Source of the DNA: Planctomycetota bacterium
Lineage (GTDB): Bacteria; Planctomycetota; Phycisphaerae; Phycisphaerales; Phycisphaeraceae
Length of the DNA: 41,273 nucleotides
Direction of reading: 5' to 3'
Assembly: GCA_021413865.1 (NCBI GenBank)
Contig: JAIOPN010000048.1
Span: 1 to 41,273, forward strand
The notes beneath the pieces were generated by a model. That model searched no databases. It saw only the letters and a list, made by a program, of their open reading frames with translations, and was not told the DNA's origin. The position numbers and the translations under genes are program-made. This document shows, in pieces, positions 1 to 41,273 of the stretch; the stretch's first letter is position 1; the number at the start of each line of letters is the position of its first letter.

Positions 1-75
1 GGTTCTGGCGGTGCGTGGAGGAAGGAGCGGATGAACCAGTTCCCATTCCTGATCTGTCAGTTCGTGTCGTCGCAT
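1..75 (-). CDS. Transposase N-terminus, partial (IS5-like)
   Basis: The 25 visible codons read MRRHELTDQEWELVHPLL and so on. The pattern of LTD-x-EW followed by a PLLP motif is typical of the DUF4096-like N-terminus of IS5-family transposases, which precedes the DDE catalytic domain. The catalytic part lies outside the window. The ribosome binding site AAGGAG (86-91 on this strand) sits in the loop of a perfect 7-bp hairpin formed by 79-85 and 92-98. The stem may hold down translation of the transposase. The identical start occurs at 41200 on the plus strand. Confidence 0.75.
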   Translation of the reverse strand, partial: MRRHELTDQEWELVHPLLPPRTART

Positions 76-138
76 GAGGGCCGGCCTCCTTGCCGGCCTG
101 CTCAACATCGGCGATTCACAGAGTTTTCAGACAGAGCC
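1..138 (-). mobile_element. Partial insertion sequence (IS5-like), left contig end
   Basis: Positions 2-138 are the exact reverse complement of 41137-41273. The element end at 138 begins GGCTCTGTCTGAAAA when read on the minus strand, a plausible terminal inverted repeat, and is bordered by TA. A leader and transposase start codon (73-75) follow. Only the transposase 5' end is present, so the element continues beyond the contig. The assignment to the IS5 superfamily rests on the short N-terminal protein sequence. Confidence 0.8.
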
Positions 139-643
139 TAAAAGCCTCTTTCCAGAAGTCGATGCCGTAGAGCTGTGCGCCATAATGGTACAAGCCCTTA
201 ACGTACTCGTTTAAGATACTCTCATCGCGCTCCTGAGCGAGCGCGATAAATACAAGGCTGGCACGTTGAGCCGCCCCTGGGTCCAGAATTCGATCGGAAT
301 TGGGAGATGCAAGTTCTATTTTGACTTTGAAGAGCGCTTGTCCAAACGTGTCGTGGTGCTTGATTTTGAAATCATCGATGCCGAGTTCTTTCCGGGAAAA
401 ATCGAAATGCTCCATACTGCCCACATTTATGCTAACCAGCCACAGCAACAGCACGCGATGAGCTTTGTATGCTGCTTCATCTACCTTGTTCGTATGGAAC
501 TCCTTAATCTTTGAACGAATAATGAACCGGTGATCGTCAAGGACTTGTACTGTAATGTTTGTGCTGCCTCGATTAAGCCAAGCCAGTGACTCATTCGTGA
601 GCTTGCATGATCGGCAAACAAATTCACATTCAACATCCAACAT
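116..643 (-). CDS. Hypothetical protein, 3' end truncated by IS insertion
   Basis: The frame codes for 175 residues starting MLDVECEFVCRSCKL. Its genuine part ends at about position 141; the last seven residues and the stop codon come from the IS end. I do not recognise the family. A CxxC-like pair (CRSC) lies near residues 10-13 and the rest looks soluble and mixed alpha/beta, with no signal peptide or membrane segment. Base composition is clearly more AT-rich than the rest of the window, which suggests horizontally acquired DNA. The missing C-terminus means function is likely lost or altered. An alternative is that the frame was never expressed, but its length and ordinary protein composition argue for a real gene. 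Confidence 0.5.
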   Translation of the reverse strand: MLDVECEFVCRSCKLTNESLAWLNRGSTNITVQVLDDHRFIIRSKIKEFHTNKVDEAAYKAHRVLLLWLVSINVGSMEHFDFSRKELGIDDFKIKHHDTFGQALFKVKIELASPNSDRILDPGAAQRASLVFIALAQERDESILNEYVKGLYHYGAQLYGIDFWKEAFRLCLKTL

Positions 644-838
644 TGGCGCCCTAGCAGTATTCAGCCTGTTACCGGGAGCATGTCTGTGTGCAAGACCAGC
701 ATGCTAATGGCGTACATCCTTGTCAACGACGGAGTTGCTTTAGGTCCGGCATGGCCGGAGGCTGTAGCCGCAGGCGGAACTGCGGTGCCCTCGACTCCAC
801 GTAATCCGTGGTAAGTGATTTTTCGTTTCTATTCCGTT
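644..838. other. Intergenic region without a recognisable gene
   Basis: This stretch lies between the truncated AT-rich gene and the first REPIN-like repeat. It contains short palindromes (around 750-766 and 769-787) but no uridine run that would make them terminators. A part around 757-800 resembles a tRNA T-arm only weakly and does not fold into a tRNA. No ORF with a convincing start is seen. Confidence 0.4.
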
Positions 839-920
839 CCGCAGCCCCGCCATGCGAATGCGGGGCTTCTTGTGCGATCGCCGAATACAGAAAGCCCCGC
901 ATTGGCATGACGGGCTGCGG
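839..920 (+). repeat. REPIN-like palindromic repeat, copy 1
   Basis: This is an 82-base imperfect inverted repeat. Each arm is itself a small hairpin of the form GCCCCG-N-CGGGGC, and the two arms are inverted about a spacer of roughly 30 bases. Copy 2 at 1986-2068 shares both the arms and most of the spacer (TTGTGCGATC, then CGAAT and ACAGAA), so the two are homologous rather than independent palindromes. The paired-hairpin design matches REPINs, which are non-autonomous elements mobilised in other bacteria by RAYT transposases. No RAYT gene is in the window. Confidence 0.75.
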
Positions 921-1072
921 CGGGCTTTCCCCATCTTTCCCAGACCGAACTTCCCGCACGTCCATGCGGAGTTATCACCTGTAAATAAAGGACTTACGAC
1001 TCTTCTTCGTGCCCAAGGGGCTATGTTTCCTTTGCCCACGGGGAGATCGAGCCGATCCCTTAGTGGTGCAAG

Positions 1073-1103
1073 GCGTCCCGGCCGGCGTGTGTCGGCGGGA
1101 CGC
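1073..1103 (+). promoter_or_regulatory. Strong hairpin in the leader of the PEP-CTERM gene
   Basis: GCGTCCCG at 1073-1080 pairs perfectly with CGGGACGC at 1096-1103, with a further CCG/CGG pairing inside. It lies 55 bases upstream of the GTG start at 1158. The right arm followed by GAGCC superficially recalls the GGGACGC-AAAGCC core of c-di-GMP-I riboswitches, but the rest of that consensus is not evident. It is best recorded as a structured 5' leader of unknown role. Confidence 0.35.
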
Positions 1104-1157
1104 GAGCCTGTGCAGTGCGGGGCCGGTTCCGATCAGGTTCGGTCAGGGGAGAAACAC

Positions 1158-1916
1158 GTGTTCAGAAAGATCAACAAGGCGGTGGCCTCGGCGATGTGCG
1201 TCGCGGGTGTGGCGGCGGCTGTCGGCGCGACGCCGGCGCTTGCGATCGTCACCCCGATCGGCGCGCCGCCCGGCGGCGAGAAGTCGCAGAACGAGATCTT
1301 CGATCAGGTCTACCCGGGCACGTTCAGCCCCAGCGGCGTGAACTTCATCGGCAGCGCGGGCATCAACGCCACGCGCATCGATGATGCCTCCGACCAACTC
1401 TGGGGCGGGCAGTTCGTCGGCTACGACGTGAAGGCCCGCTTCGCCGCTTACACGCAGGAGTTCGGCTACTTCGCCGGCATCAGCGGCGGGTCGTTCACGA
1501 AGATCTTCGACGTCTCGGGCACCGGCTACTCCGTCAGCGAGGCGGTGTTCGTCGACCCGGTCTTCACGCAGGCGTCGGTCATGCGCTGGGCGCGAACGGG
1601 CGACCAGGGCGGGACGTGGTCCTCGCTGCAGAGCGACAACCCCGGCGGCAACAAGGACCACATGGTCACGTACCAGATCACGGGCCTGACCGGTTCGCCC
1701 TACGACGGGCGCGAGGTGTACATGGTCTTCTGGGAAGACCTGAACGCCGGCGACTGGGACTACAACGACCTGGCGGTGGAACTCGTGCGCGTGACCCCGC
1801 CCCCCGGCGGCGGCAACCAGACCGAGCCAACGCCCGAGCCGGTGACGGCGTCGCTGGGCGCGCTGGGCACGGCGGGTCTGCTGATGGCGGCGACGCGGCG
1901 GCGCGGACGGGCCTGA
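1158..1916 (+). CDS. PEP-CTERM exported protein with DUF4114-like domain
   Basis: The 252-residue product starts at GTG 1158, chosen because GGGGAGA (1147-1153) forms a ribosome binding site and because the next residues form a typical signal peptide (KINK, a hydrophobic stretch, then TPALA). The C-terminus has the PEP-CTERM sorting signal: PEPVTASLG, a short hydrophobic segment and the basic tail RRRGRA. Such tails are recognised by exosortase for envelope sorting. Near residues 195-215, WEDLNAGDWDYNDL matches the Asp-rich motif of DUF4114 domains, which are thought to bind calcium. The gene stands alone, between two REPIN-like repeats, with its own terminator. The ligand or matrix role is unknown; no exosortase gene is in the window. 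Confidence 0.85.
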   Translation: MFRKINKAVASAMCVAGVAAAVGATPALAIVTPIGAPPGGEKSQNEIFDQVYPGTFSPSGVNFIGSAGINATRIDDASDQLWGGQFVGYDVKARFAAYTQEFGYFAGISGGSFTKIFDVSGTGYSVSEAVFVDPVFTQASVMRWARTGDQGGTWSSLQSDNPGGNKDHMVTYQITGLTGSPYDGREVYMVFWEDLNAGDWDYNDLAVELVRVTPPPGGGNQTEPTPEPVTASLGALGTAGLLMAATRRRGRA

Positions 1917-1953
1917 GTTTGAAGAAAGAGTAAAACAGGACAATCCACGCAAG

Positions 1954-1980
1954 CCCCCGGTTGACGCCGGGGGTTTGTCG
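1954..1980 (+). terminator. Intrinsic terminator of the PEP-CTERM gene
   Basis: CCCCCGG (1954-1960) and CCGGGGG (1967-1973) form a 7-bp stem with a 6-base loop, followed by TTTGTCGTTT. It lies 38 bases after the stop codon. Confidence 0.7.
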
Positions 1981-1985
1981 TTTCC

Positions 1986-2068
1986 GCGGAGCCCCGTCAT
2001 GCCAATGCGGGGTTGCTTGTGCGATCATCGAATTACAGAAGCCCCGCATAGGCATGACGGGGCTCCGC
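1986..2068 (+). repeat. REPIN-like palindromic repeat, copy 2
   Basis: This 83-base element has an 18-bp perfect outer stem (1986-2003 with 2051-2068), extended to 27 bp with one mismatch. The spacer is about 29 bases and homologous to that of the copy at 839-920, in the same orientation. Together the two copies bracket the PEP-CTERM gene and its terminator. Confidence 0.8.
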
Positions 2069-2096
2069 GAATGAAAAATGCGCGACAAGTGACGCG

Positions 2097-2414
2097 TTAT
2101 TTGGCGATCGCCTTCGCCAACCGTTCGGTGGTATCGCAGAGGGTGACGCCGGTGACGAGGAGGGTTTTTTGCGGTTGTGAGCGGCCGTGGGTGACCTCAA
2201 TGCTCTTAACGGGGACGTTGAGGAGCGTCGCGAGCAGGGCGCAAACGGCGCGGTTGGCTTTGCCGTCCTCGGGCGGGGCGGCGACGGTGATTTTGAGGCG
2301 GTCACCCAGCAGGCCGGCGACGCGGTCACGGCTGGCGCCGGGGACGACCTTCACGCGCACGGCCACGCCGTCGGGCGTGGAGGCGAGCGCGGCGGCAACG
2401 TCGGCGGTGTTCAC
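2097..2414 (-). CDS. YggU/UPF0235 (DUF167) family protein
   Basis: This 105-residue small basic protein shows the DUF167 signature: VRVKVVPGASRD near residues 20-31, LKITVAAPPEDGKAN near 41-55, and a terminal strand-helix ending in KTLLVTGVT. The length is typical of the family, which has a known alpha/beta fold but no settled function. The start codon overlaps the uvrC stop by four bases (ATGA at 2411-2414), so the two are translationally coupled. Residue 1 is the ATG in that overlap. Confidence 0.85.
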   Translation of the reverse strand: MNTADVAAALASTPDGVAVRVKVVPGASRDRVAGLLGDRLKITVAAPPEDGKANRAVCALLATLLNVPVKSIEVTHGRSQPQKTLLVTGVTLCDTTERLAKAIAK

Positions 2415-3868
2415 ATCGCACTCCCCGCGGAGGTGTCGCCGTCGCCCGGCGGCGGGGACAACGGCGATGCCGGCGAGGGAGGTGGTATCGCCGCATCACC
2501 CTTCTTCACCCGCCGTTTCGTCGTCACCGGCTTGTCCGTGCCGAGCACGCGCTTGCGGCGGAGGACGTGGTGGTAGTGCTGCGCGAAGCGGTGCGCCTCG
2601 TCGCGGATCGCCTGGCACAAGCGCAGGCCGGAGTTGTGCCGGCTCAGGCGGATGGGCTCGGTTTTCGCCTGCGTGTAGATCCACTCCTCTCGCTTGGCCA
2701 GCGCGATCACCATCGGGGGTTTCACGGGGAGCTGCTCGAATGCTTCCTGCGCGGCGTGGAGCTGGCCCAGGCCGCCGTCGATGATGATCAGGTCGGGGTA
2801 GAGCTCGTGGCCCTCGCCGGCCTCGCGGTAGCGGCGGCTGACGACCTCGCGGATGGAGGCGTAGTCGTCGTTGGCCGCCGAGGTGATGCGGTAGCGGCGG
2901 TACTCGTTCTTGAACGGCCGGCCGTCCACGAAACAGACCTTCGAGCCCACCGCCTCGCCGCCCTGCAGGTGGGCGATGTCGATGCACTCGACGCAGCGGA
3001 TGGGCTCGGGGAGTTCGAGCGTCTCGCGGAGCGATTCGAGCCCCCGCGCGGGGTCCACGGGCAGGCTCTCGGTCTCGGGCTGCCAGTTGTCGCTGCGCGA
3101 GCCGCGGTCGTCGAGTTTTTCGATGGCGCGGACCTGGTCGCGCAGCACCGCCGCGCGCTCGAACTCGCGCGCCGCCGACGCCTGCTCCATCTCCTGCCGC
3201 ATCTCACGCAGCATGACGGACCGCTTGGACTCGATAAAACGCACGAACCGGTCGATGTCGGCCCGGTATTCCTCTTTGGATATCTTTGCGCCACACGGGG
3301 CGGTGCACTGGTGGATCGGGTAGAGCAGGCAGGGGCGGAAGAACTTGCGCTTCTCGTCCTCCTCCTTGATCTCCAGGTGGCAGGTGCGGAACTTGAAGAC
3401 GCGCTGCAGCAGCGCGATCGACTCCCGCAGCGCGTTCACGCTCGTGAACGGCCCGAGCACCTTGGCGCCGCGGAACTCGGGCAGCATCGGCTGCCGGGTG
3501 ATGAAGACACCCGGGTAATCGTCGCGCAGCGTGATGACCAGGTAGGGGAACGTCTTGTCATCCGTGAGCATCGCGTTGAAGCGCGGGTGGATGTCCTTGA
3601 TGAGCCGGTTCTCGGCCAGCAGCGCCTCCCACTCGCCCTCGCACTCGATGGTGTCGAAGGATTCGATCAGCTCGAGCATCCGCTGTTTTTTGGGGCCCAG
3701 GTCGGTGGAGGCGAGGAAGTAGCTCGACACGCGGTCGGGCAGGCAGGCCGCCTTGCCGACGTAGATCACGCGGTCCTGCGCGTCCTTCATGAGATAGACG
3801 CCCGGCACCTTGGGGAGTTGCCTCGCCTTGCCCAGCAGCCCCGCGATCCTGTCCGCATGCTCGGTCAT
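2411..3868 (-). CDS. uvrC: Excinuclease ABC subunit C, short form
   Basis: UvrC makes both incisions during nucleotide excision repair in complex with UvrB and damaged DNA. The 485-residue protein has the GIY-YIG nuclease domain (about 18-100; GVYLM, VIYVGKA, DRVSSYF), a UVR helix pair near 210-250 that contacts UvrB, and the RNase H-like nuclease domain (CIDIAHLQGG, LIIIDGGLGQL, RDEAHRFAQHYHH). It is about 100 residues shorter than typical UvrC. After the RDEAHRF motif it ends in a low-complexity Pro/Ser/Gly tail (PPPSPASPLSPPPGDG) instead of the tandem helix-hairpin-helix DNA-binding domain. It could be a UvrC paralogue of the Cho type in part, but both nuclease domains are present. It is divergent from scpB. 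Confidence 0.88.
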   Translation of the reverse strand: MTEHADRIAGLLGKARQLPKVPGVYLMKDAQDRVIYVGKAACLPDRVSSYFLASTDLGPKKQRMLELIESFDTIECEGEWEALLAENRLIKDIHPRFNAMLTDDKTFPYLVITLRDDYPGVFITRQPMLPEFRGAKVLGPFTSVNALRESIALLQRVFKFRTCHLEIKEEDEKRKFFRPCLLYPIHQCTAPCGAKISKEEYRADIDRFVRFIESKRSVMLREMRQEMEQASAAREFERAAVLRDQVRAIEKLDDRGSRSDNWQPETESLPVDPARGLESLRETLELPEPIRCVECIDIAHLQGGEAVGSKVCFVDGRPFKNEYRRYRITSAANDDYASIREVVSRRYREAGEGHELYPDLIIIDGGLGQLHAAQEAFEQLPVKPPMVIALAKREEWIYTQAKTEPIRLSRHNSGLRLCQAIRDEAHRFAQHYHHVLRRKRVLGTDKPVTTKRRVKKGDAAIPPPSPASPLSPPPGDGDTSAGSAM

Positions 3869-3932
3869 GGTTCGATTATAGAACCGCGCCCCGCCTCTTC
3901 GCCCGCGGGCTTATTCCGCTTACAATGCCGGC

Positions 3933-4601
3933 ATGGCAAGCACCACACAGGTCACGGACACGACCCCCGACGCCCCCACCGCGCCCGAAGGCAAGGATGC
4001 CGGTAAACGACCCGACATCGCGCCCGAGGAACTCGCCCTCCAGGTCGAGGCGGTGCTGATGACCACCGACCGCGCACTCACCGCGCCGCGCCTCTCGGAG
4101 GTGCTCGACGGCGTAGGGCTCAAGGCGATCAACCACGCCGTGGGCGAGCTCAACAAAATCTACGAATCGACCGGCCGCTCCTTCCGCATCGAGGCCCTTG
4201 CCAACGGGTGGCAGATCGTCACGCTCCCGCGCTTCGGGGCCGTGCTCGCCGCGCTGCACCGCTCGCGTGAGCAGACCCGGCTCACGCCCGCCGGGCTGGA
4301 GACGCTGGCGATCATCGCCTACAAGCAGCCGATCATGCGGGCCCAGATCGAGGCCATCCGCGGTGTCGCCTGCGGCGAGGTGCTGCGCACGCTCATCGAG
4401 CGTCACCTGATCAAGATCACCGGCCGCGCCGAGGAGCTTGGCCGGCCGATCCTCTACGGGACGACGAAGACCTTCCTCGAGATCTTCGGCCTGGCGAGCC
4501 TGGACGACCTGCCCAAGGCCGAGGAGTTCAAGACCGGCGCACTGGCCGCTCCCGCCGCCGTCAAACCCGCCGCCCCCCCCGAGCCCGCGCCCAACGCATG
4601 A
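3933..4601 (+). CDS. scpB: Segregation and condensation protein B
   Basis: ScpB dimers bind ScpA, the kleisin of the SMC condensin, and help organise and segregate the chromosome. The 222-residue product contains the two winged-helix domains of the family: residues about 34-110 (LQVEAVLMTTDRALT, then IEALANGWQIVT) and 115-195, including the family hallmark LTPAGLETLAIIAYKQPI and GVACGEVLRTLIERHLI, then GRPILYGTTKTFLEIFGL. The tail is Ala/Pro-rich. scpA and smc are not in the window. It heads a plus-strand run and overlaps the next start by four bases. The start at 3933 lies 64 bases from the divergent uvrC start. Confidence 0.92.
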   Translation: MASTTQVTDTTPDAPTAPEGKDAGKRPDIAPEELALQVEAVLMTTDRALTAPRLSEVLDGVGLKAINHAVGELNKIYESTGRSFRIEALANGWQIVTLPRFGAVLAALHRSREQTRLTPAGLETLAIIAYKQPIMRAQIEAIRGVACGEVLRTLIERHLIKITGRAEELGRPILYGTTKTFLEIFGLASLDDLPKAEEFKTGALAAPAAVKPAAPPEPAPNA

Positions 4602-5059
4602 ACATCACCACACGATCCGCCCTTCTCTTCGCCCTGCTCGCGTCGCTCGTCGGCTGCGGGTCGTATCAGCTGCGCGGCCGGGTCGTTGAAGGCCCGACGC
4701 CCGCCGTGCTCGTCGTCTCCAAGGATGACTCCCGCCTCAACGACACCGCCGTTGTGGGCGCGGCCGTCCAGGTCACGGTCGATCCCCAGCAGATGAAGCC
4801 CCGCACGCTCGACCCCGTGACAACCGGCGACGACGGCCGGTTCGCCGTCCCCATCGGCGACTTCGGCGCCGGCGCGCTCGAGTACCAGGTCGCCATCCTC
4901 TCCCGCGCCAACGGCTTCCAGGCCTCCAACGCCATCGTCAAGCTCCCCGGCTCCGACAAGCGCGTTCTCATCATCATGTCCCCCGGACGCGACACCCACC
5001 GCGACAACGACATCCTCCGCGAGACCATGCGCATCAAAGAAGAACTTGAGTCGCGGTGA
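4598..5059 (+). CDS. Lipoprotein, carboxypeptidase-regulatory-like fold
   Basis: This 153-residue protein has a lipoprotein signal peptide with lipobox LVGC (cysteine near residue 20). The mature part resembles a small beta-sandwich of the carboxypeptidase regulatory type: a VxGAAVQVTVDP strand, then TTGDDGRFAVPI, a pattern used to describe optional or modified repeats in envelope proteins. The end is a charged helix (RETMRIKEELESR). No enzyme motif is seen. Its ATG overlaps the scpB stop (ATGA), so it is co-translated with scpB, although no functional link is evident. Confidence 0.75.
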   Translation: MNITTRSALLFALLASLVGCGSYQLRGRVVEGPTPAVLVVSKDDSRLNDTAVVGAAVQVTVDPQQMKPRTLDPVTTGDDGRFAVPIGDFGAGALEYQVAILSRANGFQASNAIVKLPGSDKRVLIIMSPGRDTHRDNDILRETMRIKEELESR

Positions 5060-5089
5060 TTCGGCTTCCCAACCGGGTAAACTGCCCTC

Positions 5090-6472
5090 ATGCCCCAGCG
5101 TCACGGCGTCAGGCGTGGGTTTGAGGTCGGCCAGGGGGCCCTTCTTTACTTCACCATCACCCTCCTGCTCCTGGCGCTGGCCGAGCTCTCCCGTGCCAGC
5201 CTCCTCTACTGGGCGTTCGGCGTGATGATCGGCGTGCTGGCGGTTTCCCTGCTGCTCTCATGGCTCATGCTCCGCGGCCTGCGGGTCCACCGGCTGGCGC
5301 CTGTCGTCGCCGTCGCCGGCGAGCCGCTCATGCTGCGCTACAGCATCGCCAACCCGCACCGCTGGCTGCCGGTGTTCGGCCTGGTCATCCAGGAGACATG
5401 GGGCAGGGGCCAGTCCGGCTGGCGTCAATCCGGACCTATCGCGGAATCTCCCGCGCGGCTAGGTGGCCGGCCGCAGGGCTGGGTGCTGCACATCGGCGCG
5501 GGCGAGACGATCCAGGCCGAGGCGGTCTGCGTCCCGCGCCGCCGGGGCGAGCTGGCGTTTGAAACGATCATCGTCTCCACGAGCTTCCCCTTTGGGATCA
5601 TCCGCGGGCGGCTGACCGTGCGGCAGGAGGCCTCCGTGCTGGTGTACCCACGGCTGCTGCGCATGAAGAAGGCGGTGCTGACGCGCGTCACCACCGCGCA
5701 GCCGCGCGGCGGCCGACACACGGACCGCTCGGGCGGGCACGAGGATTTCTTCGGCCTGCGCGACTACCGACCCGGCGACAGCCTTAAGAGCGTCCACTGG
5801 CGCAGCGCCGCCCACACCGGCCGGCTCGTGACGCGTGAAATGACGCGCCCCAGCCCCCCCGAGGTGATGATCGCACTGGACCTGCGACGCGATGGCGACG
5901 CCGCCGACGCGGATTCACTCGCCGTTGAAAACGCGATCAGCCTCGCCGCCTCGCTCGTGTGCGACGCGCACAACCACGGCTGCCGGGTCGGCCTCACCGT
6001 GCTCGGCGCGGCCGGCCACACCTACCCGCTCCACCACGGCCTCCCCCACCGCGGCCGCATCCTCGAAGCGCTGGCGTCGCTCCCCTCTGCCCGTGGGGGA
6101 GAGGGTGGCGAGCCCGCGAGCCGGGTGAGGGGGGAGTCACCGGCCACAACACCGCCTGTTCCTGCGGGAGAAACTCCGAACGCCGCACGCCACCCCTCAC
6201 CCGTCGGCGAAGACGCCGACCCCCTCTCCCCCAAGGGGAGAGGGGGAAAGAGACGAACGGCGGAACCCAACGTCATCGTCGTCGCGCACGGGCCGTGTGA
6301 CCCCCATCCGCAGCAAACCCCGCGCGACCTCCGCCGGGCGGTGGTCCTCGACGCCGCCCAACTCGATGAGTTCGCCGTCGCCACGCCCGGCGGGGCGGAG
6401 GCGCTGCTGCGCGGCCGTGTCGCGTTCCCCGGCAAATATCACAGGGCCGGCGCCCGGGAGGGCGACCGATGA
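5090..6472 (+). CDS. DUF58 domain membrane protein
   Basis: The 460-residue protein starts with two membrane helices (about 13-32 and 38-60), followed by a beta-rich periplasmic-type region and the DUF58 signature FFGLRDYRPGDSLKSVHW near residues 222-240, then MIALDLRR, which resembles the MIDAS-like start of a VWA fold. DUF58 proteins usually sit beside a MoxR AAA ATPase and a transglutaminase; only the transglutaminase is present here, directly downstream with a 4-base overlap. Residues about 331-388 are a Ser/Pro/Gly/Arg-rich insert encoded by a palindromic repeat (see 6081-6252) inside the domain. The reading frame stays open through it. Function is unknown. Confidence 0.82.
   Translation: MPQRHGVRRGFEVGQGALLYFTITLLLLALAELSRASLLYWAFGVMIGVLAVSLLLSWLMLRGLRVHRLAPVVAVAGEPLMLRYSIANPHRWLPVFGLVIQETWGRGQSGWRQSGPIAESPARLGGRPQGWVLHIGAGETIQAEAVCVPRRRGELAFETIIVSTSFPFGIIRGRLTVRQEASVLVYPRLLRMKKAVLTRVTTAQPRGGRHTDRSGGHEDFFGLRDYRPGDSLKSVHWRSAAHTGRLVTREMTRPSPPEVMIALDLRRDGDAADADSLAVENAISLAASLVCDAHNHGCRVGLTVLGAAGHTYPLHHGLPHRGRILEALASLPSARGGEGGEPASRVRGESPATTPPVPAGETPNAARHPSPVGEDADPLSPKGRGGKRRTAEPNVIVVAHGPCDPHPQQTPRDLRRAVVLDAAQLDEFAVATPGGAEALLRGRVAFPGKYHRAGAREGDR
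6081..6252 (+). repeat. Palindromic repeat inserted in frame within the DUF58 gene
   Basis: Two imperfectly inverted arms lie at about 6081-6135 (CTCCCCTCTGCCCGTGGGGG and following) and 6188-6252 (CACCCCTCACCCGTCGG to CCCAAGGGGAGAGGGGG). The repeat type, C-rich CCCTCTCCC / GGGTGAGGGG palindromes, is common in high-GC genomes. Total length keeps the frame and adds about 57 residues. A related half-copy lies at 16746-16783. Confidence 0.7.
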
Positions 6473-8778
6473 ACCCCGATCCGCTTTTCCGCCGCATGGC
6501 CTACGTGCTGGTGTTCATGGGCATCGTCGTCTTCTGCGCCGCCGATCGTAACCCGGCGCTGCTGCTGATCGCCGGTTCGCTGCTGGCGCTGAGCTGGTAC
6601 GTCGTTGACGGACCCGCGGGACGGCCGCTGCCCAACTGGGCGATCAATCTGGGCACCATCGCCTCGACGGGATGGCTCATCGCCGAACTCGCGGCGCGGC
6701 CGATGCAGTACCTGGGGCCCATGGGCCACTTCATCACCTGCCTCCTGGTCGTCGTCTTCTACGGCCGCAAGACCAACCGCGAGTACGGCATCGTCATGGT
6801 CCTGAGCCTGCTCCAGGTCGTCGGCGCCTGCATGCTCAGCGACTCGATCCTCTCGGGCGTCCTGCTGGCGCTGTATGGCCTGCTCATGCTTTTTACCGTG
6901 CTGCTTTTCCAGCTCAAGGCCACCGGCGACCAGGTGCGCGGCGCGAACCTGGCCGTCTCACCCGGCGGGGCGCCCGAGGTCAGGCCCCCCTTCGGCCGCG
7001 GCTGCCGCGGCGACCTGAGGCTCGGAGGCGCAGCCATCGGGGCGATGATCGCCGTCGCCGCCGCGTGCGTCTTCCTCTTCATGCCGCGGGGCTTGTTCAT
7101 CCGGCCCGGCTCACCCTTCAACATGCCCCCGCTCTCCGCACGCTCGGGCTTCGTGGGCAGCATCCGCCTCGACGGCTTGGCGCCCGACTCGGGCGACCGC
7201 GAAGTGCTCATGCACGTGCGATTCTCCGTCGCGGGCGCGCCGGCCACGCTGCCCCCCGGCGGCTGGCTGCTGCGCGGCACGGGCCTGGACCAGTATGACC
7301 CGGGCCTGCGCACCTGGACGCGCAGCCGCCGCGCCAACATGGCGGACAACATCATCCCACTGGGCGGCGCCGGCGGCGTGCTCGCAGCCGGCGTGCCGCC
7401 GTCGCCCGCGCTTGAGGCCGACGTCACCATGCGTTCCTGCACGCACCAGTGCTTGTACGCCCCCTTCCCCGCGCAGTGGGTCTGGGCCGAGGGGCAGGGG
7501 GCGGTGATCTACGGCGGGATCGACCGGGGGGTGCGGCTGATCGAGCCGTGGGGCGGCGTGCTGCACTACCGGGTCCGCGCGCCGCTGGAGGCCGGGCCGG
7601 CGACACGGAACGACCCGGTGCCGCGCGCGGTCATGCAGCCGGGGCCAAACGCCACCAGCGGGCCGATCTTCGAGACGCTCAGCCAGGCGTACGCGCAGGG
7701 GTGGCAGGTCTCCGCGGAGCCGATCCGTAACTACGCGCGGCGGCTGTTGCGTGATAAAGGCGTGTCGCGAGACACGGCGGACGCGCCGACGCCACGCGAC
7801 GCCGTGCTGGCCGAAGCTTTGGCGGATCACCTGCGGGCCCATTACCGCTATACGCCGGCCGCCGCCGCGCCGGGCCGGGCGCGCAGCGGCGAACCGATCT
7901 CGTCATTCCTCTTCGAGAGCCGAGAGGGCCACTGCGAACTCTTCGCCTCCGGGCTGGCGGCGATGGCGCGGTCACTGGGCATGACGGCCAGGCTCGTCTC
8001 GGGCTACCGCGTGTACGAATACAACCGTGTGGGCGGGTACTACGTCGTCCGCCCCGAGCACGCACACGCCTGGGTCGAGGTGTACTGCGGCGAGGGCGGC
8101 TGGGTGACGGTGGACCCGACCCCGCCGGACATCTCGGGCGATGCCCAGCGCGACGGCGGCTGGCTGGCGTGGCTGGGCGACGTGTACGAGCACGTGGAGT
8201 ACGCGTGGTTCAGTTCCGTCATCGCCTACGACGACCACGCGCGCGACGGGGTGATCGAGACGGCCAAGACGTCGGCGCAGCTGGCGGCCACCGTCTGGAT
8301 GCAGGGCACGATGGGGTCGGTCACACGGTACGTGGAGGAGAGGGTCTCGAACATTTTCGCAGACGGCTTCAACCTGGCGGCCACCGGGCTCATCACGGTC
8401 GCGCTGGTGATGGGCGTGGCGGGGCTGGTCCGCATCTTGTTCGTGCGCCGCCGCCGGCTGTCGGCGCTGCAATTGGGCCGCATGCCCCTGCCCCAGCGGC
8501 GCGGCCTGACCCGGCGGCTGGGCTTCTACCTGATGATGCTCGACATCCTGGAGCAGCACGGCCATATCCGCCCGCCGTGGCAAAGCCCCTTCGCCTTCGC
8601 GCAGAAGCTGGTCACCGCCGACCCGGTCACGTTCGCCCCCGTGCCATCGATCACCGAGATGTTCTACGAGGTCCGCTTCGGCGGCCGGGCGACGGACCCC
8701 CAGCGCGCCCGCTGGGTGGACACGCAACTCGACAACCTGCGGCACGCGCTGATGCGGCGACGCGCAGGAAGGCACTGA
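6469..8778 (+). CDS. TgpA-like transglutaminase membrane protein (DUF3488 - transglutaminase - DUF4129)
   Basis: This 769-residue protein has six or so N-terminal membrane helices (residues 8-165 and about 182-205, DUF3488 type), a periplasmic transglutaminase-like core, another helix (about 640-660), and a C-terminal DUF4129-like domain ending near LDNLRHAL. The catalytic triad is visible as Cys489 (REGHCELFASG), His533 (EHAHAWVEVY) and Asp549 (VTVDPTPP). This is the TgpA architecture, an inner-membrane enzyme of unknown natural substrate that is essential in Pseudomonas aeruginosa. It overlaps the DUF58 stop by four bases, the classical pairing for this family. The usual MoxR ATPase partner is absent from the window. 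Confidence 0.88.
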   Translation: MNPDPLFRRMAYVLVFMGIVVFCAADRNPALLLIAGSLLALSWYVVDGPAGRPLPNWAINLGTIASTGWLIAELAARPMQYLGPMGHFITCLLVVVFYGRKTNREYGIVMVLSLLQVVGACMLSDSILSGVLLALYGLLMLFTVLLFQLKATGDQVRGANLAVSPGGAPEVRPPFGRGCRGDLRLGGAAIGAMIAVAAACVFLFMPRGLFIRPGSPFNMPPLSARSGFVGSIRLDGLAPDSGDREVLMHVRFSVAGAPATLPPGGWLLRGTGLDQYDPGLRTWTRSRRANMADNIIPLGGAGGVLAAGVPPSPALEADVTMRSCTHQCLYAPFPAQWVWAEGQGAVIYGGIDRGVRLIEPWGGVLHYRVRAPLEAGPATRNDPVPRAVMQPGPNATSGPIFETLSQAYAQGWQVSAEPIRNYARRLLRDKGVSRDTADAPTPRDAVLAEALADHLRAHYRYTPAAAAPGRARSGEPISSFLFESREGHCELFASGLAAMARSLGMTARLVSGYRVYEYNRVGGYYVVRPEHAHAWVEVYCGEGGWVTVDPTPPDISGDAQRDGGWLAWLGDVYEHVEYAWFSSVIAYDDHARDGVIETAKTSAQLAATVWMQGTMGSVTRYVEERVSNIFADGFNLAATGLITVALVMGVAGLVRILFVRRRRLSALQLGRMPLPQRRGLTRRLGFYLMMLDILEQHGHIRPPWQSPFAFAQKLVTADPVTFAPVPSITEMFYEVRFGGRATDPQRARWVDTQLDNLRHALMRRRAGRH

Positions 8779-8826
8779 GGTCTGATCCGGTGAGGCTACC
8801 GCGGTACGCCCGGCCTTGCCGACTGC

Positions 8827-9966
8827 CTAACGACGTACAACGGGCAATGGATGAGAGCCGTTCGTCAATGATGACCGGATCGCCCCGGAATCGAAGCCCC
8901 ACCTCCGTAGCGGTCGGATGGCGAACAGGATCAGTGCAACGGCAACCGACACCGCGAGCCACGCCGGCATCCATTCGGTCCCCGGCCTCGCATCTGCCAC
9001 GATGTCGATGCCCAGCCGCACCACGAGCCAATCCGTCAGCAGGCCCATCGATACCGCGCCCACGCAAATACTCGCGAGATACACCGCGACCGTCGCCGCC
9101 CCTAGTTCCTTGCGCAACACAGCAATCGCCGAAAAGTTTGACGCGGGGCCTGCCAGCATGAACACCAGCGCTGTGCCCGGGCTAACGCCAGCAAGGATCA
9201 TCGCCGCCGCGATCGGCGTCGAGGAGGTGGCGCAGATGTACATGGGCACGGCGACAACCAGGATCGCCAACATCGCCGGGAGGCCGCTGCCCCAGCGTGC
9301 CATCGTATCGGGCGGGACACAGGTCGAGATCACGGCGGCCGCGATCAGTCCGATCCCCATCCATATAGCCATGTCGTCCATGACATCCGCCGCCGCCACA
9401 AAAAGCTGACGCCACCAGGACGTTGACGGCGTGGCTTCCGCTGCGGCGCTCACCGATCCACAGGCCGTGTCATCACAGCATTTCTCTTCCGTGGTAGCGC
9501 CGCCAAACACACTGGGCGCAACCTGTTTGCGGCCCTCGGGTACCAGGTCCGCCAGTATGCCGGCCAGGCACGCGGAGAAGATCGCAGCAATCGGTCGCGC
9601 GACAGTCATGAACGGCCCGAGCAGTGCATAGCTCACGAGGATCGAATCAGCGCCGTTCTCGGGAGTGGCGATCAGGAACGAGACCGTCGCTCCGCGCGAG
9701 GCCCCGCCACGACGCAGCGCGATCGCGGCCGGCAGAACCCCGCAGGAACAGAGCGGCAACGGCGTGCCGATCAACGCGGCACGGAAAATCGGGCCTAGCC
9801 CGTGACCGCCGAGCCACCGGACTAGCCAGCGTGTCGGCACCCATACCTTGAGAACGCCGGCGATGAGCAGACCAAGGGCCAGCCACGGGGCGGCCTCGGC
9901 GGTAACGCCCCACAGATTGTCGGCGAATTGCGCTGAATATTGCGAAATGTCGGCCATCCCCGTCAT
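8827..9966 (-). CDS. SO_0444-type Cu/Zn efflux permease (UPF0718/YraQ superfamily)
   Basis: This 379-residue, roughly ten-helix membrane protein shows the family hallmarks: PLPLCSCGVLPAAIALRRG in the first half and CATSSTPIAAAMILAG plus LAGPASNFSA in the second, a two-fold pseudo-repeat. Between the halves a soluble loop carries a Cys-rich stretch (EEKCCDDTAC), a plausible metal-binding site. The SO_0444 family is annotated as copper/zinc efflux, so this would counterbalance the ZnuABC importer found further on. An alternative start is the ATG three codons downstream (MADISQ). It stands alone and is divergent from the glycosyltransferase operon. Substrate assignment is by family only. Confidence 0.82.
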   Translation of the reverse strand: MTGMADISQYSAQFADNLWGVTAEAAPWLALGLLIAGVLKVWVPTRWLVRWLGGHGLGPIFRAALIGTPLPLCSCGVLPAAIALRRGGASRGATVSFLIATPENGADSILVSYALLGPFMTVARPIAAIFSACLAGILADLVPEGRKQVAPSVFGGATTEEKCCDDTACGSVSAAAEATPSTSWWRQLFVAAADVMDDMAIWMGIGLIAAAVISTCVPPDTMARWGSGLPAMLAILVVAVPMYICATSSTPIAAAMILAGVSPGTALVFMLAGPASNFSAIAVLRKELGAATVAVYLASICVGAVSMGLLTDWLVVRLGIDIVADARPGTEWMPAWLAVSVAVALILFAIRPLRRWGFDSGAIRSSLTNGSHPLPVVRR

Positions 9967-10046
9967 TGTACCCGTGCGGGTGTCACAACGCGGCGACCGG
10001 CACCGGGCGTCGGGACGCGGTCCGGATACACTAGGGCTTGGACGTT

Positions 10047-10066
10047 GGGGCCCGCCGTCGGGCCCC
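10047..10066 (+). promoter_or_regulatory. GC hairpin in the leader of the glycosyltransferase operon
   Basis: GGGGCCCG (10047-10054) and CGGGCCCC (10059-10066) form a perfect 8-bp stem with a 4-base loop. It lies 37 bases before the preferred start of the ArnT-like gene. No T-run follows, so it is not a terminator. Its role is unknown. Confidence 0.4.
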
Positions 10067-10103
10067 GGGAGGGCGAGGGAATGGTTCAGGGAGCACGGCT
10101 CGT

Positions 10104-11936
10104 TTGGCCAGCGGAGAACCTACAACCCGGCCGGTCACGCCCGCACCCCCTCCCGCTCATCCGGATCAGGTGGAGACGCCCCCGCGATCCATCGCCAGGC
10201 CGCCCGCCCCGCGCGATCGCCTGAGCACGTGGGTTTTCCTGGCCCTGATCCTGGTGATGGCGCTGCCCGCCCTGCTGATCGACCTGCAATCCCCGGACGT
10301 GACCGACCCCCGGGAGGCCCGCTCGGTCCTGGTCGCGCTCAACGCCGTCGGCGAGCGAGCCAAACCCCAGGCGCAGTTCTACAACATTGTCGTCCCGACC
10401 CTGAATGACCGCGTGCGCTGGGACGTGCCCCCGACGGTCGGGTGGCTGCTCACAGCGGTGCTGCCCGCGCCGAGCGCCGACGGGCTATGGCTGTTCATCC
10501 TGGGGGCGAGGCTGACGAGCGTGGTGATGGGGCTGGTCACGATCGCGTGCGTTTATTGGGCCGGTTTTTCGCTGGGCGGGCTGCGCACCGCGGCCTACGC
10601 CGCCGCCGTCTGCGCCACAGGAGCCGTGCTGGTGCATCAGGCAAGGTTGGCGACGCCCGCGATCCATTTCGCCGCGTGGGCCACCATGAGCATCGCCGCG
10701 GCGCTCTGGGCGCTGCGGCCGCTTAAACCGCAACCCAGTCTCTGGCGTCAGGCGATCGGCTGGGCGCTCTGCGGGCTGTCGATGGGGCTGGCGGCCCTGA
10801 CGATCGGGCCCGGTGCAATGCTCTCGGTGGCGATGCCGGTGCTCTTCCTGACCCTGCTCTGCCCCAACCGCGCGTCGCACCTGCTGGGGCTGCTGGCGGC
10901 GCTGCTGCTGTCGGCACTGGTGGTGCTGCCGTGGGCGACCTTCGCCCGCCAGCACGACCCGGACGCCTGGCCCGTGGACCCGGTGCGCTGGGTGGCGCTG
11001 GGCTGGATCGAACCGGGCCAGATCACGGACCTGCTGGGGCACATGCTGCCGCTGATGATCGTCGCGCTCATGCCCTGGACGCTCTGGCTGGTCGGCGCGA
11101 TCGTTCAGCCGTTCAGCACCTCGTCCGCCGGCGTGCGGCGGAAGCTCTTCCTGGGCTGGGGGTGGTTCACCGTGTCGGCGGTCATGTGCCTGCTGGCACC
11201 GCCGGTGCTGCGTGTGGCGTTCCTGATGCAGGTGATCCCCGCGGCGGCCGTGCTGATCGCCGAGGTATTCACGCAGTACGCCGACCTGGCGGCGACGGGC
11301 CGGATGGCGCTGTTTTGGCGTCTGCTGCGCTGGGTCCACATGGTCGGGCTGGCGACGTTGTCGGTGGCGCTGCCGCTGCTGGTGACCAGGCCGGAGTGGT
11401 TCGTCTCCATGGGGCTGACCGGGGCGGAACCGCTGGCGAACGTGGGCTGGTTTTACGCCGGTCCGCTGATGGCGGCGCTGCTGGCGATCGTGGCGTACAC
11501 GGCCAGACCGGTAATGGCGAGCCTGCCGGGCCGCTCGCTGGCGTTCTGGACGTTCTGGGGCGCGGTCGCGCTGACGGCGATGACCGTGCCCTGGGCGCGG
11601 TCACCGATCAACCACCCCGGCCCGACCCAGGAGGCGGAGCGGCTGCGCCAGGTCGTGGGCGATCAGCCCCTGTTCTGGCTGGGCCCGGTGATCCACGACC
11701 CCGCCGACACCCACCCGGTTTTGCTACTCTATGGCCCGCGTCCGGTGCGGGTGCTCAAGCCCACCGAGATCGAGGCGGCGCAGCGGCTACACCCGGAACT
11801 CTTCCTCCTCGCCCCGTACCCGGGGGGCCTCCCGCCGGCCGCCGCCGAGTTCGAAGTCGTCGGCATCAAACCGCTTCCCGACCTGATGCTCTACCACTGG
11901 GCCGCCCCGCCGACACCCGCCCAATCCCAACCATGA
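10104..11936 (+). CDS. ArnT/PMT-like integral membrane glycosyltransferase
   Basis: Proteins of this family (GT-C fold) transfer a sugar from a polyprenyl-phosphate donor to a lipid or protein acceptor on the periplasmic side. The product is about 610 residues, with roughly 11-12 hydrophobic helices. The first is followed by DVTDPREARSVL, where the acidic residue corresponds to the catalytic Asp/Glu of the first periplasmic loop, and by RWDVPPTVGWLLTAV, the family's YxKPP-like segment. The start is uncertain: TTG 10104 has CAGGGAG (10087-10093) upstream; TTG 10038 or GTG 10170 are alternatives in frame. The stop overlaps the next ATG (ATGA). The neighbours suggest glycosylation of an undecaprenyl-linked or lipid-A-like substrate. 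Confidence 0.8.
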   Translation: MASGEPTTRPVTPAPPPAHPDQVETPPRSIARPPAPRDRLSTWVFLALILVMALPALLIDLQSPDVTDPREARSVLVALNAVGERAKPQAQFYNIVVPTLNDRVRWDVPPTVGWLLTAVLPAPSADGLWLFILGARLTSVVMGLVTIACVYWAGFSLGGLRTAAYAAAVCATGAVLVHQARLATPAIHFAAWATMSIAAALWALRPLKPQPSLWRQAIGWALCGLSMGLAALTIGPGAMLSVAMPVLFLTLLCPNRASHLLGLLAALLLSALVVLPWATFARQHDPDAWPVDPVRWVALGWIEPGQITDLLGHMLPLMIVALMPWTLWLVGAIVQPFSTSSAGVRRKLFLGWGWFTVSAVMCLLAPPVLRVAFLMQVIPAAAVLIAEVFTQYADLAATGRMALFWRLLRWVHMVGLATLSVALPLLVTRPEWFVSMGLTGAEPLANVGWFYAGPLMAALLAIVAYTARPVMASLPGRSLAFWTFWGAVALTAMTVPWARSPINHPGPTQEAERLRQVVGDQPLFWLGPVIHDPADTHPVLLLYGPRPVRVLKPTEIEAAQRLHPELFLLAPYPGGLPPAAAEFEVVGIKPLPDLMLYHWAAPPTPAQSQP

Positions 11937-12676
11937 CCCCCACCCACGACACCCCCGAACTCTCGATCGTCGTCCCCGCGCTCAACGAGGAGGACAACGT
12001 CGGCCCGCTGGTCGAGGAGGTCCGCCGCGCCGTGATCGACGCGGGCATCGCCGCCGAACTCATCGTCGTGGACGACGGCTCGACCGACGCCACACCCCAG
12101 CGGCTGCGCGACCTGCAAACCAAAAACCCCTGGCTGCGCGTGCTCCGCCGCGACAAGGCGCGCGGACAATCCGCCGCCATGTACGCCGGCATCCAGGCGG
12201 CGCGGGGCCGGTTCATCGCCACGCTCGACGCGGATTTACAGAACGACCCCGCCGATCTGCCCCCGATGCTCGCCAAGGTGCGGACCGGCGAGGCGGACAT
12301 GACCCAGGGCCTCCGCGCCCGCCGCAAGGACTCCCTCGTCCGCCTCTGCACGAGTTGGGTCGGCCGCACCACGCGGAAAGTCATCCTCGGCGACGACATC
12401 CGCGACACCGGCTGCACCACGCGCATCGTCAAGGCGTCGATCGCCAGGCAGTTCCCCCTCGAGTTCAAGGGCATGCACCGCTTCATGCCCGTCTATGCCC
12501 GCATGGTGGGCGCCAAGGTCGTCGAGATGCCCGTCAACCACCGCCCGCGCGTCGCCGGCGTGGCGAAATACGGCATCCTCAACCGCGGCTTCGTCGGCTT
12601 CTTCGACTGCCTGGCCATGCGATGGATGCTCAAGCGCTACCGCGACAGCGCGGTGCGCGAGGAACCGCTGCCGTGA
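11933..12676 (+). CDS. Family 2 glycosyltransferase, DPM1/ArnC-like
   Basis: The 247-residue GT-A enzyme has no transmembrane C-terminus, unlike ArnC. It shows the GT2 fold: SIVVPALNEEDNVGPLVEEV, ELIVVDDGSTDAT (nucleotide-binding DDGS), KARGQSAAM, and the metal-binding DxD as LDADLQNDP. The expected reaction is transfer of a sugar from a nucleotide sugar to polyprenyl phosphate, which provides the donor for the ArnT-like enzyme encoded just upstream. It overlaps both neighbours (ATGA at 11933 and GTGA at 12673), so the three are a translationally coupled unit. The sugar is not predictable from sequence. Confidence 0.88.
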   Translation: MTPTHDTPELSIVVPALNEEDNVGPLVEEVRRAVIDAGIAAELIVVDDGSTDATPQRLRDLQTKNPWLRVLRRDKARGQSAAMYAGIQAARGRFIATLDADLQNDPADLPPMLAKVRTGEADMTQGLRARRKDSLVRLCTSWVGRTTRKVILGDDIRDTGCTTRIVKASIARQFPLEFKGMHRFMPVYARMVGAKVVEMPVNHRPRVAGVAKYGILNRGFVGFFDCLAMRWMLKRYRDSAVREEPLP

Positions 12677-13284
12677 AACGGAGATGGGTTGTCCTCGTCG
12701 AACTGGTCTGCCTCGCCGCGCTCTGCACGTGGCTGGGGCTGATGATGGTCGATGGCACGCCGCACCCGGACGGCGCCGTCAACCTCAAGGTCCAGCTCAG
12801 CGGCGCGGACGACCACGTCTATCTCACGCGGCAGCCCGGCGGCCTGTACAAGTACCAGGTGCGCCACACCGACGGCTCGACCGAGCTGCTCTCCCCCGAT
12901 GACTTCGCCCAGGCCGTGTACCGCGACCAGCACGGCCGCGGCTGGATGGAGGCGATGTTCAACGTCTCCTCGCCGGCGGGCTTCATCTGGGTCACGGTCG
13001 GGTTCATCGGCCAGCTCCTGTTCACGGGACGTATGGTCGTGCAGTGGCTGGTGAGCACCAAGGCGCAGCGCTCGGTGGTCCCGCCGATCTTCTGGTGGAT
13101 GAGCCTGGTCGGGGCGACCATGCTGCTGGTCTATTTCGCGTGGCGGCGTGACCCGATCGGTATTTTGGGCCAGGCCGTCGGCTGGACGATCTACATCCAC
13201 AACCTCTGGCTGATCTACACCAAGCCCGCCGAGCGGGTGGACGTGACCGAAGACCCGGGGCCGGAGCCGGAGATCGAGACTTAG
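12673..13284 (+). CDS. Lipid-A-disaccharide synthase N-terminal domain (LAB_N) membrane protein
   Basis: This 203-residue protein starts at GTG 12673, overlapping the previous stop. It has an N-terminal membrane helix (residues about 5-25), a soluble loop (KVQLSGADDHVYLTRQPGG), then three helices. The second half carries the LAB_N pattern: FIGQLLFTGRMVVQWLVSTKAQRSVVPPIFWWMSL, then GQAVGWTIYIHNLWLI. Many bacteria carry this domain beside a DPM1-like and a PMT-like glycosyltransferase, exactly as here; a flippase or channel-like role for the lipid-linked sugar has been suggested for related small proteins, but this is inference. It is the last gene of the three-gene unit. Confidence 0.85.
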   Translation: MKRRWVVLVELVCLAALCTWLGLMMVDGTPHPDGAVNLKVQLSGADDHVYLTRQPGGLYKYQVRHTDGSTELLSPDDFAQAVYRDQHGRGWMEAMFNVSSPAGFIWVTVGFIGQLLFTGRMVVQWLVSTKAQRSVVPPIFWWMSLVGATMLLVYFAWRRDPIGILGQAVGWTIYIHNLWLIYTKPAERVDVTEDPGPEPEIET

Positions 13285-13349
13285 GTGGTAGAGTATTGGG
13301 TGCATTGCGGATAGCCATACCTCTCACCGCCCCATCACCGCGCATCGTC

Positions 13350-14399
13350 ATGCCCAACGTCCTGCGCATCATCGACGCCAACGCCAACCGCGCCCGCGAG
13401 GCCCTGCGGGTAATGGAAGAGGCGGCGCGGTTCGTGCTCGATGACGCCGAGCTGACCGAGGGGATCAAACGCCTGCGCCACGACCTGGCGGCGGCGATGC
13501 TCATGGTCGAGGGGATGGAGGAGAACCGCGACACGCCCGGCGACGTGGGCACGACCGTGAAGACCGAGCGCGAGGCCAAGCGGGAATCCGTCGCGGCGGT
13601 CGTCGTGGCGGCGGGCAAGCGGCTGAGCGAGGCGCTGCGGGCGATCGAGGAGTACGGCAAGACGCTCGGGGCACGCGTGCCCGGCTTCGCGCGGAGCATC
13701 GAGGCGCTGCGCTACCGGGGCTACGACCTGGAACAGAAGCTCAACCGCGCGATGGCCACGGGGGCGGCCAAGCAGTGGCGGCTCTGCGTGCTCATCTCGC
13801 AGGAGATCTGCCGCGACCGCGACTGGTGGCGGGTGGCGCAGGCGGCCGTCGAGGGCGGGGCGGACTGCATCCAGCTCCGCGAAAAAACGATGGACGCCGG
13901 CGAACTGCTCTCGCGGTCGATCCGGCTGGTGACGCTCTGCCGGCCGCGCGGGGTGAGCGTCGTCATCAACGACCGGCCGGACGTGGCGCTGCTCTCAGGC
14001 GCGGACGGCGTGCACCTGGGCCAGGGCGACCTGCCCTGCGGCGAGGCGCGCAGGCTCGTGGGCACGCAGCTCCTCATCGGCGTGAGCACCTCAGAGCTCG
14101 ACCAGGCCAAGACCGCCCTGCGCGACGGCGCGGACTACTGCGGCATCGGCCCGATGTTCAACACCAACACAAAACTCAAGGACGTGATCGTCGGTCCGGC
14201 GTATGCCAAAGAGTTCACCGCGTGGGGCAAGATGCCCCACCTGGCGATCGGCGGCATCAACCCCACCAACGTCCGCGAGCTGGTCGCCGCCGGGGCGCGC
14301 GGCGTGGCGGTCAGCTTCGCCATCTGCTCCGCCTTCGACCCCGCCGCCGTCATCCGCGACATCCTCCGCGTCGTGCCGCCGCTCAACGGCGCGGAGTGA
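13350..14399 (+). CDS. thiE: Thiamine-phosphate synthase with extra N-terminal domain
   Basis: ThiE joins HMP-pyrophosphate and the thiazole phosphate to make thiamine monophosphate. The 349-residue product is about 140 residues longer than single-domain ThiE. Residues 1-120 (LRIIDANANRAREALRVMEE, KRLRHDL) form a helical domain of the ThiD2-like type found fused to ThiE in cyanobacteria and planctomycetes. Residues about 140-345 are the TIM barrel: DCIQLREKTMDAGELL, VVINDRPDVALLSGADGVHLGQGDL, GIGPMFNTNTK, and AIGGINPTNV for phosphate binding. Start ATG 13350 is preferred over an in-frame TTG at 13296. No thi riboswitch is seen here; the TPP riboswitch lies before thiC at 29.1 kb. Confidence 0.9.
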   Translation: MPNVLRIIDANANRAREALRVMEEAARFVLDDAELTEGIKRLRHDLAAAMLMVEGMEENRDTPGDVGTTVKTEREAKRESVAAVVVAAGKRLSEALRAIEEYGKTLGARVPGFARSIEALRYRGYDLEQKLNRAMATGAAKQWRLCVLISQEICRDRDWWRVAQAAVEGGADCIQLREKTMDAGELLSRSIRLVTLCRPRGVSVVINDRPDVALLSGADGVHLGQGDLPCGEARRLVGTQLLIGVSTSELDQAKTALRDGADYCGIGPMFNTNTKLKDVIVGPAYAKEFTAWGKMPHLAIGGINPTNVRELVAAGARGVAVSFAICSAFDPAAVIRDILRVVPPLNGAE

Positions 14400-14500
14400 T
14401 TTTTGCGTTCCCCCGCTGAAATTGCCCCGCTTACCGCATGACAGCGGTATAACAAGCGTTCCGCCTGCCACGACGCACGGCCCTGGAGCAGGAGAACGCC

Positions 14501-15340
14501 ATGCCCACCGTCGTCGATGCCCACCAACATTTCTGGGACCTTCAGGCCCTCAACTACGGCTGGATCCCCAAGGACCACCCCGTCCTCTCGCGGAACTACC
14601 TGCCGCGTGACCTCGCCCCGATCCTCGCCCAGCAGGGCGTGCAGCGCACCGTCCTCGTGCAGGCGCACCACGGCAACGAGGAGAACCGCTGGGCGCTGAA
14701 GCTCGCCAAGGTCAACCCGTTCATTGCCGGCATCGTCGGCGTCGCGGACCTCGCCGACCCCGATCCCGCGACGACCCTTGCCGAGTTCGCCGGGGACCCG
14801 CGCTTCGTCGGCGTGCGCTTCAACGTCGGCCCCGACTCGACCAACGGCGAAACCGTCAAGCCCGACCTGGCGCGCGGAGTGGCGGCGCTCGACCAGCTCG
14901 GCCTGGCGTGCGACCTGCTCATCCCGCCGGGGCAGCTCGGCCACGTGCCCGTCCTCTCCCGCGCCTTCCCCGGGGTCCGCTTCATCGTCGATCACCTCGG
15001 CTGCCCGCCGATCAAGTCCCGCGTCATGGAACCCTGGGCGCGGCAGATCGAAGAGGTGAGCGAGTGCCCCAACGTCTGGGTGAAAGTCTCGGGCCTGATC
15101 ACGCAGGCGGACACCGAGCGCTGGATACCCAACGACCTCAAGCCGTACGTCCACGCGGCGATCGAATTATTCGGGTGCGACCGCCTGATGTTCGGGAGCG
15201 ACTGGCCGGTCTGCCTGCTCGCCGGGTCCTACGAACGCGTGACCGGGGCGCTGCGCGACTGCCTGGGCGCGCTGACGGAGAACGAGCAGAACATGGTCTG
15301 GGGCGGGACGGCGACGGCGGTTTACGATTTAGTTCGGTAA
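14501..15340 (+). CDS. Amidohydrolase family 2, L-fuconolactonase-like
   Basis: This 279-residue TIM-barrel hydrolase begins with the metal-binding HxH of the amidohydrolase-2 group (VDAHQHFWD). It then has VGVRFNVGPDS, a conserved histidine in FIVDHLGCPP, and the catalytic aspartate in LMFGSDWPVCLL near the end. This pattern and length match L-fuconolactonase, L-rhamnonolactonase and 2-pyrone-4,6-dicarboxylate lactonase, which open sugar or pyrone lactones. The substrate cannot be fixed, since no sugar-catabolic neighbours are present. The start follows a good ribosome binding site (CAGGAG, 14488-14493). It is convergent with rho, with 10 bases between the stop codons. Confidence 0.85.
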   Translation: MPTVVDAHQHFWDLQALNYGWIPKDHPVLSRNYLPRDLAPILAQQGVQRTVLVQAHHGNEENRWALKLAKVNPFIAGIVGVADLADPDPATTLAEFAGDPRFVGVRFNVGPDSTNGETVKPDLARGVAALDQLGLACDLLIPPGQLGHVPVLSRAFPGVRFIVDHLGCPPIKSRVMEPWARQIEEVSECPNVWVKVSGLITQADTERWIPNDLKPYVHAAIELFGCDRLMFGSDWPVCLLAGSYERVTGALRDCLGALTENEQNMVWGGTATAVYDLVR

Positions 15341-15350
15341 AAACCGCAGC

Positions 15351-16562
15351 TCAAGTGTTCGCCGGGGAGTTCGGCGAACCGACGAGGTCGGCGTTGGTCT
15401 TGAAACGCTCGAGCGCCTTGAGGAGCTGCTCGATCTGCTGTGGCGGGGGCATCTGGATCAACCGGCGGCGCAGGGCGGACATGGTCTCCAGTTCCTTGGG
15501 GGGCATGAGCAGGTGCTCCTTGCGCGTGCCCGAGGCCGCCAGGTCGATCGCGGGGAAGAGCCGACGCTCGGCGATCTTGCGATCGAGGATGAGCTCCATG
15601 TTACCGGTGCCCTTGAACTCCTCGAAGATCACCTGGTCGCCGCGCGAGCCGGTGTCCACCAGCGCCGTGGCGATGATGGTGAGCGAACCGCCCTCCTCGA
15701 ACTTGCGGGCGGCGCCGAAGAGTTGCTTGGGGATCGCCAGCGCGGAAGCGTCGAGACCGCCGGACAACGTACGGCCGGTCTGATGGATGCCCTGCGCGGT
15801 GTTGAACGCACGGCCGACGCGGGTGAGCGAGTCGAGCAGGACCATGACGTCTCTGCCGGACTCGGCCATGCGCTTGGCACGCTCGATGGTGAGGATCGCC
15901 AGGCCGACGTGTTTCTCGGCGGTGTGGTCGTTGGAACTGGCGAGCACCTCGCAGGGGACGTTGCGGCGGAAGTCGGTCACTTCCTCGGGCCGTTCATCCA
16001 CCAGCAGCGCGATGACGTGAATTGATGGATGGTTCTTCTGCGCGGCGAAGGCGATGTTCTGGAGGAGGGTCGTCTTACCGGCCTTGGGGGGCGAGACGAT
16101 CATGCCGCGCTGACCGTAGCCGATGGGGCAGAAGAGGTCGATGAGGCGGCACGCGGGCGGGCAACCGGGGTACTCGAGGGTGAGCCGCGGGGCCGGGTCG
16201 ATGGTGGTGAGGTCCTCGAAACGGGGGCGCTTGGAGAACTCGTCGGGCGAGACGCCGTCGATTTTTATCACCTGCTGCACGCGCGGGGCGTTGGGGGCGA
16301 TGGCGTTGTACTTGGCCATCTTGTTTTTCTTGCCCTGCTGGCCGTGGTGGTGCTGGTTCTGCTGGTGGTGATGGTGCTGGCCGTTGCCGCCCTGCTGCTG
16401 GAGTTCGGCCTCGATGGTCAGGCCGGAGCGCAGGCCGAACCGCTCGATGAACTTGGCGGGGACGACCGGGTCGGTCGGCAGCGCGATGAGGGTCTTGTCG
16501 AGGATGCGCAGCCGCCCGTCGGGTCGGCCCGCGATTTCTAGGATACCGGTCTGGGTTTGCAT
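15351..16562 (-). CDS. rho: Transcription termination factor Rho, atypical
   Basis: Rho is a hexameric RNA helicase that ends transcription. The 403-residue protein has the ATPase core intact: Walker A as PPKAGKTT (residues 158-165), VDERPEEVTDFRR, the Walker B strand VMVLLDSLTRVGRAFN, and LDRKIAERRLFPAID. The N-terminal half is odd. The Rho_N helical domain is missing, the cold-shock-type RNA-binding domain lacks the usual GFGFLR RNP1 motif (GRLRIL instead), and a Gln/His-rich insert (residues 55-77, containing HHHH and HHH) is followed by a lysine patch. RNA binding at the primary site may therefore differ. It is divergent from nothing and lies about 500 bases downstream of znuB. Confidence 0.9.
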   Translation of the reverse strand: MQTQTGILEIAGRPDGRLRILDKTLIALPTDPVVPAKFIERFGLRSGLTIEAELQQQGGNGQHHHHQQNQHHHGQQGKKNKMAKYNAIAPNAPRVQQVIKIDGVSPDEFSKRPRFEDLTTIDPAPRLTLEYPGCPPACRLIDLFCPIGYGQRGMIVSPPKAGKTTLLQNIAFAAQKNHPSIHVIALLVDERPEEVTDFRRNVPCEVLASSNDHTAEKHVGLAILTIERAKRMAESGRDVMVLLDSLTRVGRAFNTAQGIHQTGRTLSGGLDASALAIPKQLFGAARKFEEGGSLTIIATALVDTGSRGDQVIFEEFKGTGNMELILDRKIAERRLFPAIDLAASGTRKEHLLMPPKELETMSALRRRLIQMPPPQQIEQLLKALERFKTNADLVGSPNSPANT

Positions 16563-17068
16563 TCAGATACCTGTTGTGGCGTACGGGTTGGAGGCGTGAA
16601 AAGACGTGCCTTCCCCGACGCCGGGTGAATCACACGCTGCCGGCGCCACGGCAAAACCTCGCCCCGCCTGATGGGCGAATGCCGTGACGCACGTGATGGA
16701 CGAATATCTCATTCCGATCCCACAGGGTCCTGCGCGGGCGCTTGCGCCCTCTCCCTTTTCGGGGTGAGGGCCGTGAGAAGAGGGATACGCGGGCTTGGCG
16801 GATCGCCCCTCAATGACGGCGATGCGGACCAGAACTCCCCGCCTTGGAACAGGCCCGGGCGCAGACCACCCACGAAAAGGCCCGTCCGTTCACCTTCAAA
16901 TACCGCGAACTCGGGGGGCGACCGTCGGACGCAAGTCCAACCGATCGCGTGTACTCCGACTCGGCTTTCGCGGAAAACGCTCCTGTCGAATACCGGCAGA
17001 GGGCCGGGGAGCGACCTCTCAACTACTCTTTTACATTGATCGGCCCAAAGGATCAAGGGCTTGCGGGA
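16563..17068. other. 500-base intergenic region with repeats and hairpins
   Basis: This region lies between znuB (ends 17069) and rho (starts 16562), both on the minus strand, so it should hold the znu transcript end and the rho promoter. A repeat half-copy sits at 16746-16783. Around 16920-17013 there are consecutive hairpins: GGAC/GTCC near 16926-16938, and a nested stem CGCTCC (16978-16983) with GGAGCG (17008-17013) enclosing CCGGC/GCCGG. The pattern could be a structured RNA. Open frames on either strand here have no ribosome binding site and no recognisable protein. Confidence 0.4.
16746..16783. repeat. Half-copy of C-rich palindromic repeat
   Basis: GCCCTCTCCCTTTTCGGGGT followed by GAGGGCCGTGAGAAGAGGG resembles one arm of the palindromic element found inside the DUF58 gene (6081-6252). 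It is intergenic here. Confidence 0.45.
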
Positions 17069-17962
17069 TTATCCGTGCGCCCCCGCCCACCTCTGCCGCA
17101 GTGCCGTGCCCCCGAACACCAGCCCGAAAATAATGCTCAAAACACCCACGATACACGGCCCGCTGCTCAACTGCGGCACCTGCAGGCAGAGCATCAGCCC
17201 CCCAGCCGTCCCCGCCACGCCGATCACCCACGACAGGAAAAACACTACCCCCAACCGCCGGCTGAGCAGCAACGCCGTCGCCCCCGGCAGCACCAGCAGC
17301 GCCGAGACCAGCACGAACCCGGCGAGCTTGATCCCGATCACGATCGTGACCGAGAGCAGCGTGAGTAGCGTGTAATGGATCACCGTGGTTGGCACGCCGA
17401 ACACACGGCCGACGGACTCGTCGAAGGCGAAGAAGATGATCTCCTTGAAGAGCAGGACGCAGACGATGAGGATCGCCGCGCCCAGGATGATGGCCAGCCA
17501 CATGTCGGTCGTCTCGACGGCCAGGAGCGAACCAAAGAGGAGTTGGTCGTAGCTCGGCGGGGTGGTGTGGGTGCCGATGTAGTTCGCGTAGGCAGGCCAG
17601 CGGTCGAGGACGACGCCGCGGAGGTTGCCCATGAACACCCCCCACGCCATGGCGGCGACCAGGAGGATGCCGATCGCGCTGTCCGGCTCGACGCGCCGCC
17701 GCCGCGCGATGACGCCGATGATGAACGCTGTCGCCAGGCAGAAGAAGAGCACCGCGATGCTCTGCGAGACGCCTGTGAGCCCCAGGAAGATGGCCGTGCC
17801 CACGCCGCCGAAGCCCGCGTGGCTGATCCCCTGGCCGATGAACGCCATCCGCTTGAGCACCACGACCACCGACAGCAGCGAGCAGACGGTGGCCACGGCG
17901 ATGCCCGTGACCACCGCGTGACGCACGAACTCGTAATCCCTGAGCCAGTGGATGAACTGCAT
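17069..17962 (-). CDS. znuB: Zinc ABC transporter permease
   Basis: This 297-residue membrane protein of the ABC-3 (metal) permease family has about eight helices. It shows the family segments FIGQGISHAGFGGVG (the cytoplasmic coupling motif in the first third) and FVLVSALLVLPGATALLLSRRL near the C-terminus. It forms the channel of a zinc or manganese importer with ZnuC and ZnuA, encoded directly upstream. The start MQFIHWLRDYEF lies 12 bases from the znuC stop. It is the last gene of the znu cluster; specificity for zinc is inferred from the His-rich ZnuA. Confidence 0.9.
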   Translation of the reverse strand: MQFIHWLRDYEFVRHAVVTGIAVATVCSLLSVVVVLKRMAFIGQGISHAGFGGVGTAIFLGLTGVSQSIAVLFFCLATAFIIGVIARRRRVEPDSAIGILLVAAMAWGVFMGNLRGVVLDRWPAYANYIGTHTTPPSYDQLLFGSLLAVETTDMWLAIILGAAILIVCVLLFKEIIFFAFDESVGRVFGVPTTVIHYTLLTLLSVTIVIGIKLAGFVLVSALLVLPGATALLLSRRLGVVFFLSWVIGVAGTAGGLMLCLQVPQLSSGPCIVGVLSIIFGLVFGGTALRQRWAGAHG

Positions 17963-17974
17963 GGGTCTGCTTCT

Positions 17975-18835
17975 TCAACGGCCCAGGATCGGGGCGATGT
18001 CGTGGTGGAACACCTCGGCGAGCAACTCGCGGGTCAGCCCGCCCGGCGCGTCGTGGTAGTGGATGGTCTGGTTCAGACAGGCCACGCGCTCGCAGCCGGC
18101 GGCGATCGCCTGCAGGTCATGGCTCACGATCACCACCGTCAGCTTGAGCGACTCGTGCAGCTCGCGGATGAGCTGCGCGAAGCGGCTCTGCCCCGCCTCG
18201 TCAATGCCGACGGTCGGCTCGTCGAGCACCAGTATCTTCGGCCGCGGCGCCAGCGCCCGGGCGATGAACAGCCGCTGCTGCTGCCCACCGGAGAGGTCGC
18301 CGACCGCTTTGCCGCGAAGGTCCCGCACGCCCACGCGCTCCATGATGTGGTCCGCATACGCCAGGTCGTCGCGCGAGTGGCGGCGGAATAGCCCGGTGCG
18401 TCCGACCAATCCCATGCGCACCACCTGCTCGGCGGAAACCGGGAAGTGCCACTCCGCCTCGTGCCGCTGGGGGACATAGCCGATCACGTCGCCGCGCCGG
18501 CACGCCTGCCGCGGCGTCAGGCCTCCGACCGACACGCTCCCGCTGTACCCCTCGAGCAGGCCGAGAATGATTTTGAGCAGCGTGGTCTTGCCCGCGCCGT
18601 TGGGCCCGATGATGCCGAGGCTGCACCCCTGCTCGATGTGCAGCGTGACGTCGCGCAGGGCGTGGTGCGGAGCCACGCCGATCGCCGCGGGATAGGTGTA
18701 GCCGACCTGTTCAAGGCAGATCGCGTCGGTGCGCGGGTGGTGGTGGTCGAGCCGGCCGTGGTCGCAGCCATGGTCGTGCCCGCACGCGTGCTGCGCGCCG
18801 GCGTCGTTGTGTAATGGATTTGCGTCGTTACCCAT
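17975..18835 (-). CDS. znuC: Zinc ABC transporter ATP-binding protein with His-rich N-terminus
   Basis: The 286-residue ATPase shows Walker A GPNGAGKTT, Q-loop YVPQRHEAEW, signature LSGGQQQR, Walker B ILVLDEPTVGID and the switch His in VIVSHDL. Unlike typical ZnuC it carries an N-terminal extension of about 35 residues with eight histidines and two cysteines between residues 9 and 33 (HACGHDHGCDHG, then DHHH). That extension is likely a cytoplasmic zinc-binding segment. The ATG at 18835 is chosen because it starts right before this segment; an in-frame TTG at 18913, one base from the znuA stop, would add 26 more residues. Specificity is inferred from context. Confidence 0.9.
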   Translation of the reverse strand: MGNDANPLHNDAGAQHACGHDHGCDHGRLDHHHPRTDAICLEQVGYTYPAAIGVAPHHALRDVTLHIEQGCSLGIIGPNGAGKTTLLKIILGLLEGYSGSVSVGGLTPRQACRRGDVIGYVPQRHEAEWHFPVSAEQVVRMGLVGRTGLFRRHSRDDLAYADHIMERVGVRDLRGKAVGDLSGGQQQRLFIARALAPRPKILVLDEPTVGIDEAGQSRFAQLIRELHESLKLTVVIVSHDLQAIAAGCERVACLNQTIHYHDAPGGLTRELLAEVFHHDIAPILGR

Positions 18836-18913
18836 AAAATCTCTGCCCAAGCCAAGCCCGATGCTGAGGTCTTCCGAAGCGTCGGGGTCTTCGCCCACCC
18901 GTCCACAAACCAA

Positions 18914-19909
18914 TCACCGCAGCGTCTGCCCCTGGTACAGCGTCTCCAGGTTCGACCGCATCATCTCGAAATAAGTCCGGTAGCCCTCGCGGCGCGGGTC
19001 GCCCAGCGGGTCGAGCGTCAGAACCTTCACGCCCGTCTCCGCCGAGAGCGACTTCGCGTAGGCGTCGGGGAACTGCGGCTCGGTGTACACCGCCTTCAGC
19101 TTGTACTTGCGGATGGCATTGATCGCCTCGACCAGGCGCTCCGCCGACACCTCGCCGCCCGGCGACAGCTCCAGTTCCGTCAGGTGGGCCGCCACGGTCA
19201 ACCCGTAACGCGCCGCCGGCAGGTCGAACGCGTTGTGGAACGTCACCATCCTCTTCACGGGCATCTTCGTGAGCATCATGGCGCATTCACGATCGAGCAA
19301 CAACAGATTGGAGCTCGCCAGTGTGGTCCGCGCGTGCAGCGATTGCAGCCGCTCCGGGAAATAGGGCTCCAGTTCGGGCCCCAGCGCCTGGATGAACGAG
19401 GCCGCCATCACCGGGTCGAGCCAGATGTGCTGATTCGGCCCGCCGCGGTGGTGGTGTTCGTGCTCATCGTGATCTTCGTCGTGATCGTCCGCGGGCTGTG
19501 TCACCGCGCCGGGCCGCGGGTAATGGATCATCTCCGCGAACCGGAGCACCTTCGCCTTGGGCGGGATCACGCCCTGCGCCTTCCGCGCGATCCAGTCGTC
19601 CAGACCAACGCCGACCAGCACCACCACGTCGGCCCGGGAGAGCGCCCGCATCCCCTCGGCGCTCAGGTCGAACGTGTGCTCGGTCGTCCCCGGCGGGATG
19701 AGTGTGTGCACTTCCGCCCAGTCATCCACAAGCTCCGTCACCAGGCTCGCCATCGGCACGATGCTGGCGACGATGACCGGGCGCTTGCCCAACGTCCCGG
19801 AGGCCTGCGTCGCGGCACCGGACGGCGGCGTTGTGCGGCTGTCGCAGCCGAACACGGCCGCGAAAACGAGCAAAAGGGCTATTGATCTATATTGATAACT
19901 GATTTTCAC
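18914..19909 (-). CDS. znuA: Zinc ABC transporter substrate-binding lipoprotein
   Basis: This 331-residue cluster A-I binding protein begins with a lipoprotein signal peptide (lipobox VFGC, Cys near residue 22), starting at GTG 19909. Metal-ligand positions are the His in GTTEHTFDLS, NQHIWLDP, VTFHNAF and the Asp in LTLDPLGDPRR. Between the first two lies a charged His-rich loop (DDHDEDHDEHEHHHRGG), typical of zinc-specific members such as ZnuA. It captures zinc outside the inner membrane and delivers it to ZnuB. The start region is AT-rich, with a direct ATTGAT repeat (19881-19896), a possible but unproven Zur-type control site. It follows the upstream lipoprotein gene by 31 bases. Confidence 0.92.
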   Translation of the reverse strand: MKISYQYRSIALLLVFAAVFGCDSRTTPPSGAATQASGTLGKRPVIVASIVPMASLVTELVDDWAEVHTLIPPGTTEHTFDLSAEGMRALSRADVVVLVGVGLDDWIARKAQGVIPPKAKVLRFAEMIHYPRPGAVTQPADDHDEDHDEHEHHHRGGPNQHIWLDPVMAASFIQALGPELEPYFPERLQSLHARTTLASSNLLLLDRECAMMLTKMPVKRMVTFHNAFDLPAARYGLTVAAHLTELELSPGGEVSAERLVEAINAIRKYKLKAVYTEPQFPDAYAKSLSAETGVKVLTLDPLGDPRREGYRTYFEMMRSNLETLYQGQTLR

Positions 19910-19940
19910 ATAGGTATTTTCGCAGGCGTGCCTGCAAAAA

Positions 19941-20642
19941 TCAAGGCGCGGCTGCCGGCGCTGTCGCGGAAACGCGACGCGTAATCCGCCAATGTTCCGT
20001 CCACGCTGTGTGCTTGCCGGATTTCAAGACCTGATCGGCCTCAACTAAATCCGTCACCTCACGATGAAGCTCGTACCGATCAACGCCCTGTGTTTCGATG
20101 CCCGCCCTCGCCGTCACGGGGAGTTCCTTCGACCCTACATTCTCCAACCATACCGTCAGATCGAGTTCCCCCGCCTCGCTCAGCGCGTACGTCTTCCGCC
20201 AGCGCAGCCCATCCACCCCGTCGCCCAGCAGCACCAACTCGCGCGGCGCGCCATCGACGACCCACATCATCCCGAGGTCACGCTTCTCGTTCCCCGACTC
20301 CGTCCTCCAACCCTCCCCCGCCAGCACGTTCGGCCCACCCTCCACGGGGATCTTTTTCACGTCCATCTCATCCGGATCGCTCTTCGACGGTTCGAACCGC
20401 CAGCGCGGCGGCGGCATCAATCGGTACACCACCACGCCCCCGCCGCGTGGGTCGATGTCCACCTCCCCGTGCCGCGAGCGCATCCGTATCAGCTCACGGC
20501 CATTCACCTCCACCGTGTCCACGCCCCAGACCCCCGCCAGCGCCAGCGTTGAGTCCGCGCGCTTCCAGCCCTCGCACCCGGACACGCCGGCGCAAAGCAC
20601 GACCAGCGCCGCCGCGAGCACGCCTCTTCCGTTACACCTCAT
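19941..20642 (-). CDS. Lipoprotein of unknown function
   Basis: This 233-residue protein has a lipoprotein signal (lipobox VSGC, Cys near residue 23). The mature part is beta-rich, with segments such as GVWGVDTVEVNGREL and LDLTVWLENVGSKELPVTARAG that look like a beta-sandwich or an aldose-epimerase-like fold, but no catalytic motif is clear. Its start overlaps the addA stop by 11 bases, and it precedes znuA by 31 bases, so it is probably co-transcribed with the addBA genes and perhaps znu. A link to zinc is not supported by its sequence. Confidence 0.65.
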   Translation of the reverse strand: MRCNGRGVLAAALVVLCAGVSGCEGWKRADSTLALAGVWGVDTVEVNGRELIRMRSRHGEVDIDPRGGGVVVYRLMPPPRWRFEPSKSDPDEMDVKKIPVEGGPNVLAGEGWRTESGNEKRDLGMMWVVDGAPRELVLLGDGVDGLRWRKTYALSEAGELDLTVWLENVGSKELPVTARAGIETQGVDRYELHREVTDLVEADQVLKSGKHTAWTEHWRITRRVSATAPAAAP

Positions 20643-23600
20643 GGTTCACCTCCATCACCCGGCCGGGCACGACGAACAACAGTCTCGCCCTCACCTCCCG
20701 CTCCTTCAACCCCAGCATCACCGCCAGCGCCCGCCGGTACGCCGCCACCTGCGGGCGGTACACCTCGACACGATCCGCCAGCCCCGCCCCCTCCACGCGG
20801 TCGGTCTTGAAATCCAGCACCTGCGCCCCCACCGCCACCCCGCCGCGCCGCTCCACTACGACGCGGTCGAACTGCCCGCGCACCAACTGCCCGTCCAGCG
20901 TCACGATGAACGGCCGCTCACGCCACAGTTCCGCCCTCTCCCCCGCCGGGGCACGGAGCGCGTCGGCGATCTCACCCCTCGCCGCCATCTCGCGGAACTC
21001 GCGCAGCCACAACCACACCGTGGCCGGATCGGGGTTCGCCACGACGCGCGCGGCCGCCGCGATGCACGCATCGTCCGTCGGCAGCGTGTCACGATCTGTG
21101 AACCCGACCAGCTCAAACCACGCGTGCATCACCGTTCCACGCTCCCGCGCCGCGCCGGCCGTCTGCGTCAAGAGGTCCTTCACGGAGACACGGCCGCCCC
21201 CCTCCAGCCCCGACGGGCTGACGATGGGGAGCGTCCGCGCCGCGCGGTCCGCCCTCGCCAATCTGATCGAGACCGGTTTCGCCTCGAACGCGGCGGGTGC
21301 GGGGACCGCCTCCTCCAACTTGGAGGACCACCGCTCATCCCCCGCGCTGTACAGCTTCTTCCCTTGCGAAAAGTCAGGCTCATCCCCGCACAGCCCGCGC
21401 CGCAGGATCGAATCGAGCTGGCCGTTGCTCCAGCCCTTGACCGACGGCGTGCCGTCCTTCTTCGTCTTCAGCGGTCTCACCACCATGTGCAGCGCGTGCC
21501 GCGCCCGCGTCATCGCCACGTAGAGCGACGAGAGGTCGTCCATCATCCGCGACCGCTCGGTCTGGGCGTACGCAGTCTCGATGCCGGGGAACAGCAGGCG
21601 CAGCTCCCTCTTCACCTGCGGATAAACTCCACGGATCGGGCCCACCGGCGATTCGCGTTCCACGTATGCCGCCGCACGCCCCACGTCTCCGACTTTGCAG
21701 TGCAACTCCGGCAGGACCACCACGTCGAACTCCAGCCCCTTGGAGCGGTGGATCGTCATCACCCGCACCGGCGAGGCCGAGGGCTCTTCCACCTGCGCCG
21801 CCTTCACTTGCTCCACGAACCGCGAGGGTCGCAGCGAACGCCCCGCGTCGTACCCGTCCGCCAGTTCGATCAGCTGCGTCAGACGGTGCACATCCGCCGC
21901 GCCGCACGAGGGGGCCACCGCCCGCGCCCAATCCACGATCACCGCCGCATAGCCCCGCTCCACCAGCGCCCGACGTATGCGCGCCGCCGCCGCATCGGCC
22001 CCCGAATCCATTCCGAGCACCGCGCCGATCGGCGAGTGCGACACGTGGAACCGCGCCACCCGGTCGCCCGGGTGGTCAGCCAGCGTCAGCGCCGCCAGCA
22101 CCGCGTTCACCGCCGGGTCGTCGGTGATGTAGTGCCCCCCCTCCCCGCTGGCGTCGATCTTTTTCTCCCGCAGCACGTGCATGATCCGCCGCGCCGCCTC
22201 GTTCCGGCTCACCAGCACGCCGATCGACCGCCCCGGCGCGTCGTGCATGATGCGCTCCACCAGGTCGGCGACGAACCACTCGTGCCCCGTCGGCAGCGAG
22301 CGGTCCTCCTTCTCCGCCTCGCCCTCTTCCTCTTCCGATTCGTCTTCCCCACCCTCGCTGCCCGACGTGACCAGCTCGACATACCCCGGCAGTTTCTTTG
22401 CCGCCTCGTGGCTCTCGTACCCCTCCGACCACGCCGCGGCCACCCCGCCGTGCATCCCGCTCAGCACGGGGTTCTCGGCCAGTTTTCCGAACACCCGGTT
22501 CACCGCGTCGAGCACCACCTGCGCGGAGCGGAAGCTCCTGCTCAGCCTGATGCGCGACTCGGGCGGCAGGTGCAGTTGTCTTTCGATGTGGCCGAACAGC
22601 TCCGCACAGCCGCCGCGCCAGCCGTAGATCGCCTGCTTTGAGTCGCCCACGCAGAAGAAGCTGTGCTCCGCGTCCGCCGCGTGCGACGCGATCTCCGCCG
22701 CGATCGGCTCGAGCACGTGCCATTGCGTCAGGCTCGTGTCCTGGAACTCGTCGAGCAGCAGGTGGTGCACACGCCCGTCGAGCCGGTAATAGATGTCCCC
22801 CAGCTCCGGTAAATCCATGGACAGCCGCAGGGGCAGGTCGCTGAATAGCACCAGCCCCTCGCGCTCGCGCAGCCGATCGAAGTGATCGCTGAACCGACGC
22901 ACAAGCTCGTACGCCGCCCGCCCGCGCTCGGCGACGCCGAACCGCACCAGCGTTTCGGCCGCTTCGGCGAGCGGCCTGAGCGCGTCGCACACGACCTCGG
23001 GGACTTGGGCGCGTGCGTATATGCCGTCCCCGTGACTCACCGACTGCACTAGCTTCTGCGCTAACACCCCCTCCCAGTCCCCGTGCTCCGCTAAACCACG
23101 AACCTTCGCCATCGCTTCGGCGAGCTTTTTGCCAAACGCCCCGCCGTCCTCCACCAATCTCCGCACCCCATCCGTCATCTCCACCAGCCGCTCGCGGCCC
23201 GGCGGCTCCGGCGCATCGATCCGCCGCCACGCCGCCTCGTCGGGAACCTCTCGGTACACCTCGTACAACGACTTGACGATCCGCTCGATCGATTCGGTCA
23301 CGCCGCGCTGCGCGCTGTCGTGGTGGTAACGCCGCAGCAGATCGACCAGCACCTGCGGCTCCTCGTCGGCGAGCATCGCCTCGATCGCGCGCACGCGGAC
23401 GCGGTCCACCTCCGGGTCCCCCTCGCCGCGCATGTCGGGGTTGGGCGGCAGGCCCAGTTCCAGCCGGAAGCTCCCGGCCACGCGGGTGAAGAATGAGTCG
23501 ATGGTCGAGATCGACACGCGGTTGAGCGAGCGGCAGATCACGCCCAGCATCGACCGCGCGTCGGCGACGCCGAACCGCGCCGCGTGCAGCTCCGCCCCCA

Positions 23601-23847
23601 GCTTTTCCGCCCTCTCGGGGTCCACCGCCGCGCGGGCGACCACGCCCAGCACGCGGTCGAGGATCTCCCCCGCCGCCGCGCGGGTGAACGTCGTCGCCAA
23701 CGCGTGCTCGGGCTTCACGCCGGCATGGATCAGCGCCAGGTAGTGCCGCGTCAACTGGTACGTCTTGCCCGTCCCCGCCGAGGCGCGCACCAACCGGTGC
23801 GCGATCGCGCCACCAGTTCCCGAACCCGTCGTGCCGGTTGGCGTCAT
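20632..23847 (-). CDS. addA: AddA-like UvrD/Rep helicase-nuclease
   Basis: This 1071-residue protein has all helicase motifs: Walker A ASAGTGKT (residues 22-29), FTRAAAGEIL, LLLDEFQDT (Walker B), VGDSKQAIYGWRGG, LSRSFRS, VMTIHRSKGLEFDVVVL and YVAMTRARHAL. The C-terminal domain is a RecB-type nuclease, with ligands in RGQFDRVV and VLDFKTDR. With AddB it forms the double-strand-break resection machine that loads recombinase. Its start overlaps the addB stop by four bases. The length is somewhat shorter than the 1230-residue Bacillus AddA. An alternative label is RecB-like helicase; the paired AddB-like nuclease makes AddA the better name. Confidence 0.88.
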   Translation of the reverse strand: MTPTGTTGSGTGGAIAHRLVRASAGTGKTYQLTRHYLALIHAGVKPEHALATTFTRAAAGEILDRVLGVVARAAVDPERAEKLGAELHAARFGVADARSMLGVICRSLNRVSISTIDSFFTRVAGSFRLELGLPPNPDMRGEGDPEVDRVRVRAIEAMLADEEPQVLVDLLRRYHHDSAQRGVTESIERIVKSLYEVYREVPDEAAWRRIDAPEPPGRERLVEMTDGVRRLVEDGGAFGKKLAEAMAKVRGLAEHGDWEGVLAQKLVQSVSHGDGIYARAQVPEVVCDALRPLAEAAETLVRFGVAERGRAAYELVRRFSDHFDRLREREGLVLFSDLPLRLSMDLPELGDIYYRLDGRVHHLLLDEFQDTSLTQWHVLEPIAAEIASHAADAEHSFFCVGDSKQAIYGWRGGCAELFGHIERQLHLPPESRIRLSRSFRSAQVVLDAVNRVFGKLAENPVLSGMHGGVAAAWSEGYESHEAAKKLPGYVELVTSGSEGGEDESEEEEGEAEKEDRSLPTGHEWFVADLVERIMHDAPGRSIGVLVSRNEAARRIMHVLREKKIDASGEGGHYITDDPAVNAVLAALTLADHPGDRVARFHVSHSPIGAVLGMDSGADAAAARIRRALVERGYAAVIVDWARAVAPSCGAADVHRLTQLIELADGYDAGRSLRPSRFVEQVKAAQVEEPSASPVRVMTIHRSKGLEFDVVVLPELHCKVGDVGRAAAYVERESPVGPIRGVYPQVKRELRLLFPGIETAYAQTERSRMMDDLSSLYVAMTRARHALHMVVRPLKTKKDGTPSVKGWSNGQLDSILRRGLCGDEPDFSQGKKLYSAGDERWSSKLEEAVPAPAAFEAKPVSIRLARADRAARTLPIVSPSGLEGGGRVSVKDLLTQTAGAARERGTVMHAWFELVGFTDRDTLPTDDACIAAAARVVANPDPATVWLWLREFREMAARGEIADALRAPAGERAELWRERPFIVTLDGQLVRGQFDRVVVERRGGVAVGAQVLDFKTDRVEGAGLADRVEVYRPQVAAYRRALAVMLGLKEREVRARLLFVVPGRVMEVNHEV

Positions 23848-26669
23848 CGCACCGCCCCCCCCTGTGGCGCCAGGCGGTTCCCCTCGGCCAGCGCTCCGGT
23901 ACGGTCCAGCGCTTCATCCTGGCAGATGCCCGCGAACTCCTCCGCGAAGTCCACCGGGTACCTCGGCGGCCAGAAGACGCCCGCGCGCACCAGCCGGATC
24001 ACGCCGTGCGCTTTCTCCACCGCCGCTTGCAGTTCATCCTCGCCCCAAGGCGCGGCGGCAAACCTGATCTCCGACAATTTCTTGGGCAGTTGGATGTAAC
24101 CCAGCTCCACGCCGGGCGTGCCCGCTTTCACCAGGCCTTTCTCGACCGCCAGTGCGCGGTAGAGCGGCAATTGCAGGTCCACCCATTCACCGCCGCGGAT
24201 GTGCGTCACTGCCGGTGCTTTCGCCGAGTCGGCGGTCTTGTAGTCGCCGATGCGCACGCGGCCGTCGGCATGCACATCCACGCGGTCGATCCGACCGGAA
24301 ACCGTGAACGGCTCGCCATCGACGATCAGGTCCGCCGACATCTTCCGCTCCGTGACCAGGATGGACCAACCCTCGGCGGCCTGCCGCGCCTGCCAGAGCG
24401 CAAGACCGAGCAGCCGCTCGCCGAGCTGGCGTTCCTGTATCTGCACCGCCGCCGGCGGCTCCTGGCCGTATGCCCTTTTCGCCATCGCATCGAGGCGGGA
24501 AAGGAGGAACTCGGCGATCTCATCGGGGTCGGTCGAGCGCACGATCTCGGAAGAGGCCATCGCCAGCAGCACGTCGTGCGCGAGATTGCCGAAGGCCAGT
24601 GGGTCCATCTCGACCGCGCGGTCGTTGAGGGTTTCGAGTTTCAGAACGTGTTTGAGGTAGAAGCGGTACGGGCAGGCGATGTAATCGCGGAACGCGGTCA
24701 CCGAGAGCGCACGGATCGGTTCGGCCGGGGGCGTGGGCGGCGGGACGATGAACCGCGACGTATCACCGAACGGGAGCAGGAGCGGTTCGGGCCGCGGCGC
24801 GGGATGGGAAGAGAGTTTCGTCACTCGGTGCGGCAGCTCGTCGAGGCCACACGCCAGGAGCAGCCGGCTCGGGACGAGCGGGTCGCCCTCGGCTGTGCGC
24901 CGGCCGGTGACGAGGTGGACGGCAGTCCGGCTGTGCAGGATGGCGGCGAGCGTCATGATTTCGCGGGCGAACCGCCGCTGGTTGTCGGCAAGCCCGAGCG
25001 AGGCGCGGGCGTGATCGGGGAGGAAGGCGTGGGCGTGGATGCTCTGCGGGACGTGCCCCTCGTTGACGCCGGTGACGATCAGCGCGGGGGCGTCGTCGAG
25101 TTGGAGCTCGAGCCAGCCGAGCATCTCGACCGCCGGGCCTTGGCGCGGGTCGGGGACGATGCCGGAGGCGACACGGGCGAGCGTGAGCGCGACGGCGGTG
25201 GGCAGATCGACGCGCGGCGTGAAGGGATCGGCTGCATCGAGGGTGGACTGTTCGCGCAGCGCCCCCGCCAGCGCGTCGAGCGCGTGGTAGAGCGGGGCGT
25301 CAGTGGGGAGACGGCGGTCGAGGGCGCGGCCGCCGTAGGCCGACGCGAGGATGGCCGCGATCGGCTCGCTCCACTCGGGCAGCGGGCGGGACTTGTTGGC
25401 GTTCGCGGGGATCAACTCCCGCACGGCGTTCCACACGGCCTTGAGCGACTCGGCCTGTTCGCCGAGCCATTGCTTGGCGGGGCGGCGTTGCAGGTGATCG
25501 GTGAGATAACGATCCAACAGCGTAAGCCAGTCCCGCGTGGCCTCGCCCGCGGTGGCGTCGATCGTGCGATGGAGATACGCCTCGATGTCGGGGTGGCGTA
25601 GGAGCGCGGCGAAATCGTCGAACCGGCCGCTGCGCATGAAATCCGCCAACGCACCGAGCAACAGTACCGGCGGGGTGCTCGCGACTTCTTCACCGATGAC
25701 GGATCGCACTGGCACGCCCGCGAGGTCGAGCGTCCGGCCGAGCGTCGGGGCGAGCGTCTCATCGCCCAATCCGAGCGTGACCTGATCGGCGGAAAACTTG
25801 CCGTCGAAGGATTCGAGGACATGAAGGACGGCGTGCGCCTGGTCGCGCGGCCGATCGGCGACGTGGACGTGCTCCATGTCGAGGTCGATGCGGCGTTCGG
25901 TCCAGTGCTCCGGCACGAGACAACCCAAGGCGTCGAAACCGGCGGCCTCCGACTCGGAGGCGTGGATGAGGGCGGTGACGCGGTGCGGGGTAGCGTCGTC
26001 AATAACCGTAAGCATGCGGCGCACGACTTGGTTCAGGTCGGTCGCGGCGATGAGGACCACGTCGGCGTCGCTGGCGCAGGCGGTGCGCACGATCGCGCCG
26101 GCGCGGGCCGTGTGGCGGTCGATGAGGCCATGCTTCTCCAACTCCCGTTCATATCGCTCGTGGAGTTCCGCGAGCGCGAGCCAGCGTTCCTCGTCGATGA
26201 AGTCGAAGCGGGCGCGGCAGCGGTCGGGAACCTCGCGGTGCGTGACCAGGTCGCCGGCGAGCATGTCGTGGAGCGCGCCCAGTTCGTCGGCCAGCCGCCA
26301 CCAGCCGGTGAAGTCGTCGGGCTCGGGCGGTTTGTGGAGGATGCGGTGGAGCACATCGGCGTCCGCGTGACGCAGGGCGTGGACGCGGGCGAGCATGGCG
26401 CGCAGGTCGTCCGCGACGGGGCGGTCATCTAAATAAAGACGCTCGGGGAGCGAACCGGGCGTGAGGATCGCGGGCGGGGTGAGCACGCGGCTCCCGGCGG
26501 CCTCGACGAGGATTTCGAGCAGCCGTCGCCCCGCGCGGGCACCGGGGGTCACGAGGATTACGCGGCCCAGGTCCCAGGAATCCTCCGCGGCGTAGTGATC
26601 GAGGAGCCACCGCGCGGCCTTGTGCAGGCAGGGTCCGTCCCAGCCGAGAAAAACGCGATCCATCGCCAT
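23844..26669 (-). CDS. addB: AddB-like nuclease/helicase-fold subunit
   Basis: This protein of about 941 residues carries a C-terminal PD-(D/E)XK nuclease (SVTAFRDYIACPYRFYLKHVL, then GRIDRVDVHADGRVRIGDYKTAD). Its long N-terminal part has a degenerate helicase fold, as in AddB, without a Walker A motif, since only AddA motors. AddB of Bacillus uses four cysteines (one before and three after the nuclease) for an iron-sulphur cluster. Here only CPYR and a single Cys in the final segment (AGICQDEAL) are visible, so the cluster is probably lost. The start is ATG 26669 (MAMDRVFLGW); an upstream in-frame codon at 26702 would add 11 residues. It heads the minus-strand run. Confidence 0.8.
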   Translation of the reverse strand: MAMDRVFLGWDGPCLHKAARWLLDHYAAEDSWDLGRVILVTPGARAGRRLLEILVEAAGSRVLTPPAILTPGSLPERLYLDDRPVADDLRAMLARVHALRHADADVLHRILHKPPEPDDFTGWWRLADELGALHDMLAGDLVTHREVPDRCRARFDFIDEERWLALAELHERYERELEKHGLIDRHTARAGAIVRTACASDADVVLIAATDLNQVVRRMLTVIDDATPHRVTALIHASESEAAGFDALGCLVPEHWTERRIDLDMEHVHVADRPRDQAHAVLHVLESFDGKFSADQVTLGLGDETLAPTLGRTLDLAGVPVRSVIGEEVASTPPVLLLGALADFMRSGRFDDFAALLRHPDIEAYLHRTIDATAGEATRDWLTLLDRYLTDHLQRRPAKQWLGEQAESLKAVWNAVRELIPANANKSRPLPEWSEPIAAILASAYGGRALDRRLPTDAPLYHALDALAGALREQSTLDAADPFTPRVDLPTAVALTLARVASGIVPDPRQGPAVEMLGWLELQLDDAPALIVTGVNEGHVPQSIHAHAFLPDHARASLGLADNQRRFAREIMTLAAILHSRTAVHLVTGRRTAEGDPLVPSRLLLACGLDELPHRVTKLSSHPAPRPEPLLLPFGDTSRFIVPPPTPPAEPIRALSVTAFRDYIACPYRFYLKHVLKLETLNDRAVEMDPLAFGNLAHDVLLAMASSEIVRSTDPDEIAEFLLSRLDAMAKRAYGQEPPAAVQIQERQLGERLLGLALWQARQAAEGWSILVTERKMSADLIVDGEPFTVSGRIDRVDVHADGRVRIGDYKTADSAKAPAVTHIRGGEWVDLQLPLYRALAVEKGLVKAGTPGVELGYIQLPKKLSEIRFAAAPWGEDELQAAVEKAHGVIRLVRAGVFWPPRYPVDFAEEFAGICQDEALDRTGALAEGNRLAPQGGAVR

Positions 26670-26822
26670 GACGTGCGCTCGGGAGTGGGCGCATCGTAAC
26701 ACGGGGGTTGGTGATATATGGTTGAAAGAGAGCCCGCCCCATTCGGGGCGGCGCTAAACGGTCGTAAAACAACCGCGGCTCCTATTTGCAACTCGAAACC
26801 CCGAACCCCTATCCTTAAGAGC

Positions 26823-27458
26823 ATGGACCACCAGGCACGCATCGAGCAGTGGGAGAAGATGACCCGTGAGGCGCCCGACGACATGGCGTGGTTCAGCCTC
26901 GGGTCGGCTTATAAGGATGCCGGACGATTCGAGGATGCGGACCGCGCGTTCGCCTCGGCGCTGGAGCTGAACCCGGGGATGTCCCGCGCCTACCAGCTCC
27001 AGGCGCAGGTGCTCATCCAGCTCAACAAGACCGACCGGGCGGCACAGGTGCTGCTGCGCGGCTACACGATCGCGGCGGAACGCGGGGACGTGATGCCGCA
27101 GCGGGCGATGGGGGCGCTGCTGGAAAAGATCGGCAGGCCCGTCCCCCTGGTGAAGGCGGCCGCCCCCAAGGAGAGCGAGCCGATCACGGGCGACGCCGTG
27201 GTGGACCGTAAGACGGGCGAGCGCGGCAATCGGCTGCCCGACCCGCCGATGCGCGGCCCGCTGGGGCTGTTCATCTACGACCACTACAACCGCGAGACGT
27301 GGAAGCAGTGGATCGGCCAGGGGACGAAGGTCATCAACGAGCTCCGCCTCGACTTCTCTAACGACGCGCACCAGAAGACCTACGAGGACAACATGCTCGA
27401 GTGGCTGGGTTTCACCCGCGAGGAGGCGGAGGAGTACGCAAAGTCGAAGAAGGGGTGA
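26823..27458 (+). CDS. TPR - YggX-like (Fe(2+)-trafficking) fusion protein
   Basis: The 211-residue product has two or so tetratricopeptide-type helical hairpins at residues 15-85 (WFSLGSAYKDAGRFEDADRAF, ALELNP, AYQLQAQVLIQL), a linker, then at residues 140-205 a stretch that matches the YggX fold: GLFIYDHYNRETWKQW, then TKVINELRLDFSNDAHQKTYEDNM. Compare YNEISKEAWAQW and LINEKKLN in E. coli YggX. YggX proteins protect iron-sulphur enzymes and may move ferrous iron. The N-terminal cysteine important in E. coli YggX is absent, and no cysteine occurs in the whole protein. The start ATG 26823 lies downstream of the divergent addB. The role is inferred. Confidence 0.75.
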   Translation: MDHQARIEQWEKMTREAPDDMAWFSLGSAYKDAGRFEDADRAFASALELNPGMSRAYQLQAQVLIQLNKTDRAAQVLLRGYTIAAERGDVMPQRAMGALLEKIGRPVPLVKAAAPKESEPITGDAVVDRKTGERGNRLPDPPMRGPLGLFIYDHYNRETWKQWIGQGTKVINELRLDFSNDAHQKTYEDNMLEWLGFTREEAEEYAKSKKG

Positions 27459-27481
27459 AGAGGTTCGGCCGCGAGCGGCTT

Positions 27482-27973
27482 TCAGCGGGCGAGTTTGCGG
27501 AGCATCGTCGGCGTTGCGAGCCAGAGCAGGCGGGCGTCGGTGTTGCCGGCGGAGCCCTTGACGATCTCCACGCAGGCACAACCGGCCTTTTTCATCTGGA
27601 CGAACGGCGGCGCATCGTGCCCGGCGCAGAGCAACTCCACGACACGGCTGAGCGTCGGCTCGTGCCCGACGAGGAGTACGCTCTCGTGCCTGAGCCTCGC
27701 GATCGCGCGGACGACGGCGGTGTCCAGACCGTCGGCGAGGACGGGGAGCGTCCGCACCTTCATGTCGAATGCACCGGAGATGATCTGCGCGGTCTGCACC
27801 GCCCGCGATTTGGGGCTGGTGAGGATGGCGTCGGGCTTCTCGATGAGGTTCGCCAGCCCGCGCGCGGCGAGCGTGGTCTTCTCGACGCCCTCGGGGGTCA
27901 ACTCGCGTGAGGCGTCATCGCCGCCGGGCGGGGCATCCTCGGCGATGCCGTGACGGAAGAAATAAACGATCAT
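27482..27973 (-). CDS. sixA: SixA-type phosphohistidine phosphatase
   Basis: The 163-residue histidine-phosphatase superfamily protein begins MIVYFFRHGIAED, where RHG carries the catalytic histidine. It has TSPKSRAVQTAQIIS with the second arginine and LLVGHEPTLSRVVELL with the second catalytic His. Length and pattern match SixA, which dephosphorylates histidine phosphotransfer domains or nitrogen phosphotransferase proteins. The start at 27973 is the only Met just before the RHG motif; a longer in-frame extension upstream is not credible. It is convergent with the YggX fusion (23 bases apart). A partner histidine kinase is not present here. Confidence 0.88.
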   Translation of the reverse strand: MIVYFFRHGIAEDAPPGGDDASRELTPEGVEKTTLAARGLANLIEKPDAILTSPKSRAVQTAQIISGAFDMKVRTLPVLADGLDTAVVRAIARLRHESVLLVGHEPTLSRVVELLCAGHDAPPFVQMKKAGCACVEIVKGSAGNTDARLLWLATPTMLRKLAR

Positions 27974-28058
27974 GGCTGGCTCCGATCGGGGCGGTCGTAT
28001 AACAGTATGATCCCCTTCCGTATCGACCGGGGCGACCCTTGAAATGAAGGAGCGAGAC

Positions 28059-29060
28059 ATGGCGAAGTTCGTGATCCTGGGCGTGGCCCACCCGCACATC
28101 CACCAGATGACCCAGTGCGCCAAGAAGGTCGCCGGCGGAGAGGTGCTGGGCGTGTGGGACGACGACGCGGCTCGGCGGGCGGAGGCGGCCAAAAAGATGA
28201 GCCTGCCCGAGATCGCGACGCTGGACGCGGCGCTGGCGATGAAGCCGGACGTGATCGTCAGCGCCGCGGTGCCGACGATCCGCGTGGACATCGCCGAGCG
28301 GGCGCTGGCGGCCGGGGCGGCGGCGTTCATCGACAAGCCGCTGGCGCTGTCGCGTGAGGCGCTGGCGCGGCTGGAAAAAGCGGTCGAGACGCACAAGAAG
28401 CCGGTCGTAACCTACTACCCCTACCGCGGCTACCCGCAGATGTTGGCCGCCAAGAAGGCGCTGGACGCGGGCCGCATCGGCAAACTGGTGCGCGTGCTGG
28501 GGTGCGGGCCGCACAAGCTCAACGCCCCGACGCGCCCCGCCTGGCACTGGACCCGCGCGGGCAATGGCGGCGCGCTGCTGGACATCGGCTCGCACTTCGC
28601 CGACCTCCTCTGCTGGTTCACCGGCCAGACGCCCGCCACAATCACCGCGATGCATGGCAATTTCGACCAGCCGTCGCACCGCGAGTTCCAGGACTTCGGC
28701 ACGGCGACCCTGCGCTTCCCGAGCGGCGCCCTGGGCACCATCGAGGTGGACTGGCTCAACCCGGCGTCGATGAAAAACTTCGGCGACTCCCGCCTCTGGC
28801 TCCAGGGCTCCAAGGGCAAGATCGAGCTACGCCTGGGGGACGTGACCACCGCCGAAATATGGACACACGAGACGGCGCAGCAGCCGCTGGACGTCGCCGG
28901 CTACGAGGACATCGACACGTGGACGACGCGGCAATTGGCGGAGCTGGCCGCGGGTCGGATCGGCGACGTGCCGCAGGCGGACATCTGGCGTGCCTCGCGC
29001 GTGACGCTGGCGGCGTTCGACTCGGCGTCGGCGGGCGGGCGGGTTGTCGAGATGATCTGA
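28059..29060 (+). CDS. Gfo/Idh/MocA-family oxidoreductase
   Basis: This 333-residue protein has an N-terminal Rossmann domain and the C-terminal alpha/beta domain of sugar dehydrogenases. The lysine motif appears as FIDKPLALS (family EKP). TPATITAMHGN and FGTATLRFPSGALGTIEVDW form the sheet of the C-terminal domain. The nucleotide-binding turn is unusual: FVILGVAHPHIHQM in place of GxGxxG, a pattern I associate with a subfamily that binds NAD(P) differently. The start at 28059 follows AAGGAGC (28046-28052); an ATG at 28044 would precede that site and is rejected. The substrate is unknown. It lies just upstream of the thiC leader. Confidence 0.85.
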   Translation: MAKFVILGVAHPHIHQMTQCAKKVAGGEVLGVWDDDAARRAEAAKKMSLPEIATLDAALAMKPDVIVSAAVPTIRVDIAERALAAGAAAFIDKPLALSREALARLEKAVETHKKPVVTYYPYRGYPQMLAAKKALDAGRIGKLVRVLGCGPHKLNAPTRPAWHWTRAGNGGALLDIGSHFADLLCWFTGQTPATITAMHGNFDQPSHREFQDFGTATLRFPSGALGTIEVDWLNPASMKNFGDSRLWLQGSKGKIELRLGDVTTAEIWTHETAQQPLDVAGYEDIDTWTTRQLAELAAGRIGDVPQADIWRASRVTLAAFDSASAGGRVVEMI

Positions 29061-29103
29061 AATTTAGACCCCGACGACTCGCGGGCTCGTCATCGGGCTT
29101 GGC

Positions 29104-29133
29104 TTGAAGATGCGGGGCTCGAACTGCTACACT
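29104..29133 (+). promoter_or_regulatory. Candidate sigma-70 promoter for the thiC transcript
   Basis: TTGAAG (29104-29109) and TACACT (29128-29133) are spaced by 18 bases. Transcription would start near 29140, immediately before the TPP riboswitch P1 helix. Confidence 0.5.
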
Positions 29134-29140
29134 GAGTCTG

Positions 29141-29247
29141 TTCGCTAGGGGTGTCCCGGATAAACCGGGGCTGAGATCAAACCCTTGGAACCTGATCAGC
29201 GCGTTGTGGTGTGGTTTCACACCACAACGGCTGCGTAGGGAAGCGAA
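29141..29247 (+). promoter_or_regulatory. TPP riboswitch (THI element)
   Basis: The P1 helix pairs TTCGCT (29141-29146) with AGCGAA (29242-29247). The conserved core is present: AGGGGTGTCC, GGGGCTGAGAT, ACCCTTGGAACCTGATC and GCGTAGGGAA. Binding of thiamine diphosphate would lower thiC expression. The P5 arm is unusually long, with an 11-bp stem GTTGTGGTGTG / CACACCACAAC (29203-29213 and 29218-29228). The 140 bases to the thiC start form the expression platform; no strong terminator is seen, so control may be on translation. Confidence 0.95.
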
Positions 29248-29387
29248 TCCACGAACCCCGGTCGTCGTCCCGCAAAGGGCATGTCCGATCGACCAGGGTG
29301 GAACGCTTCCCGCTACAACACGCCCCGCGCCCGGCCATTGATGCCGTGCGCTCATGTGCCGCCCCGTGCTGCACAAGGAGGACTCCG

Positions 29388-31274
29388 ATGATCCGCCCCG
29401 CGCCCGTTTCCCGTGAGCAAGGCCAATACACCCTCCCCCCCGTCGGCGGCAACCCCGGCACCAACCCCGCCGCCACCACGCCCGGCAGCTTCGCCAACAG
29501 GCCGAGGATCGCGCCGGGTGTGCGCGGCGCGCTGACCTTCTCCAGCCCCGACACCCCCAACATGCCCGCCCCGTCGGACAAGACCGCGTGGGATTTCCTG
29601 CCCGAGAATTGGACCACCGAAGAGGTGCTCGCACCCAAAGCCCAGGCATGGCCATGCCTGGGCTTTGCGTCCGGCAACGAAGAGGTTGTCTTTGAACAGG
29701 CGGACGGCTCGCGCCGCCGGGTGACCATTCCGAAGGGTTTCCAACCGGTCACGCAGCTCGAATCGGCGCGGGTCGGGATCGTCACGCCGGAGATGGAGCG
29801 CGTCGCCGAGCGCGAGCCACACCTCACCGCCGCGCAGGTGCGCGACGAGGTCGCCGCCGGCCGGATGGTCATCCCCGCGAATAAGGTCCACCTGGGCTAC
29901 AAGCTCGACCCGATGTGCATCGGCCGGGCGAGCAAGACGAAGATCAACGCCAACATGGGCGCCTCGCCGGTGTCGAGTTCACTGGACGAGGAGGTCGAGA
30001 AGCTCAAGTGGGCCGAGAAGTGGCAGGCCAGCACGATCATGGACCTCTCGACGGGCGGCGATCTCGACGCGACGCGTGACGCGCTGATCCGCAACTCGAC
30101 CGTGCCCATCGGGACGGTGCCGATCTATTCGATGATCATCGGACGGAAGATCGAGGACCTCGATGAGGCCATCGTGTTGGATAGCCTCCGCCACCAGGCC
30201 GCGCAGGGCGTGGACTACTTCACCATCCATGCCGGCGTGCTGCGTGAGCACCTCAAATACGTCAAGTCGCGCCGCATCGGTCTGGTCTCGCGCGGCGGGT
30301 CGCTGCTCGCCAAGTGGATGATCATCCACAACAAGCAGAACCTCATGTACACCCTCTGGGAAGAGATCTGCGACGTCATGCACGACTACGACGTCACATT
30401 CTCCATCGGCGACGGCTGCCGGCCCGGCGGCCTGGCGGACGCCACCGACACCGTCCAGCTCCGCGAGCTCGAAACCCTCGGCGAGCTCACCGAACGCGCC
30501 TGGCGCAAGGGCATCCAAGTCATGATCGAGGGCCCCGGCCACGTGCCCGTCGATCAGATCGAATACAACATGAAGCTCCAGCGCACCCTCTGCCACGGCG
30601 CGCCGTTCTACGTGCTCGGCCCGCTGGTCACCGACATCTTCCCCGGCTACGACCACATCACCTCCTGCATCGGCGCGACCTTCGCCGCCTACCACGGCGC
30701 CTCGATGCTCTGCTACGTCACACCCAAGGAGCACCTGGGCCTGCCCAAGAAGGACGACGTGAAGCAGGGCTGCATCGCCTACGCCATCGCCGCCCACGCG
30801 GCCGACGTGGCGCTGGGCATCCCCGGCACGCGCGACCGTGACGACGCCCTCACCGACGCCCGCGCCGCGCTCAACTGGGAGAAACATTTTGAGCTCTCCT
30901 TCGACCCCGACACCGCCCGCGCCTACCACGACGAGGACCTCGACGTGGACACGGACTTCTGCGCGATGTGCGGGCACGACTGGTGCTCGGTCCGCATTTC
31001 CAAGGAGATCGTGGACTGGGCCTCGGGCAAGGCCGAGGGGTCGGAGCGCTCCGAGGGCGGAAAGCCCGTGAAGTCCGCCGCGCTCACCGCCGAGCAGCAG
31101 GAGATCCTCGCCAAGCGCGGCGTGCTCTCGCCCGACGAGATCCACAAGCTCGCCCATAAGGGCAAGAAGGCGGACTGCCACTCGGACGTCGTCGCCGACC
31201 CCGGCGCCGCCAAGCTTGTGCAGCTCAACACGCTCAAGGCGCACAGCGTGCAGGTGAACGAGGGCGTGATCTGA
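29388..31274 (+). CDS. thiC: Phosphomethylpyrimidine synthase
   Basis: ThiC is a radical-SAM enzyme that converts aminoimidazole ribotide to HMP phosphate for thiamine. The 628-residue product shows the core [70 protein letters not shown] and the C-terminal cluster motif CAMCGHDWC (CX2CX4C). The start ATG 29388 follows AAGGAGGA (29375-29382), 140 bases after the TPP riboswitch. Residues 83-94 are encoded by a 32-base perfect palindrome (29636-29667), an insertion in the poorly conserved N-terminal part. A charged segment ([10 protein letters not shown]) precedes the tail. It is convergent with the next gene, with 5 bases between. Confidence 0.95.
29636..29667 (+). repeat. 32-base perfect palindrome within thiC
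   Basis: CAAAGCCCAGGCATGG (29636-29651) is followed by its exact reverse complement (29652-29667). It encodes [12 protein letters not shown] in frame. Flanking thiC residues continue normally. It looks like a short palindromic element inserted into the gene, analogous to Rickettsia palindromic elements in ORFs. Confidence 0.75.
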
Positions 31275-31279
31275 TTAGC

Positions 31280-31879
31280 TCACGCCGCGGCGCGGAGCAT
31301 CTGTGTGACCCATTCAGGAGTCTCAGCGAGGTACTCCCGCAGGTAGCGGCGGCGCGTGAGGTAGTACACGCCGGTGCCGCCCTGGAAGAGCAGCGTGCCC
31401 AGCATGAGCAGGCAGTAGGTCAGGGCCTCCATCTTCTGAATCATGGCGCCCAGCGGCCCGAGCGCATCCGACAACTCCGGGTGTTGGGCGATGACGTCGG
31501 CGTAACCCCCCTGCCCGTGTTTGACGAGATAGATGTTCCACGCCGCGTAGGCCACGATGATCGCGCCAAACGCGAACTGGTTGCACGCGAGCAAAACCGG
31601 CGCCCGCGTGTCCAGCGCGCGGAGCATGCGGCGGCCGCGGAATTCGATGAACGCGGTAGTCGCGAGCACGGCCGCGGCGACGGCGGACGTCGGGCTGAAA
31701 AAGGCGAACGGCAGTGAGATCGCCGCGAGGATGGCGGCGCACCAGCCGTTGAATGAGGCCACGCCCGCGGCACGGTCAATCTTGGTCCGGCGCTTCCGCG
31801 CGGCAGCAACCTCCTGCTGCATCGCCGGGGTGACGGTGATCTGTGGCGTCGCTTCTGTGTTTTCGGTGCCGGCCATCAT
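31280..31879 (-). CDS. Membrane protein of unknown function
   Basis: This 199-residue protein has a charged N-terminal cytoplasmic part (AAARKRRTKID), then four hydrophobic segments (about 44-62, 66-82, 98-118 and 150-175) and a polar C-terminus. I recognise no family motif. It is convergent with thiC, and upstream it is followed at 31919 by another small membrane protein on the same strand; the 39-base gap suggests a two-gene transcript. Confidence 0.65.
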   Translation of the reverse strand: MMAGTENTEATPQITVTPAMQQEVAAARKRRTKIDRAAGVASFNGWCAAILAAISLPFAFFSPTSAVAAAVLATTAFIEFRGRRMLRALDTRAPVLLACNQFAFGAIIVAYAAWNIYLVKHGQGGYADVIAQHPELSDALGPLGAMIQKMEALTYCLLMLGTLLFQGGTGVYYLTRRRYLREYLAETPEWVTQMLRAAA

Positions 31880-31918
31880 GGGCGTTCCATCGTCGCCGGT
31901 GCGCGGGCGTTCACCGCA

Positions 31919-32128
31919 TCATACGGAGACCAGGAAGGGTACGGCGGAGAGGACCAGCCCGGCAGCGCCCATCGCCCAGGGGTTGGGGACGAAATAGGGG
32001 AAGACCATCAGCAGCAGGCCGACACCCAGCGCGACCATGTGCTGCTGTTTTTTGCCGTAGGCGAACCAGCCCATGCCGATGGCGCCGAAGACCATGCCGA
32101 GGGTGAGTTGCCAGACGCCGATGTCCAT
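31919..32128 (-). CDS. Small two-helix membrane protein
   Basis: The 69-residue product starts MDIGVWQLTLGMVFGAIGMG. It has two or three hydrophobic helices with a GKKQQ basic turn, and the pattern FAYGKKQQ followed by MVFPYFVPNP, seen in small conserved bacterial membrane proteins sometimes labelled amino acid transport protein without evidence. A ribosome binding site, AGGAG, is visible on this strand just upstream (32138-32142). It probably shares a transcript with 31280-31879. Confidence 0.65.
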   Translation of the reverse strand: MDIGVWQLTLGMVFGAIGMGWFAYGKKQQHMVALGVGLLLMVFPYFVPNPWAMGAAGLVLSAVPFLVSV

Positions 32129-32201
32129 GTCGGGCTCCTGAAAGGATGCCGCCCCGCGCCCCGTTACTTATCGGCTGTATCCGGTGCCGGGGTAACCCAT
32201 G

Positions 32202-32314
32202 GTTGGCTGGGCCGAGGCTTTGCGAAGCCCCGGTTCGGCGCTTGAAGCCAACTGGGGCATCGAAGACTCTGCCCCAGCCACCCCGGTGCGGTACGATGTC
32301 TGTCGCACCGTTTT
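32202..32314 (+). promoter_or_regulatory. Structured leader of the PhyH gene, terminator-like end
   Basis: Three consecutive stems precede the PhyH ribosome binding site. Stem 1: GTTGGCT (32202-32208) with AGCCAAC (32246-32252), enclosing GGCTT (32216-32220) with AAGCC (32225-32229). Stem 2: TGGGGCA (32253-32259) with TGCCCCA (32270-32276). Stem 3: CGGTGCG (32284-32290) with CGCACCG (32304-32310), followed by TTTT. All three have 7-bp perfect arms, and the last resembles an attenuator. This could be a regulatory RNA of unknown class. Confidence 0.45.
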
Positions 32315-32330
32315 GCGAAGGGAGCATCAC

Positions 32331-33164
32331 ATGCAAACCATGCTGGGCCCAAGCCGCATCACGCGCGGCGCCGTGTTGGAGCCGTCGCGGCAGGCGGAGG
32401 TCCTGGAGCGTTTCTCGCGCGACGGCTACGCGATGCTGCCCGGCGTGCTAAGCGCGGACGAGGTGGCCTGCCTGCGCGAGATCGCGGACTACTACATCGA
32501 CACCCCCGGCGCGGGCGGGGACCGGGGCTACGCCGCACCGGTGTACACCGCAATGGTGCTGCGCTGCACGCAGTCGCTGCACCGGGCGTTCTGCGACATG
32601 CTGGTGCGCGAGCCGTTCCTGAGCCTGGCGGAGGCGGTCTGCGGGGCGAACGCGGGGTTCTGCGGGCAGAACGTGATCCGGTCGGACAAGGGGACGGCCG
32701 TGTCGAAGTGGCACATCGACGACATCCTGGAGTTCCCCCTGCCGCCGGAGGTGCCGCGGCACGACGCGCGGATCAAGATGCCGGTCTTCTGGTTCAGCTT
32801 CCAGATCGCGCTGTCGGACATCGACTCGGTGGAGAACGGGCCGACGCAACTGGTGCCGGGCAGCCACTACTCGGGGCGTGTGGTCCCGGAAGACACGGAG
32901 ATGCCTATCTTCGAGGGCAGAAAACCGATCCCGATCCTGTGCAAGGCGGGCGACGTTTACCTCTTCAACCACCAGCTCTGGCACCGCGGGATGATCAACC
33001 AATCCGACCGGCGGCGTTACCTGATGCAGAACCAGTACTGCAAGGCGTGGGGCGTCTATCGCTTCTCGGCCAAGGACGCGATCTGCAACATCCCCGCCGA
33101 AGACCTGCGCGGCGGGTCGGAGCGGATGCTCAAGCTCCTGCGGCGGGAAGACGTAAAATCTTGA
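32331..33164 (+). CDS. Phytanoyl-CoA dioxygenase (PhyH) family protein
   Basis: This 277-residue Fe(II)/2-oxoglutarate oxygenase has the facial triad: His128 and Asp130 (KWHIDD) and a distal His near 218 (LFNHQLWHRGMIN), with an Arg at 227-229 for 2-oxoglutarate. VPGSHYSG is the usual PhyH signature. The start at ATG 32331 follows GAAGGGAG; an upstream in-frame ATG at 32199 would run through the structured leader and is rejected. Planctomycetes carry many PhyH paralogues; the substrate is not predictable. Neighbours give no pathway. Confidence 0.88.
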   Translation: MQTMLGPSRITRGAVLEPSRQAEVLERFSRDGYAMLPGVLSADEVACLREIADYYIDTPGAGGDRGYAAPVYTAMVLRCTQSLHRAFCDMLVREPFLSLAEAVCGANAGFCGQNVIRSDKGTAVSKWHIDDILEFPLPPEVPRHDARIKMPVFWFSFQIALSDIDSVENGPTQLVPGSHYSGRVVPEDTEMPIFEGRKPIPILCKAGDVYLFNHQLWHRGMINQSDRRRYLMQNQYCKAWGVYRFSAKDAICNIPAEDLRGGSERMLKLLRREDVKS

Positions 33165-33298
33165 TGGAATCTTGATAAGACGTAAAAACCAGCGTTTCTG
33201 CAATGGTTATGGCTGATCGGTTCGCCGTGGAGGCGGGGTGATCCATGCGGATCACGCAATAACGAACCTCGCCGGGCGTTGAACGTACAAGTTTGAAC

Positions 33299-33342
33299 GA
33301 TCGTTGACTCGCCGCGTGTGCGACGACGCAACGATCTTTTTT
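33299..33342 (+). promoter_or_regulatory. Hairpin plus T-run directly before the ribosome binding site (attenuator-like)
   Basis: GATCGTTG (33299-33306) pairs with CAACGATC (33329-33336), with an inner TCGC/GCGA stem, followed immediately by TTTTTT (33337-33342) and AGGAG (33343-33347). It has the form of an intrinsic terminator that would end the transcript just before the 126-residue gene unless prevented. A second hairpin, GTGATCC (33238-33244) with GGATCAC (33249-33255), lies upstream. Confidence 0.5.
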
Positions 33343-33355
33343 AGGAGTTTCCTCC

Positions 33356-33736
33356 ATGAAGTGGTTCACGACATTGGCGGCTGTGTTGGCGATGGCTTTC
33401 CTGGCGACGAGCATGACGATGGCCAACGAGGGCAAGGAGCACGAGAAAGACAAGAAAGAGAAGCCCGCCGCCGCCGCCCACGGCACCCTCGTCAGCGCCT
33501 CCGACACCCAGATCGTTGTGAACAACAAGAAGGACGGCGACGTCACCGTCAAGATCGACGCAGCCACGACCATCAAGATCGACGGCAAGCCCGCCAAGGC
33601 CGCCGACCTCAAGCCCGGCATGAAGGTCACCGCCTCCGCGCTGGAGAACGGCGTCAGCAAGCACATCAACGCCTCCACCGAACACGAGCATGGCAAGGGC
33701 AAGGAGAAGGACAAGAGCACCGGCAAGCCCAGCTGA
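33356..33736 (+). CDS. Small exported protein, Lys/His-rich, unknown function
   Basis: The 126-residue product has a cleavable signal peptide (MKWFTTLAAVLAMAFLATSM, then TMANEG). The mature part has charged stretches at both ends (HEKDKKEK and HEHGKGKEKDKS) around a small beta domain: HGTLVSASDTQIVVNNKKDG, DVTVKIDAATTIKIDGK, then KPGMKVTASALENGV. That resembles DUF5666-type OB-like repeats. The start follows AGGAG (33343-33347). Terminators or attenuators flank both sides (33299-33342 and 33775-33800), so it is monocistronic. Confidence 0.75.
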   Translation: MKWFTTLAAVLAMAFLATSMTMANEGKEHEKDKKEKPAAAAHGTLVSASDTQIVVNNKKDGDVTVKIDAATTIKIDGKPAKAADLKPGMKVTASALENGVSKHINASTEHEHGKGKEKDKSTGKPS

Positions 33737-33774
33737 GCCGCTCGCTCGGTCCGTCTTGACGCATCGACCCCTCG

Positions 33775-33800
33775 GCCCCGCCAACCCGGCGGGGCTTTTT
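33775..33800 (+). terminator. Intrinsic terminator after the small exported protein
   Basis: GCCCCGCC (33775-33782) and GGCGGGGC (33788-33795) form an 8-bp perfect stem with a 5-base loop, followed by TTTTT. Confidence 0.85.
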
Positions 33801-33879
33801 CATGCGCGGCCATGCGCGGTCTTTCCGCCCCGGAGCGATCCGATGTAGAATGAAACCGCATTTCGCCTCGGAGTGTTCC

Positions 33880-35004
33880 ATGATGACCCCCGGTTCACGC
33901 ACGGTCGGCCTGCTCTGCATGTGGGCCACGGCCCTGGGCCTGACCGCCATCTCGACCGCCGCAGAGCACGAAATCCACATGGGCGCCGCGGTGGCGAAAC
34001 TCGCAGGCGTCGAGGCCGTCACCGAAAAGAACGGCGACGGCATCGACGAACAGTTCTGGCGCGTGGGCGAGAACTTCGAGGTCTATCTCTCGCCGGCCAT
34101 GCCCGAGGGCACGGTCAAGCGCGAGGAGGGCCGGCTGGTCATCGGCCTGGGCCTCAAGGCCGACCCGATCATCGATAACATCGCCCGGATCGTTTACGAG
34201 ACGCGTACGGCTAAGATGCCGTACAACGTCAACCTCACGCTGGCCATCTTCACCCACCCGGGCTCCGACCCCCAGCTCGGGGCCGACGACGGCAAGTGGT
34301 TTCAACGCCAGCTCCAGTCCGAGCCGCTCTACATCACGCACCTGGAGTCGCGCTTCACCCCCAACTTCTGGAGCACCTTCTCCACCGACGACCCCGAGTC
34401 ACCGCTGGGCTTCTACGACCCGCACCATGGCCCGGCGGGGTTCGGCAAGCCCCCCACCCTCGAATCCATCCAGCAAGCAACCTCCTATTCCCAGGTCTGG
34501 CAGGAGTGGTGGAAGGAGTGCGGTTCCAAGACCCCCGAGGACAGCTACCACTACGGCCCGATGAAGGTGCGCTACGTCGCGCTGACCACCGCCAGCGGCG
34601 GCAACTGGGCCAAGTTCAGGGGCGACCTGCGCCGCCTCACCCTGTCGATCCGCGGCGACGACACGATTTCGGTGATCTTTGACGCGGGGAAATCTCCGAC
34701 GATCGACGATGAAACGCCGCTCCTGGCCGCCGTGAGCCCTGCCAATCCGACCAGCACGACCGGCCCCGCCAAAACCGCGCCGCCTGCCGCCGCCACGCCG
34801 CAGAACCCGTTCCAGAAGGCGATCGCCGCGGTCATGCCCCCCGCCAAACCCGCCGCTCCCACACCGCAGGGCCTCGCCAGCGAGGACCTGCCCATCCTCG
34901 CGTTCGCCGGCATCGGGGTGGTGTTCGTGCTGATCGCCGGTTTGATACAGTGGTCGCGTTCGCGTCAGCCCGCTAAGAACGGCAAACGCGCACCCGCCAG
35001 ATAG
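33880..35004 (+). CDS. Exported protein with C-terminal membrane anchor, unknown
   Basis: This 374-residue protein has a signal peptide (residues about 1-27, ending TAAEHE) and a single C-terminal helix (about 340-362, LPILAFAGIGVVFVLIAGLI) followed by a basic tail, so it is anchored in the membrane with the bulk outside. Between residues about 28 and 290 is a mixed domain without a motif I recognise. A Pro/Ala/Thr-rich linker (about 275-335) joins it to the anchor. The start at 33880 is chosen for GGAG (33870-33873); an upstream ATG at 33850 is possible. It lies 39 bases before mscL but on a separate ribosome binding site. Confidence 0.65.
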   Translation: MMTPGSRTVGLLCMWATALGLTAISTAAEHEIHMGAAVAKLAGVEAVTEKNGDGIDEQFWRVGENFEVYLSPAMPEGTVKREEGRLVIGLGLKADPIIDNIARIVYETRTAKMPYNVNLTLAIFTHPGSDPQLGADDGKWFQRQLQSEPLYITHLESRFTPNFWSTFSTDDPESPLGFYDPHHGPAGFGKPPTLESIQQATSYSQVWQEWWKECGSKTPEDSYHYGPMKVRYVALTTASGGNWAKFRGDLRRLTLSIRGDDTISVIFDAGKSPTIDDETPLLAAVSPANPTSTTGPAKTAPPAAATPQNPFQKAIAAVMPPAKPAAPTPQGLASEDLPILAFAGIGVVFVLIAGLIQWSRSRQPAKNGKRAPAR

Positions 35005-35042
35005 AGTGACTTGGTTTTTTCTTTTTCTAAGGAGTGCAGCAG

Positions 35043-35417
35043 ATGGGACTAATCCAGGAATTCAAAGAGTTTGCCGTCAAGGGCAACGCATTGGACATGG
35101 CTGTCGGCATCATCCTCGGTGCCGCGTTCAACAAGGTCGTGACGTCGCTGGTTGGCGACATCATCATGCCGCCGATCGGCATGGCGATGGGCAAGGTGGA
35201 CTTCAAGGATCTTAGAGTCGTTATGCAGCCCGGCGTTGCCGTGGTCAAGGACGCCGCCGGCAACGTGACCACCCCCGAGGTCGCCGAGGTCGCGGTCCGC
35301 TACGGCGCGTTCATCAACGAGACGATCAACTTCCTCATCGTCGCCTTCAGCGTCTTCATGATCGTGAAGGTCATGAACAAGGTGATCAAGGCACGTGAGA
35401 TCGTGAAGGTGATCTAA
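35043..35417 (+). CDS. mscL: Large-conductance mechanosensitive channel
   Basis: MscL opens under membrane tension to release solutes in osmotic downshock; it is a homopentamer. The 124-residue protein has the conserved N-terminus (LIQEFKEFAVKGNALDMAVG), pore helix 1 (IILGAAFNKVVTSLVGDIIMPPIG), a loop, and helix 2 (FINFL, then IVAFSVFMIVKVMNKV). It is shorter than E. coli MscL (136), stopping right after helix 2 at EIVKVI, so the cytoplasmic C-terminal bundle is reduced. The start follows AAGGAG (35029-35034) and lies 38 bases after the previous stop. A clear terminator follows at 35475-35508. Confidence 0.95.
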   Translation: MGLIQEFKEFAVKGNALDMAVGIILGAAFNKVVTSLVGDIIMPPIGMAMGKVDFKDLRVVMQPGVAVVKDAAGNVTTPEVAEVAVRYGAFINETINFLIVAFSVFMIVKVMNKVIKAREIVKVI

Positions 35418-35474
35418 GCCCGGGGCGGGGCGATACAACCCTCCGCTGGATGCCGCTGGAAAACCGCCACCACG

Positions 35475-35508
35475 CCGGGCCTTCGATGCGCCGAAGGCCC
35501 GGTTTTTT
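35475..35508 (+). terminator. Intrinsic terminator after mscL
   Basis: CCGGGCCTTCG (35475-35485) and CGAAGGCCCGG (35492-35502) make an 11-bp perfect stem, followed by TTTTTT. Confidence 0.9.
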
Positions 35509-35628
35509 ATTACCCCCCCCGGGGTGCTTCCCCGCCTGCCCCGGATTCCACACCTTCCTTGACCCCCCTGCGCACCGGCCCGTAACATGGTGGGTTACGT
35601 TCACGCGACGAACCATGAAAGCGCAGCC

Positions 35629-37032
35629 ATGTTCGACCTTAAAGCCCTGATCGCTGAGAACGAAGGCAAGTCCCTCGACCTCGCCGAACAGTACGTCAAC
35701 CCCGCCTTCGCCAAGGTGCTCCGCATCCTCGGGTTCGACGTGAACTACGTCCGCGGCCAGGGGCAGTACCTCTGGGACGACAAGGGCAACCGCTACATCG
35801 ACTGCCTGGGCGGGTTCGGCGTCTTCGCCTGCGGCCGAAACCACCCGGTCATCCGCAAGGCGATCCAGGACGCCATGGACCTGGACCTGCCCAATCTCGT
35901 GAAGATGGGCCCCTACAAGCTCTCGGGCCTGCTGGCGCGGGAACTCATCAAGATCGCCCCGCCGGGGCTGGAGATGGTCTATTTCACCAACTGCGGCGCC
36001 GCGGGCGTCGAGACGGCCATGAAATATGCCCGCGCCGCCACCGGACGCAACCGCATCCTCTTCTGCAAGAAGGGCTACCACGGCCTGACGCTCGGGGCGC
36101 TCTCCATCAACGGCGGCGACGAGTTCCGCAGCGGCTTCGGTGACCTCATGCCCGCCACGATGGTCCCCTTCAACGACTTGGCCGCCCTCGAAGCCGAGCT
36201 GAGCAAGGGCGACGTCGCCGGCTTCATCGTCGAGCCCATCCAGGGCAAGGGCGTCGTCATCCCCTCCGACGACTACCTCCCCGCCGCGCTGAAACTCTGC
36301 CGGAAGCACGGCACGATCTTCGTCGCCGACGAGGTGCAGACCGGCTACGGCCGGACGGGCAAGATGTTCGCCTGCGAGCACTGGGGCATCGAGCCGGACA
36401 TCCTCATCACCTCCAAGGCGCTCTCGGGCGGTTACGTGCCGGTCGGCGCGGTGCTCTCGCGCCGGGCCGTGCATGAAAAGGTCTTCTCCAGCCTCGACCG
36501 CTGCATGGTCCACTCCAACACGTTCGGCCAGAACGACCTGGCGATGGCGGCGGGCCTGGTGACGCTGCACGTGCTCAAGGAAGAAGAGATCGTCGAGAAC
36601 TCCGCCGCGATGGGCAGTCTTATGATCGAGAAGCTCACGCCGCTGATCGAGAAATACGAGCTGGTCAAGGACGTGCGCGGCAAGGGGCTGATGGTCGCCG
36701 TCGAGTTCGGCGCCCCGCGCAGCATGCTGCTCAAGGCGCAATGGGCCCTGCTGCACAAGCTCGATTCGAGCCTCTTCCCCCAGGCGATCCTCATGCCGCT
36801 GCTCAAGGACCACCACATCCTGGCGCAGGTCGCGGGCCACCACCAGGACGTGGTCAAGATGATCCCGCCGCTGGTGCTCAACGCCGGCGACGTGCAGGCG
36901 ATCGCCGACGCGTTCGACACGGTGATCGCCTCGTGCAGCCGGATGTCCGGCCCGATGTGGGAGGTCGGCAAGCGGTTGGGCTCGCAGTTCCTCAAGCGCA
37001 ACAAGGCCGAGGAACCCGCCCCCGTCGCCTGA
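35629..37032 (+). CDS. Class III aminotransferase (PLP-dependent)
   Basis: This 467-residue fold-type I enzyme has the PLP lysine in ITSKALSGGYVPVGA, VADEVQTGYGRTGKMF for the phosphate/ring Asp, and TNCGAAGVETAMKYARAATGR. The overall order matches class III (ornithine/putrescine/GABA type) transaminases; the long N-terminal YIDCLGGFGVFACGRNHP resembles putrescine aminotransferase-like members. An in-frame ATG at 35587 would add 14 residues that do not look conserved, so 35629 (MFDLKALI) is used. It lies 39 bases before the ceramidase-like gene on the same strand. The amino donor is unknown. Confidence 0.88.
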   Translation: MFDLKALIAENEGKSLDLAEQYVNPAFAKVLRILGFDVNYVRGQGQYLWDDKGNRYIDCLGGFGVFACGRNHPVIRKAIQDAMDLDLPNLVKMGPYKLSGLLARELIKIAPPGLEMVYFTNCGAAGVETAMKYARAATGRNRILFCKKGYHGLTLGALSINGGDEFRSGFGDLMPATMVPFNDLAALEAELSKGDVAGFIVEPIQGKGVVIPSDDYLPAALKLCRKHGTIFVADEVQTGYGRTGKMFACEHWGIEPDILITSKALSGGYVPVGAVLSRRAVHEKVFSSLDRCMVHSNTFGQNDLAMAAGLVTLHVLKEEEIVENSAAMGSLMIEKLTPLIEKYELVKDVRGKGLMVAVEFGAPRSMLLKAQWALLHKLDSSLFPQAILMPLLKDHHILAQVAGHHQDVVKMIPPLVLNAGDVQAIADAFDTVIASCSRMSGPMWEVGKRLGSQFLKRNKAEEPAPVA

Positions 37033-37071
37033 TGCCGCCGCCTTCCCCACTCACTGCGCCCGCGCCCCCAT

Positions 37072-38385
37072 ATGTACGCCGCATTCGCCAAAGCCAACAT
37101 CACGCCCCCCATCGGCTGCCGCATGGTCGGCTACGCCACGCGCGACGCCGCCGGCCCCGCCAAGACAATCCACGACGACCTCTTCGTCTCCGCCCTCTGG
37201 ATGGACCACGGCGGGGAGAAGGCGCTGATCCTCGCCTACGACCTCTGCCTCTTCGACCGCGCGGCGGTGGCGGAGTTCAAGGCGCGGGTGCAGAAAGAAC
37301 TCGGGCTCCAGCCGCGGCAGGTGCTGATGAACACCTCGCACACGCACTCGGGGCCCAACACCTGTCGCTGGACCGTCGGCGCTTTTATCCACCCGCCCGA
37401 CCCGGCGTACATGGCCAAGGTGCTCGACGCCACGATCGACGCAGCCCGCCGCGCCCGTGACGCCGCCAAGCCCGTCCTCATGTACGCCGGCTGGACGACG
37501 ACCAAGCTCCCCGTCTCGCGCCGCAAGATCGACGCCCAGGGCAAGGCGCAGTGGGCACCAGCCCCCGACGTGCCCGTGCTGAATTCGGCGCCCTTCCTGC
37601 TGATGCGGGAATCGCCCAACGCCGACGGCAAGCCGATCTGCCTCCTCTACAGCGTCTCGTGCCATCCCTCCACCATCAACGGGCACGCCATCTCGGCGGA
37701 CTATCCGGGTGTCGCCAATCGCGTGCTCGACGAGGCGCTGGGCGCGAGCTGCGCGATGTTCCTCCAGGGCTGCGCCGGGGACACGAAGGCGAGTGTCATC
37801 GCCGACGCCGACGGCGGGGCCTCCTGGCGTTACGGCGACTGGGAGGACGTCGAGCGGGCCGGCCGAATGGTTGCCGACAATGTGCTTGCCGCCATGAAAC
37901 AGGGCACGACGCAGGTCGCCCCCAGCGTGGCGGCCGCGATCGAGGATGTGCAACTGCCGCTGGCTCAACCGCCGTCGCGCGCCGAGTTGGCGGCCATCGC
38001 CAGCAAACGCGAGCACCCGAGCATGCACCTCTGGGCGCAATCTCAGGTGGACCTGCTCGACAAGGGCCAGCCACTGGCGACGCACGCCCCCGTCGTCGTG
38101 CAGGCGATCCGCATCAGCAAGGGGGTGCGGATCATCGCCATCGAGGGCGAACCCGTGGCCGGCATCGGCCGCCGTGTCGAACAGCAATTCCAACAGGGCA
38201 TCACCTTCCCGCTGGGCTACAGCAACGGCCAGGGGCTTTACATCCCCACCGAGGCCATGCTCCCCGAGGGGGGCTACGAGGTGGAGAGCGCGTGGGAGTA
38301 CGGCTTCCCCGCCCCGCTGGCGGTGGGTTTCGAGTCCGCGCTATTCACAGCCATCGATCGTTTCAAAGCCGTCGGCGTGGTGTGA
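37072..38385 (+). CDS. Neutral/alkaline ceramidase-like protein
   Basis: This 437-residue protein matches the N-terminal domain of neutral ceramidases: NITPPIGCRMVGYA at the start, NTSHTHSGP (metal-binding His pair), VSCHPSTINGHAISADYPGVA (another His). In place of the serine-containing motif expected near the active site there is LQGCAGDTK, a glycine at the serine position. No signal peptide is seen, and the usual C-terminal domain is absent. This matches the many planctomycete ceramidase-like proteins that may act on other substrates. The start ATG 37072 has no strong ribosome binding site; it may be coupled to the upstream aminotransferase. Confidence 0.8.
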   Translation: MYAAFAKANITPPIGCRMVGYATRDAAGPAKTIHDDLFVSALWMDHGGEKALILAYDLCLFDRAAVAEFKARVQKELGLQPRQVLMNTSHTHSGPNTCRWTVGAFIHPPDPAYMAKVLDATIDAARRARDAAKPVLMYAGWTTTKLPVSRRKIDAQGKAQWAPAPDVPVLNSAPFLLMRESPNADGKPICLLYSVSCHPSTINGHAISADYPGVANRVLDEALGASCAMFLQGCAGDTKASVIADADGGASWRYGDWEDVERAGRMVADNVLAAMKQGTTQVAPSVAAAIEDVQLPLAQPPSRAELAAIASKREHPSMHLWAQSQVDLLDKGQPLATHAPVVVQAIRISKGVRIIAIEGEPVAGIGRRVEQQFQQGITFPLGYSNGQGLYIPTEAMLPEGGYEVESAWEYGFPAPLAVGFESALFTAIDRFKAVGVV

Positions 38386-38429
38386 TGCGGTCGCAATCCA
38401 CGGCCAAGCCGCCAATCTTCCATTCTGTA

Positions 38430-38457
38430 TTGCCTTCGCGACCGGCCGTCCTAGGAT
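38430..38457 (+). promoter_or_regulatory. Candidate promoter of the 38.5-kb small transcript
   Basis: TTGCCT (38430-38435) and TAGGAT (38452-38457) are spaced by 16 bases. Transcription would start near 38464. It is followed by a terminator at 38531-38578 without an ORF between. Confidence 0.4.
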
Positions 38458-38463
38458 TAGACG

Positions 38464-38579
38464 CAACCTGAAATTTTGGATGACTGGGTGAAGGGTAGAT
38501 CGGCGGTGCCGGGAGACCCGTTGACTGGTAAGCCAACTCGGTACGGCACTTTGGGGGCCGTAGCGAGTTGGCTTTTTTA
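38464..38579 (+). ncRNA. Candidate small RNA or attenuated leader
   Basis: This stretch of about 115 bases lies between a plausible promoter and a strong intrinsic terminator, with no convincing ORF. The terminator arm AGCCAACTCG is followed by an inner TACGGC/GCCGTA stem. It matches no riboswitch consensus I know. Downstream (38630) is an 86-residue gene, so this may be a leader with terminator control rather than a free RNA. Confidence 0.4.
38531..38578 (+). terminator. Intrinsic terminator with nested stem
   Basis: AGCCAACTCG (38531-38540) pairs with CGAGTTGGCT (38564-38573), and inside TACGGC (38542-38547) pairs with GCCGTA (38557-38562). The T-run TTTTTT (38573-38578) follows the stem. 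It is among the clearest terminators in the window. Confidence 0.9.
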
Positions 38580-38629
38580 TTGGGCGACCGCGGCGGCGAC
38601 GCCTGCATTCCTGAATGGGAGGACACCAC

Positions 38630-38890
38630 ATGACACGGCAGCAACCCGACGATACTTCACTGGACACCGCAATCACCGACCGCACCAGGCGACGGAAGGC
38701 GGCAAAGCCTCCCGTCGAGAAGACCACGGTTCCACCCAAGCAAGTCGGCCCGACCGGTCCAACCGAGGGATACCCCGACGAACAGCCCGGCAGTCCCTCG
38801 CATGAAGCGCCGACGAACAAGACGGTTCCCCCGCCTACCCGCGTGGAGCCGAAGGAACACCCAGGGGGCAAGACTCCGGATGATCAATAA
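38630..38890 (+). CDS. Small intrinsically disordered protein, unknown
   Basis: The 86-residue product (MTRQQPDDTSLDTAITDRT, then an RRRK patch) is hydrophilic and rich in Pro, Thr, Lys, Asp and Glu, with no predicted helix or domain, and ends GGKTPDDQ. The ATG at 38630 follows GGGAGGA (38617-38623), a strong ribosome binding site at good spacing, which is the main argument that it is a gene. It lies 52 bases after the terminator at 38578. Confidence 0.5.
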   Translation: MTRQQPDDTSLDTAITDRTRRRKAAKPPVEKTTVPPKQVGPTGPTEGYPDEQPGSPSHEAPTNKTVPPPTRVEPKEHPGGKTPDDQ

Positions 38891-38976
38891 CAGAAGCCAT
38901 CGACAGCGAACTACGGCGGGCTGAGAGCGGCGATGTTGTCTGGTCATCCGCGGCGTCTTTTGCCGATAGATCGGTG

Positions 38977-40296
38977 ATGCGGTCCCCAATCCAAAAGTCC
39001 GGCGTCGTCATCCTGCGCGCATTGGCTCTCCTCGCGTTGGCCGGGGCCGTCATGCTGCTCACCGGCTGCCCGCCGAAAACGCCCCCGGCCGCCGTGATCG
39101 AAAAGCCCACGCTCGGGCCGCCCGTTACGGCCGTCCGCAACGACCCGACCCTGCGTATCCGTATCGCCATCGACGCCAACACCACGCGCATCCACGCCTC
39201 CTCCGGCCTCCGCATCGGCCCGGTCGGCCAAACCGCCGCCGCACGCGAGTACCACGCCCCCGTCGTCGTCATGCGGCGCGGCGGCTCCTTCGTCATCCAG
39301 TCCAATGCCGGCGCTGTTGCCTGGAACCTGCCCGTGCTCCACTGCGAATCCCTCTCGGGTGACGGCCTCTCCATCGACGACGCGCAATACCCCGGCCGCG
39401 TGACCATGCACGCCACCGACGTGCTGCCCGCGCAGGCCGTGGGCCGGTTCGACGTCGTGGTCCAGGCGCACATGGAGGAATACCTGCCCGGCGTGCTGGA
39501 CCGCGAGCTTTACCGCACCTGGGGCCTTACCACCTTCAAGGCGCAGGCGGTGGCGGCGCGGTCGTACGCTCTTTACTGCTGCGAGAAAAACCGCGCCAAG
39601 CACTACGACCTGGACTCCACGACGGCGGGACAGATGTACGTCGGCACCGTCTCCAACCCCAACGCGCAGACGGCCGTGGACGCGACGCGCGGGATGGTGC
39701 TGACGTGGGACGGCCGCGTGCTGCCGGCGTACTACTCCAGCACCGCGGGCGACGCGGGGCAGGACGCCGCCATCGCATTCCCCGACGCGGTTGACGTTCC
39801 CCCGCTGCGCGGCCGATACCAGGGCGGCTGGGAGGCGGGCACGCGCTACTACCGCTGGGGACCGATTGTTCGCAGCCGCCGCGAGATCGCGCGGCGGATC
39901 GCCGTGTGGGGGGCCTCCAACAAGCACGCGGTGGCGTCGCTGCGTGATATCGGCTCGATCACGATCTCGTCGCGCAACAGCGTCGGCAGGCCCGCGGGGT
40001 TCATCGTGACCGACACCTCCGGCCGTGCGTATCAGATGCGTCCCGAGCACTTCCGTTTCGCCTGCAACCAGGACGCGCCGGGCCTCCCCGCCCTGCGCGA
40101 GAACCAGATCATCCGCAGCAGCTTCGTCACCCCGCGCGTCAGCGGCGCGACCGTCACCTTCACCGACGGCCGGGGCTACGGCCACGGCGTGGGCATGTCG
40201 CAGTTCGGCGCGGAGGCGATGTCGCAGAAGGGCTTCGAGTACCCCGCCATCCTCGGGTTCTACTACCCGGGGGCGAAGATCGAACGGTTGTATTAG
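38977..40296 (+). CDS. SpoIID/LytB domain lipoprotein
   Basis: This protein of about 439 residues has a lipoprotein signal (lipobox LTGC, Cys near residue 31), a variable N-terminal part and the SpoIID domain: YLPGVLDRELYRTWGL, FKAQAVAARSYALYC and the terminal GRGYGHGVGMSQFGAEAM. SpoIID of endospore formers cuts glycan strands stripped of side peptides; non-sporulating bacteria carry homologues thought to act in cell-wall remodelling or division. ATG 38977 is used; the adjacent GTG at 38974 is an alternative. It is convergent with the FkbM gene, and the stop codons overlap (TAG 40294-40296 against 40293-40295). Confidence 0.87.
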   Translation: MRSPIQKSGVVILRALALLALAGAVMLLTGCPPKTPPAAVIEKPTLGPPVTAVRNDPTLRIRIAIDANTTRIHASSGLRIGPVGQTAAAREYHAPVVVMRRGGSFVIQSNAGAVAWNLPVLHCESLSGDGLSIDDAQYPGRVTMHATDVLPAQAVGRFDVVVQAHMEEYLPGVLDRELYRTWGLTTFKAQAVAARSYALYCCEKNRAKHYDLDSTTAGQMYVGTVSNPNAQTAVDATRGMVLTWDGRVLPAYYSSTAGDAGQDAAIAFPDAVDVPPLRGRYQGGWEAGTRYYRWGPIVRSRREIARRIAVWGASNKHAVASLRDIGSITISSRNSVGRPAGFIVTDTSGRAYQMRPEHFRFACNQDAPGLPALRENQIIRSSFVTPRVSGATVTFTDGRGYGHGVGMSQFGAEAMSQKGFEYPAILGFYYPGAKIERLY

Positions 40297-41102
40297 CTCT
40301 TCCCCGTCCGACGGCATACCGTCAGCTCGCCCGAGCGGGAGACGTCAAACCCCCGCCCCTTGATCGCGTTGAAGAAGATATCGGTGCACCTGCCGAAGAC
40401 CGAGTCGTCGTGGAGTTCGATGACGATGCAGTCCACGCGGTCGAGCCACCGAACGCAGCCCTCGGAAAACAGCACGCCCTCCGCCCCCTCGATGTCCACC
40501 TTCAGGATGGAGATGCGGTCGTGCCCGGACTTGGCGAGCAGGTCGGCGATACCCACGGCCTCGAGGTCGGACTTTTCATCAGGCCGGCACTCGCGCACCT
40601 GTCGGCTCCACTCCTCCCCGTCCCGGTACGCCGCCTCCGAAATCGTCAGCCGGCACGGGTGCGACCAGACGCCCGCGCGCACCGCCCTGGCGCGGCCGCC
40701 GTATGGGGCGATGTTTTTCACGAGCAGGGCGTGGTTCTCCGGGTCCGGCTCGATGGCGATCAGGTCGCAGGCGGGAAACCGCGAGAGAAAATAGGCGGAG
40801 GAGTAACCGACGTTGGCGCCGCAGTCCACGACCAGCGACACCGACTTGAACCCGTCCACACAGCCATATTCACGGTCGCGGAATACCTGCCGGAAAACCG
40901 CCAGGTCGCTGGTGGAGGCGCGGCAGCGCAACCGGTGACGCGCGGCGGGATCGGTCAGCGTGAACTCACGCCCCGCCAGCCCCAGCCGGAACCGCACCCG
41001 GTGCAGCCGGACCCGCAGCGCGGCGGATAGGCCCACTTCCCGGGCGTCGCTCCGGAACTGAAGCCAGCGCGTCCGGGGCCTGAGGAACCGTTTGATGGCC
41101 AT
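40293..41102 (-). CDS. FkbM-family methyltransferase
   Basis: The 269-residue class I SAM methyltransferase shows the FkbM core: VDCGANVGYSSAYFLSRFP (SAM-binding GANxG), IAIEPDPENHALL for the ribose, and ILKVDIEGAEGVLF, then VIELHD. Such enzymes O-methylate sugars or lipids. The start is set at ATG 41102 (MAIKRFLRP); an ATG at 41108 is close. Upstream codons (MRAGLLAGL) come from the inserted IS and are not part of the gene. The IS end at 41137 leaves only 34 bases of original upstream sequence, so its own promoter is probably lost or replaced. Confidence 0.85.
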   Translation of the reverse strand: MAIKRFLRPRTRWLQFRSDAREVGLSAALRVRLHRVRFRLGLAGREFTLTDPAARHRLRCRASTSDLAVFRQVFRDREYGCVDGFKSVSLVVDCGANVGYSSAYFLSRFPACDLIAIEPDPENHALLVKNIAPYGGRARAVRAGVWSHPCRLTISEAAYRDGEEWSRQVRECRPDEKSDLEAVGIADLLAKSGHDRISILKVDIEGAEGVLFSEGCVRWLDRVDCIVIELHDDSVFGRCTDIFFNAIKGRGFDVSRSGELTVCRRTGKS

Positions 41103-41136
41103 CAACATGGTGTGTCGCGGTGCATAAGACGGCCTA

Positions 41137-41273
41137 GGCTCTGTCTGAAAACTCTGTGAATCGCCGATGTTGAGCAGGCCGGCAAGGAGGCCGGCCCTCA
41201 TGCGACGACACGAACTGACAGATCAGGAATGGGAACTGGTTCATCCGCTCCTTCCTCCACGCACCGCCAGAAC
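41137..41273 (+). mobile_element. Partial insertion sequence (IS5-like), right contig end
   Basis: The sequence is identical (reverse complement) to 2-138 at the other contig end. It starts GGCTCTGTCTGAAAA after a TA dinucleotide that could be a target duplication. Transposase coding begins at 41200. The leader carries a 7-bp hairpin (41177-41183 with 41190-41196) whose loop is exactly AAGGAG. Confidence 0.8.
41200..41273 (+). CDS. Transposase N-terminus, partial (IS5-like)
   Basis: Starts MRRHELTDQEWELVHPLL; only the first 24 codons lie within the window. It is the same protein start as the left-end copy at 1-75, with the ribosome binding site in a hairpin loop. Confidence 0.75.
   Translation, partial: MRRHELTDQEWELVHPLLPPRTAR

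Follow-up and report, generated by a model that had tools for sequence, protein, structure and literature searches.

REPINs around a PEP-CTERM-like gene of a planctomycete and their probable cognate RAYT, from a branch unclassified by its tyrosine motif

The two hairpin elements that bracket a PEP-CTERM-like gene near the beginning of the window (the whole of contig C46, 41,273 bases, from a draft genome of 4.37 Mb in 67 contigs, 95% complete) are REPINs of a family confined to one lineage, with 31 elements and 45 arms. A RAYT-like gene lying between two doublets of the same family on contig C26 probably encodes the cognate enzyme, and its tyrosine motif places this protein in an unclassified branch with respect to table 1 of PMC6006769, as far as the available part of that paper goes. 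We consider it very likely that the REPINs are mobilised by this single-copy RAYT-like HuH/tyrosine protein, and that local copying gives rise to brackets around single genes. The locus comprises the following features.

839..920, + strand: REPIN 1, head-to-head REP doublet that precedes the PEP-CTERM-like gene (arm scan, folding, alignment)
844..865, + strand: REP arm of REPIN 1; foot GCAG, bulge C, loop GCGA, tail CTTC (arm scan and folding)
866..894, no strand: spacer of REPIN 1 (alignment)
895..916, - strand: second REP arm of REPIN 1, which diverges more from the pattern (two mismatches) than any other of the 45
1158..1916, + strand: bracketed gene, 252 aa, PEP-CTERM-like tail and weak DUF4114, both below cut-off
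1951..1979, no strand: terminator-like hairpin between convergent genes, seen by eye and not called by the scan
1985..2069, + strand: REPIN 2, head-to-head REP doublet (arm scan, folding, alignment)
1991..2012, + strand: REP arm of REPIN 2; foot GGAG, bulge T, loop GCCA (arm scan and folding)
2013..2041, no strand: spacer of REPIN 2, a homologue of the REPIN 1 spacer (alignment)
2042..2063, - strand: second REP arm of REPIN 2 (arm scan and folding)

The elements at 839-920 and 1985-2069 are real head-to-head doublets of an imperfect palindrome: each holds two inverted copies of GCCCCG-N-CATGC-N-AATGCGGGG, with the foot outward. The window yielded four arm matches, whereas 100 dinucleotide-preserving shuffles of it averaged 0.01. 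When the + strand was folded as RNA, z reached -6.6 for REPIN 1 and -11.9 for REPIN 2, and none of 200 shuffles equalled either. Folded as single-stranded DNA, five of six arms (three of the four in the window and the two tried from C26) beat at least 198 of 200 shuffles, and these well-folding arms display a one-base bulge and a four-base loop; arm 895-916 alone folded weakly, with 42 of 200 shuffles as good. The latter has one base deleted after the foot and is hence counted against the foot in the tally of the 45 arms given below. REPIN 1 and REPIN 2 are identical in 72 of 86 alignment columns, spacers included, and their spacer match exceeds all of 5000 shuffles; among 55 spacer pairs, that of the window ties for second place with a C49/C55 pair from two different contigs. 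The initial annotation, which had placed paired inverted hairpins with a homologous spacer and a common orientation at 839-920 and 1986-2068, was correct in all of this, its coordinates being right within a base or two. Rfam searching of positions 1-2600 returned microRNA precursor models only, at 31.8, 25.3 and 24.5 against gathering scores of 85, 98 and 75.5. We rejected a microRNA identity, since these scores are far under gathering and any long hairpin is expected to give such matches.

The enclosed gene lies 237 bp downstream of REPIN 1 and 68 bp upstream of REPIN 2. REPIN 1 itself is upstream of both its neighbour genes, and REPIN 2 starts 27 bp past the 3' end of a DUF167 gene, which in turn adjoins uvrC. 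The translation of 1158-1916 has a tail made of PEP, a hydrophobic stretch and RRR, which resembles the PEP-CTERM type. With the 252-residue product as query, NCBIfam gave MYXO-CTERM only, with 14.3 bits where the cut-off is 20, and Pfam gave DUF4114 (19.9 against 27). The initial annotation had rightly positioned the gene between the elements, and its naming as PEP-CTERM follows the tail motif, with profile scores below cut-off. The terminator ascribed to this gene could likewise be seen, as a G+C-rich hairpin at about 1951-1979 followed by TTT, but the terminator scan made no call there. The composition of the gene is native, with a GC3 of 0.933 versus 0.926 in uvrC. Its homologues are patchy (4 of 60 relatives at E 1e-5) and absent from the 15 uvrC regions that were fetched; a search of its own genome for a second copy met only a partial match, of 49 residues, on C3. 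DUF167 stands near uvrC in only 6 of the 15 fetched regions, synteny being low here in general. On C33, a CPXCG gene bracketed in the same manner has homologues in 8 of the 60 relatives, and none of the neighbour genes tested was found beside homologues of the bracketed gene at the loci fetched for these two brackets (5 and 8, respectively). Because synteny is too low both at uvrC and at the CPXCG gene, these comparisons do not tell whether the gene was gained or the REPINs inserted.

The edges of the window deserve a word. Positions 1-140 and 41135-41273 carry the same insertion-sequence end in inverted orientation, at both contig ends; it has 12 matches in the genome, ten of them flush with a contig end according to the returned locus lengths. 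Positions 1-838, which adjoin the insertion sequence, have a G+C content of 0.507 versus 0.673 for the whole window and hold a 175-aa frame for which no family model scored above cut-off.

Far from being the only two copies, the window elements belong to a set of 45 arms genome-wide when up to two mismatches are allowed (33 exact, 11 with one mismatch and 1 with two), and a control scan of the genome with the reversed pattern gave none. A match with three mismatches at C10:63981 was dropped as chance, as it is solitary and departs from the pattern within the conserved core. The 45 arms make up 31 elements: 11 head-to-head doublets, 3 tail-to-tail doublets, 17 single arms and no head-to-tail doublet. 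Only the 11 are true REPINs, and their arm starts are 49-54 bp apart. The foot, with the consensus C-G-S-A ahead of GCCCCG and read as GSAG, has C in 30, G in 42, G or C in 39 and A in 42 of the 45 arms; at position 2, which follows the G, we counted G in 24, C in 15, A in 3 and T in 3. The bases of the tail CTTC are kept in 40, 43, 41 and 36 arms, respectively. With an overlap of up to 15 bp allowed, 30 of the 31 elements lie outside the genes called by a simple purpose-written gene caller, and the sole genic one (C33:33949) is inside a doubtful frame of 535 codons. For three of the 30 extragenic elements a called neighbour is missing, and these were left out of the orientation count; the 27 with both neighbours called lie between convergent genes in 5 cases, unidirectional in 17 and divergent in 5. 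These proportions are about those of random placement, so that no preference for 3' ends is seen. A short palindrome in many, mostly extragenic copies corresponds to a REP, and inverted doublets with a near-fixed spacing and a long hairpin, together with spacer likeness in part of them, correspond to REPINs.

The 60 relatives scanned for arms, none of the same genus and several of them incomplete (down to 51%), gave only two lone matches with two mismatches (G031 and G043), both judged to be chance since each is solitary and deviates in the core that the family conserves. The copies are thus not fixed at orthologous places in these relatives. An exact arm scan of a collection of 84,980 species, from which the window's own genome may be missing, returned nothing. 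Two other repeats were noticed in the genome: a second REP family (TTTAGCGCCGCCYCGAATGGGGCGGGCTT), with a copy at 26730-26758 of the window and 12 genome copies at up to three mismatches, and a third palindrome, GCCCAGGCATGGCCATGCCTGGGC, which occurs with a variant near several elements (C9:22325, C23:3444 and C55:56192).

The RAYT-like gene and its repeats were found by reading the DNA between clustered copies. On C26, two tail-to-tail doublets (7633-7698 and 8266-8331) that share an identical stretch of 46 nt enclose one gene (7721-8257, 178 codons), present as a single copy in the genome, the product of which displays the motifs H-L-H and Y-L-P-K-H. The window elements had been called REPIN-like, with the advice to search the genome for further arms and for a RAYT-type transposase; the 45 arms and this gene, bordered on both sides by the same REP as expected of a cognate RAYT, uphold that view.

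Taken alone, the C26 protein has no Pfam or NCBIfam match at E 1. Its homologues in the order are found in 61 of 400 genomes at E 0.001 (its own included), the weak end of this list including other HuH groups, and in 25 of 400 at 1e-10. Our clade sample consists of the C26 gene and 20 of its best 21 other matches, G394:C104 being left out; 20 of these 21 genes were aligned, without the 595-codon run-on frame L191. H83, H85, W139 and Y162-L-P-x-H166 are invariant in 20 of 20, providing a HuH motif (H83-x-H85) and a single catalytic tyrosine (Y162). At E 0.1, clade members match PF01797 (14 of 20, best 2.1e-8), the IS200 model NF033573 (14) and REP_Tyr_transpos NF047646 (11), whereas the C26 member alone matches none of the Y1_Tnp and RAYT models. 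Against solved transposases (2xm3 and relatives, which we take to be ISDra2), the clade profile reaches E 0.084 around the HuH motif. These profile matches mark the clade as a diverged branch of the Y1 superfamily. A tree separates the clade from the valS inserts described below with a support of 97/100; the branches of C56, C6/C64 and E. coli rayT are very long, and C56 lies on the clade's side of the split. As the reference rows are not all separated, it is the tyrosine motif and not the tree that makes us call the clade unclassified. Indeed, the motif classes in table 1 of PMC6006769 are, in the part of that paper available, Y---Q, Y---NP and Y----Q only, and Y-L-P-x-H, present in 20 of 20, corresponds neither to class 2 (Y---NP) nor to class 1 (Y---Q) or class 3 (Y----Q). 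We found no account of a Y-L-P-x-H clade in the open-licence literature searched.

The genes of the clade are flanked by repeats of their own. For 20 of 21, the 400 bp upstream and the 400 bp downstream share at least 16 identical nt, versus 3 of 159 control windows, with a 16-nt threshold that was chosen after inspection of the data and with genes that are not all independent, L186 and L188-L190 being mutually close relatives. The lone exception, L191, has a frame that runs into an apparent aminotransferase, and its downstream flank is thus misplaced. In the three closest sisters, whose identity to the C26 protein is 44-45%, the bordering repeat is AGCCCCGCAARCGCTTGCGGGG, which shares the AGCCCCG/CGGGGCT stem and stem ends of the window family. 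With up to two mismatches, this palindrome is dispersed over some 30 sites in G014, of which 17 are exact, and some 40 in G026, of which 7 are exact; it occurs once in the window's own genome and not in G015.

A search of the genome with Y1_Tnp (PF01797), which together with NF047646 constituted the initial RAYT search models, had pointed to five other places, and the C26 gene was not among them. No window-family arm with up to four mismatches was found in the 6 to 16 kb scanned near each of the five, with the exception of a lone arm some 7 kb away from the valS insert. The apparently split RAYT of C58/C28 was rejected as the cognate enzyme, since it has its own repeat family and its gene is apparently cut by an insertion sequence: the N-terminal half, recognised by eye, lies where C58 ends and the C-terminal half where C28 starts, and both halves are bordered by tail-to-tail copies of TTTAGCGCCGCCYCGAATGGGGCGGGCTT. 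The near-identical C6/C64 genes, the IS200-like gene of C56 and the class 3-like domain inside valS were also rejected because none of them is bordered by the window REP family. Close to the two nearly identical Y1 genes, which lie at the starts of C6 and C64, there is a GGGGTCAG word; it agrees with GGGGWSAS, the motif that the accessible text of PMC3733652 assigns to TIR-associated transposases.

The valS gene (G000:C4 21792-25454, or L044:7793-11455) is a single frame of 1220 codons with an in-frame insert of 228 aa (aa 421-648) that carries a class 3-like HuH domain. Eleven loci from other genomes, chosen for a weak hit inside a long frame, were looked at (including L201-L209): nine, from eight genera, are ValS with an insert at about the same position, L210 has the HuH domain without ValS, and L211 gave no match. 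NHVH is present in 8 of 10 valS inserts. Homologues of the insert are found in 53 of 201 genomes, and in 15 of 201 they lie in frames of at least 988 aa, the ValS identity of which was checked for only some. No account of a HuH insert in valS was found in the open-licence literature searched.

The elements are clustered at 0.4-3 kb, beyond chance. Nine of the 15 successive pairs on a same contig are less than 3 kb apart, against 0.63 expected, a number never reached in 20,000 simulations with placement on one uninterrupted line of 4.37 Mb. Six pairs enclose exactly one gene, on C19, C23, C26 (the RAYT-like gene), C33, C46 (the window) and C55, and one-gene bracketing is not special to the PEP-CTERM-like gene; the arms of the C19 and C33 brackets are opposite or mixed. 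Adjacent elements resemble each other more, on average, than random pairs do (3 of 20,000 permutations), as do the members of the six one-gene pairs (1 of 20,000), and this likeness is carried mostly by C23 and C55. An arm-based measure puts 13% of all pairs level with or above the window pair, and the likeness of the C33 38748/40421, C58 and C19 pairs is near or below that of the average pair. Taken together, clustering and average neighbour likeness suggest local spread, of which we take the window pair to be a product.

On this basis, one would wonder how the elements could travel. We propose that each REPIN is a mobile but non-autonomous hairpin built from an inverted pair of REP units. 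By analogy with TnpA-REP of E. coli, the C26 protein would bind the single-stranded hairpin through its foot (GSAG) and one-base bulge, would nick near the conserved CT on the 3' side, and would copy or move the unit. New copies would often land one gene away from an older relative, so that related pairs would come to bracket single genes, and the pair around the PEP-CTERM-like gene would be one such local copy pair. TnpA-REP, according to the available part of PMC8266576, binds the single-stranded hairpin, the E. coli system needing both foot and bulge, and cuts at the adjacent CT; the A and G at foot positions 3-4 are presumed there to guide the choice of CT, and positions 2 and 4 that of CA. 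In our family, the A and G of the foot and the 3' CT are conserved and position 2 is variable, which would fit cleavage at CT and not at CA. The 3' CT of the arm can also pair within the stem.

Other explanations have to be weighed against REPIN mobility driven by the C26 protein. The REPs could serve as left and right ends, as in an IS200/IS605-type element, and the RAYT could have moved or captured the PEP-CTERM-like gene; more generally, pairs of same-family REPs could be the ends of composite units whose enclosed genes, the PEP-CTERM-like one included, are moved by the Y-L-P-x-H RAYT. Such a cassette would agree with the common orientation of the window doublets, with six one-gene brackets of which one encloses the RAYT gene itself, with the patchiness of the two bracketed genes tested (4/60 and 8/60), and with the absence of the tested neighbours beside their homologues (5 + 8 loci) and of any homologue from the 15 uvrC regions. 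However, the PEP-CTERM-like gene is native in composition and, its 49-residue partial match on C3 apart, has no second copy in the genome, synteny is low in general (DUF167 near uvrC in 6/15 regions), and the C19 and C33 brackets have opposite or mixed arms. We therefore hold both the particular and the general form of this idea to be unlikely. A tandem duplication of a REPIN-plus-gene segment would explain similar spacers and a same orientation, but we find it hardly credible: the 100 bp flanks outside the elements show no likeness, 87 of 500 shuffles aligning equally well on the left and 385 of 500 on the right, which speaks against a simple tandem duplication. The suggestion of the initial annotation that a cassette had been gained or duplicated through the repeats thus loses ground, in view of these flanks, of the native composition and of the bracketing at five other places. 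A gain of the PEP-CTERM-like gene may nevertheless have occurred, as its homologues are patchy (4/60) and no close relative was among the genomes compared.

On the other hand, the strength of the RNA hairpins and the location of REPIN 2, 27 bp beyond the end of the DUF167 gene, would suit terminators or mRNA-stabilising hairpins that are under selection and immobile. The absence of a 3'-end preference (5 convergent, 17 unidirectional, 5 divergent) and the position of REPIN 1 upstream of both its neighbours argue against this, and the unpaired conserved foot, the spacer likeness, the near-absence from 60 relatives and the flanked RAYT-like gene fit mobility better. We thus deem such immobile hairpins very improbable, and a secondary role as RNA hairpins would be compatible with mobility. 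One could also imagine that another Y1 protein (C58/C28, C6/C64, C56 or valS) moves the repeats in trans, the C26 gene being a bystander. Five other Y1_Tnp places exist in the genome, and the REP family of the C28 RAYT fragment is similarly shaped; yet arms with up to four mismatches are lacking in the 6 to 16 kb scanned around each of the five places, save the one about 7 kb from the valS insert, the C58/C28 gene is apparently cut by an insertion sequence, and among these genes only that of C26 is directly bordered by the window REP family. A mover acting in trans seems quite improbable to us.

The statement that REPINs are little described in Planctomycetota, to which R. baltica belongs, proved partly right. 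The available part of PMC3733652 reports GTAG-type REPs in Planctomycetes and REP families in R. baltica, and that of PMC6006769 reports class 3 HuH proteins for Planctomycetes. The present family resembles the REPINs and RAYTs of P. fluorescens SBW25, as described in the accessible text of PMC3116915, by its inverted intergenic REP doublets and singles, its hairpins and a RAYT adjoining the same REPs. It differs from them by its 31 elements only, by its foot GSAG and by an excess of next neighbours reaching 0.4-3 kb, whereas for SBW25 no deviation from random spacing above 200-400 bp is reported in that text. The Marinomonas REPs are concentrated near the tnpA gene, according to the available part of PMC8266576. 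The latter allows a parallel with E. coli TnpA-REP, which shares a bulged imperfect palindrome, a tetranucleotide foot, HuH and tyrosine motifs and a CT beside the hairpin; E. coli, however, has Y---NP and a T at foot position 2, in contrast to Y-L-P-x-H and mostly G or C here. Sequence similarity between the C26 clade and the E. coli RAYT is very low, the branch being very long. The GTAG-tagged superfamily (24 families in the accessible text of PMC3733652) likewise has tagged stem-loops and head-to-head and tail-to-tail dimers, most of them 20-100 bp apart, and tag variants in some families (GYAG, GYRG, GTRG and GTMG); our family, though it would function like a tagged one, is set apart from it by the tag, which is GSAG, only 18 of the 45 arms fitting GYAG at position 2. 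As to TnpA-Y1 class 3, known from Planctomycetes in the available part of PMC6006769, it too is flanked by REP-like repeats, and its foot CnGA is reminiscent of CGnA here, but it has Y----Q and the C26 clade Y---H; the class 3-like protein of this genome is instead the valS insert.

Altogether, a REP/RAYT pair is found beyond the Proteobacteria, which are well studied, and its enzyme clade is overlooked or hardly recognised by present family models. As nearly every clade member examined stands beside its own hairpins, the pairing of enzyme and substrate can be followed across genera. Recognition rules thereby become testable, namely the foot GSAG, the bulge and the replacement of Tyr-x-x-x-Asn by Tyr-x-x-x-His, and clustering at the scale of a gene makes local versus genome-wide travel of REPs testable as well.

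A last parallel can be drawn with RAYT subclass 2.4, which has REPs inside the gene according to the available part of PMC6006769. The sisters from G014 and G026 do carry an in-frame REP-like palindrome in the RAYT gene, between the HuH and tyrosine motifs (G014:C32 36277-36298 and G026:C17 98600-98623), although Y---NP is found throughout class 2 and Y-L-P-x-H here. These palindromes encode SPACACGA and SPASACGA, respectively, and the EPACACGD of the C26 protein could be a decayed trace of such a palindrome.
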